NCBI RefSeq assembly: GCF_000093025.1
Contig: NC_014207.1
Span: 1,426,001 to 1,490,000, forward strand
Direction of reading: 5' to 3'
Length of the DNA: 64,000 nucleotides
Origin: Methylotenera versatilis 301
Lineage (GTDB): Bacteria > Pseudomonadota > Gammaproteobacteria > Burkholderiales > Methylophilaceae
In this document: positions 1-64,000 of the stretch, in pieces
Position numbering within the stretch: the stretch's first letter is position 1
How the letters are laid out: every line of letters begins with the position of its first letter
Made by a program: the position numbers and the translations under genes
The notes under the pieces: model-generated
What the model was told of the DNA's origin: nothing
Database searches by the model: none
The model's input: only the letters and a program-made list of their open reading frames with translations

Positions 1-355
1 CAGCTGTACCAGGAGTAAACCCATCGGTTGATTGAAGCGCTTGTGCGATACCAGCCGTGGTTGGAATGCCAGTATTAGCTGTAACTGTAACTGATGTTCC
101 GTCTGCCATTGTTGCTGTTGTACCAGTACCGCCAGCAGCAAAATAACGCGCTTGAACTACACCAACTGCTGAGCGCATTCCGCCAGCTAAACCATTGATA
201 GACGCTGAACGAGCGCTATTAGTCAAGTTAATAAATCTTGGCAAAGCCGTGGCCGCCAAAATACCCAAAATCACAATTACCACTACAAGTTCAACTAATG
301 TAAAACCTGATTGCCCTGCACCTGATTTTGAAAAACCAAATTTTTGCTGTTTCAT
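1..355 (-). CDS. type IV prepilin, partial (3' end beyond window)
   Basis: The first 118 codons of a gene that runs off the left edge. The product begins with a short basic leader, then a type III signal peptide: cleavage is expected after Gly17, in front of Phe18-Thr-Leu-Val-Glu22, followed by about 20 hydrophobic residues ending in ALPRF. This is the class of major or minor pilins processed by PilD and assembled in the inner membrane. The ATG at 353-355 has an AAGGAG ribosome site about 10 bases upstream. After the helix comes a Ser/Ala/Gly/Thr-rich stretch, as in MSHA-like pilins. It follows a second prepilin gene in the same direction, so both probably belong to the mshE-mshG pilus locus. 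Whether it is the major pilin cannot be judged from the fragment. Confidence 0.85.
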   Translation of the reverse strand, partial: MKQQKFGFSKSGAGQSGFTLVELVVVIVILGILAATALPRFINLTNSARSASINGLAGGMRSAVGVVQARYFAAGGTGTTATMADGTSVTVTANTGIPTTAGIAQALQSTDGFTPGTA

Positions 356-433
356 TTTAATGACTCCTTAAAAAATATAAAAATTAGACTACATTTACGC
401 GTTAAATCTAAATCAACTAAAAAATCTGTAACA

Positions 434-1009
434 TTAACAACCCGTTGTCACAGCTGGCGTAATGACTGGTGATGTGTTGGCTGAGGCTGGCTCTGTATAA
501 GTGAATTGGCAATTAGCTGGAGTCGGTGCGCCTTGAATTTGGAAAGTCGCAACTGTGCCAGTTTCTGTGTAGTTATAGCCATCGCCATTCAGTTCAGCCA
601 AAGTTGGGTTAAATGAAGTAGTTAGACCTGCAGCCGACAACAAGCCTGCTGTGCCGATAGTGGTTACATCTGGATAGCTAAATACGACGCCAATTAGTCC
701 TGCTTCAGTACAAACATTAGTGGTGTTGTCTGCAGTACCGCCACCGCCAGGGCAAGCAGCCGCATCAGCTAAATTGTTTCTAGCCAGTATGGTGGCATGC
801 ACTAAAGCTGAAGAGGCGGCAACGCTGCCTCTAGCGGCATTAAGTTTTGCAATCCGCGCATCTTTTTGTAGATTAGTAAATCGTGGTAAGGCGATGGCTG
901 CCAAAATAGCCAGAATTAGAATCACCACAATCAATTCAATTAAGGTGAAACCCTTGGCATGGTTAATCTTTGTTAGATTAAATGCGCTAAAGTGTTTAGT
1001 GTTGTTCAT
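434..1009 (-). CDS. type IV / MSHA-like prepilin
   Basis: A 191-residue prepilin. Residues 1-20 are a leader ending in Gly20, then Phe21-Thr-Leu-Ile-Glu25 and a hydrophobic helix to LPRF. The segment FTNLQKDARIAKLNAARGS resembles the helix of MSHA pilins. The C-terminal half contains paired cysteines, including a final Cys191, that could form the disulfide D-region. An AAAGGA ribosome site lies about 8 bases before the ATG. It sits between the membrane-anchored protein at 1045-1515 and the partial prepilin at 1-355, all on the minus strand, which fits a pilin operon downstream of mshE and mshG. It may be the major or a minor pilin. Confidence 0.87.
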   Translation of the reverse strand: MNNTKHFSAFNLTKINHAKGFTLIELIVVILILAILAAIALPRFTNLQKDARIAKLNAARGSVAASSALVHATILARNNLADAAACPGGGGTADNTTNVCTEAGLIGVVFSYPDVTTIGTAGLLSAAGLTTSFNPTLAELNGDGYNYTETGTVATFQIQGAPTPANCQFTYTEPASANTSPVITPAVTTGC

Positions 1010-1044
1010 TATGGTGTGTCCTTTAAAAATAAAAATCTATCAAT

Positions 1045-1515
1045 TTACTTCTGTACGTTTTTTACTAAATCTAAACCACCTACTGTTAATAATGAGGCTT
1101 TTGCCTGCCCAGATGTTTTGCTGAAGCTATATCTAGCAAGGCTGCCATCATTAAATACATAAATCAGTTGTTTCTTTGTGGTATCAAAATACCAAATTTC
1201 TTTCTTGTTACTCGGCGCCTCTGAAAGCTCTCCTATATAGTTCTTTGGCTTTTCAGCCATTAGCAACATTGGGTTGCTATTTTGTAATGCTGCGTTGTCC
1301 ATAGACTGATTTTTGATGCTTTTGTGCACCCAAGCCTCAGCCAAACTTAAGCGAAAACTATTTAACTCTGTTTCAACAACCAGTCTTTCAATATCTTGTT
1401 GCACCTTGTTTAAATAACCTAGTAACAAGGTCGCCAGTATCGCAATCACAGTCACCGTGACAGCAAAGTCGAAACGATGCGTACTTGGGGCATGCCTTGA
1501 TAAATGTGCAGCCAC
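1045..1515 (-). CDS. membrane-anchored pilus-locus protein
   Basis: A 156-residue protein with a short hydrophilic N-terminus, one transmembrane helix at about residues 17-35 (AVTVTVIAILATLLLGYL), then a helical stretch and a soluble domain with aromatic and charged residues. The layout is that of a pseudopilin-like protein, but the Gly-Phe-Thr-x-x-Glu processing site is absent; the matching place reads HRFDFAVTV. It could be a diverged minor pilin or an assembly accessory. The GTG start is uncertain because the AAGG in front of it is almost adjacent. It lies 23 bases after mshG and shares its strand, so it is probably cotranscribed. I do not recognise a specific family. Confidence 0.6.
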   Translation of the reverse strand: MAAHLSRHAPSTHRFDFAVTVTVIAILATLLLGYLNKVQQDIERLVVETELNSFRLSLAEAWVHKSIKNQSMDNAALQNSNPMLLMAEKPKNYIGELSEAPSNKKEIWYFDTTKKQLIYVFNDGSLARYSFSKTSGQAKASLLTVGGLDLVKNVQK

Positions 1516-1538
1516 CTTAAATCTTTACAGTTTGAGCT

Positions 1539-2765
1539 TTAGCCTTTGTGTAGCGCCACATTGCCCAAATCCCAAATCGGTAAGAAAATACCCAGCGCTA
1601 ATATCAGCACCATTACGCCTAAGAACACTATCAATATCGGTTCAATCTGCGCCCCTAGTGTTTTAATCTCGTATTCAACATCGCGCTGATACATATCGGC
1701 GACTTCCTGCATCAAGTCATCTAGCGCGCCAGACTCTTCGCCAACGGCTATCATCTGCAATACAATTGGGTTGAATACTCCGCTGTTCGTTGCAGTACGT
1801 AAGATGCTTTCGCCGCGCTCGACACCTTCTCGCATTTGCTCAATCTTACTTGCGATATAATCGTTATCGGCAGTTTGCGCCACTAACTTTAACCCGCTGG
1901 TAATAGGCACGCCACTTTTGCTGGCTAATGCAAAGCTTCTGGCAAATCGAGACATGGTGGCTTTATGAATAATCTTGCCAGCAAGTGGTGTACCAAGTTT
2001 AAATTTATCCCATTTGAATTTTCCGACAGCAGTCGCGATATAAGAGCGGAATAAAAAGACGGCGCCGATAATGCCCACCAATAAATATGGCCAAGCGGCG
2101 ACCATAAAATTTGAAAATGCTAATAAAATTCTGGTCATTAAAGGTAGTTCAGCACCAAAGCTCTGGAATACTTTGGCAAATGCTGGAATCACAAATAGAT
2201 TCACCACAACGATAGCAATACCCATCGCTATGACGACAAAAGTAGGGTAGCGTAGAGCAGATTTTATTTGGTCGTGCATAAAGCGCTCGAACTCAAGGTG
2301 ATCGAATAAGCGTAAGAACACGGTATCTAACATACCTGTAGTTTCACCCACGCGTACCATGTTGATATAAAAGCTAGAAAATACTTTTGGATGCTGTGAT
2401 AGGGCGGATGAAAGCTCGCGTCCGCTGCCTAAACTTTCACGAATATTACCAATGACACTAGCGAAAGTCTGGTTGTTGGTAGAAGCCTGCAAGCCGTTCA
2501 GAGCATTCATAATGGGAATGCCAGCTTTCAGCAAGGTGTAAATTTGCCGACTAAACAACATCACATCTATTGTTTCGATTTTCTCTTCAAACAGTTGAAT
2601 CGAAATATTTTTTGAACTTGAAATGGATTCTTTAGCCAGAATTTCTATAGGCGTAATATTAAGGCCAAATAGCTGGCTTGCCAGCGTGCTGCTGTCTGGG
2701 CTTTCCAATACGCCTTGCACTAAAGCGCCTTGTTTATCGCGACCTTTGTATGTGAAAAATGGCAT
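1539..2765 (-). CDS. mshG: MshG/PilC/GspF-family pilus platform protein
   Basis: This 408-residue inner-membrane protein belongs to the GspF/PilC family, the platform on which the assembly ATPase acts. The N-terminus (MPFFTYKGRDKQGALVQGVLES) is typical. Two T2SSF domains can be seen, at about residues 70-195 and 270-395, each followed by hydrophobic segments; the last (LIVFLGVMVLILALGIFLPI) is near the C-terminus. Conserved features include SRQIYTLLKAGIPI in the first domain and FARSFALASKSGVPI in the second. The gene follows mshE by 15 bases. The mshG name reflects the MSHA-like neighbours; the family assignment is firm and the exact ortholog less so. Confidence 0.88.
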   Translation of the reverse strand: MPFFTYKGRDKQGALVQGVLESPDSSTLASQLFGLNITPIEILAKESISSSKNISIQLFEEKIETIDVMLFSRQIYTLLKAGIPIMNALNGLQASTNNQTFASVIGNIRESLGSGRELSSALSQHPKVFSSFYINMVRVGETTGMLDTVFLRLFDHLEFERFMHDQIKSALRYPTFVVIAMGIAIVVVNLFVIPAFAKVFQSFGAELPLMTRILLAFSNFMVAAWPYLLVGIIGAVFLFRSYIATAVGKFKWDKFKLGTPLAGKIIHKATMSRFARSFALASKSGVPITSGLKLVAQTADNDYIASKIEQMREGVERGESILRTATNSGVFNPIVLQMIAVGEESGALDDLMQEVADMYQRDVEYEIKTLGAQIEPILIVFLGVMVLILALGIFLPIWDLGNVALHKG

Positions 2766-2780
2766 CTAGTTTTCCTAAGC

Positions 2781-4484
2781 CTATTCTTCAAACTGATTGC
2801 TGATGCGCATGGCTTCGGCAATGGTTGTGCGTTTTGCAATCACTAAATCTACGGCACTTTTACGCAGCGTTTTATCTGCCATATGTTCTCTGGCAAGCTT
2901 AATAAAATGATTAGGGTCGTGGTTGCTAGCGGCGTCAATCAGTTGGTTATTCATTTCTAGCAGCTCGTAAACACCTACCCGACCTTGATAGCCTGTACCG
3001 TTACACATGCTGCAACCTTTGCCATGCACATAACGATGTTGTTCTACAGTATTACCAAGCTCATGTTTTAGCCATGCATGCTCGAATGGTTCTGGTGTGT
3101 AAGTTTCGGCACAGCCTTCACACACTAATCGCAACAGGCGTTGAGCCACTACAGCTAATATCGACATCGCCACCATATAACGTGGTGCGCCCATATCGAT
3201 CATACGAATAGGCGTGCTAATAGCATCATTCGTGTGTAGGGTAGAAAGCACCAAGTGACCTGTCATGGCGGCTCTTAGGCCAATTTGTGCGGTTTCTTGG
3301 TCGCGCATTTCGCCGACTAAAATAATGTCAGGGTCTTGCCTTAAGGTTGAACGCAGCACACGTGAGAAAGTTAAATCAATTTTGTCATTTACTTGTACTT
3401 GGTTAATACCTGACAAACGATATTCAACTGGGTCTTCAACGGTGATAATTTTGTTTGAAGTTGAATTTAGTTCATTCAGCGCTGCGTAAAGTGTAGTGGT
3501 TTTTCCGCTACCCGTTGGCCCTGTGACTAGCACCATACCGCTGGGTCGATGAATCAGCTTGCGGAAGCGTGCCAGCATATCAGCAGGCATACCGAGTTTT
3601 TCTAAAGAGAATCCGCTGGTATTTTGTATTAATAAGCGCATTACAACCGCTTCGCCATATTGCGTTGGCATCGATGAAATACGCACATCAACTGGCTGAT
3701 TTTTCACTTTGACTGCAAAGCGACCATCTTGTGGCAAGCGCTTTTCTGAAATATCTAATCCAGACATCAGTTTTAAGCGCAATGCCAAGGCCGATGCGAT
3801 TTTTAAATCTGCCTCGGTTTGCAAATGCATCACGCCATCAATTCTAAAGCGGATATGTAATCGTTGCTCTTGTGGTTCGATATGAATATCAGAAGCGCGA
3901 ACTTGAACGGCATCTTCAAAAATGGTTTGCAATAGCTTAACAACAGGCGCTTCTTCAGCACTGCCACCCATGCCCATCGCGGCAAAATCAATCGCTGACT
4001 CGCCTAAATCCTGCCCTAACTCTAAAGCTAGATTTGAAATTTCATCAGTACGTCGATAGTTACGATCAATCAGAAGTAGTAGGGCGCTTTCTTGAATAAC
4101 GGCTAGCTCAATATCTCTGTGTAGCAAACGTACTAATTCGTCATAAGCAAATAGGTCGGTAGGGTCTACCATGCCGACTAAGTAGCTACTGCCTTTGTCT
4201 GCAAGCACTGCGCAGCGTAGGCGGCGCGCTTGCGCTTCAGGTAGTTTATTGATGACTTCAGGTTTGGTGCTGAACTGCTGCAAGTCTATAAATGGTACTT
4301 TTAACTGACGCGCCAAAGCCTCAGAAATCTGCATTTCTGTGACGTAGCCTTTATCCACAAAAATACGACCCAGCTTGCGACCGGTGCGTTTTTGCTCATC
4401 CAGTGATTTTTCTAGATCATCCGCAGTAATTAAATTTTGCTGAACTAGGATCTCACCAAGGCGAATCTTTTCAGGACGTGCCAT
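2781..4484 (-). CDS. mshE: MshE-type pilus extension ATPase with c-di-GMP-binding N-terminal domain
   Basis: A 567-residue GspE/PilB-class secretion ATPase. Residues 8-31 (RLG...LxxQ) and 37-60 (KLG...LARQ) are two 24-residue motifs of the MshEN type, the sites that bind cyclic di-GMP in Vibrio MshE. The ATPase core carries Walker A GPTGSGKTT at about 318-326, an Asp box, Walker B with ILVGEMRDQET, and the His-box segment around TGHLVLSTLHTN. Two CxxC pairs at about 453-496 (CEGC, CSMC) form the usual zinc site. It powers pilin polymerisation at the inner membrane. It is the first gene of the visible locus; the 174 bases upstream probably hold its promoter. Confidence 0.9.
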   Translation of the reverse strand: MARPEKIRLGEILVQQNLITADDLEKSLDEQKRTGRKLGRIFVDKGYVTEMQISEALARQLKVPFIDLQQFSTKPEVINKLPEAQARRLRCAVLADKGSSYLVGMVDPTDLFAYDELVRLLHRDIELAVIQESALLLLIDRNYRRTDEISNLALELGQDLGESAIDFAAMGMGGSAEEAPVVKLLQTIFEDAVQVRASDIHIEPQEQRLHIRFRIDGVMHLQTEADLKIASALALRLKLMSGLDISEKRLPQDGRFAVKVKNQPVDVRISSMPTQYGEAVVMRLLIQNTSGFSLEKLGMPADMLARFRKLIHRPSGMVLVTGPTGSGKTTTLYAALNELNSTSNKIITVEDPVEYRLSGINQVQVNDKIDLTFSRVLRSTLRQDPDIILVGEMRDQETAQIGLRAAMTGHLVLSTLHTNDAISTPIRMIDMGAPRYMVAMSILAVVAQRLLRLVCEGCAETYTPEPFEHAWLKHELGNTVEQHRYVHGKGCSMCNGTGYQGRVGVYELLEMNNQLIDAASNHDPNHFIKLAREHMADKTLRKSAVDLVIAKRTTIAEAMRISNQFEE

Positions 4485-4532
4485 TTAAACCTCATTTATA
4501 TTCGTACAGGCTCAAATATAAACGGGCTGATA

Positions 4533-4545
4533 ACAATTCAATTGT
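4533..4545. repeat. 13-bp perfect palindrome upstream of mshE
   Basis: ACAATT, one central C, then AATTGT. It lies 49 bases upstream of the mshE start in the gap between mshE and the small secreted-protein gene. It could be an operator, but nothing else in the window repeats it. Confidence 0.35.
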
Positions 4546-4658
4546 GAGAATAAAGAGGGGTTTTGCCTTGAAATCTAAGTTGCTGACTGGTGATGGTAAA
4601 TTCCGACTCCGTTAAGAGCCAGGTTGTTGCTCATATTAAGTGAACAAACGCGACGCTA

Positions 4659-4979
4659 CTATTTACTGCTATTCCATGCGCGGTCTAACAGCTTTTGTTT
4701 TTGCTCTAGTAATGCTTTTGCATTTGTTAGTTTCACTTTTTTTGCGGCTTGTTCATCTTGTAGCTCTTTTAAACGCGCCTGCTCATCTTTGATGCGACTT
4801 TCTTGTAAATTGACCGCATAGCTCACGTCATCATAAGCTGTTTGAGCTTTATCGTAATCCTGTCGTGCTGCCGTGACGCTGGCTTGCTCTAGAGCAACAT
4901 CCTTGGCCAGTACTGGGATTGAGGTCATTAGGCACAGCAAAATGAATAGGGGTACTAGTGTTGATTTTAAGCTTATCAT
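4659..4979 (-). CDS. small secreted coiled-coil protein, function unknown
   Basis: A 106-residue protein with a clear signal peptide (residues 1-25, ending in PVLA before KDVALEQ). The rest is almost wholly charged and helical, rich in Ala, Gln, Glu, Lys and Leu, with a heptad-like pattern expected of a coiled coil (RIKDEQARLKELQDEQAAKKVKLTNAKALLEQKQKLLDRAW). It is probably a periplasmic structural or scaffold protein. I cannot name a family. It stands alone between mshE and the divergent small gene at 5121, transcribed on the minus strand. Confidence 0.6.
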   Translation of the reverse strand: MISLKSTLVPLFILLCLMTSIPVLAKDVALEQASVTAARQDYDKAQTAYDDVSYAVNLQESRIKDEQARLKELQDEQAAKKVKLTNAKALLEQKQKLLDRAWNSSK

Positions 4980-5087
4980 CGGTCTTTATCCTGCGGCTTG
5001 GGTTGATGTATCAAAACATCAATAATATGGATAATTATGCTGCAAAAAGCCTATGGATGTAAAACAGATTGTTGTTTTAGCTCGGGT

Positions 5088-5093
5088 TATAAT
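5088..5093 (+). promoter_or_regulatory. -10-like TATAAT upstream of the DUF3820 gene
   Basis: A perfect TATAAT 28 bases before the chosen ATG at 5121. No good -35 element is visible at 16-18 bp. It supports starting the gene at 5121 and not at the upstream ATG at 5037, which would lie before this promoter. Confidence 0.4.
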
Positions 5094-5120
5094 GCCAACA
5101 AAACCAATGTTAAAGTGAAT

Positions 5121-5333
5121 ATGAATCCCGACGACTTACAACGCTTAGTCACAACAAATATGCCGTACGGTAAATACAAAGGCAGGCTGATTGCAGATTT
5201 GCCTGGACAGTACCTTAATTGGTTTGCGCGTGAAGGTTTTCCTAAAAATGAATTAGGTCGATTGTTGGCTTTAATGCAAGAAATTGACCATAACGGTTTA
5301 TCACCATTACTTGAGCCTTTACGCAAAAGTTAA
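5121..5333 (+). CDS. DUF3820-like small protein
   Basis: A 70-residue protein with the pattern MPYGKYKGRLIADLPGQYLNWFAREGFPKNELGRLLALMQEI, which matches the DUF3820 family (a small conserved protein sometimes described as quorum-sensing-regulated virulence factor-like). An ORF extending upstream to 5037 exists, but its extra 28 residues look random and contain a -10-like sequence, so the internal ATG is preferred. No strong ribosome site is visible. It is convergent with proW, 55 bases away. The molecular function is unknown. Confidence 0.65.
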   Translation: MNPDDLQRLVTTNMPYGKYKGRLIADLPGQYLNWFAREGFPKNELGRLLALMQEIDHNGLSPLLEPLRKS

Positions 5334-5388
5334 GGTCAAATTCCTGCAGTTTTTAATCATTAATTAGCTCAAATACCTCTGAATGGAA

Positions 5389-6234
5389 TTACTTCGAACC
5401 ATTATTCGCTTTTCGTTTTACCCCAAAGCTTTCAGTAATTCTATCTAACATAATAGCTAGCAACACTACGCCTAAGCCACTTTCAAATCCCAAGCCAATA
5501 TCTAAGCGTGAAATGCTAGATAACACGTCATTACCTAAGCCTCCAGCGCCTACCATAGAGGCAATAATCACCATAGATAATGCCATCATAATGGTTTGAT
5601 TGATGCCAGCAAACAAGGCTGCCATCGCGCTTGGTATTTGTACTTTCATAAGCAATTGTGTTGGCGTGCAACCAAAAGCAATACCGGCTTCTACTTGCTC
5701 TTTATTTACCTGACGAATACCTAGTGACGTGAGTCGAACCACTGGAGGCATCGCAAAAATAACGGTGGCAATCACGCCTGGTACTCGACCTAAACCAAAG
5801 AACATTGCCGCTGGAATTAAGTAAACAAATGCTGGCATTGTTTGCATAAAGTCTAAAACGGGTCGAATAGTGGCTTCAGCTTTATCATTCCTGCCCGCCC
5901 AAATTCCAAGCGGAATACCTACCGTTAGGCTAATTAATGTGGCGGATATGATGAGCGCAAGTGTAACTAATGTTTGAGCGGTAAAGCCCATATTGTCGAT
6001 TAACCACAGTGATGCCGCGCAGAATAAACCAAACTTCCAGCCAAGTCGCCAATAGCCTATTGCTATAAATAGGATGGCGAACAGCCAAAAAGGGATGGCT
6101 TGCAAGCCATTTTCAATACCTGCGGTTGAGCTATTGATAATGGCACCCATGCCATTAAATAAGCCATGGTCATTAACTTCTAGCCAGCCTACCGCACCCG
6201 CAACCCATTCACCTAGAGGGATTTTATAGCTCAT
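5389..6234 (-). CDS. proW: glycine betaine/proline-type ABC transporter permease (ProW family)
   Basis: This 281-residue inner-membrane permease has about six membrane segments and the binding-protein-dependent transport motif around EAGIAFGCTPTQLLMKVQIPSAM, where the coupling helix contacts the ATPase. The sequences LDFMQTMPAFVYLIPAAMFFGLGRVPGVIATVIFAMPP and MALSMVIIASMVGAGGLG are hallmarks of ProW/OusW/ChoW permeases for quaternary ammonium compounds. Its start codon overlaps the proV stop by 4 bases (ATGA), so the two are translationally coupled. It is the last gene of the long betaine cluster. The matching binding lipoprotein is encoded about 20 kb away at 26282-27271. Confidence 0.9.
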   Translation of the reverse strand: MSYKIPLGEWVAGAVGWLEVNDHGLFNGMGAIINSSTAGIENGLQAIPFWLFAILFIAIGYWRLGWKFGLFCAASLWLIDNMGFTAQTLVTLALIISATLISLTVGIPLGIWAGRNDKAEATIRPVLDFMQTMPAFVYLIPAAMFFGLGRVPGVIATVIFAMPPVVRLTSLGIRQVNKEQVEAGIAFGCTPTQLLMKVQIPSAMAALFAGINQTIMMALSMVIIASMVGAGGLGNDVLSSISRLDIGLGFESGLGVVLLAIMLDRITESFGVKRKANNGSK

Positions 6235-7469
6235 GCTTTTTTCTCCTTATATAGTTTGCGCAGTAAGACTGTTTTAGTGATTGCACCCAGATACTCGCCG
6301 CTGTAACCAATGACTGGGAGCGGGCAGGCGCAGCCAACCACTTTATTCAGGACTTCATTCACAGGCGTTTTCCCAGGAATAGCAAAGTCTCCTGGCAATA
6401 ACGCGTCACGCAGTTTTTTACCTTTTTGATTCATACAGTTGGTCAACGACTCTGCAGAAACTACCCCTACTACTTTTTGCAGTTCATCTAGTACAAAGGC
6501 GTAATCACGGTTAAATAAACGCATGCGAGCAAGTGCTGCACTGAACCCCGCTACCAAATCATCAGGGCGATCAAAAATGGTGACTTCTTCTTTTTGTGCC
6601 ACATCTTTGGCTGTGAGGTATTTGTTAACATCCACACCGGTAAAGAATGCTTTTACATAGTCATCTGCTGGACGTTGAAGGATGTCTTCTGAAGTGCCGA
6701 CTTGCACGACGCGGCCACCTTCCATAATACAAATACGGTTGCCGATGCGAAGCGCTTCATCAAGATCATGAGAAACAAAAACAATGGTACGTTTTTGTTC
6801 TTGTTGAAGCTTCATCAGCACATCTTGCATTTCAGTGCGGCGTAAAGGGTCTAATGCAGAAAACGCTTCATCCATTAACATGAGTGAAGGGTTTACGGTA
6901 AGTGCGCGTGCAAGTCCAACACGTTGCTGCATGCCGCCAGAGAGTTGAGAGGGTAAATGTTTGGCAAAAGTATGAAGACCAACTTGCTCTAGCACTTCCA
7001 TAGCGCGACGCTCACGCTCAGCCAGATTGATACCAGCGATTTCCAGTCCAAATGCTGCATTTTCGACTACAGTGCGGTGCGGTAGTAAGGCGAAAGACTG
7101 AAAAACCATGCTCATGTCTTTGCGACGTAAATTAAGCAGTTTGTCTTTGCTCATTGCTGCGACGTCTTCGCCATCAACAATAATATTGCCGGCAGTCGGC
7201 TCGATGAGTCGATTAAGTAGTCGAATTAAGGTGGATTTTCCTGAACCAGAAAGCCCCATAATGACAAAGATTTCACCTTTGTTAATTTCGAAAGAGGCGT
7301 CCTGTACACCAACTACTTGTCCAGTTCTTTTGAGGATTTCATCTTTATGCAATCCTTCTTTCAACATCTGTAACGCAACTTCAGGTTTATTACCAAACAC
7401 TTTATGCAGATTTCTGACGACCACTTTTGCTTCAGTTGTCGGTGTATTTGCAGATTGTATGACCCCCAT
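6231..7469 (-). CDS. proV: glycine betaine ABC transporter ATP-binding protein (ProV family)
   Basis: A 412-residue ATPase with Walker A GLSGSGKST at 72-80, Q-loop in VFQSFALLPHRT, signature LSGGMQQR at 176-183, Walker B LMLMDE at 196-201 and H-loop in VFVSHDLDEA. The C-terminal ~125 residues form a CBS-like pair (FDRPDDLVAGFSAALARMRLFNRDYAFVL... and PVNEVLNKVVGCACPLPVIGYSGEYLGAITK), the regulatory part that senses ionic strength in OpuA/ProV relatives. A good AAAGGGGA ribosome site precedes the ATG. It follows gbcB by 99 bases on the same strand, so uptake and demethylation genes appear linked. The substrate could be betaine, choline or both. Confidence 0.92.
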   Translation of the reverse strand: MGVIQSANTPTTEAKVVVRNLHKVFGNKPEVALQMLKEGLHKDEILKRTGQVVGVQDASFEINKGEIFVIMGLSGSGKSTLIRLLNRLIEPTAGNIIVDGEDVAAMSKDKLLNLRRKDMSMVFQSFALLPHRTVVENAAFGLEIAGINLAERERRAMEVLEQVGLHTFAKHLPSQLSGGMQQRVGLARALTVNPSLMLMDEAFSALDPLRRTEMQDVLMKLQQEQKRTIVFVSHDLDEALRIGNRICIMEGGRVVQVGTSEDILQRPADDYVKAFFTGVDVNKYLTAKDVAQKEEVTIFDRPDDLVAGFSAALARMRLFNRDYAFVLDELQKVVGVVSAESLTNCMNQKGKKLRDALLPGDFAIPGKTPVNEVLNKVVGCACPLPVIGYSGEYLGAITKTVLLRKLYKEKKA

Positions 7470-7568
7470 CTTATTTCCCCTTTACTACAAAAATGAAGCT
7501 ATTCCTAAAATGCTAAATAATGGTTTTAACCTAAAATTTATTTCTCGATTATCTATTCGGCTATCACG

Positions 7569-8708
7569 CTACTTTTCTATCACTAAATTACTTAAAGGTT
7601 TAGAGCAGCAGGGTAGAAACATGCCCTGATCTATCTCACGCTGACGAATCCCGCCACCATGTTTCATATCCACCTGACCTGAAACTAACTTACTTTTACA
7701 AGTACCGCACAAGCCTTTACTGCATGATGATGGCAGCCTTAGGCCTGCTGCACGTGCAGCATCTAGAACAAACTGGTCTGGTGCGCACTGAATGGTCGTG
7801 CCGCTTTTGCTTAATTCAACTGAAAAAGTTTGTGCATTATTGTGGTGTGATTCAGTCTCTTTATGATGAGCGTTTTCTTCAGCTTGAACAGCTGCTTGCG
7901 TTTCAACTGGCAGTTCGTCAAAAGTAAAGCTTTCTTCATGGTAATGCGCCATGTTGAAGCCTGCAGTAGCGAGTAAATTCCGCACTGAAGCCATATACGG
8001 CGCTGGGCCACAGGTAAACACTTCACGTTCTAGAAAGTCTGGAGCACTAAGTTTTAGGTTCTCTGTAGTCAGCATTCCCTCAGTGATAAACTCAGGCTGT
8101 AAACGCCAATTGGGCGATTTATCGACTTTTGCGCAAATATATGCTGGTTGGAAATGCGTTTGATTGAACGCCATTAAATCAAGCTCATGCTTAAAAATGA
8201 TGTCTATTGGTGATCTTGCGCTATGCAAAAATACAACATCAGCATCTTCGGCTAGCTCATGAAAAGAGCGTGCCATCGACATAAGCGGCGTAATACCAGA
8301 GCCGCCTGATAAAAATAGATACTTCTGCGCAGGGTGAAGCACGCAAGTGAAATCGCCCGTTGGCCCTAACGCCGATATTGGCGTGCCAACTTTCATATTG
8401 TCATGTAACCAATTTGATACGATGCCATTAGGCTTACGTTTAACGGTAATCGAAATCACGTGTGGGCGATTTGGGGAAGATGAAATCGTATAACTACGAT
8501 TGATGATTTCGCCATCAATGGTAAGTTCTAGGGTGATAAATTGCCCAGGTAGAAATTTGAATACGCTGGCTTCTTGCGGCGTAAAGAAGAAACTTTTAAC
8601 GTCATGCGTTTCTTGCCTAATCTGGCAGCAAACTAGAACATTGTTCTTGTCGCTATCCCATTGTGGCAAGTTAGCGTCCCAAAGCTGAGGCGTATTCCTT
8701 GAGTTCAT
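7569..8708 (-). CDS. gbcB: glycine betaine monooxygenase, ferredoxin reductase subunit
   Basis: This 379-residue flavoprotein passes electrons from NAD(P)H to the Rieske oxygenase GbcA. It has an FAD-binding barrel (RSYTISSSPNRP), an NAD-binding domain (LSGGSGITPLMSMARSF, then TCGPAPYMASV) and a C-terminal 2Fe-2S ferredoxin domain with CSKGLCGTC and a fourth Cys in LPCCSKPL. The ATG at 8708 overlaps the gbcA stop (TAATG); a GTG three codons upstream is the other possible start. A histidine-rich linker (HHKETESHH, about residues 281-289) separates the reductase from the ferredoxin domain. Together GbcAB convert glycine betaine to dimethylglycine with release of formaldehyde. Confidence 0.92.
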   Translation of the reverse strand: MNSRNTPQLWDANLPQWDSDKNNVLVCCQIRQETHDVKSFFFTPQEASVFKFLPGQFITLELTIDGEIINRSYTISSSPNRPHVISITVKRKPNGIVSNWLHDNMKVGTPISALGPTGDFTCVLHPAQKYLFLSGGSGITPLMSMARSFHELAEDADVVFLHSARSPIDIIFKHELDLMAFNQTHFQPAYICAKVDKSPNWRLQPEFITEGMLTTENLKLSAPDFLEREVFTCGPAPYMASVRNLLATAGFNMAHYHEESFTFDELPVETQAAVQAEENAHHKETESHHNNAQTFSVELSKSGTTIQCAPDQFVLDAARAAGLRLPSSCSKGLCGTCKSKLVSGQVDMKHGGGIRQREIDQGMFLPCCSKPLSNLVIEK

Positions 8709-10015
8709 TAGCGACACACCATAATCGGCACGGTTTTAGAGTTAGCCGCGGCTTGTTTCTTAATGAATTCAGGTTTTTCCAGCGTTGCTTCTAAGCGTTG
8801 TATATACCAATTGGTAAACTTCTCTACTAATTCTTCTGTATAAGGTGAGTAAGGTCCTGGCTCATACCATTCACTATTTGCACCACGTTGAGTGCGCTCA
8901 ACCAAAGTTGAATCTTGTTTGTTAGTTGCCTGCCAAACTTCAGTGATTTTTTTCGTTTCGTAATCTACGCCTTCAACAGCATCTTTATGTACTAACCATT
9001 TGGTGCGCAATAAGGTGTGTTCAGCATCAATCGGCAATACGCTAAAAGTCACAATGTGGTCACTCATAAAGTGGTGCCATGAGTTAGGTTGTGTCCAAAA
9101 CGACAATCCACCTAAGTTACGCTGGGTTAAATCGCCCAGTAGTTTTTGACATGCGACATTACCATCCATTGTTTGTGATTCACCTGCTTTATCAAGTGGC
9201 AGGCGCTGAGTGCGATAAGCGGTTGCGCAAGAGTCCAGCAGATCAATTTCAGCAGAGGGTAACCCGCAGGATTCCCAACGTTTACCTTCTGTCTCAATCA
9301 GGTCGCGAAACTCTTGTACTTTTTCTGCGTTAGCTGGCGAAGGCTGATAACCAAAGCCATACTCATAAAGTGAAATAGTGAGTTCAGGGTGATTTGCCAC
9401 ACAGTGATAACATTCGCGGTTATTTTCCATGGTCAACTTCCAGTTGCCATTTTCTACAATATCTTCTTGCCAAATCACTTTGCAATCTGCAACTCGATGA
9501 GGTGCGATATACGGCTCCATTGCAGCGCGCATTTCTTCAAAATCGGCAGGCGGTTCGTCAGCTAAGCAGATGAAAATCAAACCAGCTACGTTACCCACAT
9601 GCACAGATTTTAGGTTGTGGTCATTCGGGTTAAAGGCTTCGCCCATGTGTTCGGTATAAATAAGTTTGCCAGTTAGATCATAAGTCCATTGGTGATACGG
9701 GCACACTATATTGCCTACGCTACCTTTGGCATCGTCACATAATTGTGAGCCACGATGGCGGCATACATTGTGAAACGCTTTAATGTTCATGTCATCGTCG
9801 CGCACGATAATCACTGAATTACTGCCCACATCAACCGTAATGTAATCACCTGGCTCTGCAATATCTGGTTCTACTGCTACATAGATCCAATGCTGGGAAA
9901 AAATCGCAGCGACATCTAAATTAAAAATATCAGAGTTCAAATAAAACGGCGCATTGAGTGAATGTCCTTTGAGACGATTTGTAATCATTTTTTGGATGTC
10001 TGATGAAATAGTCAT
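8708..10015 (-). CDS. gbcA: glycine betaine monooxygenase, Rieske oxygenase subunit
   Basis: A 435-residue ring-hydroxylating-type oxygenase. The Rieske 2Fe-2S site is Cys85-x-His87 ... Cys105-x2-His108. The mononuclear iron site is visible around NRECYHCVANHPELT, with His204 and His209, and an acidic ligand is expected in the later WHHFMSDHIVTF segment. Family members GbcA, StcA and the carnitine enzymes share this layout; the dgc and sox neighbours make the betaine-specific version by far the most likely. It removes one N-methyl group as formaldehyde, using O2 and electrons from GbcB. An AGGAAA ribosome site precedes the ATG. Confidence 0.93.
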   Translation of the reverse strand: MTISSDIQKMITNRLKGHSLNAPFYLNSDIFNLDVAAIFSQHWIYVAVEPDIAEPGDYITVDVGSNSVIIVRDDDMNIKAFHNVCRHRGSQLCDDAKGSVGNIVCPYHQWTYDLTGKLIYTEHMGEAFNPNDHNLKSVHVGNVAGLIFICLADEPPADFEEMRAAMEPYIAPHRVADCKVIWQEDIVENGNWKLTMENNRECYHCVANHPELTISLYEYGFGYQPSPANAEKVQEFRDLIETEGKRWESCGLPSAEIDLLDSCATAYRTQRLPLDKAGESQTMDGNVACQKLLGDLTQRNLGGLSFWTQPNSWHHFMSDHIVTFSVLPIDAEHTLLRTKWLVHKDAVEGVDYETKKITEVWQATNKQDSTLVERTQRGANSEWYEPGPYSPYTEELVEKFTNWYIQRLEATLEKPEFIKKQAAANSKTVPIMVCR

Positions 10016-10048
10016 GAAATTTCCTAGCTTAATTTTCGTTCAATTACA

Positions 10049-10834
10049 TTAAAAGTTGATAAGACGATGTTCACGCAAATAGCCCAGAATAACTTGTGCT
10101 TTTTCGACAGAATTTCCATTATTTACGACAGCGCCACCTTTGCTTTCACTCGAAATGGCTGACATCATGCGGTCATGTCCTGATTTATTTTCAGGTGCTT
10201 TTAGTTTGATTGGTTTGCGTATCGACGCTAGTGTTTGCCACTGCGTCTTATGGACACTTGTTGAAGTTGAGGTGTAAGGCACTGGCAATGTTTTTATTGC
10301 ACCTGAAATCTGACGCGCATATGAAAACTTCAAACTAGCGGGTGCTAGCGGGTGAATTGCAATAATTGCTGGCAACTTCACTGTGACATGACGGCGTTTT
10401 CCCTTAGGCAAGAATTGAAGCACCTCAATAGTGTTAGCCTTCACTTTAATGGCTAATGCATTTACTACTAACGGTATGCCAATTTTTTCAGCTAATAAAT
10501 AAGGTAATAAGCTACTATCCTCACCACTTTCCGCACGACTGCCTGTTAAAATTAGGTCGGCGTGGTTTAATTGAGTCGCTAAGCAATCTACGACATCAGT
10601 ATCGTCTGAGATGGGAATCACATCGATTTGACCAGCACCAAGCGCTAAGTACTCGCTTAAGGCTTTGTTGTCTGGGTTGCCTGCATGCAGTACATGGTGT
10701 TTTGCTGAGATTGATTTTGCCATGTCTAATCCGATAGTCATAGCAAGGCTATCGTTATGGCAGTGGCGTGGCTCTCCGCTCACAGGATGTCGGCCAGCTG
10801 AAACCAATGTTGTAATGTGCTTAATAATATTCAT
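10049..10834 (-). CDS. etfB: electron transfer flavoprotein beta subunit, dimethylglycine demethylase-linked
   Basis: A 261-residue EtfB-like protein, diverged from the housekeeping form. The fold signals are NDSLAMTIGLDMAK at the N-terminus, the central HADLILTGSRAESGEDSSLLPYLLAEKIGIPLV (AMP/FAD-facing loop) and VKLPAIIAIHPLAPASLKFSYARQ. The C-terminal 40 residues, with GGAVVNNGNSVEKAQVILGYLREHRLI, form the recognition arm seen in cluster-linked versions. It should pair with the EtfA encoded next to it and carry electrons between DgcA and DgcB. It lies 18 bases after etfA and 33 before gbcA. No clear ribosome site is visible. Confidence 0.85.
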   Translation of the reverse strand: MNIIKHITTLVSAGRHPVSGEPRHCHNDSLAMTIGLDMAKSISAKHHVLHAGNPDNKALSEYLALGAGQIDVIPISDDTDVVDCLATQLNHADLILTGSRAESGEDSSLLPYLLAEKIGIPLVVNALAIKVKANTIEVLQFLPKGKRRHVTVKLPAIIAIHPLAPASLKFSYARQISGAIKTLPVPYTSTSTSVHKTQWQTLASIRKPIKLKAPENKSGHDRMMSAISSESKGGAVVNNGNSVEKAQVILGYLREHRLINF

Positions 10835-10852
10835 TGAATAGAACTCATATCG

Positions 10853-11983
10853 TTAATTCACTGGATTAGACATAGTTTGATTAGACGTGGCTTGTTTAGC
10901 CTCAGCGATAGCTAAAATGAGGCTTTGCATGATTTCTTCCGCATCACCAATCACCGTAAGATCTGCACGCTTCACAATGGGGGCGCTGTTGTCACGATTG
11001 ATGGCAATCACATGACGGCAGTCTTTTATGCCCTGTAGGTGCTGCACTGCGCCAGAAATGCCAATCGCCAGATAAGCGCTTGCACTGACAGTTTTACCAC
11101 TCGCGCCAATTTGCTTGTCACGCGGAAACTTTCCGTCATCCACTGCCACCCGGCTGGCGCCTATTGCAGCATCTAGCGAACGCGCTAAAGTTTCTAATGT
11201 CGCCACATTGCTCACGCCATTACCTGCAGAAACGATAAAGTCGGCTTCCTCTAAAGCGATCGTCGCTGAGGCGACGGGTAGCATGCCTAAGTTTTTATAG
11301 TCGCTGTTTGACTCTTTAAATGTGTAGCTTGTGGATTTTAACTGTTCGTCAGGTATCGCCGATGCTACAAAAGGTAAGTTGATTTCTGTCGTATTAGCGG
11401 CTAATAATATAATTTCTGGTAAATCAGCAAATGCTAAACGACTGCCGCCAGCTTGATAACTCGCCACATGCTTGTTGTCAATTTCAATGACATGTGTGGC
11501 TGCTGATTTTGACGGTTGAGTGGCAATTAATCTTCTTCCTAACTCTCCGTCACCAATCATATTATCAGGCGTGAAAATCCGTGAAGGCTTTACTGAATCA
11601 ATCACCTTCAGTACACAGGCCAACTCTGCATCTGGCTGAAAAATTTGATAATCAAACTCAGGTCTTACTATCACTTTATCTGCTCCGAGGCGGGCAATAT
11701 CTTCACGCAATTCACCCAATACTAACGCCACAACGGCAGTTTTTTTGTCAGCTAAAATCGCTGCGGTGGCAATTACTTGGTGGGCATGGTCATCAAGCAT
11801 ACCTCTATCCGCATGGGTCACAGTTAAGAAGAAGTTTTTGGGCTTAGTTGGTGTACGAAGCGGCTTAACTTCTGGAATATTTTCCGCAACTTTAGGTGCT
11901 GACAAAGTAATGCGTTTAATACCATTTTGAGTGGTATTAAGTATGCGATTTGGGTTAATACGCTTTGCTTTGCTGGTGCTCAT
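10853..11983 (-). CDS. etfA: electron transfer flavoprotein alpha subunit, dimethylglycine demethylase-linked
   Basis: This 376-residue EtfA-like protein has an N-terminal extension with basic residues (KAKRINPNRI), an alpha/beta domain, and the C-terminal FAD-binding domain with VSAGNGV, GASRVAVDDGKFPRDKQIGASGKTVSASAYLAIGISGAVQHLQGI and AINRDNSAPIVKRADLTVIGDAEEIM, the classic ETF-alpha signature. Its ATG overlaps the dgcB stop by 4 bases. The pair EtfAB next to dgcA and dgcB matches the arrangement in Pseudomonas choline loci. It is a dedicated electron carrier for dimethylglycine oxidation. Confidence 0.88.
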   Translation of the reverse strand: MSTSKAKRINPNRILNTTQNGIKRITLSAPKVAENIPEVKPLRTPTKPKNFFLTVTHADRGMLDDHAHQVIATAAILADKKTAVVALVLGELREDIARLGADKVIVRPEFDYQIFQPDAELACVLKVIDSVKPSRIFTPDNMIGDGELGRRLIATQPSKSAATHVIEIDNKHVASYQAGGSRLAFADLPEIILLAANTTEINLPFVASAIPDEQLKSTSYTFKESNSDYKNLGMLPVASATIALEEADFIVSAGNGVSNVATLETLARSLDAAIGASRVAVDDGKFPRDKQIGASGKTVSASAYLAIGISGAVQHLQGIKDCRHVIAINRDNSAPIVKRADLTVIGDAEEIMQSLILAIAEAKQATSNQTMSNPVN

Positions 11984-13887
11984 GATTCCAGCTCCAAAGT
12001 AGACGCAAGCAGTTGTGCAATATCTAATATTTCAGGGCGGTTGCCGACAACACCCTCTAGCATAGCCGTACATTGTGGGCACCCCACAGCAACAACTTCC
12101 GCACCTATGGTTCTTGCATCAGCGATGCGGATGTCAGGTATACGTTGCTTGCCCGGAATATCTGTTAATGGTGCGCCACCGCCACCACCGCAACAGCGAC
12201 CACGCATGCCAGAACGCTCCATTTCGTTAACTTGAATACCAATACTTTTTAGTAAGGCACGTGGCGATTCTGTTTCGCCGTTGTAGCGTCCTAAGTAACA
12301 TGGGTCATGGTACGTCAGCTTGCGCGTTTCATCTGACTTACCTAGTTTCAACTGACCGCTAGCAGCCAGTTGCGCTAAAAGTGTTGAGTGATGTAATACC
12401 TCGTAATTTCCACCAAACGCGGCATATTCATTCTTAAGGCTGTGAAGAACATGTGGGTCTGCGGTGACGATGCGTTTAAACGAGAGTGAGTTCAATGTTT
12501 CAATATTGAGTTTCGCTAGTTTCTGGAACGTTGCTTCATCACCAAGCCGCCTTGCGGTATCGCCTGTGTCACGCTCATATTCACCCATTAAGGCGAAATC
12601 AACTTTTGCGGCTTTGAGCAACTTGACTAAAGCGCGTAAAGTACGCTGATAGCGCATGTCAAAAGCACCTTCACCTGCGACCAGTAGTATGTCAACAGGC
12701 ATGTTGGGTGCAATCGTCTTAACATTCAAATCGACCGCCCAATAATAGCGAGCTTTACGGTCGAACCCGCCCACTGTAGCTGTTTGCCGTAAATTTTCCA
12801 ATGTTTGAGGTGCGCTACCCGGAAGCTCACCTTTTGTCAGTGTGAGGTTGCGCCTTAAACCGACAATTGCATCGACGTGTTCGATGAGCATCGGGCACTC
12901 TTGCACACAGGCTCGACAAGTCGTGCATGACCATAAGGTTTCTGCTTCAATTAATGAGGGCACAATGGGTGCGTGTATGCTGCCAAAATGATCGCCAATA
13001 GGCATGCCCGGATAAGGACTGCCTGCAAATTTGGCGTCTGAACCGTTGGATTTTTCATCATGAGAAAATCCAACGACCAAGTCTTGAATCAGCTTTTTAG
13101 GGTTAAGTGGTTGTCCAGCAGCAAAGGCGGGGCAAGCTGCTTCGCATTTACCGCACTGTACGCATGCATCAAAACCTAATAATTGGTTCCATTTGAAGTC
13201 TGAAGGTTTGCTGATGCCGAATTCTTGGTTTTCTAGAGTGATAGCTTCTAAAGCGATTGGTTTAAGCGCGGTAGATAACTCACCCCTAAAACGCTGCTGA
13301 CGAGGATGAAAAGCTAAATGCAGCAACCCGGCAATCGCGTGCTTCATAGGCCCGCCTAAACCTATGCCTAGCGCCAACTCTGCTGAGCCCGCCATTAATA
13401 ATATCAATGCAAATACTGCAACACTGCCTGCTAGAACAGATACGGGTAAACTTATAACCAACAAGCCAATTGCAAAGGCAGTAAGTGAGTAGGGTAAACG
13501 ACTCCAAGCGCCACGAGATAGTCGGCTAGGCGCATTGCGACGGCGCAACCATACAAAAAACACACCTACCAGCATGATGGCTGTAGCGATTAATATTGCC
13601 CAGTTTAGCGCATTCCAATACAGCATTAAGCCATAGTTGATAGCTACTAGAATTAACGCAGCTACAGCGCCACCAGCCGTGGCAACATGAGTGCGTGCAA
13701 TAAAAGGTTCACGCGATACTACATGATGCAAATCGACAAAATAGCGTTTAGGAATCGCAAGTAAATTGATCCATGAAAAATCCGCAGACTGACCTTGACG
13801 CCATAACTGCGAACGCCGCCATAGCCCAATCAGCAATGTTGCCGTAGCTAGCCAGAAAAGTAAGGTGATGAGATGTTGAATAGACAC
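11980..13887 (-). CDS. dgcB: dimethylglycine demethylase subunit DgcB, membrane iron-sulfur protein
   Basis: A 635-residue protein with about four membrane helices in the first 180 residues, then two ferredoxin-type clusters (CVQCGKCEAACP at about 242-256 and CTTCRACVQECP at about 320-333), and two CCG-type cysteine domains near the C-terminus (DPCYLGRYNGE ... RCCGGGGGAP ... VGCPQC). This is the heterodisulfide-reductase/GlpC-like layout of DgcB, which is thought to take electrons from DgcA via ETF into the quinone pool. The start is a GTG without an obvious ribosome site, 28 bases after dgcA. Confidence 0.9.
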   Translation of the reverse strand: MSIQHLITLLFWLATATLLIGLWRRSQLWRQGQSADFSWINLLAIPKRYFVDLHHVVSREPFIARTHVATAGGAVAALILVAINYGLMLYWNALNWAILIATAIMLVGVFFVWLRRRNAPSRLSRGAWSRLPYSLTAFAIGLLVISLPVSVLAGSVAVFALILLMAGSAELALGIGLGGPMKHAIAGLLHLAFHPRQQRFRGELSTALKPIALEAITLENQEFGISKPSDFKWNQLLGFDACVQCGKCEAACPAFAAGQPLNPKKLIQDLVVGFSHDEKSNGSDAKFAGSPYPGMPIGDHFGSIHAPIVPSLIEAETLWSCTTCRACVQECPMLIEHVDAIVGLRRNLTLTKGELPGSAPQTLENLRQTATVGGFDRKARYYWAVDLNVKTIAPNMPVDILLVAGEGAFDMRYQRTLRALVKLLKAAKVDFALMGEYERDTGDTARRLGDEATFQKLAKLNIETLNSLSFKRIVTADPHVLHSLKNEYAAFGGNYEVLHHSTLLAQLAASGQLKLGKSDETRKLTYHDPCYLGRYNGETESPRALLKSIGIQVNEMERSGMRGRCCGGGGGAPLTDIPGKQRIPDIRIADARTIGAEVVAVGCPQCTAMLEGVVGNRPEILDIAQLLASTLELES

Positions 13888-13915
13888 TATTAAAAATCTT
13901 TGCTAGAAGTCATTG

Positions 13916-15979
13916 CTAGAAATCTTTACAGAGGCGCAGTGCGTCGTAAATAGCCCCGTGAATATTGTGCATAGACACGCAATCGCCAATGCGGAAAAGT
14001 AGGAACTCGTCATCATTCAACTTTTGCCCAAGTGCAGGTTGAGGTTGAGCATCAAATAGAGTTTTAATATCTGTTTGACCGTGATTCTTGGAAAGCTCTT
14101 TTAATGCCCAATAGACTTCAGTATTAGGGGTAGAGCCATTCTCTATGACCACTTGATCGACTTCGCGCTCTTCCAGCGTTTCAGTGTATTCATTTCGTAA
14201 TACAGCGATTTTTTTATTTCCTTCGGCATACACGCTATCTAGCCAAAAATTTGGAGTAGGGATGATGCCTTGAGAATATAAACGGCGATAAAAAATTGGA
14301 AAGGTCGTGCCGCCTACATCGTCAGCCACTTTGGGGTCTGGTGTGACGATTTCTACTTGACTACCGCGACTTGCCATAAAGTCTGCAGTGCCAAAACCAG
14401 CGTGTGTGCCTATGCCATCGTAAATCAGTACATTTTTGCCAGGCGCCACACGTTCAGACAAAATGTCCCATGAGCTCACAGCCAAACCTTCTGCCACGCC
14501 CCAAGCGGGCACTTGTCCGCTATGACTGCTGCCACCTGTAGCCAATACGACAATGCTTGGCTTTTCTGCAAGTATCATTGCTGCATCTGCCGCAACACCT
14601 AGTCTGCGGTCTACGCCTAAACGTTTTGTCTCCATATCAAACCAGCGAATAATACCGGCCATTTGTTCGCGTTGTGGTGCTTTTGCGGCTAGATTAACCT
14701 GTCCGCCTACTGTTGCATTGCGTTCAAATAGAATGACTTCATGACCACGTTCAGCTGAGACTCTCGCAGCTTCTAATCCAGCAGGACCCGCACCAACGAC
14801 TATAACACGGCGTTTTTCACCTTTGTTTTTAGTTACCACTTGCGGCATGGTAGATTCACGTGAAGTGGCAGCGTTCTGTACGCACAACACATCCTGTCCT
14901 AAATATTGTCTATCAATACAATAGTTTGCGCCCACGCATTGTCTGATTTGATCTTCACGACCATCGCGTATTTTCACTATCATATGCGGGTCAGCAATAT
15001 GGGCGCGAGTCATGCCCACCATATCCACTAAACCATTGGCGATAATACGCTCGGCTTGCGTCACATCACGTATGCCTTGTGCATGCAAAATAGGCACTTT
15101 AGATACAGATTTGATGCCAGCCGCCAGATGGACAAAAGGCTCAGGTGGTAGCGCCATAGAAGGCATGCAGTTAGCTACTTTGTTGTGCGTATCTGCGCCT
15201 GAACCAATCACGCTAATAAAATCAATCAAGCCACTTTCAGACATGATTTGCGCGATGTTTTTAAGGGTTTCTGGGTCTAAGCCATCATCATGAAATTCGT
15301 CTGCGCACATGCGTAAGCCTACGCAAAAATCGGCACCTACTGCATCACGCACTGCATTTAACACTTGCATACCAAATCGCATGCGATTTTCTAAACTACC
15401 ACCATATTCATCGGTACGTTGATTAGTACGTGGACTCCAGAATTGATCAATTAAATGTTGATGCGCCGCAGAAATTTCTATGCCATCCATGCCAGCAGCT
15501 TGTACCCGTTTTGCCGCCGCTGCAAAGTCGCCAATAATGCGGTGAATATCTTCAATCTCGATGGCTTTTGCGTTACCACGATGCACAGGCTCGCGCACGC
15601 CGCTTGGCGAAACAAGGTGCGGCCAAGGGTCGCCTGCGTAAGCTGAGCGTCTGCCCATATGCGTGGCTTGAATCATGATTTTACTGCCATGGCGATGCAT
15701 CGCTTCAGCCAAGCGAGAAAGCGGCTCAATGACGCGATCAGTAGTCAGGTTAACGGGTTTCCATGAGCCTTGAGGCACATCGATAGACACCGGGCTAGAA
15801 CCGCCGCAGATAGCTAACCCTAAGCCACCTTTGGCTTTTTCTTCGTAGTATTTAATGTAACGCTCACCCGGCATGCCGCCAGCTTCTGCATAGACTTCGG
15901 CATGAGCTGTACTGTAAATGCGGTTAGGCAACACTAGTTTATTGAGGGTAATCGGTGTAAAAAGATGCGGGTAGCGCAT
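13916..15979 (-). CDS. dgcA: dimethylglycine demethylase catalytic subunit DgcA
   Basis: This 687-residue old-yellow-enzyme/trimethylamine-dehydrogenase-like flavoprotein demethylates dimethylglycine to sarcosine. Residues 1-340 form the FMN barrel (ITLNKLVLPNRIYSTAHAE, GGLGLAICGGSSPVS, QATHMGRR, GMDGIEISAAHQHLIDQFWSPRTNQRTDEYGGSLENR). A dinucleotide-binding fold starts near residue 393 (VIVVGAGPAGLEAARV). Between them CVGANYC...VLC offers three cysteines where trimethylamine dehydrogenase has four for its 4Fe-4S cluster. An ORF extends 47 codons upstream, but that part overlaps the preceding gene and is Ser/Lys-rich, whereas MRYPHLFTPI is a typical family start. Confidence 0.9.
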   Translation of the reverse strand: MRYPHLFTPITLNKLVLPNRIYSTAHAEVYAEAGGMPGERYIKYYEEKAKGGLGLAICGGSSPVSIDVPQGSWKPVNLTTDRVIEPLSRLAEAMHRHGSKIMIQATHMGRRSAYAGDPWPHLVSPSGVREPVHRGNAKAIEIEDIHRIIGDFAAAAKRVQAAGMDGIEISAAHQHLIDQFWSPRTNQRTDEYGGSLENRMRFGMQVLNAVRDAVGADFCVGLRMCADEFHDDGLDPETLKNIAQIMSESGLIDFISVIGSGADTHNKVANCMPSMALPPEPFVHLAAGIKSVSKVPILHAQGIRDVTQAERIIANGLVDMVGMTRAHIADPHMIVKIRDGREDQIRQCVGANYCIDRQYLGQDVLCVQNAATSRESTMPQVVTKNKGEKRRVIVVGAGPAGLEAARVSAERGHEVILFERNATVGGQVNLAAKAPQREQMAGIIRWFDMETKRLGVDRRLGVAADAAMILAEKPSIVVLATGGSSHSGQVPAWGVAEGLAVSSWDILSERVAPGKNVLIYDGIGTHAGFGTADFMASRGSQVEIVTPDPKVADDVGGTTFPIFYRRLYSQGIIPTPNFWLDSVYAEGNKKIAVLRNEYTETLEEREVDQVVIENGSTPNTEVYWALKELSKNHGQTDIKTLFDAQPQPALGQKLNDDEFLLFRIGDCVSMHNIHGAIYDALRLCKDF

Positions 15980-15990
15980 AGATTTTCCAG

Positions 15991-16596
15991 TCAGGCTTTT
16001 TGGTTTGTAACTGCTAGATTTACAGCTGCTAGATTTGTAACTGATGGTTTGATGGTGAAAATGCAGAAGCTTTCTGAGCTGTCGCCGCATTTTGATTGCG
16101 AGCAGTATTGGGCTGCGCAATCAATACCTTCACAATTGGTATAGGCATAATGCCCTTTACGTGTGGTGCACCAATCCATTGCGCCGGCAAACCAACCAGC
16201 AAACATATTGCAGAGTTTTCCAGGTTTTTCAGGTTGTGACAGCACAAAAGAAGAGTATTCAAGTTTTACTTCAGCATTGCCAGTATCGGCATTCACAGAT
16301 TCAAAACTAAACACTCCCCAGCCGCGTTGAGACAAGCGATTTAAGTAATGCTCAAAAACAGCGATACCAGATAAATGATTTAATTTGGCCTCTTTTTCAC
16401 ACCAGTGGTATGCAGATTTATAGCCTGCTTCGTAGAGCACTTCAGCATACTCATTAAAACCAATCGCATCTTCTATGGCTAGATGGTTATTCGTCAAAAA
16501 ATCACGCGGAACATAATTCCTCGGCACATAGCTCATAGTCGCTACGTTAGCATCACTCATGTTATTTTCATTATTGATAGGAGTGGAATGTTTCAT
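15991..16596 (-). CDS. conserved dgcA-linked protein, V4R-like (DUF5943-type)
   Basis: A 201-residue protein that ends 11 bases before dgcA. The centre (RLSQRGWGVFSFESV, LCNMFAGWFAGAMDWC, YTNCEGIDCAAQYCSQSKCGDSSESFCIFTI) looks like a 4-vinyl-reductase (V4R) small-molecule-binding domain. Eight cysteines occur between residues 66 and 178, six of them after residue 140. I recall a protein of this kind (DUF5943) next to dgcA in Pseudomonas choline loci, where its role is unclear. The C-terminus SVTNLAAVNLAVTN is encoded by short tandem repeats. A role in assembling or sensing for DgcAB is possible but only inferred from position. Confidence 0.7.
   Translation of the reverse strand: MKHSTPINNENNMSDANVATMSYVPRNYVPRDFLTNNHLAIEDAIGFNEYAEVLYEAGYKSAYHWCEKEAKLNHLSGIAVFEHYLNRLSQRGWGVFSFESVNADTGNAEVKLEYSSFVLSQPEKPGKLCNMFAGWFAGAMDWCTTRKGHYAYTNCEGIDCAAQYCSQSKCGDSSESFCIFTIKPSVTNLAAVNLAVTNQKA
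16002..16041. repeat. 15-bp imperfect tandem repeat at the 3' end of the V4R-like gene
   Basis: About 2.7 copies of a 15-bp unit (plus strand TGCTAGATTTGTAAC at 16027-16041, TGCTAGATTTACAGC at 16012-16026, and a partial GGTTTGTAAC at 16002-16011). In frame it adds five-residue blocks to the C-terminus of the encoded protein, so its length may vary between strains. Confidence 0.7.
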
Positions 16597-16659
16597 TTAA
16601 TTTCCCCTGTGCATCAATCAATTAACTATAAACTTTTTAACTGTACGTTTGCGCTGAAA

Positions 16660-17937
16660 TCAATAAATTGGAAACTGTTCGCAAAGCGCTAATATTTTGC
16701 TGCGCACACGTTTTTCTGTCGCTTCGTCACCGTCTGGATTGTTTTTCAAGCCATCGAATACTTGTAAAATTAACTCACCAACCTGACGAAATTCAGCTTC
16801 GCCAAAGCCTCGTGTAGTACCAGCTGGTGTGCCTAAACGAACGCCAGAAGTCACGGTTGGCTTTTCGTCATCAAATGGAATACCATTTTTGTTACAAGTA
16901 ATACCTGCACGCTCTAATGCATGCTCAACTTGGTTGCCTTTCAATCCTTTAGGACGTAAATCGACCAAGACTAAGTGGTTATCTGTGCCGCCTGTCACGA
17001 GGTCAACTCCACCTGCAACTAATACTTCACCCAATGCTTTTGCATTAGCCAACACTCGGTCAATATACGTTTTGAATTCAGGTTGAAGGGCTTCACCAAA
17101 GGCAACAGCTTTACCAGCAATCACATGCATGAGTGGGCCACCTTGCAGACCTGGGAAAACGGCAGAGTTTATTTTTTTAATCAAGTATTCATCGTTCGTC
17201 AGTATCACACCACCACGAGGGCCGCGTAGAGTTTTGTGTGTGGTCGATGTCACGATATGCGCATGTTCAACTGGATTTTGGTGACGGCCAGCTGCGACAA
17301 TTCCAGCAAAGTGCGCCATATCCACCATCAAAGTTGCGCCTACGCTATCAGCAATTTCACGGAAGCGTGCAAAATCCACGGCACGCGGATAGGCTGAGTA
17401 ACCAGCAATAATGACTTTAGGTTTATGCTCGTTCGCTAGCGCTTCAACTTGTTCATAATCTAAACGATAGTCTTCGCGACGAACGCCGTATTGCACTGCA
17501 TTAAACCATTTACCTGAAAGGGCAGGTCTGGCGCCATGGGTTAAGTGACCACCAGCATCCAATGACATGCCTAAAATAGTATCGCCCGGTTTTGCGATGG
17601 CTAACATGACTGCACCGTTGGCTTGTGCACCAGAATGTGGCTGCACATTGGCAAACTTAGCACCGAATAGTTGTTTTAGTCGGTCGATTGCCAAGGTTTC
17701 AACTTTATCCACAAACTCGCAGCCACCGTAATAGCGTTTACCAGGATAGCCTTCTGCATATTTGTTGGTGAGCACTGTGCCTTGCGCTTCTAGCACCGCA
17801 CGCGAGACTATATTTTCAGACGCAATCAACTCAATTTGTGATTGTTGTCGATACAGCTCTTCATTGACTGCAGATTGTATTGCAGGGTCAGCCTCGGCCA
17901 ATGATGCTGAAAAGAACGGTGCTTTAGTCTGGTTCAT
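16660..17937 (-). CDS. glyA: serine hydroxymethyltransferase
   Basis: This 425-residue PLP enzyme of fold type I interconverts glycine plus 5,10-methylene-THF with serine plus THF. The PLP lysine lies in [15 protein letters not shown] at about residue 236. Other family blocks are [38 protein letters not shown] near the N-terminus and [13 protein letters not shown]...[14 protein letters not shown]. Length is normal. It sits inside the betaine cluster, between sdaA and the V4R-like gene, so it is probably the catabolic copy that joins the glycine and methylene-THF made by sarcosine oxidase. A housekeeping glyA may exist elsewhere. Confidence 0.95.
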
Positions 17938-18009
17938 TTTGACTCTTTCTAAGTGTATTTTCTAATACAGTAAGATATGATTTTGGCAGGACATTGACTT
18001 AATTAATGA

Positions 18010-19416
18010 CTAGCAAGCGACGACATTTATAGCTAATCCGCCAAGCGCTGTTTCTTTGTATTTTGATTGCATATCCACTCCCGTTTGGCGCATGGTTTCA
18101 ATCACGGCATCTAATGAAACAATGTGGCCGCCTTCATGCATCATCGCCAAGCGTGCCGCATTAATGGCTTTAACTGCGCCCATGCTGTTGCGCTCAATAC
18201 ATGGAATTTGCACCAAGCCACCAATCGGGTCGCAACTCATGCCTAAATTGTGCTCCATGGCGATTTCAGCAGCATTTTCAATTTGCTCATTATTGGCACC
18301 AAGTACTGCAGCTAAACCCGCTGCCGCCATCGAGCAGGAAACGCCAATCTCACCTTGGCAGCCCATTTCAGCTGCTGATATTGAGGCATTCTTTTTATAA
18401 AGCATGCCTATGCCCGCTGCGGTGAGTAAGAACTTAATAATGTTGTCTTCTATTTCAGTTTTGGTTCTTTGCTGTTGGCAAAAGCGTGTGAAGTAACTTA
18501 ACACTGCTGGTATTACGCCAGCAGAGCCGTTGGTTGGCGCAGTAACAACGCGGCCACCACAAGCGTTTTCTTCATTCACGGCAATAGCAAAGGCACTTAC
18601 CATGTCCATTGATTGGAAATCTGACGATAGTTTGCCACCTACAGTGCTGGCTTGTTTGTAAAGTAAATGTGCTCGGCGTTTTACTTTTAATCCACCTGGT
18701 AACATGCCTTCTGTCACCAGTCCACGTTCGATGCTAGCATTCATGACATCCCAAACGCGAAGCAGCTTGCTGCGTGTTTCTTGTGCGTTTTGGTATCTTA
18801 ATTCATTGCCCCACACGATCTCGGCAATTGATAGATTCTTTTCATTTCCCATGCGCAGCAAATCTGCAGCGTTATCAAACCAGAACGGCGTAGAAGCTGG
18901 TGTTTCTTTAACGATGGCACTGGTTTTTGAGGTGCGGAGAATCTCTTGTTCATCCAACACTGCGCCGCCGCCAATTGAAAAGTAGGAGTTGCGATGCAGT
19001 GAATCTCCATCATCATAAAATGCCTGCAATATCATGCCATTAGGATGTTGCGGTAATGATTGATGATTATGAAAAACCAAATGCTTATTGAAATCAAATG
19101 GAATTTCAATGGTGTTCATTAACATTAAACGGCCAGTTTCCTTAATAGATTCAACTAGCGGGATGATGCTTGCAGGGTCAACTTGGTCCGGTAATGCGCC
19201 AACCAAGCCCGCGATGACGGCATAATCAGTCCCGTGGCCTTTACCAGTAAGTGCCAGTGAGCCAAATAAGTGAATTTGAACTTCAGAGACTTGTTTAATG
19301 AGGCCGCGTTTTTCAATCTCTAAAAGAAAACGGTTTACCGCAATCATCGGCCCAACGGTGTGTGAGCTTGAGGGGCCTATACCGATACGAAAAACTTCGA
19401 ATACGCTGTAGTTCAT
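18010..19416 (-). CDS. sdaA: L-serine dehydratase (iron-sulfur, single chain)
   Basis: This 468-residue enzyme deaminates L-serine to pyruvate and ammonium using a 4Fe-4S cluster. The N-terminal beta domain begins [21 protein letters not shown]. The alpha domain has [43 protein letters not shown] and [20 protein letters not shown], which contain the cluster cysteines. Alpha and beta parts are fused, as in SdaA and SdaB of Proteobacteria. It lies 4 bases after soxG and 72 before glyA. In this setting it completes the route from betaine to pyruvate and gives ammonium. Confidence 0.94.
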
Positions 19417-19420
19417 GCTG

Positions 19421-20056
19421 TTACTGCCCGTCGTTTAGTTGAGCAATGCCAAAGCCATAGGGCAGGGCGCTGCGTTCGAGATAACGCCAGATGTAATCTG
19501 CAAAACTACGACGAAACACTAAGCTATAACCATCATCTTGTTGATGTAAATATAAGCTTAATTTGCCGAAAGTCGTGCCTACTACCTTGCCTGCTTGTAG
19601 CATGTTTAAGTCATATACCGTGCAGTGGTGCAACACATCGCTGGCATTTTTACCTTTAAGCTGAACAGTGGTGTATCCACCAGAATTATCAACCACTTGG
19701 CTATGAATGCCAGTCAATCCAGTTTCCAATGATTGTTGCAAAGAAGCGCGCTGGTCTCGTTTGCAAATGATTAACCATTCATCTGGAGAAAGCCAGAGGA
19801 TTGATCCCCATGTCGTATATATCATGCTGCAAGGCTTTGTTGGCAACGCAACGTTTAATGCTGATTTGACTGCATTTACAAATGTTTCATTTTGCGAATT
19901 TCCGCGTAAGCTGATGTAGCCTAATAGTGGGATTTCATTGACCCAAGCGCCCTTGCTGTCATTGATTTTCTCTTGCTTTGCAGCTAAACCAAATGGATGC
20001 AATGGTGATTGCATAACAGGGTTGAATTCTAAGGTGTTATTAGTTGAACTAAGCAT
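19421..20056 (-). CDS. soxG: sarcosine oxidase gamma subunit
   Basis: A 211-residue protein of the SoxG family, related to the GcvT fold. Recognisable parts are SMIYTTWGSILWLSPDEWLIICKRD, TVQLKGKNASDVLHHCTVYDLN and RRSFADYIWRYLERSALPYG. The ATG at 20056 has an AAGGAG site inside the end of soxA and overlaps the soxA stop by 8 bases, so it is preferred over a start nine codons upstream. It is the structural subunit of the heterotetrameric, THF-dependent sarcosine oxidase. Confidence 0.9.
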   Translation of the reverse strand: MLSSTNNTLEFNPVMQSPLHPFGLAAKQEKINDSKGAWVNEIPLLGYISLRGNSQNETFVNAVKSALNVALPTKPCSMIYTTWGSILWLSPDEWLIICKRDQRASLQQSLETGLTGIHSQVVDNSGGYTTVQLKGKNASDVLHHCTVYDLNMLQAGKVVGTTFGKLSLYLHQQDDGYSLVFRRSFADYIWRYLERSALPYGFGIAQLNDGQ

Positions 20057-23000
20057 TATGTCGGGCTCCTTCTGCATCAACAAACACGTATGAAACGATT
20101 TTCACTTTAACGGCTTTACCTTCGGCCCATGCGTAAACAATATTATTACCTTCTTCATCGCGGCGTTTAATGCCATCAATCACAAAACCCATTGCGATAG
20201 AGCGACCAAGAAATGCGCTGTGGTAGCTAGATGTTACATGACCAAGCATGGCGACCGGCGGTGTAATGTCTGATGAGTTAATCAGTTGTGCACCTTCTTT
20301 CAATACCACGTTTGGATCTTCTGGCAGCAAGCCAACCAATTGTTTACGGTCAGTACGGCTAGTATCAGATCGAGCAAGTGAACGTTTCCCTAGGAAGCTA
20401 TAAGGTTTTTTCATACCGACTGCCCATGCCATGTCTAAATCGAACGGCGTGACAGAGCCATCAGTATCTTGCCCAACAATAATGAAACCTTTTTCTGCGC
20501 GTAGTACGTGCATGGTTTCAGTACCATATGGTGTAATGTCAAACTCTTTACCTGCCTTCATGAGTTCATTCCAGATGTAATCACCATAACTGGCATCAAC
20601 GTTGACTTCATAAGCTAACTCACCAGAGAAGCTGATGCGGAACACGCGTGCAGGAACGCCCGCAACTGTGCCATCGCGCCAATCCATAAATTTGAATGCA
20701 TCTTTTGATAGGTCGATATCAGTGCAAAGTTTAGCTAAAACTTCACGGCTTTTTGGGCCAACTAAAGCAGCGGTTGTCCAATGGTCAGTTACAGAAGTCA
20801 TATACACTTCTAGTTCAGGCCATTCAGTTTGATGCCATTTTTCTAGCCAAGTCATCACGCGGGCTGCGCCACCAGATGTGGTGGTCATTAAAAAGTGTGT
20901 GTCTGAAATGCAAGCTGTTACGCCATCATCCATCACCATGCCAGCTTCATCTAACATCAAGCCGTAACGACATTTACCTACTGCAAGTTGTGACCATGCA
21001 TTGGCGTAGATGCGATTTAAAAACTCACGTACATCTTTACCGCGGATATCAATTTTTCCTAAGGTCGAAGCATCTAACATACCTACGCTATTACGTGTAG
21101 CTAGGCATTCACGATTGACCGCAGCATGAATATCTTCGCCCGGTTTAGGAAAGTACCAAGGGCGCATCCATTGACCAACGGGTTCAAACTCCGCACCATA
21201 TTGCTCATGCGTTGTTTGCATTGCGGTATAACGGCGAGGTTCGAAAGTGTCACCGACATGTGCGCCAGCTAAAGCGCCAAATGACACTGGTGTGTAAGCT
21301 GGGCGGTATGTGGTTGTGCCAACTTCTGGAATCGTTTTTCCTAAAGCTTCAGCGGCAATGGCAAAGCCATTGACGTTAGATAACTTACCTTGATCTGTAC
21401 CAAAGCCCAGTGCGGTGTAGCGTTTGATATGCTCAATTGAACGGTAGTTTTCACGTACAGCCAATTGAATATCGGTCACTGCAACATCATTCTGGAAATC
21501 AACGAACGCCTTTGCGCCGTGTCCATCTTTACCATCAGGCACATGGAATATACGGCGTGCTGGAGTGACGGAAATTTCATCGGTTTCTAATACTAAACCT
21601 GAATTGTTGATGGTTTTACCTAAGCTGGTTAAAAGTTCAGCTAAGGTGTTATGTGTGTTGACTAAACCTTCCTGTAAGGCAAACACACCTGTAATCGCAC
21701 CTACGCAGAAAATACCATCTTTGGCACGGCCGTTTGCTGAAACTACAAAAGCTAAGCGTGATTCGTCCCATTGTGGGCGTCCGCCATCGTGGCAGAACAA
21801 ATGCACGGTAGGGGATAATCCGCCAGAACTGGCTAAAACATCGCATGGTACATAAGGGCCTTTAGCTGTGACAACATTTTTTAAGCTACCTAATTTAACC
21901 AGTTGTACACCTTGTACTGCATTAGAGCCAACCGCTTCGCTAATACCGTAACCAACGTACACTTTAATGCCTAATTGATTCGTTTTAGCCGCCCATTCAG
22001 GGTTGATCTGTTCTCTGGTGTCAACCACGGTGACTGCAATGCCAGCCACAGCTAAGTCAACCGCGCCTTGATAGGCTAAATCATTACTCGTCATAATGAC
22101 TGCATTTTTACCACAAGCAACACCGTAGCGGTTTAAATAAGTGGTTAATGCTGATGCCGTCATAATGCCTGGCAGATCGTTATTGCCGAATACCAATGGG
22201 CGCTCAAACGCACCCGTTGCCAATACAACTTTAGAAGCACGAATGCGATGCAAGCGTTCGCGGCGTTGTGCATTTTTTCTTGCGGCATGAGGCAGATGAT
22301 CCTGCAGCAGTTCTACCGCCTGAATCATGTTCATATCATGCAAGGCAAAAGCCGTTGTGCGAGAGAGAATTGTTACGTTAGACAAGCTTTGCAATTCATT
22401 AATGATGTTAGCTGACCATGTACTTGCACTTACGCCACCAATCAATACATTCGGCATAGAGAGTAAATAACCGCCAAGCTCAGATTGATCATCAACCAAT
22501 AAAACCTTTAAACCACTTCGGCCAGCCAATAGCGCGGCAAGCAAGCCCGTCGCACCACCGCCAACCACAAGCAAATCTACGTGATGGTGTTGGTGGTCGT
22601 AAGTTTCCGTATCAGCTTCAACTGGTGATTTACCATAACCCGCCGCGCGACGAATAATGTCTTCATAGAACGGCCAAAGCTTAGTTGGCCATTTAAAAGT
22701 TTTATAGTAAAAACCTGCTGGCATAAAACGCGAAAATTTGCCGCCTACACTTTTAAGGTCGAATGCTAATGACGGCCAGCCACTGGTGCGGCCAGCCACT
22801 AAGCCATCATATAACTCCACTTGCGTGGCTTTTAAATCTGGTGTGGTACGTGCGCCAACGTCGATTTGCACAAGCGCATTAGGTTCTTCTGCACCAGAAC
22901 CAATAATGCCGCGAGGACGGCCATACTTAAAGCTGCGAGCAACTACTTTTACGCCATTAGCGAGCAGGGCTGAAGCAAGAGTATCTCCTGCAAAGCCTTG

Positions 23001-23081
23001 ATAAGTTTGACCATCAAACGTAAAGGTAAGTGGGCGGTTTAAATCAACGCGACTGTTTTTATGATTGATTCTGTTGCTCAT
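20049..23081 (-). CDS. soxA: sarcosine oxidase alpha subunit
   Basis: A 1010-residue subunit. The N-terminal ~90 residues form a ferredoxin-like domain (YQGFAGDTLASALLANGVKVVARSFKYGRPRG) that lacks iron-ligand cysteines, as usual. An NAD-binding fold follows (DLLVVGGGATGLLAALLAGRSGLKVLLVDD, about 168-197). The C-terminal ~400 residues are a GcvT-like aminomethyltransferase domain that binds THF and traps the methyl-derived carbon as 5,10-methylene-THF. Length agrees with the tetrameric enzyme. Its ATG overlaps the soxD stop by 4 bases. Confidence 0.95.
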   Translation of the reverse strand: MSNRINHKNSRVDLNRPLTFTFDGQTYQGFAGDTLASALLANGVKVVARSFKYGRPRGIIGSGAEEPNALVQIDVGARTTPDLKATQVELYDGLVAGRTSGWPSLAFDLKSVGGKFSRFMPAGFYYKTFKWPTKLWPFYEDIIRRAAGYGKSPVEADTETYDHQHHHVDLLVVGGGATGLLAALLAGRSGLKVLLVDDQSELGGYLLSMPNVLIGGVSASTWSANIINELQSLSNVTILSRTTAFALHDMNMIQAVELLQDHLPHAARKNAQRRERLHRIRASKVVLATGAFERPLVFGNNDLPGIMTASALTTYLNRYGVACGKNAVIMTSNDLAYQGAVDLAVAGIAVTVVDTREQINPEWAAKTNQLGIKVYVGYGISEAVGSNAVQGVQLVKLGSLKNVVTAKGPYVPCDVLASSGGLSPTVHLFCHDGGRPQWDESRLAFVVSANGRAKDGIFCVGAITGVFALQEGLVNTHNTLAELLTSLGKTINNSGLVLETDEISVTPARRIFHVPDGKDGHGAKAFVDFQNDVAVTDIQLAVRENYRSIEHIKRYTALGFGTDQGKLSNVNGFAIAAEALGKTIPEVGTTTYRPAYTPVSFGALAGAHVGDTFEPRRYTAMQTTHEQYGAEFEPVGQWMRPWYFPKPGEDIHAAVNRECLATRNSVGMLDASTLGKIDIRGKDVREFLNRIYANAWSQLAVGKCRYGLMLDEAGMVMDDGVTACISDTHFLMTTTSGGAARVMTWLEKWHQTEWPELEVYMTSVTDHWTTAALVGPKSREVLAKLCTDIDLSKDAFKFMDWRDGTVAGVPARVFRISFSGELAYEVNVDASYGDYIWNELMKAGKEFDITPYGTETMHVLRAEKGFIIVGQDTDGSVTPFDLDMAWAVGMKKPYSFLGKRSLARSDTSRTDRKQLVGLLPEDPNVVLKEGAQLINSSDITPPVAMLGHVTSSYHSAFLGRSIAMGFVIDGIKRRDEEGNNIVYAWAEGKAVKVKIVSYVFVDAEGARHNA

Positions 23082-23377
23082 GCTGTTGCCTCTTCTGCAT
23101 CATAAATTTTACGAGCCTCCGCTAACGTCCAAGCACCTACTATGGTGTGGTTTGCGGTATTACGTTTTAATACAAAAAACTTACGGCAGCCCGTGCTGTG
23201 CCCCCACATTTCCCAGTGCCAACCTTTTGGGTTTCGTTTCATAAACAAATAATCACCCCAATTTTCTTCGCTTTCAGTTTCTGGTGATTCAGGGCGCGCA
23301 ACAAAGGCTTCGCCGCCATAGCTAAATTCTTCTTCTTCTCTTGCTTCAAAACAATGCGGGCATCTAATGACAAACAT
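23078..23377 (-). CDS. soxD: sarcosine oxidase delta subunit
   Basis: A 99-residue zinc-binding subunit. The ligands known for this family are in place: Cys6-x2-Cys9 (CPHC) and His60-x3-Cys64 (HSTGC). The conserved block GDYLFMKRNPKGWHWEMWGHSTGCRKFF is characteristic. An AAGGAA site precedes the ATG. It lies 24 bases after soxB and is coupled to soxA by an overlapping stop and start. Its presence marks the four-subunit enzyme that makes methylene-THF; the monomeric type makes only free formaldehyde. Confidence 0.95.
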   Translation of the reverse strand: MFVIRCPHCFEAREEEEFSYGGEAFVARPESPETESEENWGDYLFMKRNPKGWHWEMWGHSTGCRKFFVLKRNTANHTIVGAWTLAEARKIYDAEEATA

Positions 23378-23401
23378 GATTTTTCCTTTTTAGCTTAAGC
23401 T

Positions 23402-24655
23402 TTAATGCGCAACACCGGCTGCGCCGTGCTCGTCAATCAAATGACCTGTATGAAAGCGGTCAAGCGTGAATGCGGCGTTCAGCGGGTGTGGTTCATCATG
23501 TGCAATGGTGTGGGCAAATACGTTGCCAGACCCTGGCGTTGCCTTAAAGCCACCTGTACCCCAGCCGCAATTAAAGTACAAACCTTTGACTTTAGTCTTA
23601 CTGATAATTGGGCAGGCATCGGGCGTAGTGTCAACAATGCCGCCCCATTGGCGATTCATACGGACGCGAGAAAACATTGGGAATAGCTCGATAATCGCTG
23701 CTGCAGTATGCTCAATCACATGTGGGCTACCGCGCTGAGCATAGCTGGTGTAATGGTCAATCCCTGCGCCAATCACAAGCTCACCTTTATCTGATTGACT
23801 GACATAGCCATGCACCGCGTTAGACATCACTACTGTGTCTAGTATAGGTTTGAGTGATTCTGAAACAAAGGCTTGTAATGGATGACTCTCAAGCGGCATG
23901 CGGATACCAGCAGCTTTTGCCATCACGGATGAATGACCCGCTGTCACACAGCCAACTTTTGTTGTTGAAATATAACCTTTACTAGTTTGCAGGCCTTTAA
24001 TCTGTGAGTTGACGATATCCATCGCTGTTACTTCGCAGTTCTCGATAATATCAACCCCATAATTACTCGCTGCGCGGGCAAAACCCCAAGCGACCGCATC
24101 ATGTCTAGCCACGCCAGCGCGAGGTTGGAAGCTTGCGCCCATAATTGGGAAGCGCGTGTCCTTAGAAATATTAATCATCGGAATGCGGTCTTTCACTTCT
24201 TGCGCATTCAACGCCAAGGCGTCGATTCCATTTAGATTGTTGGCGTTCACGCGGCGCTCAATATCACGCATGTCTTGCAGCGTATGACCAAGATTGAATA
24301 CACCGCGCTGACTAAACATCACGTTGTAGTTAATGTCTTCGGTCAATCCTTCCCACAGTTTTAATGAGTGCTCATAAAGCATGGCTGCTTCATCCCAAAG
24401 GTAATTAGAGCGGACGATGGTGGTGTTACGCGCAGTGTTGCCGCCACCTAAATAGCCTTTTTCTAACACTGCAATATTTTTAATACCATGCTCTTTAGCA
24501 AGGTAGTAAGCAGTGGCTAAACCATGACCACCTGCACCAATAATCACTACGTCATACGAAGATTTAACTTCAGGACTGCGCCAAGCAGGCGTCCATCCTT
24601 CGTGATGTTTTAACCCTTGTGAGAGTAGTTTCCAAATGGAATAATCTTTTTTCAA
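23402..24655 (-). CDS. soxB: sarcosine oxidase beta subunit
   Basis: This 417-residue flavoprotein oxidises sarcosine. The FAD site is GAGGHG at 40-45, and the residue for covalent FMN attachment is His185 in [32 protein letters not shown] near the C-terminus is typical. The only sensible start is a TTG with a GGAGG ribosome site four bases upstream, which is a short spacing. It is the first gene of the long minus-strand run to proW and has the shared 21-bp-spaced operator-like element 77 bases upstream. Confidence 0.94.
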
Positions 24656-24697
24656 GCGGCCTCCGGCAATCGTTTAAAACATTAGTTGTTAAGCGTT

Positions 24698-24761
24698 ATT
24701 CTGCTGTTTCAGCGCTTTGTTTAATGTGCTACATCAGACTGTTTCTTGGCTTTTTACGACA
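24698..24761 (-). promoter_or_regulatory. candidate activator site and promoter of the sox-to-proW operon
   Basis: Read toward soxB: half-site TGTCGTAAAA (24752-24761), then AGTCTGATGT (24731-24740) starting exactly 21 bases later, then 27 bases to a -10-like CAGAAT (24698-24703). No good -35 is visible. The same arrangement occurs before proX, the torF-like porin gene and betB. Inferred to be an AraC-type operator; the second half-site is the most degenerate of the set. Confidence 0.55.
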
Positions 24762-24894
24762 TGTGACGTTTTAGTTATATTTGCCTAATCATTAACGCGT
24801 AATAATTTAGTGATAAAGGGCTTTATGATAAGGTTAAGCTCACCGACCAAAGTGTTGAAATGGTTAGTGACTCTTGATTTGAAAATACTTGAAT

Positions 24895-26103
24895 TTAGAA
24901 ATAGTAGCCGACGCTCACATTTAAGCGTTGCCCATTATTGTCAGTTGCTTTTCCTGCACCCATACCGTTATAAAATACAGGAGACATATATGTCGAGTTT
25001 TTGCCTAACATATAGTCAGCATAAATCCACACCTTGCCAGCACCAAAAGAGAGTCCTGTTACGTTCTGTGAAGAATCGGTGAAACTACTTTCGTGTTTTA
25101 TCAGTGAACTATACTCGTTGTAAACAGTAAAGCCACTAAATGGTCCAATGGTGCCGCCTATGTTGTAGCTCACATTGGCTACGTAAATCTCACCTTCAGT
25201 AGCCAATTTGTTTGAAAAGCCAAATCCACCGACTGCTAATGTGGTAGGTGAGCCGTTTAGATCATAGTCATATTGCATGGCCATTAAGCGCACAGCTGCT
25301 TTGCCAAACACCCCTGCGTAGTGAGCGGCAACAGCGTCTCTGTGTCCAGATTGATTGATGGTGCTAGCGACTTCGCCATGTAGGTAAGATAATCCAAATT
25401 CTGACTTGGCGTCATTGCTGTGTTCCATAGAATATGTCACTCGGGCAATACCAGTATTTTTTTCCTGATGCTCATTGACGAGGTGAAAGCTGTAACGGGC
25501 TGAATCATCCTCTAAGAAGTTGCTTTTTGTATCTGATGTACTACCATGACCACCATCAGATGGATAAAAAGCCAATTGTGTGTCAAAAGCGCCATCTTTT
25601 CGTGAGTATTTAATGCCTAAACTTTGCGTGTCTTCAAAACCCGCATAGTACGCCATAGATTCAAAAAAGTTATTTCCCGCATAAGGATAAAGTCCAAACG
25701 GATGTGAGTTTAAACCCGCAATTAACTCGCTTTTGTCACTAAATCTGTAACCAGCCCATAAATGGTTTAAGAGCACCATATTGCCAGAATCGCCACCTGT
25801 TTGTCGCTTAGAATAGTGGTAATAACGCAATTGACCAGAGCCAATAATAGAGCCATCATCGTAACCAATTTCGCCGCGCAAAGTATCAAACTCTAGCTCA
25901 CCTTTGCGATCTTTGTTGTAATTGACGTATTGGTATGCACCACGAATTGCACCGCCAAATTTCCAGGGAGATTTAACCGCAACATTTGCATTTTCGACAT
26001 TTTCGCCATCTTCTGCAAAAGCACTTGTATAGGCCAAACTAAAGCCTAAAAAGCATATACCTGCACGTATCACTGAAGTGGTAAATGGTTTATTTTTTTG
26101 CAT
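24895..26103 (-). CDS. outer-membrane porin-like beta-barrel protein
   Basis: A 402-residue protein with a signal peptide (MQKNKPFTTSVIRAGICFLGFSLAYTSAFA) followed by alternating amphipathic strands rich in Tyr, Gly and Asn, and a C-terminal phenylalanine in NVSVGYYF, the usual BAM recognition end. Segments such as GSGQLRYYHYSK and ELIAGLNSHPFGLYPYAGNNFFESMAYYAG recall short-chain/urea porins and OprD-like general porins. The ATG at 26103 is preferred over one 20 codons upstream because it begins the signal peptide. It lies between proX and the sox operon, so uptake of betaine or a related compound across the outer membrane is a reasonable guess. Confidence 0.75.
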   Translation of the reverse strand: MQKNKPFTTSVIRAGICFLGFSLAYTSAFAEDGENVENANVAVKSPWKFGGAIRGAYQYVNYNKDRKGELEFDTLRGEIGYDDGSIIGSGQLRYYHYSKRQTGGDSGNMVLLNHLWAGYRFSDKSELIAGLNSHPFGLYPYAGNNFFESMAYYAGFEDTQSLGIKYSRKDGAFDTQLAFYPSDGGHGSTSDTKSNFLEDDSARYSFHLVNEHQEKNTGIARVTYSMEHSNDAKSEFGLSYLHGEVASTINQSGHRDAVAAHYAGVFGKAAVRLMAMQYDYDLNGSPTTLAVGGFGFSNKLATEGEIYVANVSYNIGGTIGPFSGFTVYNEYSSLIKHESSFTDSSQNVTGLSFGAGKVWIYADYMLGKNSTYMSPVFYNGMGAGKATDNNGQRLNVSVGYYF

Positions 26104-26214
26104 AAAAGCACACCTAACTGTTGGTAGTATGTTGTTAGTTAAGCGATTTTTGGGAATTAACAATCTGTCGCGAGAAGATAATACGTTTGAGCTTGTATTC
26201 GCGCTTTGAATAAG

Positions 26215-26259
26215 TTTGCTAAAGCAGATTATTGTCGTGTGAAAATCTGCTTTAGCAAA
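26215..26259. repeat. 16-bp perfect inverted repeat between proX and the porin gene
   Basis: Left arm TTTGCTAAAGCAGATT (26215-26230), 13-base loop, right arm AATCTGCTTTAGCAAA (26244-26259). On the minus strand it lies just after the proX stop. There is no U-run after either arm, so it is not a textbook intrinsic terminator. It may stop, slow or protect the 3' end of the proX transcript and so set the level of the porin mRNA. Confidence 0.7.
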
Positions 26260-26281
26260 TAGTTATAAAAAAGTATTTAAA

Positions 26282-27271
26282 TTAAACACCTAAATATTTT
26301 TTTACGGCTTCTAAGCCCGGTTTCCCGTCTAGTGTTTTTACGCCATCTAGCCACTTATCTAACACAGCAGGATTCTTAGTTAACCATGCTTTTGCAGCAA
26401 CGTTCGGTACTGTTTTATCCATAATTGGCAGCATTACTTGGTTTTCCATATCTAGATTAAACTCTAAATTGGTGACGAGTTTATTCACATTTGGGCAACG
26501 CGTACCTAAATCAGACGCCGTGACGGTATACACTTTCGCTTCGCCGTAGTTAGCGCCAAAGAAATCGTCACCACCACTCAGGTAAGTGATGTCTTGTTGA
26601 ACATTCATTGGGTGAGGTGCCCAACCTAAGAACACAATCCATTTTTTGTTTTTTACTGAGCGGCTGACCTCAGTCAACATGCCAGCTTCGCTAGATTCAA
26701 CCATTTTAAAATCTTTAAGACCAAATGCATTTTTGGTGATCATATCTGCAATGATTTTATTACCGTCATTGCCTGGCTCGATGCCATACATTTTTCCATC
26801 TAGGTTGTCTTTAAATTTTGCAATATCGTTAAAGCTTTTTAAACCAGCTTCATAGGCGTAAGTCGGTACGGCTAAAGTATATTTAGCGCCAACTAGGTTA
26901 GGTTTTTCAAGTACTTTAATGTCTTTAAGAAACGGCTCAACAATAGGTGTCATAGAAGGAGACCAATAACCAAGGAAAACGTCAATCTGACTCTTTTTGA
27001 TGCCTGCAAATGCAATAGGCACAGAAGCAATGGTAGAAACAGGTTTGTAACCTAAACCTTCTAAAACAACAGAGGAGAGTGCGGTGGTTGCGGTAATGTC
27101 AGTCCAGCCAATATCAGCAAATTTTACAGCGCTACAACTGGCGGCTTCGCCAGTACTCGGCGCTTCTGCCGTGGCTGCAGGAGCGGAAACTTCACTTTCC
27201 TTTTTGCCACAGGCAGTAAAGGCGAGAGGGAATAGTGCGGCGATTAAAACTGATTTTGCAAAGTGATTCAT
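26282..27271 (-). CDS. proX: glycine betaine-type ABC transporter substrate-binding lipoprotein
   Basis: A 329-residue OpuAC/ProX-like binding protein. The ATG at 27271 has an AGGAG site and begins a lipoprotein signal with Cys21 (PLAFTAC); Phe at -3 is unusual for a lipobox. An ORF extends further upstream without a ribosome site. Family features include VKFADIGWTDITATTALSSVVLEGLGYKP, IDVFLGYWSPSMTPIVEPFL and KKWIVFLGWAPHPMNVQQDITYLSGGDDFFG, where Trp residues form the aromatic box that holds a trimethylammonium group. It is separated from proV and proW by about 20 kb but carries the same type of operator as the sox operon. Confidence 0.85.
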   Translation of the reverse strand: MNHFAKSVLIAALFPLAFTACGKKESEVSAPAATAEAPSTGEAASCSAVKFADIGWTDITATTALSSVVLEGLGYKPVSTIASVPIAFAGIKKSQIDVFLGYWSPSMTPIVEPFLKDIKVLEKPNLVGAKYTLAVPTYAYEAGLKSFNDIAKFKDNLDGKMYGIEPGNDGNKIIADMITKNAFGLKDFKMVESSEAGMLTEVSRSVKNKKWIVFLGWAPHPMNVQQDITYLSGGDDFFGANYGEAKVYTVTASDLGTRCPNVNKLVTNLEFNLDMENQVMLPIMDKTVPNVAAKAWLTKNPAVLDKWLDGVKTLDGKPGLEAVKKYLGV

Positions 27272-27381
27272 TTTAACTCCTACGTAATATTGATAGTACC
27301 CAAAGAAGACAGCATGGTGAAACCACACTAGTTATCGCACTAAAACTCTCACTAATAAGAAAGTTCTGTTACAAGTAGTAA

Positions 27382-27462
27382 AATATAGCGAGTAGTCAAC
27401 AGTTAAATAAAGAATTACGACAGAATCTTGTTTAATCACGACATGTGAATCACGATGCGTGA
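27382..27462 (-). promoter_or_regulatory. candidate activator sites and promoter of proX
   Basis: Read toward proX: half-site TGTCGTGATT (27434-27443), then TGTCGTAATT (27413-27422) starting 21 bases later, then 25 bases to TATATT (27382-27387). The distal half-site is part of a second structure: two adjacent palindromic 13-mers on the plus strand, TCACGACATGTGA (27436-27448) and TCACGATGCGTGA (27450-27462), 14 bases apart. This is the best-conserved member of the four-site set. Confidence 0.6.
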
Positions 27463-27471
27463 AAAGTCATT

Positions 27472-28494
27472 TTATGTATGGCTTAAATGCATATTGGTGT
27501 TGCTGGTAAGTGAGTGTATGGCAGGTGTATGTTGGTTCTTGCGTCTTTCTTTGCTTGGCGAGTAGCCAAACAGCGTGCGGTATGATTTGCTGAAATGGCA
27601 TGAAGACTGAAACCCACAGGCGACAGTAATGCTCATAATGGACATCTCAGTTTGTAAAAGCAACGATCTAGCACGCCTTAACCTAAGATTTAAATAATAA
27701 TGCATCGGGCTCATATTAAGCGTGTGGTTAAACATACGCTGTAAATGGCGCTGAGATAATCCTGCCAATCGTGCCAGCTCATCCAGCGGTAATGGTTCTT
27801 CAATATTGGCTTCCATTAATGCAGACACTTCAACCAAGGCTTTATGACTATATCCAACACGGGCAGCAACCGGAATATGCTGCTGATCTTTACTGTCTCG
27901 TGCACGCACCACCATGAATTGGTCTGAAATTTCGGCGACTAGATTTTTGCCAAATCGTGCAAAAACAAAGGCAAGCATTAAATCTATTGGGGCTGTTCCA
28001 CCGGCGCATGTACAGCGGTCACGGTCAATCACGAAAAGCTCTTCCATAAAGGTGATGTATGGAAACTTCTCACGCAGGCTCGCCATGTTCTCCCAATGAA
28101 TCGTGCATTTATAGCCATCTAGCACACCAGCTTTTGCCAGCGCGTAACTACCAGTACATAAGCTGCCTAACCATACATTTTGCTTGCCAGCTTGGGTGAT
28201 TAACTTGATAACGCTTGAATTGACGGCGGTTTGTACATCCACACCACCACAAACCAGCAACATGTCTGGCATGGCAATTTTATCTAGCATGGTGGTTTTG
28301 GCAAAAGATAAACCATTACTTGCCTCAACAGGTAAACCGTCTGGTGTGATGACTGACCACTGATACACTTCTTGGCCAAGCAGGTAATTCGCCATGCGAA
28401 GAATTTCAATCGCATTCGAAAATGCAATCATAGAGAAATTATTGAGGGTCAAGAACCCAACATGCCTGACCTGTGACATTTCTTTACAAGACAT
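27472..28494 (-). CDS. gbdR: GbdR-like AraC-family transcriptional activator
   Basis: This 340-residue regulator has an N-terminal DJ-1/PfpI (glutamine amidotransferase-like) sensor domain, starting VRHVGFLTLNNFSMIAFSNAIEILRMANYL and including LGSLCTGSYALAKAGVLDGYKCTIHWEN, and a C-terminal AraC domain with two helix-turn-helix units (LARLAGLSQRHLQRMF, then ITVACGFQSSCHFSKSYRTLFGYSPS). This is the layout of GbdR, which responds to betaine and dimethylglycine in Pseudomonas and activates the gbc, dgc and sox genes. The start is uncertain: the ATG at 28494 follows GGGG, and a GTG at 28518 lacks a ribosome site. Position inside the island supports the same role. Confidence 0.85.
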   Translation of the reverse strand: MSCKEMSQVRHVGFLTLNNFSMIAFSNAIEILRMANYLLGQEVYQWSVITPDGLPVEASNGLSFAKTTMLDKIAMPDMLLVCGGVDVQTAVNSSVIKLITQAGKQNVWLGSLCTGSYALAKAGVLDGYKCTIHWENMASLREKFPYITFMEELFVIDRDRCTCAGGTAPIDLMLAFVFARFGKNLVAEISDQFMVVRARDSKDQQHIPVAARVGYSHKALVEVSALMEANIEEPLPLDELARLAGLSQRHLQRMFNHTLNMSPMHYYLNLRLRRARSLLLQTEMSIMSITVACGFQSSCHFSKSYRTLFGYSPSKERRKNQHTPAIHSLTSNTNMHLSHT

Positions 28495-28518
28495 ACGACC
28501 CCAATCACGATGACTCAC

Positions 28519-28876
28519 AATGAATGTTTAACAATTTGTATACTTTATTTCAATCCCACATTTTTCTTAAGCTTTAGACAATAATAGTCCTGAAAATAAT
28601 ATTTTGAAATAATAATTATAGATATTATTTTCTACGGAAAAGCATCATGACAAAATCTCAACATCAGCTAAGATTCGATTGCATTTAAAGACTTAACATA
28701 ATTGAATTGATTATATTTCCAATCCTGATATAAAAAAACCAGCTCGGCGTTTTTGCTATGGTTAATGTCGTAATTACTAATTTTTTTCTGAAGTATTCTT
28801 TGATAATGAAATTGCATAATTGAATATAATAAATAGTCAGTTTGGTTTTATCTTTTGAATATTTTGGGAGAGTCAA
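28519..28876. other. intergenic region between gbdR-like gene and torF-like porin gene
   Basis: 358 very AT-rich bases between divergently transcribed genes. It holds the candidate operator and promoter at 28745-28807, a second perfect TATAAT at 28825-28830, and an AT-only hairpin (GAAAATAATA 28592-28601 with TATTATTTTC 28623-28632). No credible gene is seen; a 74-codon minus-strand frame across it has no ribosome site or protein-like composition. Confidence 0.6.
28745..28807 (+). promoter_or_regulatory. candidate activator site and promoter of the torF-like porin gene
   Basis: Half-site CGGCGTTTTT (28745-28754), then TGTCGTAATT (28766-28775) starting 21 bases later, then 26 bases to GATAAT (28802-28807). 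The second half-site is identical over ten bases to the promoter-proximal half-site of proX. The first is weaker, with one mismatch in the GTCG core. Confidence 0.5.
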
Positions 28877-29836
28877 ATGAAAGCGCTGAGTTGGATTACA
28901 AATCGTCACGTGGTGAGCGCACTTTGCGCAGCACCAATTTTATTAAGCTGCGTATATGCGTCTGCAGAAGATGTGGTCACGGCTGCTCCAGCCGAAGCGG
29001 CACCACCATATACACTTACATATAACCTTGGGGTATATTCTAATTACATCAGCCGTGGTAATGACTGGGGTGATGGTCCTGCCTTGCAAGGAGGTGTTGA
29101 TTGGGCGCACAGCAGTGGTTTCTACTTAGGTGCTTGGTTTTCGACTACTGACCCATTGACTCTAGGGGGTGCCGGAACTGTTACCAACGTCGATCCAAGT
29201 GGAAATCCATTAGGTTCTGGTAACCATGTGGAAACTGACTGGTACGGAGGTTACACACATGCATTTGGTCCCGTTACACTGGGTATTGGTGGTAACTATG
29301 TGTGGTATCCAGAAGGTGAGAAGTCTTACCATAATAGAAATCAAGACACTTTCGAAGGTAATTTAAATATAGCTGCTTATGGGTTCACCTATACGTTTTA
29401 CCATGCATTTACCGATTGGTATGGTATTGGAAACACAAGAACAGCTGCAGCTGCAGGTCGATTCCCAAATCCCGCAGAAGCTGCAGCCGATACAAGTGGT
29501 GTTGAATATCATGAGGTAAAATATAATCATGAGTTGCCATTTGCGGGTTTAAATTTTGCCGCCAAAGTAGGTTATCAACGTTCTAGTGATATTTGTTTAA
29601 ATCAAAAAGATTTCTTAATTGGGATAAGTAGAAATTTCTCTTTGCCAACGGGTGGAAAACCGCTTGACGGATTCACTGCAGGAGCTAACTATACTGACAC
29701 GTTTGATGTGGAAGAGTGCGCAGGAGTATCTAGTGTTACCGATGGAAGTGATCATAAAACATCTTATTACACAGATGATAATGGCAAAGTCATCAATGAC
29801 AGTAAGATTACGTTCTATATTAAACGTAGCTGGTAA
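28877..29836 (+). CDS. TorF-family putative outer-membrane porin
   Basis: A 319-residue protein with a signal peptide (to about ASAEDVV) and a barrel starting with YTLTYNLGVYSNYISRGNDWGDGPALQGGVDWAHSSGFYLGAWFST, the signature of the TIGR02001/TorF family of predicted porins. Strands alternate and the protein ends in an aromatic residue (YIKRSW). A GGGAGAG ribosome site lies 4 bases before the ATG. It faces away from the gbdR-like gene, precedes betB, and has the operator-like element of the island, so it is probably induced with choline/betaine genes. The substrate is unknown. Confidence 0.8.
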   Translation: MKALSWITNRHVVSALCAAPILLSCVYASAEDVVTAAPAEAAPPYTLTYNLGVYSNYISRGNDWGDGPALQGGVDWAHSSGFYLGAWFSTTDPLTLGGAGTVTNVDPSGNPLGSGNHVETDWYGGYTHAFGPVTLGIGGNYVWYPEGEKSYHNRNQDTFEGNLNIAAYGFTYTFYHAFTDWYGIGNTRTAAAAGRFPNPAEAAADTSGVEYHEVKYNHELPFAGLNFAAKVGYQRSSDICLNQKDFLIGISRNFSLPTGGKPLDGFTAGANYTDTFDVEECAGVSSVTDGSDHKTSYYTDDNGKVINDSKITFYIKRSW

Positions 29837-29873
29837 TAACTGGTTATATAGAAGATAAATAAATATTGAAATT

Positions 29874-29899
29874 AAAAAGGACGCTACCGCGTCCTTTTT
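29874..29899 (+). terminator. intrinsic terminator after the torF-like porin gene
   Basis: An 11-bp perfect stem, AAAAAGGACGC (29874-29884) with GCGTCCTTTTT (29889-29899), loop TACC. The A/U-rich base supplies the U-run. It separates the porin gene from betBA. Confidence 0.9.
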
Positions 29900-29913
29900 A
29901 ATTTATTTAGCAT

Positions 29914-29977
29914 AGTCGGATTTGACTAACTTTAAGTCGTAATTTAAGTGGCGCTGAGTTCTTTAGGCTTTTACTAT
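29914..29977 (+). promoter_or_regulatory. candidate activator site and promoter of betBA
   Basis: Half-site AGTCGGATTT (29914-29923), then AGTCGTAATT (29935-29944) starting 21 bases later, then 27 bases to TACTAT (29972-29977). It lies between the porin terminator and the betB ribosome site. Same architecture as the sox, proX and torF-like promoters. Confidence 0.6.
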
Positions 29978-30014
29978 TGCCCAATAATCATTAATTATAG
30001 TTTGGAGAACCATT

Positions 30015-31487
30015 TTGTCACGTTTCGAATTACAACAACTCTATATAGGTGGTAAGCGTATAAACGCAACGAGTGGCAAAACATTCCAGACGATTAATCC
30101 TGCCAACGGTGAGGTTTTGGCTGATGTACAAGTCGCCTCTGAAGCCGATGTCGATTTAGCCGTTGCCAGTGCTAATCAAGGCCAGCGTGTTTGGGCTGCG
30201 ATGACTGCTATGCAGCGTTCGCGTATTTTGCGACGAGCAGTAGAAATTTTACGTGCGCGTAATGATGAGCTGGCCGAATTGGAAACTTTAGACACTGGCA
30301 AACCAGTTTCTGAAACGCGCTATGTCGATATCGTCACTGGTGCAGATGTGCTTGAATATTACGCTGGATTAGTTCCGGCACTTGAAGGCCAGCAAATCCC
30401 ATTACGTGAAAGCGCTTTTGCTTATACCCGTAGAGAGCCGCTAGGCGTGGTTGCTGGCATTGGGGCATGGAATTACCCCATTCAAATCGCTTTGTGGAAG
30501 TCAGCCCCAGCTCTAGCCGCTGGCAATGCAATGATTTTCAAACCCAGCGAAGTCACACCGCTGAGTACATTGAAACTAGCTGAAATTTATACTGAAGCAG
30601 GTTTGCCAGATGGTGTTTTTAATGTGCTTAATGGTAGCGGTGGCGAAGTGGGTGCTTGGTTAACCGCACATGCCGGTATCGAGAAGATATCATTCACTGG
30701 TGGTACTGTAACAGGTAAAAAAGTGATGGCGAGTGCTTCAAGCTCAACATTAAAAGATGTGACGATGGAGCTTGGTGGAAAGTCACCTTTGATTATTTTC
30801 TCAGATGCCAATATGGATAAAGCCGCCGACGTAGCAATGATGGCGAACTTCTATAGTTCTGGCCAAGTGTGTACCAATGGCACTCGCGTGTTTGTACATC
30901 GCTCTAATATAAAAGAGTTCGAGCAAAAAATTGTTGAACGCGTAGCACGCATCCGCCTTGGTGACCCGCAAGATGACAATACTAATTTTGGTCCATTGGT
31001 TAGCCAGTCTCACATGCAGAATGTGCTGCGTTATATTGACTTAGGTATCAAAGAGGGTGCGCGCTTAATAGCTGGCGGAAAGCGTGAGCTTACTGGCGAT
31101 TATGCCAATGGCGCTTATTTACAACCAACCGTGTTTATCGATTGCACGGATGATATGACGATTGTACGTGAAGAAATCTTTGGTCCAGTGATGAGCATCC
31201 TCATTTATGACAATGAAGACGAAGTGATCCGCCGCGCTAATGATACTGACTACGGCCTTGCAGCAGGCTTGATTACAGAAAATATCAGTCGTGCCCACCG
31301 CGTAATTCATCAGCTTCAAGCAGGTATTTGCTGGATTAATACATGGGGAGAGTCGCCTGCTGAAATGCCAGTTGGCGGCTATAAACAGTCGGGAGTAGGG
31401 CGCGAAAATGGCTTAATGACGCTACAAAACTATACGCGAGTCAAATCTATTCAAGTTGAGTTGGGTAACTATACGTCTGTGTTTTAG
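30015..31487 (+). CDS. betB: betaine aldehyde dehydrogenase
   Basis: This 490-residue NAD(P)-dependent aldehyde dehydrogenase oxidises betaine aldehyde to glycine betaine in the cytoplasm. The catalytic Glu is in [10 protein letters not shown] (about 252) and the nucleophile Cys in [14 protein letters not shown] (about 286), a sequence typical of BetB. The N-terminus [29 protein letters not shown] and the end [21 protein letters not shown] also fit. The start is TTG with a GGAGA ribosome site 8 bases upstream. It precedes betA by 49 bases. Neither betI nor a BetT transporter gene lies nearby, unlike Escherichia coli. Confidence 0.94.
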
Positions 31488-31536
31488 TGGTTGAGTACAA
31501 GTTGATTGATTGAAAGTACTGTCTTTAAGGAAAGTC

Positions 31537-33222
31537 ATGAGTAAAAATTCAGAATTCGATTACATCATTATCGGGGCAGGCTCTGCGGGTAACGTTTTGG
31601 CCACGCGCCTGACTGAAGATGCAGATGTAACGGTACTCTTGCTAGAAGCAGGTGGGCCTGACTATCGTTTAGATTTTCGCACGCAAATGCCAGCAGCCTT
31701 AGCTTACCCATTACAAGGCCGTCGTTATAACTGGGCTTATGAAACTGAACCAGAGCCGCATATGGATAATCGGCGAATTTCATGTGGTCGCGGTAAAGGC
31801 TTAGGCGGTTCATCCTTGATTAATGGCATGTGCTATATCCGCGGAAACGCTTTAGATTATGATGGGTGGGCGAAGCGTAAGGGCTTGGAAAATTGGTCTT
31901 ATTTCAATTGCCTACCGTATTTTAAGAAGGCTGAAACAAGAGATATTGGCCCAAATGATTATCATGGTGGTAACGGCCCCGTCAGTGTCACCACACCAAA
32001 ACCCGGTAACAATGTGCTTTATGCGGCTATGGTGGAAGCTGGTGTGCAAGCGGGATATCCTCGCACAGAAGACCTAAACGGCTATCAGCAAGAAGGCTTT
32101 GGCCCTATGGATCGCACAACCACACCACAAGGTAGGCGCTCTAGCACTGCACGCGGCTATTTAGACCAAACACTCGACCGTAAAAACCTTACCATTATTA
32201 CGCATGCGCTGACTGATCGTATTTTGTTTACTGGCAAGCGTGCAACTGGGGTAGCTTACTTGCGTGATGGCAAGCCACAACAAGCCAATGCAAAACGCGA
32301 AGTGTTGTTATGTGCTGGCGCCATCGCCTCGCCACCCATATTGCAGCGCTCAGGTGTTGGTCCAGCAGCTTTGTTGCGTGATTTAGATATTCCTTTGGTG
32401 CATGATTTGCCCGGAGTTGGTGCAAATTTGCAAGACCACATGGAAATTTACCAACAATACGAATGCAAACAGCCAGTGTCATTAGCGCCAGCCTTAAAAC
32501 TTTACAATAAGCCCTTAATTGGTGCCGAATGGCTATTTTTTGGCACTGGTATCGGCGCAAGCAATCAGTTTGAAGCAGGTGGTTTTATTCGCAGTGACGA
32601 CAGTTTTACTTGGCCGAATATTCAATATCACTTTCTGCCAGTGGCGATTAATTACGATGGCAGCAATCCGATTAAGGTGCATAGTTTTCAGGCACACATG
32701 GGTTCCATGCGCTCTCCTAGCCGTGGGCACGTACATATACGCTCGAAAGATCCTCTGGAGTACCCAAGTATCTTGTTTAATTACATGTCTACCGAACAAG
32801 ATAAGCGAGAGTTTCGTGCAGGTGTACGCATCACGCGCAACATCATGAAACAAGCCGCATTAGCGCCTTATGTAGGGCGAGAAATCTCACCAGGCGAAGC
32901 CGTGCAGACCGATGCCGAAATTGATGCATTCGTCCGTCAACACGGTGAAACGGCGTATCACCCATCCTGCTCATGCGCGATGGGCTATGATGAAATGGCT
33001 GTAGTGGATTCAGAAGGTCGTGTGCATGGTCTACAAGGCTTGCGTGTGGTTGATGCATCTATCATGCCTGAAATTGTCACTGGCAACCTGAACGCACCTA
33101 CCATTATGATAGCTGAAAAGATATCAGACCATATTCGTGGTCGCAAACCACTTGCAGCTAAAGCAGTACCAGTGTTTATTCATCCACTCCATCGCAATGC
33201 TGATGCAGCTTCAAACACCTAA
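31537..33222 (+). CDS. betA: choline dehydrogenase
   Basis: A 561-residue GMC-family flavoprotein that oxidises choline to betaine aldehyde, feeding electrons to the respiratory chain. The FAD fold [18 protein letters not shown] is at about residues 8-25, the GMC signatures [20 protein letters not shown] and [15 protein letters not shown] follow, and the catalytic His lies in [12 protein letters not shown] near residue 475. The ATG at 31537 has an AAGGAAAG site; the frame extends nine codons further upstream without one. Length equals that of known BetA proteins. Confidence 0.94.
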
Positions 33223-33232
33223 CGAATACTAA

Positions 33233-33856
33233 GTGATTTTTTCTCAAATCCATGCGCTAGCCTTGGTCGAACTGTTTGGTGTACTAGCCTTTGCATTTAC
33301 AGGCATTATAGAAGCACGCAAAAAAGGTATGGATCTTATCGGCGTTTATACCGTAAGCATGATTACCGCCTTTGGTGGCGGCACCGTGCGTGATCTTATG
33401 ATTGGGCATTACCCATTGTATTGGGTGCAACACTCGGGCTACGCTTTAATGCTACTAGGTTTTGCAATAGCCGCTGCGCCACTATCTGCCGTGTTTTACG
33501 AAAATTCAATTATTACCAAAGTTTTTGTCACATTAGATGCACTTGGTCTTGGCTTATTTAGTACAGTAGGCGCCAGTATGGCTCACCAAGTAGGCTGTGA
33601 TTTTTATATCTCGATTTTACTTGGCGTAGTCACGGGCGTATTTGGTGGGATTATTCGCGATATTATTTGCAACGAAATCCCCAATGTTTTCCGTCGCAAC
33701 GAGCTTTATGCGACATGCGCCGCGCTTGGTAGTGCGGTATTCTTAATTTGCCTATATTTTGGTATAGATGAACTTCCTAGTACGCTAGTCGCTATTGCTT
33801 TTACAACCGCCTTAAGAATAATCTCAATAAAATATCGCGTTAAATTACCTTTTTAA
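33233..33856 (+). CDS. UPF0126/TRIC-type membrane protein, candidate glycine transporter
   Basis: A 207-residue integral membrane protein with about seven helices in two related halves. Each half has the family motif: TAFGGGTVRDLMIG in the first and GVFGGIIRDIICNEIPNVF in the second. Members form trimeric channels; a Vibrio relative controlled by a glycine riboswitch has been described as a glycine transporter. The GTG start lies 10 bases after betA and lacks a clear ribosome site, so it may be read through from betBA. Glycine is a product of the pathway, so export or import of glycine is an attractive but unproven role. Confidence 0.8.
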   Translation: MIFSQIHALALVELFGVLAFAFTGIIEARKKGMDLIGVYTVSMITAFGGGTVRDLMIGHYPLYWVQHSGYALMLLGFAIAAAPLSAVFYENSIITKVFVTLDALGLGLFSTVGASMAHQVGCDFYISILLGVVTGVFGGIIRDIICNEIPNVFRRNELYATCAALGSAVFLICLYFGIDELPSTLVAIAFTTALRIISIKYRVKLPF

Positions 33857-33891
33857 ATTCTGTTGATACATAAAAAATAAAGGAGAGTTAT

Positions 33892-33909
33892 ATGGCGATA
33901 GTGTATTGA
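33892..33909 (+). other. five-codon mini-ORF with strong ribosome site
   Basis: AAGGAGAG (33880-33887) is followed by an ATG and the codons for MAIVY, then TGA. The ribosome site is stronger than those of most genes here. It may be the remnant of a lost gene or a leader; no other support. Confidence 0.3.
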
Positions 33910-33951
33910 ATATTTTATTAAAAATTAAAGCCAATTTAACTTTTATTAGTT

Positions 33952-33980
33952 TTGACGATAATTGTGTTGGTTGTTATAAT
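33952..33980 (+). promoter_or_regulatory. strong sigma-70 promoter of the cupin leader
   Basis: TTGACG (33952-33957), 17-base spacer, TATAAT (33975-33980). This is the best promoter match in the window. Transcription should start near 33987, about 130 bases before the cupin ATG. Confidence 0.8.
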
Positions 33981-33986
33981 TGTGAG

Positions 33987-34085
33987 ATACAGTCGTGACA
34001 AATGCATTTTGTTGCAATTTAGGAGGCGTTGAATAGTAGTTTTCGCCAAATTTTTTAATGCCGCCTCTTGCGGCATTTGTTTTTA
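33987..34085 (+). ncRNA. structured leader or small RNA with intrinsic terminator
   Basis: From the predicted start to the terminator the transcript is about 98 bases. The terminator is AATGCCGC (34057-34064), loop CTCTT, GCGGCATT (34070-34077), then TTGTTTTT. Upstream, AGGAGGCG (34021-34028) can pair over eight bases, one a G-U pair, with CGCCTCTT (34062-34069), which overlaps the left arm and loop of the terminator. The same GGCG can pair with CGCC at 34044-34047. This fits an attenuator controlling the cupin gene or a free small RNA. I do not recognise a known riboswitch class. Confidence 0.6.
34057..34084 (+). terminator. intrinsic terminator in the cupin leader
   Basis: An 8-bp perfect stem with a 5-base loop followed by TTGTTTTT, placed between a strong promoter and the cupin coding region with no gene in between. 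Confidence 0.75.
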
Positions 34086-34115
34086 AATCAAACCATTTTA
34101 TATAGGACTTAAAAA

Positions 34116-34394
34116 ATGACTCAAATCATCATTGACCATAACCCATCTGAAGCTAAATTAAAAGAACTAGGTGTTTCTAGCTGGTCTATCTGGGATTGCG
34201 CACCATCTAAATTTCCATTGAATTTTGATTCTGCAACTGAAAGCGCTTACTTGCTTGAAGGTGAAATTCGCGTTACTCCAGTTGGCGGCGAAACTGTTGT
34301 AGTTAAAGCAGGTGACTTTGTTGTGTTTCCAAAAGGTTTGAAATCAAACTGGGAAGTAACTAAACAATTGAAAAAACACTACAAACACTCATAA
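34116..34394 (+). CDS. small cupin-domain protein (DUF861-like)
   Basis: A 92-residue single-domain cupin. SSWSIWDCAPSKFPLNFDSATESAYLLEGEIRVTPVGGETVVVKAGDFVVFPKGLKSNWEV shows the two cupin strand motifs of the DUF861/EutQ-like group, although the usual metal-binding histidines of motif 1 are replaced. AGGA lies 9 bases upstream of the ATG. Codon use looks biased to common codons, which together with the strong promoter suggests high expression. The gene stands alone with its own terminator. The substrate is unknown. Confidence 0.75.
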   Translation: MTQIIIDHNPSEAKLKELGVSSWSIWDCAPSKFPLNFDSATESAYLLEGEIRVTPVGGETVVVKAGDFVVFPKGLKSNWEVTKQLKKHYKHS

Positions 34395-34417
34395 TTGTAG
34401 TTGAGAGTTTGTTAAAT

Positions 34418-34447
34418 AAAAAAGCCTTGATGATTCAAGGCTTTTTT
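34418..34447. terminator. bidirectional intrinsic terminator, cupin gene / glnD
   Basis: A 13-bp perfect stem AAAAAAGCCTTGA (34418-34430) with TCAAGGCTTTTTT (34435-34447), loop TGAT. It has A-runs and T-runs on both sides and serves the converging cupin and glnD genes. Confidence 0.92.
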
Positions 34448-34496
34448 ATTGCTTAAATGTTTGGTTTGGCGGGCAGGGGTAATTAGTTACTCAAAA

Positions 34497-37148
34497 TTAA
34501 ATCTCTGAAATAATAGCTTCTTTCAGTGCGATGATGCGAAGGGCATCAAGTTTTTGGCCTTTATTTGCGGATATTAAGAAGGTGTCTTCAGCACGATTGC
34601 CTAGGGTGTTAATTTTTGCATTATGTAGTTCAACCTCAAGTACTAAAAGCTGATGCGCCAAACTCGCCAGTAGACCGGGACGGTCGTTGGCAATGATTTC
34701 TAGTTTATGATTATTATTGTCAGCTTCCTGTGTAATAGTGACTTGCGCCAAAATAGGCATATGTTTTACTTGGCGGCTGATACGGCCTTTGAGTGGTGAC
34801 TCTAGTGGTTGAGTTTTATCAAGTTTCTGCGTAAGTTCTACTTCAATAAACTTTAATAATCCACTGTAGCTTACAGACTTACCTGATTGATCTAAAACAA
34901 TAAAGCTATCTAGAGCGTAGGCGTGATCAGTGGTGTAAATTTTGGCTTCAACAATGTTATAGCCCATGCGATCAAAAAAGTTACATATTCTTGCGAATAG
35001 GTCGTTTTGATCTTTGCTGTAAATCATGACTTGAATGCCATCACCACTGGGACTTAATCGAGCGCGAACAATTGCTTGTGTCGTATTTAGATGAGGTGTT
35101 AGAAGGCGACTGTGCCAAGCGATTTCATCGCTTTCATGGCGAATAAAATAATTAGAGCCGAACTTTTCCCATAAATGCTCATAAGAGTGCTTACTTAAGC
35201 CAAATTTATTGAGTCGCTCTGCAGCCTCTGACTTACGTGTTGCAATGGCTTGTTGAACGTAAAGCAATTGGTTGGTTAAAGCATGCTTGGTGGCGTTGAA
35301 TAGACTTTCTAGCAGCCTTGCTTTCCATGCGTTCCATACTAATGGGCTTGTGCCTCGAATATCAGCAACGGTAAGTAAATACAGTGCTACTAATCGACGC
35401 TCATTTTGAACAAAGCGTGAGAATGTTTCGATCACACTGGGATCTGATAAGTCTGATTTTTGAGCGGTAGAGGACATTTGTAAATGTGCGGCTACCAGCC
35501 ATGCAACAAATGCGCTGTCTGCTTTAGAAAGCCCGTGAAGCTTGCAAAATTTAGTCGCGTCTACCGTGCCAAGTGTTGAGTGATCGCCGCCACGACCTTT
35601 TGCAATATCATGGAATAGAGCCGCTAAATATAATAAATGTGGTGCGTCAAACTCTGCAAATAATCTACTGCACAATGGAAATTCATGTTTAAGCTCAGGC
35701 TTTGCAAAGCGGCGCAGATTAGCCAGTACATTTAGGATATGCTCATCTACGGTGTATACATGGAATAAATCATGCTGCATTTGACCAATAATTTTGCCGA
35801 ATGCTGGAATATAACTACCTAAAATACCATAACGATTCATAGCGCGAAGTGCATGATTGACGCCGCTTGGCTGCGAGATAATCTCAATGAATAGTTTTTT
35901 ATTGGCAGAATTTTGCCTGAAATCACGGTTAACTAAGCGCTTAACTCTTTGCATGTTGCGCAATAGTGTTGCGCCCATTCCATCGAGCTCTGGATGTTGT
36001 TGCAACAAGAGAAATGCTTCGAAAATTGCTGAAGGATGTTGTTGCAGTAACCCGGCCGTTTTAGCTTCAAGTAATTGGTCATGCGACTCAAAGTGCGTAT
36101 TAATTGATTTTATGATTGGCGGATTAATAGCAATCATTTGCTGAAAAGACTTAAGCAAAATTTCATTCATCAAGCTAACAAATTTTACGCTGCGATAATA
36201 ACTTTGCATTAACTGCTCACTGGCACGTTTGCGAGGTGTATTAACGTAGCCTAACGAATCCGCCAATTCGTTCTGGAAGTCAAACAATAAGCGATCTTCA
36301 CGACGTTTACTGATGAAATGCAAGCGTATGCGTAGTAATTGCAAGTTGCTTTGATGTTGCTGGATTTGTCTGGCTTCGAGTGCTGAAATAACATTTTGTT
36401 TGGTGAGCAGCGTCCAAATGTTATTGGCCGCTGATGGGCGTGCACTAGCCATGTTCAAACTTTGTGCAATCCACAATATCATGTGTAGGTCGCGTAATCC
36501 GCCAGGACTTTCTTTAATATTAGGCTCTAAATTGTAGGCAGTATCGTTAAATTTCGCATGGCGATTGTTTTGCTCTTTTAGCTTAGCTACAAAGAAACTA
36601 GCTATTGCTGCTGGATTACTGAGGGTGTGATTAATTTCATCTAAAAACTCCTGGTAGAACTTAGCTTCCCCAGTAATTAAGCGAGATTCGATTAAGTTGG
36701 TTTGGACCGTAATATCTTTTTTTGCTTCGTGGATACATTCGCTTAAACTGCGTACGCTATGACCAACATTTAAGCCAATATCCCACAGTAAACCTACTAG
36801 TGCTTCAAGTTTGGCATTGATGTTAGCATTAGCTTGCAGGTCATCCGACTCGGGTATTAATATCAGTAAGTCAATGTCAGAGTAAGGATAAAGCTCACCA
36901 CGACCATACCCCCCCACAGCAATCAAGCAGCAACGTTTATCTAGGTTTGCTTGCTCCCATATGTTGACGAGCAATCGATCAATCAACTTGCAGTGTTGCT
37001 TAAAGAGACGAGTGTTATTAGGCGCTTTTAAGAAGTCAGTTTTTAACGCGAGAAAGCCGTCTTTCAAATAATGCCGAAGGGTGGCAATATTGCTCTTTTC
37101 AGGCGCATTCCCCTTATTTACTTGACTCTTCTGATCTTCCAACAGCAT
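34497..37148 (-). CDS. glnD: PII uridylyltransferase / uridylyl-removing enzyme
   Basis: This 883-residue sensor of nitrogen status modifies PII proteins. The nucleotidyltransferase motif GGYGRGELYPYSDIDLL is at 79-95, with Asp91 and Asp93 as metal ligands. The HD domain shows LAALFHDIAKGRGGDHS near residue 510. Two ACT domains follow, one with IQVMIYSKDQNDLFARICNFFDRMGYNIVEAKIYTT and one at the C-terminus with LEIIANDRPGLLASLAHQLLVLEVELHNAKINTLGNRAEDTF; these bind glutamine. Length and order are normal. It follows map by 4 bases. Confidence 0.95.
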   Translation of the reverse strand: MLLEDQKSQVNKGNAPEKSNIATLRHYLKDGFLALKTDFLKAPNNTRLFKQHCKLIDRLLVNIWEQANLDKRCCLIAVGGYGRGELYPYSDIDLLILIPESDDLQANANINAKLEALVGLLWDIGLNVGHSVRSLSECIHEAKKDITVQTNLIESRLITGEAKFYQEFLDEINHTLSNPAAIASFFVAKLKEQNNRHAKFNDTAYNLEPNIKESPGGLRDLHMILWIAQSLNMASARPSAANNIWTLLTKQNVISALEARQIQQHQSNLQLLRIRLHFISKRREDRLLFDFQNELADSLGYVNTPRKRASEQLMQSYYRSVKFVSLMNEILLKSFQQMIAINPPIIKSINTHFESHDQLLEAKTAGLLQQHPSAIFEAFLLLQQHPELDGMGATLLRNMQRVKRLVNRDFRQNSANKKLFIEIISQPSGVNHALRAMNRYGILGSYIPAFGKIIGQMQHDLFHVYTVDEHILNVLANLRRFAKPELKHEFPLCSRLFAEFDAPHLLYLAALFHDIAKGRGGDHSTLGTVDATKFCKLHGLSKADSAFVAWLVAAHLQMSSTAQKSDLSDPSVIETFSRFVQNERRLVALYLLTVADIRGTSPLVWNAWKARLLESLFNATKHALTNQLLYVQQAIATRKSEAAERLNKFGLSKHSYEHLWEKFGSNYFIRHESDEIAWHSRLLTPHLNTTQAIVRARLSPSGDGIQVMIYSKDQNDLFARICNFFDRMGYNIVEAKIYTTDHAYALDSFIVLDQSGKSVSYSGLLKFIEVELTQKLDKTQPLESPLKGRISRQVKHMPILAQVTITQEADNNNHKLEIIANDRPGLLASLAHQLLVLEVELHNAKINTLGNRAEDTFLISANKGQKLDALRIIALKEAIISEI

Positions 37149-37152
37149 TTTG

Positions 37153-37980
37153 TTAGATTGGCTTTTGTGAAGACTCTAGTTTTTGCACAAACTCTGGGGT
37201 TGCTGGTGAGCCGCTAGATAAAGTCATCACTTCATAGCCTGTTTCCGTGACCAAAATCGTATGTTCCCATTGTGCAGATAAGCTGCGGTCTTTAGTGACG
37301 ATAGTCCAGCCATCTGGCATGTGCTTAATGTCACGCTTGCCGGCATTAATCATTGGCTCAATCGTAAACATCATGCCTGTTTTAAGTACTACACCCATGC
37401 CTGGCTTGCCGTAATGCAGCACTTGAGGATCTTCATGAAAGACCTTGCCGATTCCGTGGCCGCAAAATTCACGTACTACGCTATAGCCACTTTTCTCGGC
37501 AAACGTTTGAATGGCAAATCCGATGTCACCTAATGTTGCACCAGGTTTAACTTTGCTAATACCTAGCCACATAGCTTGGTAAGTGATTTCACATAAGCGC
37601 TTGGCTTGGTTAGTGACTTCACCCACATAAAACATGCGACTGGTGTCGCCGTGATAGCCGTCTTTAATGACGGTAATGTCAATATTGACAATGTCGCCAT
37701 TCTTAAGTGCTTTATCGCTAGGCACGCCATGACATATTTGTTGGTTAATCGAAGTGCAAATCGATTTAGGGTAAGGTCTATGTCCATCAGGTGCATAATT
37801 AAGCGGTGCTGGTATGGCCTGTTGCACATCAACAATGTAATCGTGACAAAGTTTATCTAACTGGTCTGTTGTTACGCCATGTACAACGTGAGGGGTAATG
37901 AAATCAAGCACTTCTGAGGCAAGTTTGCCTGCGATGCGCATTTTTTCGATGTCTTGCTGATTTTTGATTGAGATTGCCAT
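37153..37980 (-). CDS. map: methionine aminopeptidase, type I
   Basis: A 275-residue type Ia enzyme that removes N-terminal methionine. The metal ligands are visible: the two Asp in GDIVNIDITVIKDGYHGDTSRMF, His in FCGHGIGKVFHEDPQ, Glu in MFTIEPMIN and Glu in SAQWEHTILVT. The substrate-side His is in NQQICHGVPSD. The order map-glnD is common in Proteobacteria, where map usually lies opposite rpsB; here an HDOD gene separates map from rpsB. Confidence 0.96.
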   Translation of the reverse strand: MAISIKNQQDIEKMRIAGKLASEVLDFITPHVVHGVTTDQLDKLCHDYIVDVQQAIPAPLNYAPDGHRPYPKSICTSINQQICHGVPSDKALKNGDIVNIDITVIKDGYHGDTSRMFYVGEVTNQAKRLCEITYQAMWLGISKVKPGATLGDIGFAIQTFAEKSGYSVVREFCGHGIGKVFHEDPQVLHYGKPGMGVVLKTGMMFTIEPMINAGKRDIKHMPDGWTIVTKDRSLSAQWEHTILVTETGYEVMTLSSGSPATPEFVQKLESSQKPI

Positions 37981-38054
37981 GAACTTGCTAACTTGTGAAT
38001 ATTAAGCTTATTTTAGCATAGCAATTATTCATAATTTTAATTTCTAGCTAATGT

Positions 38055-38906
38055 CTACGGAATGTTTGACGCTGCAGTGGCAGGTGTTCCAACAATCCTC
38101 ATCACTCTGGCAATATCCATGCGTAAAAGTTCGGCAATATCACGGTAATCATCTGGTAAAGCTGCATCATCCCAGCCATTAGCAGAGTGGCGTGCAAGAT
38201 TCACAGCTAGTGTGACATTGCGCACGCGCTGTTCACCTGATGCATTATCCTGCATAAGCTTGGAGAGAAGGGGGGGTAATTGGAATGCTTCAACTAATTC
38301 TTTTTGTAAGTCGATTAATTTAAAGCCTAGCACCTCTTCTTGTGCCGCTGCACTGCGTAGCGATTTATCGGCTTGTTGCATGGCATATATTGCATTCATT
38401 TTATCTGGTGCGAAGCACCACATCAGCATTTCAGATAAGTCATGTAATAGTGCTGCAGTACGCACCTCTTCGGCATGCAAGTCAGCTAGGTGCGTAGCCC
38501 AGTCCGCAGCGTAACGAGCGGCTTGATGCGCGCGACGCACTAGTTTAAGTAAGTGCATTAAAGCTGGAAGGTTAGTCTTTAACATGTCTTCAACTAAAAT
38601 TTTTGGCGATAGGTATGTGAAAAATGATGTTGTTCCCATCATTAATATAGCTTGGTCAGCCTGAACTAAATCTTGCAGCTGTTTCTTGCCTCTATGATTT
38701 TGGGAAAAGCTGAGCACGTTAAATACCATCATAGGATCATTCAGAACCGCGGTAGAAATGGCGCGCGCGCTTAAATTATCCTCATCTTCTTTTAAGCGTG
38801 CGACTTCTCGTGCAGTATGCTTAAGAACAGGAATTTCTGCGTTCCGAATAAAGCTAATCCAAGTGTTGATGTCTTTTGAGGCAAGCTCTTGGGGTGTTGA
38901 TGTCAT
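38055..38906 (-). CDS. HDOD-domain protein
   Basis: This 283-residue protein has an HDOD domain over about residues 10-230 (EIPVLKHTAREVARLKEDEDNLSARAISTAVLNDPMMVFNVLSFSQ, then RAHQAARYAADWATHLADLHAEEVRTAALLHDLSEMLMWCFAPDKM). The HD-like pair HDLSE lacks the complete metal site of true phosphohydrolases, as is usual for HDOD proteins. Such proteins act in signal transduction, but the partner here is unknown. It lies 74 bases upstream of map on the same strand. Confidence 0.8.
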   Translation of the reverse strand: MTSTPQELASKDINTWISFIRNAEIPVLKHTAREVARLKEDEDNLSARAISTAVLNDPMMVFNVLSFSQNHRGKKQLQDLVQADQAILMMGTTSFFTYLSPKILVEDMLKTNLPALMHLLKLVRRAHQAARYAADWATHLADLHAEEVRTAALLHDLSEMLMWCFAPDKMNAIYAMQQADKSLRSAAAQEEVLGFKLIDLQKELVEAFQLPPLLSKLMQDNASGEQRVRNVTLAVNLARHSANGWDDAALPDDYRDIAELLRMDIARVMRIVGTPATAASNIP

Positions 38907-39301
38907 TTACAATCTCCTTCAGTAACTACGTAACATACGCTAGTCAAGCAATTTTATATGTGATAAAAAGAACTGTAAAAATAGTGTTTACCTTGCGATT
39001 GCTGTATTTTTAACTAAAATGCCGCTCACGAAATTCAGGTTAATTAGGTTCAGTCTGATTCACGTTGAAGAAAGTGAAGGAATAAGCTAGTAAACTCATA
39101 TGCTTAGTGGTATTATTTCGCCTCTGCAATTTGGCAGAAATACATTTGTAAAAATGTATTGTTTGAAATGCAGTTTTAAAATTTACATACAACCCAATCA
39201 AGGGTGCCTCAAATATAACGGTTGCTTTTCAGTAATCGCTTGTTAATTAAGGTGTTTTTGGAGTTGTGTGAATATATAACCCTTTTGAAAAGAGAATTAT
39301 T
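38907..39301 (+). promoter_or_regulatory. rpsB promoter region and structured leader
   Basis: 395 bases without a gene between the HDOD gene and rpsB. A promoter candidate is TTGCGA (38993-38998), 16-base spacer, TAAAAT (39015-39020). Two adjacent hairpins follow in the leader: TCTGC/GCAGA (39123-39127 and 39134-39138) and AATACATTT/AAATGTATT (39139-39147 and 39152-39160). Ribosomal protein S2 is known to regulate its own rpsB-tsf mRNA through the leader in Escherichia coli; whether these hairpins serve that here is inference. Confidence 0.5.
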
Positions 39302-40048
39302 ATGTCAGTCACTATGCGTGATATGTTAGAAGCCGGTGTTCACTTTGGCCATCAAACTCGTTACTGGAATCCAAAAATGGCGCCGTTCATTTTCGGTGAT
39401 CGTAACAAAATCCATATTGTAAACCTTGAAAAAACATTACCAATGTTTGAAGACGCGCTTAAACACGTGCGTACATTGGCTGCAAACAAAGGTCGTATCT
39501 TATTCGTTGGTACAAAGCGTCAAGCGCGTGATATCGTTAAAGAAGAAGCTAGCCGTGCTGGTTGCGCTTATGTGAATCACCGTTGGTTGGGCGGTATGTT
39601 AACTAACTTTAAAACAGTTAAACAATCTATCAAACGCCTTCATGACTTTGAAGTGATGTTAGAAGATGGTAGCTTAGAAAAATTCGGTAAAAAAGAAGCT
39701 TTAGGTTACAAGCGTGAAATTGAAAAATTAGAGCGTTCAATCGGTGGTATTAAAGAAATGGGCGGTTTGCCAGACGCTATTTTCATCATTGACGTTGGTC
39801 ATGAAAGCGGTGCGATTACTGAAGCTGCTAAATTAGGCATTCCAGTGATTGGTATTGTTGATACAAACAACTCACCAGATGGCGTAGCTTTTGTGATTCC
39901 AGGAAACGATGACTCAAGCCGTGCAATTCGCTTGTATGCTCGTGGTATTGCGGATGCTGTATTAGAAGGCCGTAACTCTGTGATTACTGAGCTTGTTAAA
40001 TCAGCAAGTGAAGAGACTGCAGAAGTTGCTGAAGTTGCAGCTGCGTAA
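39302..40048 (+). CDS. rpsB: 30S ribosomal protein S2
   Basis: A 248-residue S2 protein. [45 protein letters not shown] at the start and [47 protein letters not shown] near the end are diagnostic. The C-terminal tail is acidic and Ala-rich. An AAAGAGAA-like ribosome site lies close to the ATG. It heads the conserved rpsB-tsf-pyrH-frr order and is followed by a terminator, so part of the transcription probably stops before tsf. Confidence 0.97.
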
Positions 40049-40061
40049 TTAGCGACACCTT

Positions 40062-40087
40062 AAAAGGGGCTTAAGAGCCCCTTTTTT
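40062..40087 (+). terminator. intrinsic terminator after rpsB
   Basis: A 10-bp stem AAAAGGGGCT / AGCCCCTTTT, loop TAAG, followed by TT. It lies 13 bases after the rpsB stop and before tsf. Confidence 0.88.
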
Positions 40088-40196
40088 AATTTTAGAACTT
40101 ACTTGATGAAATTAACGTTCTAAATAATAATTAAACATTAAAATCAATAAACTAAGTCATTAATCTAATGTGACTTGTGAAATTTAGGAGCTTAAA

Positions 40197-41072
40197 ATGG
40201 CTGAAATTACCGCAAGTATGGTAAAAGAATTACGTGAGCGCACTGACGCGCCTATGATGGATTGTAAAAAAGCGTTATCTGAAGCAGAAGGTGATATGAC
40301 ACGTGGTGAAGAAATTCTACGTGTACGTTTTGGTAATAAAGCAAGTAAAGCAGCAGGTCGCGTAGCTGCTGAAGGTACAGTAGGAATTTCAATCAGTGCT
40401 GATGGTAAAACTGGTGCGATGGTTGAAGTTAACTCTGAAACAGACTTCTGTGCTAAAAATGAAGACTTCCTGAAGTTTGTAAACGAATTGGCTGGCATTA
40501 TTGCTAATAGCACTGCCGCTGATATCGAAGCTGTAGCAGTTCTGCCTATGAGTGGTGCAACTGTTGAAGAAACACGTGCTCAATTGGTTGGTAAAATTGG
40601 CGAAAACATTACACCACGTCGTTTTGTACGCCCAGTTGCACAAGGTAAATTAGCTAGTTATGTACATGGCAGCAAAATCGGTGTGTTAGTTGATTTGGTT
40701 GGCGGTGATGATAATTTAGCTAAAGATATTGCTATGCATATTGCTGCAGCTAAACCAAAATCATTAGATGCTTCAGGGATTGATGCTAGCTTGATTGAAG
40801 CTGAACGTCGTGTAGCGATTGAAAAGGCAAAAGAAGCTGGTAAGCCAGAAGCTATGTTAGAGAAAATCGCTGACGGTACTGTTGCAAAATTCTTAAAAGA
40901 AGTCACTTTGTTAAGCCAAGTTTTTGTTAAAGATGACAAAATGACGATTGAACAATTGCTTAAATCTAAAGGCGCTTCAGTAGCTTCATTCACAATGTAC
41001 ACTGTAGGCGAAGGCATTGAGAAGGTTGTTGTAGATTATGCAGCGGAAGTAGCTGCTGCTGCAAAAGTATAA
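40197..41072 (+). CDS. tsf: elongation factor Ts
   Basis: This 291-residue guanine nucleotide exchange factor for EF-Tu starts [42 protein letters not shown], the N-terminal UBA-like module, and has [19 protein letters not shown] in the core and [28 protein letters not shown] near the end. An AGGAG site precedes the ATG. It has its own terminator downstream. Confidence 0.97.
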
Positions 41073-41132
41073 ATCTAAGCCTGATTATCAAGCTGCAAAT
41101 GCTGCTTGATTGATTGCTAGATTCAAAAATAG

Positions 41133-41165
41133 TGGACTAAGCGAATGGCTTAGTCCATTTTTTTT
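41133..41165 (+). terminator. intrinsic terminator after tsf
   Basis: A 10-bp stem TGGACTAAGC (41133-41142) with GCTTAGTCCA (41148-41157), followed by eight T. Confidence 0.93.
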
Positions 41166-41253
41166 AGCAAAAAGTTAAGAATAATTGCGCTTATTTTTGC
41201 CCATGAATAGTGGTTTTATGCTTAAATAAGCAAACTTAAAAAAGAGGAACATT

Positions 41254-41970
41254 ATGGCCACACCAGCCTACAAACGCATCTTACTTAAACTATCTGGCGA
41301 GGCTTTAATGGGTGATGATGCATACGGTATTAATCGTGCCACCATTACTCGAATTGTTACCGAAGTGAAAGAAGTTGTTGATTTAGGTGTTCAAGTTGCA
41401 GTGGTTATCGGTGGTGGGAATATATTCCGCGGCGTAGCACCAGCAGCTGAAGGTATGGATAGAGCGACAGCTGATTACATGGGCATGCTAGCAACGGTCA
41501 TGAATGCCATGGCGCTGCAAGATGCAATGAAAAATATTGGTTTGAACGCTCGTGTACAAAGCGCACTAAACATCGCCCAAGTAGCCGAGCCTTACATTCG
41601 TGGTAAAGCCATCCGCTACTTGGAAGAAGGTCGTGTAGTGATATTTGGTGCGGGTACGGGTAATCCATTCTTCACTACAGATACAGCAGCTGCTTTACGT
41701 GGAATGGAAATGAATGCAGAAATCGTCATTAAAGCAACGAAGGTTGATGGTATTTATACCGACGACCCAAAAACCAATCCGGAAGCGATGCGCTATAAAA
41801 CCATTACTTTTGACGAGGCTATCAATAAAAACCTTAAAGTGATGGATGCAACAGCACTCACGTTATGTCGAGATCAAAAGTTACCGATTTCAGTATTTAG
41901 CATTTTTAAACAAGGTGCGCTTAAAAAAGTGGTGATGGGCGAAGATGAAGGTACGATGGTTACTCCCTAG
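41254..41970 (+). CDS. pyrH: UMP kinase
   Basis: A 238-residue amino-acid-kinase-fold enzyme that phosphorylates UMP to UDP. It has the N-terminal [15 protein letters not shown], the nucleotide loop [13 protein letters not shown], and [22 protein letters not shown], the hallmarks of bacterial PyrH. It is followed by frr, as in most Proteobacteria. An AGAGGAA-like ribosome site precedes the ATG. Family members are hexameric and regulated by GTP and UTP. Confidence 0.97.
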
Positions 41971-42075
41971 ATGTAACTCCATAAGCGTTACAGCATAAAT
42001 GTTTCGCTTTAAAGATTGAGGCTGCGGCACAGTGGTGAATGTATAAAAATTATAAGTATTAAGTTGGAGAAAGAA

Positions 42076-42633
42076 ATGTTAGACGATATTAAAAAAGTGG
42101 TAGATCAGAAAATGCAAAGGGCTCTAGAGGCATTGAAAACTGATTTAGCCAAGGTGCGTACGGGGCGAGCTCATACAGGCTTATTAGATCATGTGATGGT
42201 TGAATATTACGGCTCTATGGTTGCGGTCAATCAAGTCGCCAACGTTAATTTAGGTGATTCACGCACAATTCACGTGCAGCCTTTTGAAAAAAGCATGATA
42301 GGTAAAGTTGAAAAGGCTATTCGTGACTGTGACTTAGGTTTAAATCCTGCTACTAACGGCGACTTAATTCGCGTACCTATGCCTATGCTCACCGAAGAGC
42401 GCCGTCGAGATATGACCAAAATCGTTCGCTCTGAAGCTGAAGGTGCTAAAGTTTCTGTGCGTAATGCTCGTCGTGATGCCAATGATACTTTGAAAAAATT
42501 ACTAAAAGACAAAGAAATTTCTGAAGATGAAGAGCGTCGCGCGCAAGATGATGTTCAAAAAGCGACAGACAAAGCCGTGGCAGAAATTGATAAAATGCTG
42601 CAAGTAAAAGAAGTTGAATTGATGGCTGTGTAA
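42076..42633 (+). CDS. frr: ribosome recycling factor
   Basis: A 185-residue protein, the standard RRF length. It starts [47 protein letters not shown] and has [66 protein letters not shown], the helical domain. The frame is open 20 codons further upstream, but the ATG at 42076 has a GGAGA site and gives the family N-terminus. With EF-G it splits ribosomes after termination. Confidence 0.97.
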
Positions 42634-42705
42634 GAAAAATAGCGAATATACTCTTGCAAACTATTCATCAATTTAATAAATTAGCTCAAATCGACGGGAG
42701 CCTAC

Positions 42706-43464
42706 GTGGGTTTTTTTACTAGCGCGACACAAACAATTCCGACTGCGGCTGAAACTCCTAAGCATATCGCCGTTATTATGGACGGTAATGGTCGATGGGC
42801 TCGTAAGCGTTTTTTACCTAGAGTAGCAGGTCATAAACGCGGCGTGGAAACGGTACGTGATCTGGTTAAGTATTGCGTAACGTTAAAAGTTGAATATTTA
42901 ACACTCTTTGCTTTTAGTAGTGAGAATTGGCGTAGACCAACAGAAGAAGTCTCATATTTAATGGGATTATTCATGCATGCACTTAAGCGTGAGGTTGCAA
43001 AACTACATCAAAACAATATCAAACTCATTATGATTGGTGATCGCAGTCGCTTTGATGCTGAGTTGGTTGCTCAAATCGAGGCGTCTGAACAGTTAACTGC
43101 AAGTAACACAGGGCTAGTCTTAACTATTGCTGCTAATTATGGCGGTCGTTGGGATGTTTTGCAGGCAGTTAACAAAATGCAGTTGGCGGCACCGCAGCTC
43201 ACAGGCTTTTACAGAGAAGATCACCTTACTCCTCATCTTTCCATGAGTTACGCGCCAGAGCCAGATTTGTTTATACGTACTGGCGGGGAAACACGCATTA
43301 GTAATTTTCTTTTATGGCAACTGGCTTATACCGAGTTATATTTCACAGATACGCTGTGGCCAGACTTCAATGAGGCGGCCTTTAATTTGGCTATTCAATC
43401 TTACCAAAATCGTGAACGCCGATTTGGCCGTACTAGCGAGCAGTTGGTTGAACCTAAAGCTTAA
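42706..43464 (+). CDS. uppS: undecaprenyl diphosphate synthase
   Basis: This 252-residue cis-prenyltransferase makes the C55 lipid carrier for peptidoglycan. The catalytic block [16 protein letters not shown] has Asp26; [22 protein letters not shown] and [38 protein letters not shown] are also diagnostic. The start is GTG with a GGGAG site. It begins the envelope part of the gene string, followed by cdsA. Confidence 0.96.
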
Positions 43465-43528
43465 TCGCGCTAACCTTATTTCAAAAGAATTCATAAAGCG
43501 CTAATTTCAACAATCACAACTTACCCTT

Positions 43529-44356
43529 ATGCTAAAAACTAGAGTTATTACAGCTGTCATTTTAACCATTGGTTTCCTAATGGTATTGTTTTTAGCCTCT
43601 AAAATGGTTTGGACTTTTTTTACGCTAGCGGCGACACTGGTTGGCGTTTGGGAGTGGGCCAAACTCATTAAGCTCAATAAGCATCAAGTATATTTTTATG
43701 TGGCTTCAGCCCTTGTAATGGGCTTGTTGTGGATTTTCACTATCAATACACCATTTGCTTTATATCATGACGTGATTATATTTAGCTTATTGAGTTTGTC
43801 TGCCTTATTTTGGATTGTATTTTCCCCCGTTTGGCTGATTACTCGAAAAAGAGTTAACCAAAAGTTGCCGATGGCTTTTTTAGGTTTAGTGCTTTTGTTG
43901 GCGACTTGGCAAGCATTAAACGGATTACATAGCATCAGCCCTTGGCTGTTGCTAGGGGTGTTGGCAATCGTTTGGTTGGCAGACATCGCGGCCTATTTTG
44001 CAGGGAAACGATTCGGACGTCATAAACTAGCACCTGAAATTAGCCCGGGGAAGACTTGGGAAGGAGTTGCAGGTGCAATGTTAGCAGCAACTATTTACGG
44101 CTTAGCGCTCTGTTATCACATGCATTATAGTCGCTGGCTTATTGTAGGTTTATGGCTAATTGTAGTGCTGAGTGTCATGGGCGATTTGTTTGAGTCGCTA
44201 TTGAAACGCCAAGCTGGTGTGAAAGATAGCAGCCATTTGCTGCCAGGGCATGGCGGAGTTTTAGATAGAATTGACGGCTTAATACCAACCTTACCATTGG
44301 TGCTGTTTTATATTTACTATCCATTACTTTCAAGTCTGCAACTACATGTGCGCTAA
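43529..44356 (+). CDS. cdsA: phosphatidate cytidylyltransferase
   Basis: A 275-residue membrane enzyme with about seven or eight helices that makes CDP-diacylglycerol for phospholipid synthesis. The C-terminal signature is present (GVKDSSHLLPGHGGVLDRIDGLIPTLPLVLFYIYY), as is FGRHKLAPEISPGKTWEGVAGAMLAA. No clear ribosome site is seen. It lies 64 bases after uppS and just before ispC. Confidence 0.95.
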   Translation: MLKTRVITAVILTIGFLMVLFLASKMVWTFFTLAATLVGVWEWAKLIKLNKHQVYFYVASALVMGLLWIFTINTPFALYHDVIIFSLLSLSALFWIVFSPVWLITRKRVNQKLPMAFLGLVLLLATWQALNGLHSISPWLLLGVLAIVWLADIAAYFAGKRFGRHKLAPEISPGKTWEGVAGAMLAATIYGLALCYHMHYSRWLIVGLWLIVVLSVMGDLFESLLKRQAGVKDSSHLLPGHGGVLDRIDGLIPTLPLVLFYIYYPLLSSLQLHVR

Positions 44357-44372
44357 GTCTGTAAGTCACCAA

Positions 44373-45563
44373 ATGCAGAATGTAACGATACTTGGCGCGA
44401 CTGGCACCATTGGTCTGCAAACCTTAGATGTTATATCCCAACATCCGGATCGCTTTAACGTATTCGCTTTAGCTGCTAATAGCAACGTCAAATCCATGTT
44501 AGATCTTTGTAGCACCTATGCACCAGAATATGCTGTGATGCTTCAAGAAACTGCTGCAATAGAGTTAACTGCTGAACTAAAGAGCATAGGCTCAAAAACT
44601 ATCGTTAAGCATGGTGAAGTCGCACTGAATGACATCTCTGCGCATGATCAAGTTGATATTGTCATGGCAGCGATTGTTGGTGCTGCAGGCTTACATCCGG
44701 CTATGGCAGCTGCAAAAGCCGGTAAGCGTATTTTACTTGCCAATAAAGAAACCTTAGTCATGGCTGGTAATCTGTTTATGCAGGCAGTGATAGATGGTGG
44801 TGCTAGTTTGCTACCTATTGATAGCGAACATAACGCTATATTTCAGGTGATGCCACAACAGCGTACAAAAAATCTGTCAAACGCAACATTAAGCAGCTTA
44901 GGCGTAAAGCGTGTGCTGCTAACCGCGTCAGGCGGACCTTTCCGCAATGCCAGCTTGCAAGAACTTAAAATCGTTACACGTGCGCAAGCTTTAAATCACC
45001 CAAACTGGGTGATGGGACCTAAAATCACTGTAGATTCAGCCACCATGATGAACAAGGGTTTAGAGGTGATTGAAGCACATTGGTTATTCAATGCGTCACC
45101 AAATCAAATCGATGTAGTGGTGCACCCACAAAGCGTTATCCACTCTATGGTAGAGTACATTGATGGTAGTGTTTTGGCACAGCTTGGTAATCCTGATATG
45201 CGCACACCTATTGCTTATGGTTTGGGTTATCCAGACAGGCTCGCTAGCGGTGTGAGCAGTTTAGATTTGCTAACAACCGCTAGGTTAGACTTTTGTGCCC
45301 CAGATTTGATACGATTTCCATGTCTACGTATCGCCTATGAGGCTTTGAATATGGGAGGCACAGCACCTGCTATTTTGAATGCTGCCAATGAAATTGCTGT
45401 AGAGGCATTTTTAGCTGAAAAAATTGGCTTTATGGATATTCCAAATACCATTGAAGCTGTTTTAGCGACCGCTAACATTGAGCAAGTAGAATCTATAGAG
45501 CAGTTGGTGGCCATAGATGCGCATGCGAGATTGATGGCTAGAAAGCAAATCTCTGCATTATGA
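44373..45563 (+). CDS. ispC: 1-deoxy-D-xylulose 5-phosphate reductoisomerase
   Basis: A 396-residue enzyme of the MEP isoprenoid pathway. It has the NADPH-binding start MQNVTILGATGTIGLQTLDVI, the metal and substrate site LLPIDSEHNAIFQVM, and LLTASGGPFRN with KITVDSATMMNKGLEVIEAHWLF. A start nine codons upstream, inside the end of cdsA, is also possible; the chosen ATG gives the usual N-terminus. Its last bases overlap the rseP start by 4. Confidence 0.96.
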   Translation: MQNVTILGATGTIGLQTLDVISQHPDRFNVFALAANSNVKSMLDLCSTYAPEYAVMLQETAAIELTAELKSIGSKTIVKHGEVALNDISAHDQVDIVMAAIVGAAGLHPAMAAAKAGKRILLANKETLVMAGNLFMQAVIDGGASLLPIDSEHNAIFQVMPQQRTKNLSNATLSSLGVKRVLLTASGGPFRNASLQELKIVTRAQALNHPNWVMGPKITVDSATMMNKGLEVIEAHWLFNASPNQIDVVVHPQSVIHSMVEYIDGSVLAQLGNPDMRTPIAYGLGYPDRLASGVSSLDLLTTARLDFCAPDLIRFPCLRIAYEALNMGGTAPAILNAANEIAVEAFLAEKIGFMDIPNTIEAVLATANIEQVESIEQLVAIDAHARLMARKQISAL

Positions 45564-46945
45564 TAATGGCGCTCACCTTTTTGTTAACCATGAGCATATT
45601 GGTGACCGTGCATGAATACGGGCATTATCAAGTGGCTAAATGGTGTGGTGTGAGAATATTAAAATTTTCCATTGGTTTTGGTAAACCTCTATGGGTTAAG
45701 CGATTTGGAAAAGATAAAACCGAGTTTGTGATTGCAGCAATTCCATTGGGCGGTTATGTAAAAATGCTTGATGAGCGAGAGGTCGGCGCAGAGTCAACAC
45801 TAGAGTCACCACCAGCGACTTATTCTGCAGAAGAGTTAACACGCGCATTCAACCGGCAGTCAGTCGCTAAACGTATTGCTATTGTGATGGCAGGTCCCAT
45901 GGCCAATTTATTGCTCGCCATTGGTTTGTATTGGATATTATTTACGATGGGTATCGTTGGCATGAAGCCTATTCTGGGCAAAGTGATAGCACAAAGTCCC
46001 GCAGCCATCGCAAATTTTACCTATGGTGAAACCATACAAAAAATAAATGGTAAAGACGTAGCATCTTGGCAAGAAGTCAGTTGGATACTCTTAAATGAGT
46101 CACTAAAAAATAATAGTGTAGAGATTGAAGCAAGCAGCAGTAACGAGACTCATATTCATCAACTTGATTTATCACATGTTGATCCAGAAGCCGCGGCTAA
46201 GGATATTCTGACCGCATCAGGCTTAACGATTAATCAGCCAGATGTTCCCGCAAAAATAGGGGAGGTCACTAAAAACGGTATCGCAGACTTGGCTGGCTTA
46301 AGGGCGAATGACTTGGTGCTTAGTGTCAATAAAACCAAAGTCAGTGTTTGGGGAGATTTTGTACAAGAGGTTAGACGTAACCCTAACAAAACATTAGCAA
46401 TTGAAGTTCTAAGAAATTCTAATGTGTTAAACATGACTGTTAAGCCTGAGCAATTTACTGAAAACGGTAAAACTTTTGGTCGTATTGGCGTTGCATTTAA
46501 AATGGATGAGGCTGAACAAGATAAACTTTTCGTGACTACTCATTACAGCATGCCAGAGGCATTCATTAAAGCCACTGAGAAAACTTGGGATATCTCAGTA
46601 TTTACACTAAAAATGTTGGGGAAAATGCTTACCGGACAAACCTCCCTAAAAGGCGTAAGCGGGCCATTGACCATAGCAAGTTATGCAGGGCAGAGTTCTC
46701 AAATGGGATTAAATGTATTTATAGGTTTTTTAGCGCTGATTAGTATCAGTATAGGAGTTCTGAATCTATTGCCTATACCAGTATTAGATGGCGGGCATTT
46801 GATGTATTATATAGTTGAAATTTTTACTGGAAAACCAACTTCTGATTTTGCTTTGAATATTGGGCAAAGAATTGGTTTTTTTCTGCTGGGTTGTATGATG
46901 ATCTTAGCGTTTTATAACGACATAAACAGATTAATAACAGGCTGA
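45560..46945 (+). CDS. rseP: site-2 zinc metalloprotease RseP
   Basis: A 461-residue intramembrane protease that cleaves anti-sigma factors in the envelope stress response. The zinc motif HEYGH is at 18-22 in the first helix; the third ligand lies in [18 protein letters not shown] near residue 408. At least one clear PDZ domain ([29 protein letters not shown]) sits between; a second, degenerate one precedes it ([29 protein letters not shown]). The position between ispC and bamA is conserved. Confidence 0.95.
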
Positions 46946-46949
46946 TTGC

Positions 46950-49298
46950 ATGGCATTAAAAAAATTAAAACACTCAAAAAATACAGACCATATTTTCAAG
47001 AATCTTAAGCTTAAGTCTGTTCTGATTCTAGTTTCAGGATTGTTTGCAAATTCAGCATTGGCGCTTGAGCCCTTTGTTGTAAAAGACATCCGCGTAGAAG
47101 GTTTACAGCGTACTGAGGCTGGTACCGTATTTACTTATCTGCCAGTTAAAGTAGGCGAAACCATGAATGATGACCTTGCTTCGCAGGCTATCAAATCTCT
47201 TTACAATACTGGTTTTTTTAAAGATGTGCGTATAGAAGCTGAAGGTGATGTTTTAGTAGTGACAGTGCAAGAACGTTCATCAATCGCACAAATCGATTTT
47301 AGCGGTAACAAATCATTCCCAACAGACAAAATGAAAGAAGGTCTGAAGCAGATTGGTATTGCTGAAGGACAGATTTTTGATAAATCCCAATTAGACAGAG
47401 CTGAGCAAGAAGTGAAGCGCCAATATTTATCTCAAGGTAAATATGGTGCAACGGTTAAAGCTGTCGTTTCGCCATTAGAGCGTAATCGCGTGGCGGTGCG
47501 TTTTGATATTGAAGAAGGTGCAGTTTCAAAGATTCGAAGCATCAATATTGTGGGTAATCAAGCTTTTAGCATGGATGATTTACGTGCTGAATTTTTACTC
47601 ACGACGCCCAACTGGATGAGTTGGTGGAATAAAGATGATCAGTATTCCAAACAAAAACTTAACGCAGACCTTGAAGCATTACGTTCTTTTTACTTGAATC
47701 GTGGTTATCTTGAATTTAATATCGATTCAACACAAGTTTCAATTACACCGGATAAAAAAGATATTTACATCACTGTAAACGTGACTGAAGGTGAAAAATA
47801 TACGATTTCAGAAGTGAAATTGGCTGGTGATACGATTGTGCCTGATTCAGAAATACAGCAACTGATTACAGTTAAAAAGGGTGATACATTTAGCCGTGAA
47901 AAAATTACTGAGTCTAGTAAGGCTATTAGTGACAGACTAAGCAATGACGGCTATGCATTTTCAAATGTCAACCCTGTGCCTGAAGTGAATAAAGAGCAAC
48001 ATACTGCTGCATTTACTTTCTTTGTAGATCCAGGAAAGCGAGTGTATGTCAGACGTATTAATATCGCAGGTAACACCAGAACACGTGATGAAGTGCTTCG
48101 TCGAGAAGTACGTCAGCTAGAGTCTGCTTGGTATGCTTCAGATAAGATTAATCGTTCAAAAGAACGTTTAATCCGCACAGATTTCTTTTCTGACGTGAAC
48201 ATTGAAACACCTGCTGTTCCGGGCACCACGGATCAGGTGGATTTAAATATTAGCGTTACTGAGAAATCTACGGGCAGTATCCAGTTTGGTGCAGGCTTAT
48301 CTAGTAGTGAAGGCGTTGTACTAGGTATTACTGTGAACCAAAATAACTTTCTTGGTACTGGTAACCGAGTAAGCGCTCAAATTAATACGGGTAAGGTCAA
48401 TACTACCTATTCGCTTTCTTATACTGACCCTTATTTCACGCCAGATGGCATCAGTCGTGGATTTGATATATACCGCCGTGATGTTGATACAAGCTCACTG
48501 AATGTTGCCTCGTATAACACTTCATCTTATGGTGGAGGTGTAAGGTTTGGTGTACCTTTAAACGAGCGTGATGGTATTAATTTTGGTCTTGCTGCAGATT
48601 TTACAACAGTCGATTTGAATACAAATAGCCCAATTCAGTATCAAAAGTACTGTGGGAATGCTACTGGTTGTAGCAGTAACTCCATTGTTGTTTCGGGTGG
48701 TTGGTCTCACGACACACGTGACAGCATTATGTTTACTAATAATGGCGTATTGCAGAAGCTCAGCGCTGAAGTATCCTTACCAGTACTAGATCTAAACTAT
48801 TATAAGATTGACTATAAACAAGCATGGTTTAAGAATGTTTATAAAGACTTTACGTTTATGTTGAATGGTGAAATAGGATATGCAGATTCATACGGTAATA
48901 AAAATTTCCCATTCTTCAAAAACTACTTTATGGGTGGCGTCAACTCGGTGCGAGGCTACGATAACGGCTCCTTAGGTCCTAGAGATATCGACCCTATAAC
49001 AGGTTTAGATTTTGCTGTAGGCGGAACTAAACGGTTATTAGGCAATGCCGAGTTATTTTTTCCAGTTCCTGGCTTAAAAGATTCAAAACAATTTAGACTA
49101 AGTGCATTTCTAGATGGCGGTAATGTCTGGGGTTCAGATTCATCATACAGTTTAAGTGATCTTCGTTATTCAACAGGACTTGGTATTAGTTGGCTTTCAC
49201 CGTTTGGACCATTAAAGCTAGTTTATGCTAAACCATTGAACAGCAAGTCTACTGATAATACCCAGAGCATACAATTCCAATTGGGCTCTCAATTTTAG
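46950..49298 (+). CDS. bamA: outer-membrane protein assembly factor BamA
   Basis: A 782-residue Omp85 protein that inserts beta-barrels into the outer membrane. A signal peptide ends near ANSALA. Five POTRA domains cover about residues 40-430, with repeated patterns such as [27 protein letters not shown] and [27 protein letters not shown]. The C-terminal barrel includes the lid-lock motif VRGYDNG and ends QLGSQF. The gene order rseP-bamA-skp-lpxD is the classical sigma-E-linked arrangement. Confidence 0.97.
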
Positions 49299-49392
49299 TT
49301 CCCGGATTATTGAGGAATCGTGATGCTGTATTGCAGTGCCTTGTGGCATAATATTGTATATAAATAAAAGTAGTCGATTTAGGAGATTTTAA

Positions 49393-49896
49393 GTGAGCAG
49401 TATCTTGAAAAAATTAGTGTTAGCAAGTTTGATGACCTTTGCCATGACTGTGCATGCTGCTGAATTGAAAGTTGGTTATGTGCAAGTGGACAAGATTCTA
49501 CAAGAAGCGCCTCAAACTGCTGAAAGTGGTAAAAAGCTGGAGAAGGAGTTTAGTCCGCGTTCTCAAGAGTTAGATCGCATGGCTAAGCAAATCAAAGACT
49601 TAGAAGCTGCGCTTGATAAAGATGGTTTAACCATTACAGAGGCTGATCGTCGCAGTAAAGAGCGCGATGTGCAAAATATCAAAACAGAGTTTCAACGCAA
49701 ACAGCGTGAGTTACGTGAAGACATTAATCTACGTAAGAACGAAGAGTTAGGCAGCTTACAAGACCGCATCAACAAAGCAGTGCAATCCGTAGCTAAAGCT
49801 GAGAACTATGACTTAGTGATGTACAGCGGTGTTGCTTATGCTGCAGATAAAATCGATATTACTGATAAAGTTTTGAAACTATTAGGTAAAAAATAG
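49393..49896 (+). CDS. skp: periplasmic chaperone Skp/OmpH
   Basis: A 167-residue periplasmic chaperone for unfolded outer-membrane proteins. It has a signal peptide (to TVHA), then AAELKVGYVQVDKILQEAPQTAESGKKLEKEF and long charged helices forming the tentacles, ending in the short strand segment YDLVMYSGVAYAADKIDITDKVLKLL. The start is GTG with an AGGAG site 8 bases upstream. Confidence 0.93.
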   Translation: MSSILKKLVLASLMTFAMTVHAAELKVGYVQVDKILQEAPQTAESGKKLEKEFSPRSQELDRMAKQIKDLEAALDKDGLTITEADRRSKERDVQNIKTEFQRKQRELREDINLRKNEELGSLQDRINKAVQSVAKAENYDLVMYSGVAYAADKIDITDKVLKLLGKK

Positions 49897-49944
49897 CTTA
49901 AAGTCAGTCTTTAATCACTATAAGTAATTTTTAAGGTAATAGTT

Positions 49945-50982
49945 ATGGGTAAAAATTACACGCTTAGTGATATCGTAGATGCATTAGGTGGTCGTGTTGT
50001 TGGTGATGATACGACCATTATTTCACGTGTTTCTTCTCTACAAAATGCCAGTTCTGGTGATATATGCTTCATCAATGATGCTAAGTATCAAAAATCTCTG
50101 TCTGACTCTCTGTGTAGCGCTGTAGTATTAAGAGAGAAAGATGCAGAGTTAACATCACTTTCAAGAATTATTGTAGATAATCCTTATGCTTATTTCGCTA
50201 AGTTATCAGCATATTTAAACCCTCCTGTGGCAACTACTTTAGGAATCGCTGCAAGTGCAGTAGTTGATCCCAGTGCTAAAATTCCTAGGTCATGCAGTAT
50301 TTCTCCATTAACCTTTGTAGGTGCAAATGTAGTTTTAGGTGAAAATGTTGTTATTGGTAGTGGCTGCATCATTGAAAATGACGTAATCATTGCCGACAAT
50401 ACCCGTTTAGAGGCGCACGTCACGATTAAGCACCATTGTGTTATCGGGAGGAATTGTCATATTTTTTCTGGCGCTGTTATCGGCTCAGATGGGTTTGGTT
50501 ATGCAGAAGAGGCTGGTAAATGGCTAAAGATTCCGCAGGTTGGACGGGTCGTCATTCATGATGATGTTGATATAGGTGCCAATACTACGGTAGACCGTGG
50601 CGCATTAGATGACACGATTATTGAAGAGGGTGCTAAGTTGGATAACCTCATTCAAATTGGACACAATTGTGTGATTGGTGCGCATACAGTAATTGCAGGA
50701 TGTACCGGGATTGCGGGTAGTGCAAAAATTGGTAAGCATTGTAAGATTGGTGGCGCCGCCATGATATTAGGACATTTAGAAATTGCTGATCACGTCACTA
50801 TCTCGCCTGGTAGTATGATTACGCGTTCATTACCTACTGCAGACACCTATACAGCACTTATGCCATTTCAAACACATAAAGCATGGCTGAATACAGCAGC
50901 AAAAATTCGTCATTTAGATGATCTATCAGATAAAATTAAACAGCTTGAAAAAGCGCTAGCTCTGTTAAAATCTAACAATTAA
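49945..50982 (+). CDS. lpxD: UDP-3-O-(3-hydroxyacyl)glucosamine N-acyltransferase
   Basis: A 345-residue enzyme of lipid A synthesis, third step. An N-terminal uridine-binding domain ([41 protein letters not shown]) is followed by a left-handed beta-helix of hexapeptide repeats. The catalytic His is in the segment [22 protein letters not shown] or the following [24 protein letters not shown]. Length and order are normal. Confidence 0.96.
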
Positions 50983-51048
50983 GTACTATAGAAAATATAG
51001 TCATCATCTATAAGAAGCATAATCTATCAGAAGTAAGTTGAGGCAATA

Positions 51049-51525
51049 ATGACCACTAATATCGAATCTACCAGCATGGACATCCATGAAATCCTTGAAC
51101 ATCTACCTCATCGTTATCCTTTTGTACTGATAGATCGTATTGTTTCATTGGAGTTAGGTAAAGAAATCACTGCATTAAAGAACGTGACTATTAACGAACC
51201 TTTCTTCCCAGGTCATTTTCCTCATCACCCTGTCATGCCAGGAGTGTTAATTGTGGAGGCTATGGCGCAAGCTGCTGCAGTACTATCTTTTAAAACGATG
51301 GGTGCAAAACCAAGTGACGACTCTGTTTATTATTTTGCGGGTATAGATAGTGCGCGCTTTAAAAAACCAGTATCTCCAGGTGACCAAGTCATTCTAAATG
51401 TTAAGATTGATCGTATTTTAAAAGGTATATGGAAATACTCTGGTGTGGCGCGTGTTGACGGTGTAGTAGTTGCTGAAGCCGAAATGATGTGTATTTTAAA
51501 AACGATAGAAAAAAAAGAAAAATAA
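51049..51525 (+). CDS. fabZ: 3-hydroxyacyl-ACP dehydratase FabZ
   Basis: This 158-residue hot-dog-fold enzyme dehydrates 3-hydroxyacyl-ACP. The catalytic His and Glu lie in [50 protein letters not shown] is a typical N-terminus; the first eight residues may be an extension. It lies between lpxD and lpxA, where it competes with LpxA for the same substrate. Confidence 0.96.
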
Positions 51526-51528
51526 GCG

Positions 51529-52311
51529 ATGTCAGTAACAAAAATTCATCCAACGGCTATCATTGATGCCAAGGCAGAACTTGATTCTAGTGTAGAAATT
51601 GGTCCATATTCCATTATTGGCGCAAATGTCAAAATCGATGCGGGTACACGCGTAGCCGGTCACGTGATTATTAATGGCCCGACAACAATCGGTAAAAATA
51701 ATCATATATTTCAATACTCTTCGCTTGGCGAAGCGCCTCAAGATAAGAAATACAGAGATGAGCCAACATTATTAGAGATAGGCGATAACAATACTATTCG
51801 CGAGTTTTGTACGTTTAATCGCGGCACAATTCAAGATAAAGGTACGACCAAAGTCGGTAGCGATAATTGGATTATGGCCTATGTGCATATTGCGCACGAT
51901 TGTGATGTTGGCAATCACACGATTCTCGCTAATAACTCTTCACTGGCTGGTCATGTTGATATTCATGACCATGCAATTTTAGGCGGCTTCACGCTTATTC
52001 ATCAGTTTTGTAAAGTAGGTTCGCATGTGATTACCGCTGTAGGTTCGGTAGTGTTCAAAGATATTCCTCCCTATGTAACGGCTGCAGGCTACGATGCTAA
52101 GCCGCACGGCATTAACGCTGAGGGCTTGAAGCGCCGTGGTTTTAGTGCTGATAGCATCTTGCAAATTAAACGTGCTTACAAAGCTTTATATCGAAATGGT
52201 CTTACTTTAGAAGAAGCGAAAATTGAACTTGCAGCTATGCAGGCAACAACCCCCGAAATCGTCTTACTGACTGATTTCTTGAATGTCTCAATGCGCGGCA
52301 TCGTCCGTTAA
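51529..52311 (+). CDS. lpxA: UDP-N-acetylglucosamine acyltransferase
   Basis: A 260-residue left-handed beta-helix acyltransferase, the first enzyme of lipid A synthesis. IHPTAIIDAKAELDSSVEIGPYSIIGANVKIDAGTRV opens the hexapeptide region. The catalytic His is in MAYVHIAHDCDVGNHTILANNSSLAGHV. The C-terminal helices (NAEGLKRRGFSADSILQIKRAYKALYRNGL) are diagnostic. It starts 3 bases after fabZ. Confidence 0.97.
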   Translation: MSVTKIHPTAIIDAKAELDSSVEIGPYSIIGANVKIDAGTRVAGHVIINGPTTIGKNNHIFQYSSLGEAPQDKKYRDEPTLLEIGDNNTIREFCTFNRGTIQDKGTTKVGSDNWIMAYVHIAHDCDVGNHTILANNSSLAGHVDIHDHAILGGFTLIHQFCKVGSHVITAVGSVVFKDIPPYVTAAGYDAKPHGINAEGLKRRGFSADSILQIKRAYKALYRNGLTLEEAKIELAAMQATTPEIVLLTDFLNVSMRGIVR

Positions 52312-52320
52312 ATTATCATT

Positions 52321-53454
52321 ATGGTGAGAATAGGTATTGTAGCTGGAGAAGCTTCAGGTGATTTGCTTGGCAGTCATCTTATGCAAGCGTTAAAGTTAAA
52401 GCGTTCAGATATTGAGTTTGTCGGCATTGCAGGGCCAAAAATGATGGGAGAGGGCGCTCAGTCGCTTTTTCCTATTGAGCGACTATCTGTGCGTGGCTAT
52501 GTAGAAGTCATTAAGCATCTATTTGGACTTCTTAGATTACGCCGTCAATTACTGAATCATTTACTCGCCAATCGGATTGATTTATTCATTGGCATTGACG
52601 CCCCAGACTTTAATTTTTGGCTTGAAAAGAAATTAAAGAACAAAGGTATTACCGCTATTCATTACGTCAGTCCATCTGTGTGGGCTTGGCGTAAAAATAG
52701 AATCAAGAAAATCAAACATGCCGTGTCACATATCTTGGCATTGTTTCCATTCGAGCCTGCGTTGTATCAGCATGCAGGTATACCTGTTACTTACGTTGGC
52801 CACCCGTTAGCGGATATATTGCCGATGGAGCCTGATACTACTGCAGCACGCGAGGGCTTAAAGTTAAAACCATCTGCCTTGGTGATTGCTATGTTGCCTG
52901 GTAGCCGTCAAAGTGAAGTGCAGCAACATGCGGAATTATTTGTTAAGACTGCAAAACTAATCTATGCAGACTTTCCTAATGCAGTGTTTTTAGTGCCACT
53001 CATTACACGAGAAACTAGGCAGATTTTTGAGTTGGCTATCTTCCATGAGAATGAAAGTTTACCGATTCAAATATTATTCGGTCATGCGCATGATGCAATG
53101 GAAGCTGCAGATGTTGTGATTGTAGCCTCAGGTACAGCCACATTAGAAGCAGCGCTGTTAAAAAAACCAATGGTGATTACTTATCGGATGTCTAAGCTAA
53201 GCTGGCAAATTCTTAAGCGCATGCGCTTGCAACCTTATGTAGGTTTGCCTAATGTATTAGCTGAAAAGTTTGTAGTGCCTGAGTTATTGCAAGATGAGTC
53301 AACGCCTGAAAAGCTTGCAGAGGCAACTATTAAGCTGTTGAGCGATTCTGATAATATTGCGGAAATTAAAACTGAATTTTCTAAGATTCACCATAGTTTA
53401 AAACAGAATACTGCAGAAAAAGCTGCAAATGCTATTCTTGCTTACTTGTCCTAA
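52321..53454 (+). CDS. lpxB: lipid-A-disaccharide synthase
   Basis: A 377-residue GT-B glycosyltransferase, with VRIGIVAGEASGDLLGSHLMQALK at the start, IGIDAPDFNFWLEKKLKNKGI and YVSPSVWAWRKNRIKKIKHAVSHILALFPFEP in the middle, and LPGSRQSEVQQHAELF and ASGTATLEAALLKKPMVITYR in the second domain. All are family blocks. It joins two acylated sugars into the lipid A disaccharide at the inner membrane. It directly abuts rnhB. Confidence 0.97.
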   Translation: MVRIGIVAGEASGDLLGSHLMQALKLKRSDIEFVGIAGPKMMGEGAQSLFPIERLSVRGYVEVIKHLFGLLRLRRQLLNHLLANRIDLFIGIDAPDFNFWLEKKLKNKGITAIHYVSPSVWAWRKNRIKKIKHAVSHILALFPFEPALYQHAGIPVTYVGHPLADILPMEPDTTAAREGLKLKPSALVIAMLPGSRQSEVQQHAELFVKTAKLIYADFPNAVFLVPLITRETRQIFELAIFHENESLPIQILFGHAHDAMEAADVVIVASGTATLEAALLKKPMVITYRMSKLSWQILKRMRLQPYVGLPNVLAEKFVVPELLQDESTPEKLAEATIKLLSDSDNIAEIKTEFSKIHHSLKQNTAEKAANAILAYLS

Positions 53455-54039
53455 ATGTCAGCAGTAGCGTTAATTTGCGGTGCAGATGAAGCGGGACGGG
53501 GGCCTTTAGCTGGTGCGGTTTATGCGGCTGCAGTCATTTTAAATCCAGACCGACCAATCATAGGTTTGGCAGACTCTAAAAAACTCTCTGAAAAGAAACG
53601 TGATTTACTCAGTGTTGAAATCAAACAATACGCTTTGGCTTGGGCGATCGCCAGTTGTAGCGCGCAAGAGATTGATGAAATTAATATCCTACAAGCCAGC
53701 TTATTAGCCATGAAGCGTGCCATTGAAGCCATGCAAGTGCAGTTCGGCATCACACCTGACTTAGTGCAAGTGGATGGCAATAAATGCCCAAAAATTAGCT
53801 TGCCATGCGAAGCGATAGTGAAAGGCGATAGCAAAGTACAAGCTATTTCCGCTGCGTCTATATTGGCCAAAGTCGCGCGAGATGCCGAGCTGTATGAGCT
53901 AGATAAAATTTATCCGCAGTATGGCTTTGCAAAGCATAAAGGTTATCCAACGGCTTTTCATTTGCAAATGTTAGATGCACATGGAGTTACACCAGTGCAT
54001 AGACTTAGTTATGCGCCTGTTAGACGCTTAAGCCAATAA
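53455..54039 (+). CDS. rnhB: ribonuclease HII
   Basis: A 194-residue type 2 RNase H that removes ribonucleotides from DNA. The catalytic acids are in [16 protein letters not shown] (Asp10, Glu11) and in the segments [12 protein letters not shown] and [30 protein letters not shown]. The ATG directly follows the lpxB stop. Its 3' end overlaps the converging RsmI-like gene by 12 bases. Confidence 0.96.
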
Positions 54040-54741
54040 CAGAAATACTGTTGGCCGTTTATGCAAATCCGGCACCGGTGATTTTTTCCAGTTAGTGATT
54101 GTTTTAGTGGCGATCATTTCATTCTCTAAACTAATATCGCACGCCACACACAGCCTTGTATTGGGCTGGCAGACGCTTAAAATGGCTTCTAGCATATGCT
54201 GATTGCGGTAGGGAGTTTCTATAAATAGTTGCGTTTCTTTGTGTGAGAGCGAGCGTTTTTCAATTTCTTTTAGTTTTTGGTTACGTTGCGTTTTGTCGAC
54301 GGGTAAATAACCTAGAAACGCAAATTGCTGACCATTAAGACCAGAAGCCATCATACTTAATAGTATTGAACTTGGCCCAACAAATGGCACAACGCGTATG
54401 CCTTTTAGATGCGCTAATTCGACCAGTTTTGCGCCTGGGTCTGCCACGCCTGGGCAGCCTGCATCGCTCATTAAACCTACATCTTTACCTGCTAAGAGTG
54501 GTTTTAATAAATCGGGTAAGGCTTTGTCTTCAGTATGTTCATTGAGCAAGTTTAACGTGAGTTCGCGAACTGGTTTAGCCGTTTTGATGGTGCTTAAAAA
54601 GTGCCGTGCAGACTTCTCACTTTCTACCACAAACGTATCTAATTGTTGTGCAACGCTAACTACATCAGGCGGCAGCACTTTGGTGATGTTGTCTTCTCCA
54701 AGAGTGACTGGTATTAAGTATAGTGTTCCTAGTTTTAGCAT
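54028..54741 (-). CDS. RsmI-like SAM-dependent methyltransferase (tetrapyrrole-methylase fold)
   Basis: A 237-residue protein of the TP-methylase fold. [13 protein letters not shown] opens it, and [65 protein letters not shown] is the SAM-binding core, close to RsmI (16S rRNA C1402 2'-O-methyltransferase). It is shorter than typical RsmI and may be the second, less-studied paralog common in betaproteobacteria. The ATG at 54741 overlaps the stop of a 17-codon upstream ORF; a GTG at 54804 in the same frame would add 21 residues of poor quality. Confidence 0.8.
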
Positions 54742-54788
54742 GTTGTTGATTTCACGTTGATCTTTAGTGTAGGTGTTGAGTCTGTCAT
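54735..54788 (-). CDS. 17-codon upstream ORF coupled to the RsmI-like gene
   Basis: AAGGAG, six bases, then ATG and codons for [17 protein letters not shown], stop TAA. The stop overlaps the ATG of the RsmI-like gene (ATGCTAA), which itself has no ribosome site, so ribosomes could re-initiate. The ribosome site lies in one arm of the hairpin at 54793-54824. Composition does not suggest a functional peptide; a coupling role is inferred. Confidence 0.4.
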   Translation of the reverse strand: MTDSTPTLKINVKSTTC

Positions 54789-54792
54789 TTAT

Positions 54793-54824
54793 AACTCCTT
54801 CCACACTGTAGTGTGAAAGGAGTT
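54793..54824. repeat. 15-bp inverted repeat upstream of the RsmI-like gene
   Basis: AACTCCTTCCACACT (54793-54807) and AGTGTGAAAGGAGTT (54810-54824), one mismatch, 2-base loop. It sits between the DUF4139 stop and the upstream ORF. Without a U-run it is a weak terminator candidate. On the minus strand it would hide the AAGGAG of the upstream ORF. Confidence 0.65.
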
Positions 54825-54836
54825 TTGCAGATGGAT

Positions 54837-56300
54837 TTAGTATTTAACAACCGCCTTATAGCTTAATGTCGTATTGCTTTCAGCTGGCACTTCCACTTTC
54901 CAAACGGCTAAATGGCTATTCACCTTTTTGTGAGGCTGACTTTCTGAAGTAATAGTCCAATCGCCAGAAATAGGCTCTTGTACGACAACTGTCATTTTTT
55001 CTTTCTTGGCATTTTTTAAGACAATTTCATACGCACTTTCATATGCATTGTGACCTTTTTGTGGGTTAGGCAGCACTTTAAAATTGGTTTGTTTTTTATC
55101 GGCAGTCACATCGAAAGATTCACCTAATTTCAAACGAACTACTTCATTTTTAGGTGTGTGGTCGATATTGTCTTCCCCCACGAATTGCGCATTTCCTGCG
55201 TTGTCTTTTTTATAAACGCGCAACACGCCTTTAGGTAGTGGCATGCCTAATTTTGATGCTTCTTTATTGTCAAATTCTATGAATACACCGACTTTCATTT
55301 TAGTGCCAATTTCGCCATAGCTACTTTGATAGTAGTAATCAGCCCCTCGTAAGACCAATTCTTTGCGTGCAGGTACATTTGACGCAGAGAGTAGGGCAAC
55401 TTGCTTGGTTTGATTCTCAGCAATAGTAGTTGGGCGATCCAATGTATAGAGATGGTATTCGAGTAAGGACTCTTCAGCCATCGGTGCGGCAGCTTCTGCC
55501 ATCATTACATCGCCACGCATTGCTTTTGCCATGGGAAATATTTGCGAAGCTTGAACGCGATTCACATCTCCAGCAACCAATTGCAATTTAGCATTTTTGT
55601 AGCTTGCGCCACTTGTATTGGTGAGCGTTACCCAGCCAGACAAATCAAGACTGTCTTCTTTTGGGCTTAACTCGGCAACATAATCGGCCTTCCAGCCAAG
55701 TCCGCCAGTTAAATAGCTTAACTCAACTGTTTGGTCAGTCGTACCTTTGTTATTGATTTGCGTGACTAGTGTTGGCCTATCACGTAGGTTCTCTGGTACA
55801 TCGTCATAAACAATTCTGCCCGGAATACCTGTTTCGATGCGATTGCCAATTTGGAGCACTATGCCATTATTAGCTGAAAGTACTGTGGCTTTCTCTGTAG
55901 TTTCTGCGCCAGTTGTTGGGTGAGTTTTCACAATACTCACAGACTTACCTACGTATTTCTCAAGTAGTTTTTGTGGCGTCAATAAATCAAAATCAAAGTT
56001 TTGCTCAAGTAAAGTCAGGCTGCCGGGTGCGTTGATGCTGCGTAGTAGTGCTGTTTCTGGACGAATTTGCGCACTCACATCCCGCAACGCTAGGGCATTT
56101 AAGCCAGTTTTAAGCTTCACATGCCGTGTATCTTTGACTAAGGCTAAATCACCGTTGTAGATGGTGACGGCTACATTTTGCTGGTCGTTTAATGTGCTAC
56201 GCGTTTCATCCAAATCCATCGCAAATGCTCCTGTATAAATTGTAGAAAGTGTAGCGAGCAAGATGAGTTTGCGCTTCATTGGCTGGCGTTTAAGTGACAT
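54837..56300 (-). CDS. DUF4139-domain secreted protein
   Basis: A 487-residue protein with a signal peptide (to GAFA) and a C-terminal DUF4139 region, seen in VELSYLTGGLGWKADYVAELSPKEDSLDLSGWVTLTNTSGASYKNAKLQLVAGDVNRV and in the end GDWTITSESQPHKKVNSHLAVWKVEVPAESNTTLSYKAVVKY. It probably folds into beta-rich domains in the periplasm or at the surface. Function is unknown. The ATG at 56300 has a GGAG site 7 bases upstream; a TTG two codons earlier is less likely. It is a single gene between the RsmI-like gene and maf. Confidence 0.75.
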   Translation of the reverse strand: MSLKRQPMKRKLILLATLSTIYTGAFAMDLDETRSTLNDQQNVAVTIYNGDLALVKDTRHVKLKTGLNALALRDVSAQIRPETALLRSINAPGSLTLLEQNFDFDLLTPQKLLEKYVGKSVSIVKTHPTTGAETTEKATVLSANNGIVLQIGNRIETGIPGRIVYDDVPENLRDRPTLVTQINNKGTTDQTVELSYLTGGLGWKADYVAELSPKEDSLDLSGWVTLTNTSGASYKNAKLQLVAGDVNRVQASQIFPMAKAMRGDVMMAEAAAPMAEESLLEYHLYTLDRPTTIAENQTKQVALLSASNVPARKELVLRGADYYYQSSYGEIGTKMKVGVFIEFDNKEASKLGMPLPKGVLRVYKKDNAGNAQFVGEDNIDHTPKNEVVRLKLGESFDVTADKKQTNFKVLPNPQKGHNAYESAYEIVLKNAKKEKMTVVVQEPISGDWTITSESQPHKKVNSHLAVWKVEVPAESNTTLSYKAVVKY

Positions 56301-56409
56301 ATTCAATCTCCAAAATTAGTTAAATGATGAGCGTGTGAGCATTAAACTCAGCACGCTATGATTCATTAAACGTGGCAAGCAGCAAAAGGGGTTAAATTTT
56401 TTAAGTTTT

Positions 56410-57003
56410 TTATAAAACTGATATATTTTCGTTCTCTAGCATATTAATAAGCTTGATAAGTGGCAGTCCAATTAAGGCATTTGGATCTTCACCTATCATG
56501 CGTTCCATAAGTGCAATGCCTAGACCTTCTGATTTTGCACTGCCAGCGCATTGATAGGGTTGCTCTTTATTTAAATAGTTTTCTATTTGTTCGTCACTTA
56601 GTTGCCTAAAACGTACTATATACGGCACAACTTCGGCCTGCATATTGCCTGTAGCAGCGTTATATAAGCATAGTGCACTGTGGAATGTGACTTCGCGCCC
56701 ACGCATGGATTGTAACTGCTTAGTGGCATTCGCATGATTGAGAGGCTTACCGAGCTGCTCTCCATCCAATGTGGCAACTTGATCGCAACCTATGACTAAT
56801 GCGTGCGGATACTCAGTTCCAATTTTTCTAGCCTTATCTTGCGCTAGTCTTAAAGCCGTCTCATGTGGCTTTTCGTTTTCAAATGGAGTTTCGTCTACGC
56901 GCGGAGAAATGCTGCTAAATGGAATTTGTAGTTTTTGCAGAAGCTCTCGCCTGAATTCCGAAGATGAAGCTAATATCAGCGTTTGTTTCATAGTTTTTTT
57001 CAT
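56410..57003 (-). CDS. Maf/YceF-family nucleotide pyrophosphatase
   Basis: A 197-residue Maf protein. [30 protein letters not shown] is the N-terminal signature, [20 protein letters not shown] the central one with catalytic Asp, and [33 protein letters not shown] the C-terminal one. The last pattern fits the YceF subgroup (7-methyl-GTP pyrophosphatase) better than YhdE. An ATG four codons downstream is an alternative start. In many relatives this gene lies beside yceD-rpmF; here it is about 3.6 kb away and on the opposite strand. Confidence 0.85.
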
Positions 57004-57072
57004 GGCTTATCTGTGTTTGATTGGAATTGATCTGTGTTTTATTGATGATTGATTATATATAACCAGATAAAT

Positions 57073-57103
57073 AAAAAGCCGACAGGGTTATTCTGTCGGC
57101 TTT
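57073..57103 (-). terminator. intrinsic terminator after the pyruvate carboxylase B gene
   Basis: An 11-bp stem AAAGCCGACAG (57075-57085) with CTGTCGGCTTT (57093-57103). Read on the minus strand, the stem is followed by a T-rich tail (TTTAT). It lies 21 bases after the oadA-like stop. Confidence 0.88.
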
Positions 57104-57123
57104 AAGATTAAATTTTATAGCAT

Positions 57124-58980
57124 TTACTCAGGTTGAATTTCAAGCAATGACTCATCTGGAGTCACAGAGTCACCCTTAACCACATGCACTGCAACTACTA
57201 CGCCAGTTGCTGCAGCTTGGATTTCATTCTCCATTTTCATTGCTTCAATCACTAATACGCCATCGCCGGCTGTGACTTTATCACCTGCTTTTACTTTAAC
57301 AGCAACTACCGTGCCTGGCATTGATGTGGTGACATGACCCGCGTGTGAAGGGCGTGGGCGGCCACTTTTAGCCGTACCTGAAGCCGCTTTTTTCTTGCCA
57401 CCGCCATTGTTACTGCCGCCTGAAACCTCGATTTCACTCAAAGTTTCAACGATAACCTCTTCGGCAATGCCATCGATAGAAACATAGAATGGACGCTTCT
57501 CTTCACCCGCATGACCACTGCCAGTGAGGTTGATGTGGAAGGTTTCACCGTGTAATGTGACTTTAAATTCACTTGGGGCAAAGCGTGATGCAGAGGCGTT
57601 TACCGCCGCTTTATCAAGCAATGGCTCAGGCTGTAGTGAACCCGCAATGCGCTCTTGCAAGAAAGTTTTACCAATGTCTGGGAACATTGCGAATGTCAGT
57701 ACGTCTTCTTCAGATTGAGCAAAACGCTCAGATTCACTGGTGAGCTTTGCCATTTCAGGTGTTAATAAATCAGCAGGTCTGCAGGTAATTGGTTCTGCGT
57801 CGCCGATTGCTAGTTTTTTGACTTCTGCATTCACCGCACTTGGCGCTTTACCGTACTGACCTAAGAAGTAGTTTTTAACTTCATTGGTAATAGATTTGTA
57901 ACGTTGACCTGTCATCACATTAAGTACCGCTTGTGTACCAACAATTTGTGAAGTTGGCGTTACTAATGGAATGTAGCCAAGGTCTTTGCGTACTAGAGGA
58001 ATTTCAGCCAGCACAGCATCCATGCGGTCTAGCGCACCTTGCTCTTTTAATTGATTGCTCAGGTTTGAAATCATGCCGCCTGGCACTTGATTCAATAGTA
58101 CGCGAGTGTCAACACCTGAGAATTCGCTTTCAAACTGCCAGTATTTTTTACGCACTTCACGGAAATAGGCTGTGACTTCTTGCACTGCGGCAATGTCCAA
58201 TCCTGTATCAAACTCGGTACCTTGCAGCGCAGCAATCATGCTTTCAGTTGTTGGGTGACTTGCACCCTCTGAGAATGCTGCACTACAGGTATCAATCATG
58301 ACGGCGCCATTTTCAAGTGCACGCAGCAAGTTCATACTAGCTAAGCCGCTTGTTGAATGGCTGTGGATGTGAATAGGCAAGTTTACGTTTGCACGCAAAG
58401 CTTTAACTAAATCAACAGTAGCTTGTGGTGTAAGTAGACCAGCCATATCTTTAATGGCAATGGTATCTGAGCCCATCGCTTCAAGCTCTTGGGCAATGCC
58501 GACAAAATGCGCTACATCATGCACAGGGCTTGTTGTATAGCTAATGGTACCTTCAGCATGCTTGCCTGCTTTTTTTACAGCTTGAATAGAAACTTCTAGA
58601 TTGCGTGTGTCGTTGAGTGCATCAAAAACACGGAACACGTCAACACCGTTATCAGCAGATTTCTGCACGAAAGCCTGTACTACATCATCAGAATAATGGC
58701 GATAACCAAGCAAATTCTGACCGCGTAAAAGCATTTGAATACGTGAGTTTGGCAGTGCTTTACGTAATTTTTGTAAACGTTCCCAAGGATCTTCTTTTAA
58801 ATAGCGCACACAGGCATCAAAAGTAGCGCCGCCCCAAGCTTCAAGCGACCAAAAGCCAATCGCATCTAACTTACTGCAAATAGGCAACATATCTTCGGTG
58901 CGCATGCGCGTTGCAATGTGGCATTGATGCCCATCGCGTAAAACAAGCTCGGTGACGTGTACTTTTGGTGTTTGGCTCAT
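57124..58980 (-). CDS. pyruvate carboxylase subunit B (OadA-like, biotin-containing)
   Basis: This 618-residue protein has a carboxyltransferase barrel (VTELVLRDGHQCHIATRMRTEDMLPICSKLDAIGFWSLEAWGGATFDACVRYL), a PYC/OADA domain and a C-terminal biotinyl domain with the lysine in VIEAMKMENEIQ. A Gly/Lys/Ser-rich linker (about 515-545) precedes the biotinyl part. With the biotin carboxylase encoded upstream it carboxylates pyruvate to oxaloacetate. The same protein class serves sodium-pumping oxaloacetate decarboxylase, but no membrane beta or gamma subunit is present, so pyruvate carboxylase is favoured. Confidence 0.87.
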   Translation of the reverse strand: MSQTPKVHVTELVLRDGHQCHIATRMRTEDMLPICSKLDAIGFWSLEAWGGATFDACVRYLKEDPWERLQKLRKALPNSRIQMLLRGQNLLGYRHYSDDVVQAFVQKSADNGVDVFRVFDALNDTRNLEVSIQAVKKAGKHAEGTISYTTSPVHDVAHFVGIAQELEAMGSDTIAIKDMAGLLTPQATVDLVKALRANVNLPIHIHSHSTSGLASMNLLRALENGAVMIDTCSAAFSEGASHPTTESMIAALQGTEFDTGLDIAAVQEVTAYFREVRKKYWQFESEFSGVDTRVLLNQVPGGMISNLSNQLKEQGALDRMDAVLAEIPLVRKDLGYIPLVTPTSQIVGTQAVLNVMTGQRYKSITNEVKNYFLGQYGKAPSAVNAEVKKLAIGDAEPITCRPADLLTPEMAKLTSESERFAQSEEDVLTFAMFPDIGKTFLQERIAGSLQPEPLLDKAAVNASASRFAPSEFKVTLHGETFHINLTGSGHAGEEKRPFYVSIDGIAEEVIVETLSEIEVSGGSNNGGGKKKAASGTAKSGRPRPSHAGHVTTSMPGTVVAVKVKAGDKVTAGDGVLVIEAMKMENEIQAAATGVVVAVHVVKGDSVTPDESLLEIQPE

Positions 58981-59066
58981 ATTTAACTCTTTACTTTAAT
59001 TATTACGTTTAACTATATGTTTTATATTTATTAATTATCTGTTGATGTCGGGCTTTAATCTAGCAA

Positions 59067-59083
59067 GTCGGGTAAACCCCGAC
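59067..59083. repeat. short GC-rich hairpin between the pyruvate carboxylase genes
   Basis: GTCGGG, loop TAAAC, CCCGAC. It lies 10 bases after the stop of the biotin carboxylase gene on the minus strand, without a U-run. It may reduce read-through into the subunit B gene or adjust the ratio of the subunits. Confidence 0.5.
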
Positions 59084-59092
59084 CTATATAAC

Positions 59093-60511
59093 TTAAATGC
59101 CTTCATGTGCAGCTATGGCGGCTGAAATTGCTGCAGCAATCATCTCTGGCGGAATTTCATTTGCATAATTGGTGAGTTCAGGATGTGACTCAACAAAGCT
59201 GGTATTAAAGTTAGCATCTCTAAAATCTTGATGTTTTAAAATCTCTTGATAATATGGAATGGTGGTTTTTACACCATAAATCAACATGTCATCCAGCGCG
59301 CGGCGACCGCGCTCAATAACGCTCTCCCAGTCTAGCGCCCAAACAGTCAGTTTGGCGCACATGGAGTCATAATAGGGCGGAATAACATAACCACTATAAA
59401 TCGCAGCATCCATACGCACACCAGGCCCACCTGGGGCATAATATCGCGTAATTTTGCCAAAGCTAGGCAGGAAGTCATTTTTCGGGTCTTCCGCATTGAT
59501 ACGAAACTCCATCGCGTAGCCACGGAACTGTACTTCTTTTTGTTCATATTGCAAGGGCAAACCAAAAGCAACACGAATCTGTTCTTGTACAATATCAATA
59601 CCAGTAATGGTTTCAGTCACCGTATGCTCAACTTGCAGGCGTGTGTTCATTTCCATGAAGTAGAACGTATTGTCTGAGTCTAATAAAAACTCTACAGTGC
59701 CTGCATTTTCATAACCAACAGCTTTAGCCGCTTTCACCGCTAGGCCGCCAATATAGTCGCGTTGCGCTTGAGTAAGTTGTGGAGAAGGTGCAATTTCAAT
59801 TAGTTTTTGATTGCGGCGTTGAATCGAACAGTCGCGCTCGAACAAATGAATCACATTGCCCTGCGAGTCAGCAAGAATTTGTACTTCAATATGGCGTGGT
59901 GAAACAACACATTTTTCTAAGAATACTTCAGGCTTACCAAAGGCTTTACTTGCCTCTGAAATCACGCGGTCATAATTACCTAATAATTCTTTTTCACTAT
60001 CACAACGACGAATACCGCGACCGCCGCCGCCATTAGTAGCTTTCAACATCACTGGATAGCCAATTTTTGCTGCTAAAGCTATCGCTTCATTTAAGTCTTC
60101 TAAATTGCCATCACTGCCTGGAGTACATGGAATGCCAGCACTTGTCATGGCATTTCTGGCTTGAATCTTATCGCCCATTTGACGAATTACTGCGGCATTT
60201 GGCCCGATAAATTTAATGCCGCGACGTGCGCATATCTCTGCTAACTCAGGATTTTCAGACAAAAAGCCATAGCCAGGATGCAACGCGTCACAGCCAGAAG
60301 CGACTGCAAGATTAACAATATTGTGAGCATTTAAGTAGCCTGCAACTGGGTCTGCGCCTATGTTGTAAGCTTCATCCGCTTTTTTCACATGCAAAGCTTG
60401 GCGATCTGCATCCGCATAAATCGCGACAGACTTAATGCCCATTTCTGAGCAAGCGCGTACAATACGTACTGCGATTTCACCACGGTTAGCTACAAGAATT
60501 TTTTTGAACAC
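59093..60511 (-). CDS. pyruvate carboxylase subunit A (biotin carboxylase)
   Basis: A 472-residue biotin carboxylase. FKKILVANRGEIAVRIVRACSEMGIKSVAIYADAD starts it, KATNGGGGRGIR is the glycine-rich ATP loop, and FYFMEMNTRLQVEHTVTE holds the catalytic Glu and Arg. The GTG at 60511 has an AAGGG site and gives the family N-terminus, so the 15 codons upstream are excluded. AccC is a close relative, but the neighbouring carboxyltransferase-biotinyl gene points to pyruvate carboxylase, which would replenish oxaloacetate from pyruvate. Confidence 0.87.
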   Translation of the reverse strand: MFKKILVANRGEIAVRIVRACSEMGIKSVAIYADADRQALHVKKADEAYNIGADPVAGYLNAHNIVNLAVASGCDALHPGYGFLSENPELAEICARRGIKFIGPNAAVIRQMGDKIQARNAMTSAGIPCTPGSDGNLEDLNEAIALAAKIGYPVMLKATNGGGGRGIRRCDSEKELLGNYDRVISEASKAFGKPEVFLEKCVVSPRHIEVQILADSQGNVIHLFERDCSIQRRNQKLIEIAPSPQLTQAQRDYIGGLAVKAAKAVGYENAGTVEFLLDSDNTFYFMEMNTRLQVEHTVTETITGIDIVQEQIRVAFGLPLQYEQKEVQFRGYAMEFRINAEDPKNDFLPSFGKITRYYAPGGPGVRMDAAIYSGYVIPPYYDSMCAKLTVWALDWESVIERGRRALDDMLIYGVKTTIPYYQEILKHQDFRDANFNTSFVESHPELTNYANEIPPEMIAAAISAAIAAHEGI

Positions 60512-60605
60512 GTTACAGCCCTTAAATTTGATACTCAAACCCAGCAATTGTAACATGTGTATCGCTATAGCTAAATCCCCAACACTAAATTTTGAGCACT
60601 AAAAA

Positions 60606-61133
60606 ATGAGTCACAACACATTATTAATAGACAACATTGCTTTTTCTAAAAAAAATGAACGTATAGAAGGTGAGCTATCTCTTCAAGACTGCCCTAGGTT
60701 AGAAGAGTTAATGCAATCTTCTAATTTAACAAATCCGACAAAAATAAACCACGCAAGCTTGATTAGTTATGTTTTGCAAGGTAAAACTGATGCGGCTGGG
60801 CAACACATTTTACAATTGACGATAGTATCCAGTATTACCACTGCATGTCAGCGTTGCTTGAATGCTATGCCACTTAATATCAATTTAAATTTCAACTATT
60901 TAATTGGCGAAGTAAGTGATACTGATGTGGAAGCGGTTGATGTTGATAATAGTGATGATTACGACCTGCAGCAGGCGAATAAAACGATGGATTTAATCGC
61001 GTTAATTGAAGATGAAATCATCATGGCCATGCCAATTGCGCCTATGCATGAAGAGGGTTGTACGGAGCTAACAACGCAAAGTGGCGAGAAGCCAAATCCG
61101 TTTGCGGTGCTTAAGGGGTTAATTAAGTCTTAA
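60606..61133 (+). CDS. yceD: YceD-like DUF177 protein
   Basis: A 175-residue protein of the DUF177/YceD family. The conserved CQRCLNAMPLNINLNFNYLI and DLIALIEDEIIMAMPIAPMHEEGC are visible. Homologs lie just upstream of rpmF in most bacteria and have been linked to 23S rRNA accumulation. It is divergent from the biotin carboxylase gene and begins the yceD-rpmF-plsX-fabH-fabD string, with 153 bases between it and rpmF. Confidence 0.88.
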   Translation: MSHNTLLIDNIAFSKKNERIEGELSLQDCPRLEELMQSSNLTNPTKINHASLISYVLQGKTDAAGQHILQLTIVSSITTACQRCLNAMPLNINLNFNYLIGEVSDTDVEAVDVDNSDDYDLQQANKTMDLIALIEDEIIMAMPIAPMHEEGCTELTTQSGEKPNPFAVLKGLIKS

Positions 61134-61286
61134 AGCGTATTAAAAGCTGACAAAAGCTAGGTTTTATATTATAGTAGCGGGCTTGAAGTTTTACGTAATC
61201 TTAAATTAGCGATGCAAAGTAATTATTTGTGCATCAGTTTGTATGTAATTGAGATGATGTTTTAATCATTTTATTGGAGTTTTATT

Positions 61287-61466
61287 ATGGCAGTTCAGCA
61301 AAACAAAAAGTCACCATCTAAACGTGGTATGCACCGTTCACATGACTTTTTAACCAACCCAGCTTTAGCAGTGGAGCCTACAACAGGTGAAGCTCATTTA
61401 CGTCATCACATTAGCCCAAACGGCTACTATCGTGGTCGTAAAGTTATGCCATCAAAAGGCGAGTAA
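61287..61466 (+). CDS. rpmF: 50S ribosomal protein L32
   Basis: A 59-residue protein: [20 protein letters not shown] is followed by [39 protein letters not shown], the L32 pattern of the type without zinc-binding cysteines. A TTGGAG site lies 9 bases upstream of the ATG. Its position between yceD and plsX is conserved. Confidence 0.95.
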
Positions 61467-61573
61467 TTACACTATTTAATTTCTTTTATGTCTAATTAAA
61501 TTCAATCGATTCGATTAAGTTTACTAGATTAAATATAAAGATAAATTTGTTAAATAGTGCATTGATATCATTG

Positions 61574-61599
61574 ACGCCGCTCCAGCACTGGTGCGGCGT
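61574..61599 (+). terminator. hairpin between rpmF and plsX
   Basis: ACGCCGC (61574-61580) pairs with GCGGCGT (61593-61599), with an inner CCAG/CTGG stem. It has no U-run, so termination would be weak; an mRNA-processing or stabilising role is equally possible. Confidence 0.4.
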
Positions 61600-61673
61600 T
61601 GGTGTATGCGTGTCGCAAATGAATTTTGAATTCAATAGATACGCATTTAGCCCCTTTAAAACCGAGTAAAGCT

Positions 61674-62729
61674 ATGGATATAACTGTCGCAATTGACGCA
61701 ATGGGTGGTGATCACGGCCCGCATGTAACAATTCCTGCTGCGCTTAAAGCGCTTAAAGATGATGATCAGCTTAATATCGTATTGGTTGGCTTAAGCGATG
61801 CTATTGAAGCTGAGTTGAAAGCGCGAAAAGCAACAACAAGCCCACGTTTACGCATTCATCATGCTACCGAAGTCGTTACCATGGATGAGCAGCCTCAGAG
61901 CGCGTTAAAAAATAAAAAAGACTCATCCATGCGCGTTGCCATTAACTTGGTTAAAAGCGGTGAAGCATCAGCTTGTGTTAGTGCCGGTAATACTGGCGCC
62001 TTAATGGCAACAGCACGATTTGTGCTAAAAACTTTGCCAGGGATTGATAGACCAGCTATCGCAGGCATATTTCCTAGTCAAAAAGGTAAAACCTATATAC
62101 TGGATTTAGGCGCAAACGCTGATTGCACGCCTGAACAATTACTGCAATTTGCTGTCATGGGAAGTATGTTGGTTTCTTGTGTAGAGCATAAAGAAAAGCC
62201 AGCTGTAGGTTTGCTCAACATTGGCTCAGAAGACATTAAAGGTAATGAAGTTGTTAAGCAAACGGGTGAGTTATTGCGCAAAAGCCACCTTAATTTTTAC
62301 GGTAACGTAGAAGGCAATGATATTTTTAAAGGTACGACCGATGTCGTTGTTTGTGACGGCTTTGTTGGCAATATCACGTTAAAAGCCTCTGAAGGCTTGG
62401 CTCAAATGATGGGACGTTTTCTTGCTCAGGAATTTAAACGTAACTGGCTGACTAAATTAATGGGCATGGTTGCAATGCCAGTATTAAAAGCTTTTAAAAG
62501 CCGCATGGATCCGCGTAATTATAATGGCGCGAGTTTTTTAGGTTTACGTGGTATTGTGGTGAAAAGCCATGGTGGGGCAGACAGTATTGCATTTTTAAAT
62601 GCCATTCATACTGCCGTTGAAGAATCTCGCAGTGGTGTTCTAAAGCGCATTACTGAACAATTAGAAATTGAGCATATACAATCACAACAGATTGCTTTTG
62701 CTAACACAAATAGCTCGGACAACGAATGA
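61674..62729 (+). CDS. plsX: phosphate acyltransferase PlsX
   Basis: A 351-residue enzyme that makes acyl-phosphate for phospholipid synthesis. [27 protein letters not shown] starts it, and [31 protein letters not shown] and [22 protein letters not shown] are diagnostic. The frame opens at a TTG 16 codons upstream, but the family N-terminus begins at this ATG. Its stop overlaps the fabH start by 4 bases. Confidence 0.95.
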
Positions 62730-63676
62730 CGAATTCCAGAATTGCAGGCACAGGGAGCTATCTCCCTAAAAAAATACTCACCAATGCTGACTTGGAAAGC
62801 ATGGTTGATACCACGGATGAGTGGATTTTTTCACGTACAGGTATTCGTGAGCGCCATATTGTTGCTGATGATGAATTCACTAGCGATTTAGCCTTGCATG
62901 CTTCACGTAATGCCATTGAGGCTGCAGGTATTCAAGCTGGCGATATCGATTTGATTATCGTCGCTACCACAACCCCAGATAAGATTTTCCCGAGCACTGC
63001 CGTAATTTTGCAAAATAAACTGGGTATTGCCGGCTGTCCTGCATTTGATATTCAAGCTGTTTGCAGTGGTTTTGTTTACGCAATCGCTACAGCCGATAAT
63101 TTTATAAAGTCTGGCGCAGCTAAATGCGCTTTAGTCATCGGTGCTGAAGCATTCTCACGAATTGTTGATTGGACTAATCGCGGCAATTGTATTTTGTGGG
63201 GCGATGGTGCAGGTGCTGTCATTCTACAAGCAAGCGAAGAGCAGGGTATCATTTCTACGCATTTGCACGCTGATGGAAATTATGAAAAAATGTTGCACGT
63301 ACCACGTAGCGAAGATCCCAATGGCCGCGATACCGTTGTGATGGAAGGCAATGGCGTGTTTAAAGTGGCAGTGAATACTTTAGATGCGATTGTGGATGAA
63401 ACGCTAGAAGCCAACGGCATGCAAAAATCCGATATCGATTGGTTAGTGCCGCATCAAGCAAATATTCGTATTTTGCAAGCTACTGCCAAAAAATTGGATA
63501 TGAGCATGGATAATGTAGTGGTCACCGTGGATAAGCATGGGAATACATCGGCTGCGTCTATACCATTAGCGCTAGATACGGCTGTTCGTGATGGTCGCAT
63601 TAAACGTGGTGAAACCATTTTAATGGAAGCATTTGGTGGCGGTTTTACTTGGGGTTCTGCCTTAATTAAGTATTAA
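62726..63676 (+). CDS. fabH: 3-oxoacyl-ACP synthase III
   Basis: A 316-residue condensing enzyme that starts fatty acid synthesis from acetyl-CoA and malonyl-ACP. The catalytic Cys is in [18 protein letters not shown], the His in [20 protein letters not shown] and the Asn in [16 protein letters not shown]. The N-terminus [42 protein letters not shown] is typical. Confidence 0.97.
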
Positions 63677-63753
63677 TCACGCTATAGACATTGTCAGTGC
63701 AGATTACCGGCACATAAAACTATTAGCAATCACATAATTAACAGTAAAAATCT

Positions 63754-64000
63754 ATGAATAAATTTGCATTTCTTTTCCCTGGTCAAGGCTCTCAATCAGT
63801 TGGCATGATGAACGGTTTTGGCGAGTCAGCCATTATCCGCGATACTTTTACCGAAGCCTCTGATGTTTTAGGCCTTGATTTCTGGTCTATGGCTACTGAG
63901 CCTAATGAGGCTATTAACGAAACGACTAACACTCAACCTATTATGCTGATTGCTGGTATTGCTACTTGGCGCGTTTGGCAAGCATCTATTGACAAGCTTC
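63754..64000 (+). CDS. fabD: malonyl-CoA-ACP transacylase, partial (3' end beyond window)
   Basis: The first 82 codons, starting MNKFAFLFPGQGSQSVGMMNGFGE, then DTFTEASDVLGLDFWSMATEPNEAINETTNTQPIMLIAGIATWRVW. FPGQGSQ and TQPIML are FabD signatures; the active-site GHSLGE would lie beyond the edge. It lies 77 bases after fabH. Confidence 0.95.
   Translation, partial: MNKFAFLFPGQGSQSVGMMNGFGESAIIRDTFTEASDVLGLDFWSMATEPNEAINETTNTQPIMLIAGIATWRVWQASIDKL

Follow-up and report, generated by a model that had tools for sequence, protein, structure and literature searches.

The window, a 64,000-nucleotide stretch of Methylotenera versatilis 301 DNA, contains an island of choline and betaine genes together with a regulator gene, as follows.

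5389-7469: proV/proW-like transporter genes, after gbcA-gbcB
7569-8717, minus strand: putative gbcB, glycine betaine monooxygenase
8708-10015, minus strand: gbcA, glycine betaine monooxygenase (gbcA and gbcB span 7569..10015)
10049..10834, minus strand: etfB, electron transfer flavoprotein beta subunit, with the putative gbcA operator in its last codons
23402..24655, minus strand: soxB, sarcosine oxidase beta subunit, the first gene after the sox operator
26282..27328, minus strand: proX-like choline/betaine ABC binding protein (TIGR03414, above cut-off)
27472..28518, minus strand: gbdR-like gene, whose product combines a GATase1-like domain with an AraC-type HTH and is the predicted binder of the five operators
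28877..29836, plus strand: TorF-family putative porin (TIGR02001 and PF09694, above cut-off)
30015-31487, plus strand: betB, betaine aldehyde dehydrogenase (betB and betA span 30015..33222)
31510-33222, plus strand: betA, choline dehydrogenase

The names proV, proW, and gbcB are labels of our own; gbcA falls below its equivalog cut-off (469.7 versus 670 bits). The product of the gbdR-like gene belongs to the GATR subfamily, with PF01965 (DJ-1/PfpI) and PF12833/PF00165 (AraC HTH) above their gathering scores. Its top NCBIfam family is GbdR (NF052371) at 398.9 bits, and the next family reaches 181.6 bits; because the equivalog cut-off of 480 bits was missed, we call the protein GbdR-like rather than GbdR. 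Its GATase1-like and AraC HTH domains, with GbdR as the best NCBIfam match, support the proposal, made earlier in a sequence-only reading, that the island encodes a GbdR-like activator of the AraC family.

In this set of choline/betaine catabolism and uptake genes, soxB, proX, the torF-like porin gene, and betB are each preceded by a pair of GTCG-type half-sites, repeated directly every 21 bp and directed toward the gene. The sequence-only reading had described these four pairs, and all eight half-sites were verified at its coordinates and strands, as were the -10-like hexamers that it had placed 27, 25, 26, and 27 bases after the proximal half-site (sox, proX, torF, and betB, respectively). 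Its four promoters stand, but its count was too low: the pair before gbcA had been missed, so the regulon would extend to at least five promoters.

24731..24761, minus strand: soxB operator, TGTCGTAAAA-N11-AGTCTGATGT, in 10/10 readable genomes
24698..24703, minus strand: soxB -10-like hexamer CAGAAT, 27 bases past the proximal half-site, 4/6 matches to TATAAT
27413..27443, minus strand: proX operator, TGTCGTGATT-N11-TGTCGTAATT, in 10/10 readable genomes
27382..27387, minus strand: proX -10-like hexamer TATATT, 25 bases past the proximal half-site
28745..28775, plus strand: torF-like porin gene operator, CGGCGTTTTT-N11-TGTCGTAATT, in 8/10 readable genomes
28802..28807, plus strand: torF-like -10-like hexamer GATAAT, 26 bases past the proximal half-site
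29914..29944, plus strand: betB operator, AGTCGGATTT-N11-AGTCGTAATT, in 9/9 readable genomes
29972..29977, plus strand: betB -10-like hexamer TACTAT, 27 bases past the proximal half-site, 4/6 matches to TATAAT
10100..10130, minus strand: putative fifth operator, for gbcA, within the etfB 3' end, TGTCGTAAAT-N11-TGTCGAAAAA, in 10/10 family genomes with gbcA
10067..10072, minus strand: weak gbcA -10-like hexamer GAACAT, 27 bases past the proximal half-site, 3/6 matches to TATAAT

The weak parts of this set are the proximal half-site of soxB and the -10 hexamers of both soxB and gbcA. A good -35 element is missing from all five promoters (1 to 3 of 6 matches each), and the proximal half-site ends 1 to 5 bases ahead of the -35 location, so that a bound activator could replace the -35 contact. 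Since the 21-bp period of the TGTCG core corresponds to two helical turns, two GbdR-like AraC-family subunits would sit on one DNA face, directed toward the gene. AraC at araI1-I2 likewise occupies a direct repeat with a period of two helical turns, the proximal half-site adjoining the -35 element; the present sites resemble that arrangement in spacing and in the proximity to -35 but differ from it in core sequence and regulator subfamily.

Among 187 genomes of the Methylophilaceae, 11, including that of M. versatilis 301, carry gbdR, and the readable-genome counts given above refer to these 11. In one of them (G119), betB is unreadable owing to a run of N; in another (G162), the betB and proX sites were read directly from the sequence. 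The torF site is missing from G036 and G037. Half-sites, spacing, and -10 distance are all kept in relatives: the 21-bp spacing is constant in 46 sites from the five promoters, and six positions (G2, C4, G5, G23, T24, and C25) are invariant in 32 nonredundant sites. An AraC-type half-site measures 17 bp and is contacted by two HTH motifs, so that a second conserved box would be expected about one turn past the TGTCG core; columns 15 and 16 of the 31-bp site are A rich (0.62 and 0.99 bits), and the two codons following the proximal 10-mer of gbcA are fixed as well. In those family genomes in which gbdR, dgcA, glyA, or sda could be read, the DNA upstream of these genes showed no convincing pair.

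A 33-column matrix was built from 19 sites of eight relatives, with the window's genome and its two near-identical relatives excluded. When the 3.06-Mb genome was scanned and 150 of the 1567 initial candidates were scored, the four operators took ranks 1 to 4 (E values of 4e-4, 1.3e-3, 0.06, and 0.73), the proX operator being the best match, and only three partial matches followed (E values of 1.5, 1.7, and 5.6); thus, among the candidates scored, no full-length match of equal quality lies elsewhere in the genome, and the gbcA site gave no match at an E value of ≤10. Within the window, the gbcA site ranks 20th among 24 matches, with 4.9 bits. In the family, a match at an E value of ≤0.01 occurs in 11/11 gbdR-positive genomes, eight of which gave training sites, versus 2/176 gbdR-negative genomes; with stricter filters, 33/176 of the latter have a match at an E value of ≤0.3, fewer than the approximately 53 expected by chance. 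Four matches outside the training set lie before betB (G158, G131, G036, and G037), and one of five match places fetched from gbdR-negative genomes (L105 of L102 to L106) is a pair before a torF homologue. The strict consensus alone was rejected as a genome-wide test: of five exact GTCGKR pairs at gap 15, only two, those of proX and betB, lie in the island, two others fall inside long open frames, one of which is probably EF-Tu-like, and the last shares 27 identical letters with the pair in that frame. A backwards-read pattern was set aside as a control because its composition differs.

Beyond the family, 76 further loci with a GbdR relative, mostly from Burkholderiales, were searched with a composition-corrected script matrix built from 32 sites, gbcA sites included. 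Matches above 14 bits numbered 142 at spacing 21, compared with 3 to 45 at each other spacing from 16 to 26, and 104 of the 129 matches of at least 16 bits lie upstream of island-gene homologues; the 31 gbcA matches depend in part on the family gbcA sites, because the matrix included the latter. Gene by gene, spacing 21 is ahead only upstream of proV, gbcA, glyA, sda, and, narrowly, gbdR; for soxB, proX, betB, and another eight genes in these loci it does not lead; for proV, the score is also attained by spacing 18 in 24/46 and by spacing 15 in 11/46. With default filters, matrix R1 gave just 3 matches at an E value of ≤1 in the 76 named loci and none at an E value of ≤5 in the 29 loci of a class sample that surround GbdR-family hits. 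For gammaproteobacterial GbdR relatives, gbcA was found at an E value of ≤1e-80 in 0/14 class genomes, and 12 such loci contain many chance pairs in GC-rich DNA; one of these loci (L193) has a pair directly upstream of sda.

The putative fifth operator, which precedes gbcA, falls within the 3' end of etfB, and is under codon-level constraint, is new here. Outside the family, the pair is present in 29 of 35 etfB-gbcA loci and absent from three Collimonas and three other loci. L111 and L116 contain the pair with no EtfB encoded there; in one Aromatoleum and one Thauera, the site persists next to a remnant of the EtfB C terminus. L118 has the pair but was not counted as a clear remnant, its proximal half-site being degenerate, its EtfB-like stretch nonsignificant (E value, 0.03), and its frame open for 971 codons.

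Whether the pairs arise by chance or from base composition is a fair question, as the pattern had been picked after the sequence was viewed and the genome holds 50 strict-consensus matches at gaps of 3 to 33. Shuffles, the spacing control, the out-of-sample matrix, and the relatives are all contrary to it. At 21 bp, the best pair scores of the four promoters add up to 45 of 48, compared with 37 for the runner-up among 54 spacings (7 to 60), and dinucleotide shuffles averaged 31.7 (standard deviation, 1.4), with 45 reached in 0/1000 and, with free spacing, in 0/300; we consider the probability of a chance origin negligible. For gbcA alone, mere protein-coding conservation of the EtfB C terminus, with no operator, would fit a pair that lies entirely within the etfB reading frame, has a low matrix score, precedes a weak -10-like hexamer, and is lacking in the six loci named above. 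However, the codons themselves are under selection. Across nine genomes, 10 of 91 residue-invariant etfB codons are used in a single form, comprising 5/5 within the two 10-mers versus 5/86 elsewhere (Fisher p, 5e-6), and two of the outside five follow immediately on the gbcA proximal 10-mer. In the family genomes, the T preceding GTC is constant although the residue varies among Ser, Asn, and Cys, and in the 35 other loci GTA, AAA, GCA, and CAA are used at 91 to 100% at the operator codons versus a 23% overall share of A/T-ending codons. Together with the pairs that lack an encoded EtfB, these data make the coding-only explanation unlikely. A GbdR-type gbcA operator and promoter in the last etfB codons, from Methylophilaceae to Burkholderia-type genera, is probable; it would have dictated synonymous codons and outlived etfB in some Rhodocyclaceae, where a short C-terminal remnant would still serve as the gbcA promoter. 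The shared embedded operator may reflect descent or travel with the gene cluster.

The operators could also be real but serve a different regulator of the GATR type (similar to SouR, CdhR, or ArgR) whose gene lies elsewhere, the adjacent gene being merely a relative. The Pseudomonas CdhR site, GGTCGC-N15-GGTCGC, is described as very similar to those of GbdR, SouR, and ArgR (PMC5806209), the GbdR equivalog cut-off was missed, and in G047, which lacks a gbdR match at 1e-60, a torF homologue is preceded by a pair. Against this, a single gene in the M. versatilis genome matches the GbdR-like protein at an E value of ≤1e-60, gbdR tracks the good sites (11/11 versus 2/176), and it adjoins island genes in 10/10 relatives, as in the window; we give another regulator little credence. 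Regulator domains, the published CdhR site, conservation, and the matrix scan all favor the AraC-family, GbdR-like interpretation advanced in the sequence-only reading. We therefore prefer, with a probability of about 0.9, that the pairs are operators of a GbdR/CdhR-type activator co-controlling five promoters, for which we infer binding, ligand, activation, and transcript extent. With betaine or dimethylglycine as the likely ligand, judging from Pseudomonas, the activator would jointly induce five transcripts, namely, betB-betA, proX, the torF-like porin gene, the sox operon, and gbcA-gbcB, the last perhaps including proVW and starting from a promoter embedded in the etfB end.

Because CdhR has the same 21-bp period and the GbdR, SouR, and ArgR sites are similar, the operator type is a known one, and the organism is what is new. 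The site before caiX in Pseudomonas aeruginosa shares with ours GTCG direct repeats, the period, a GATase1-AraC regulator, and quaternary-amine catabolism, but it has GGTCGC half-sites and serves carnitine genes, whereas the Methylotenera half-sites are TGTCG(T/C/G) and serve genes for choline/betaine. CdhR is classed in that study as a class I activator (PMC5806209), to be compared with the proximal half-site position noted above. The P. aeruginosa GbdR regulon (Hampel et al., as cited in PMC5806209) has a like regulator and like targets, and the conserved CG of its distal half-site is reported there as needed for binding, matching the invariant distal C4-G5 of the Methylotenera family. Unlike that regulon as cited, the Methylotenera regulon would form one compact island, with a TorF-family porin gene included and the gbcA operator inside etfB. 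Conserved intragenic sigma-54 sites of Escherichia coli (PMC4591121) are likewise regulatory sites conserved within coding sequence; by comparison with those described, the Methylotenera case would combine an activator operator with a promoter of the genes that follow, and it seems to persist in some lineages from which the host gene is gone. In the open-licence literature, no paper was found treating gbcA together with etfB, no title on Burkholderia GbdR sites appeared among the matches listed, and none of the matches listed for TorF with porin or choline named TorF.

The betaine gene chain of a methylotroph thus becomes a single regulon that can be tested at five predicted start sites, and a TorF-family porin, of unknown function in Pfam, would be tied to the uptake of choline/betaine. 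The gbcA operator embedded in etfB would offer a clean case of a regulatory site that apparently dictates the codons of a protein and outlasts it.

The betaine island of Methylotenera versatilis 301, whose genome is one contig of 3.06 Mb, starts with proW/proV on the minus strand, followed on that strand by gbcB, gbcA, etfB, etfA, dgcB, dgcA (dgcB and dgcA being our own labels for dimethylglycine genes), glyA, sda, soxG, soxA, and soxB, and, beyond soxB, by a porin-like ORF, proX, and gbdR. The torF-like gene, betB, and betA lie on the plus strand. The elements discussed here are as follows.

5389-7469, minus strand, proW/proV, start of the island
10100-10130, minus strand, predicted fifth operator, TGTCGTAAAT-N11-TGTCGAAAAA, in the 3' end of etfB, 84 bases before gbcA
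24895-26163, minus strand, porin-like ORF of 422 aa between proX and soxB
33233-33856, plus strand, protein matching the glycine-transporter domain PF03458 twice, after betA

The 422-aa ORF is porin-like by our own reading; Pfam and NCBIfam gave no match, and it is absent from the corresponding place in both near-identical relatives, G142 and G143, whose GbdR-like proteins are 99% and 98% identical to that of the window. The place of the PF03458 protein is kept in the relatives with long enough contigs (G142, G143, G168, G162, and G036).

The sequence-only reading had placed direct GTCG-type half-sites, 21 bp apart and pointing at the gene, upstream of soxB, proX, the torF-like gene, and betB; the coordinates were checked, and the description holds exactly for half-sites, spacing, and orientation. 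The summed pair score of the four promoters, at most 12 per site, was 45/48 at spacing 21 and 37 at the runner-up spacing; 45 was reached in 0/1,000 shuffles at spacing 21 and in 0/300 with any spacing allowed. When the genome was scanned with a position matrix built from sequence only (19 sites of eight relatives), these four sites ranked first and were followed by partial matches only. The observation on the four promoters is confirmed.

The arrangement is also conserved among relatives, with a spacing of 21 in all 46 tabulated sites; a 47th, at betB of G131, starts at its second base, where the contig ends, and is outside this count. The site was found in all readable genomes upstream of soxB (10/10), proX (10/10), and betB (9/9), in all 10 family genomes with gbcA upstream of that gene, and in 8/10 upstream of torF, where G036 and G037 lack it. 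In a non-redundant set of 32 sites, which leaves out G142, G143, and G036, distal G2, C4, and G5 and proximal G2, T3, and C4 never vary, and the spacer mostly drifts. The best -10 match at offsets 25 to 27 averages 4.06/6 (3.41 in the best non-overlapping window), and a -35 at the right distance matches at no more than 3/6 positions at each of the five own-genome promoters. Matrix matches at E ≤ 0.01 occur in 11/11 family genomes with gbdR (E ≤ 1e-60), eight of which gave training sites, versus 2/176 others; four matches outside the training set (E 0.005 to 0.08) turned out to lie upstream of betB. In G047, which has no gbdR match at 1e-60, a torF homologue is preceded by a 21-bp pair (L105:3739, minus strand), next to an aldehyde dehydrogenase-like frame split into two ORFs.

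The gbcA site would have been missed with the matrix alone. It is conserved although EtfB is only 57 to 65% identical to that of the window in 8/9 relatives. Across nine genomes (G142 dropped), 10/91 residue-invariant etfB codons use a single codon: 5/5 within the two 10-mers versus 5/86 elsewhere (p = 5e-6). Two of the latter five are the codons immediately 3' of the proximal 10-mer; including them gives 7/7 versus 3/84 (p = 1.5e-8), a grouping picked post hoc. The T before each GTC is retained despite residue changes, Ala/Thr at one and Ser/Asn/Cys at the other.

Beyond the family, we sampled 76 named loci that carry a GbdR relative, drawn from the best 80 of 589, the remaining four being Methylotenera or Methylophilales. 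They come chiefly from Burkholderia, Paraburkholderia, Caballeronia, Cupriavidus, Collimonas, Aromatoleum, and Thauera and are related to each other, so that counts are not independent. Among 31 spacings, 21 ranks top upstream of proV, gbcA, glyA, and sda, narrowly so upstream of gbdR, and is not the best upstream of the remaining 11 genes tested. A pair of 11 or 12/12 is present in 39/46 proV and 31/38 gbcA upstream regions; spacing 18 attains this in 24/46 for proV too, and other listed spacings in at most 4/38 for gbcA. With the family-site matrix, 142 matches above 14 bits were obtained at spacing 21 versus 3 to 45 at each of 16 to 20 and 22 to 26, and 104/129 matches of at least 16 bits lie upstream of an island-gene homologue. 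Two Collimonas loci (L112:7421 and L114:7417, both minus) carry an extra strong pair on the opposite strand, with no known island gene downstream.

In 35 of these loci etfB is directly upstream of gbcA, and 29 have the pair; it is absent in three Collimonas, Hyphomicrobium facile, and two unclassified Proteobacteria MAGs. GTA, AAA, GCA, and CAA in or directly after the half-sites reach 91 to 100% usage in the 35 loci, where codons ending in A or T make up only 23% at conserved residues; TAT and CAT slightly downstream are likewise fixed (94% and 100%).

This etfB is missing upstream of gbcA in Aromatoleum toluolicum (L111), Thauera (L116), and Aromatoleum toluvorans (L118); L116 and L118 have another EtfB copy, 34% identical, 5 to 7 kb distant, and L111 has no EtfB at E ≤ 1e-30. 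L111 and L116 nonetheless carry a pair with a 21-bp period about 100 bases upstream of gbcA, followed in L116 by an EtfB-end-like stretch, VGKAQVAPQCLREHRLIVF-stop, in a frame selected for the match; L111 likewise has such a stretch. EtfB residues 241 to 261 match at E = 3e-4 (L111) and 1.5e-4 (L116), and the rest of EtfB finds nothing better than E = 2 in 900 bases upstream. The open frames span 57 and 56 codons, respectively, with no start codon 5' of the site. The three loci show 11 to 16/26 identities, which 0/200,000 peptide shuffles reach in all three. Only 3' of the half-sites, identities are 7 to 9/14 against Methylotenera (reached in at most 1/200,000 shuffles) and 6 to 7/14 against Trinickia, L149 (9 to 51/200,000). 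On the simplest reading, this etfB has been lost and the promoter embedded in its 3' end has persisted. L118 was dropped as a clear remnant because of its E of 0.03, degenerate proximal half-site, and long open frame.

An AraC-type activator like GbdR had been proposed to act at these sites, and the evidence supports this. The island-encoded regulator has GATase1-like and AraC HTH domains, and GbdR is its best family, with a score under the equivalog cut-off. The Pseudomonas CdhR site, GGTCGC-N15-GGTCGC, is called very similar to those of GbdR, SouR, and ArgR in PMC5806209, according to which GbdR no longer binds once the distal half-site has its CG changed; the period is shared by the sites studied here, in which a CG is invariant. 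Two regulator subunits would bind in tandem on one DNA face and assist RNA polymerase where a promoter lacks a good -35. The ligand, carried over from Pseudomonas, for which PMC3170909 gives dimethylglycine or betaine, would be one of these two. The operators are a known kind in a new organism, and the predicted operator embedded in etfB is the part that goes beyond what we found in print. Since gbdR (E ≤ 1e-60) is present in 11/187 family genomes, our own included, and in 3/24 genera, the betaine island is patchy within the family, and this distribution of the regulator suggests that methylotrophs have gained betaine use or lost it repeatedly.
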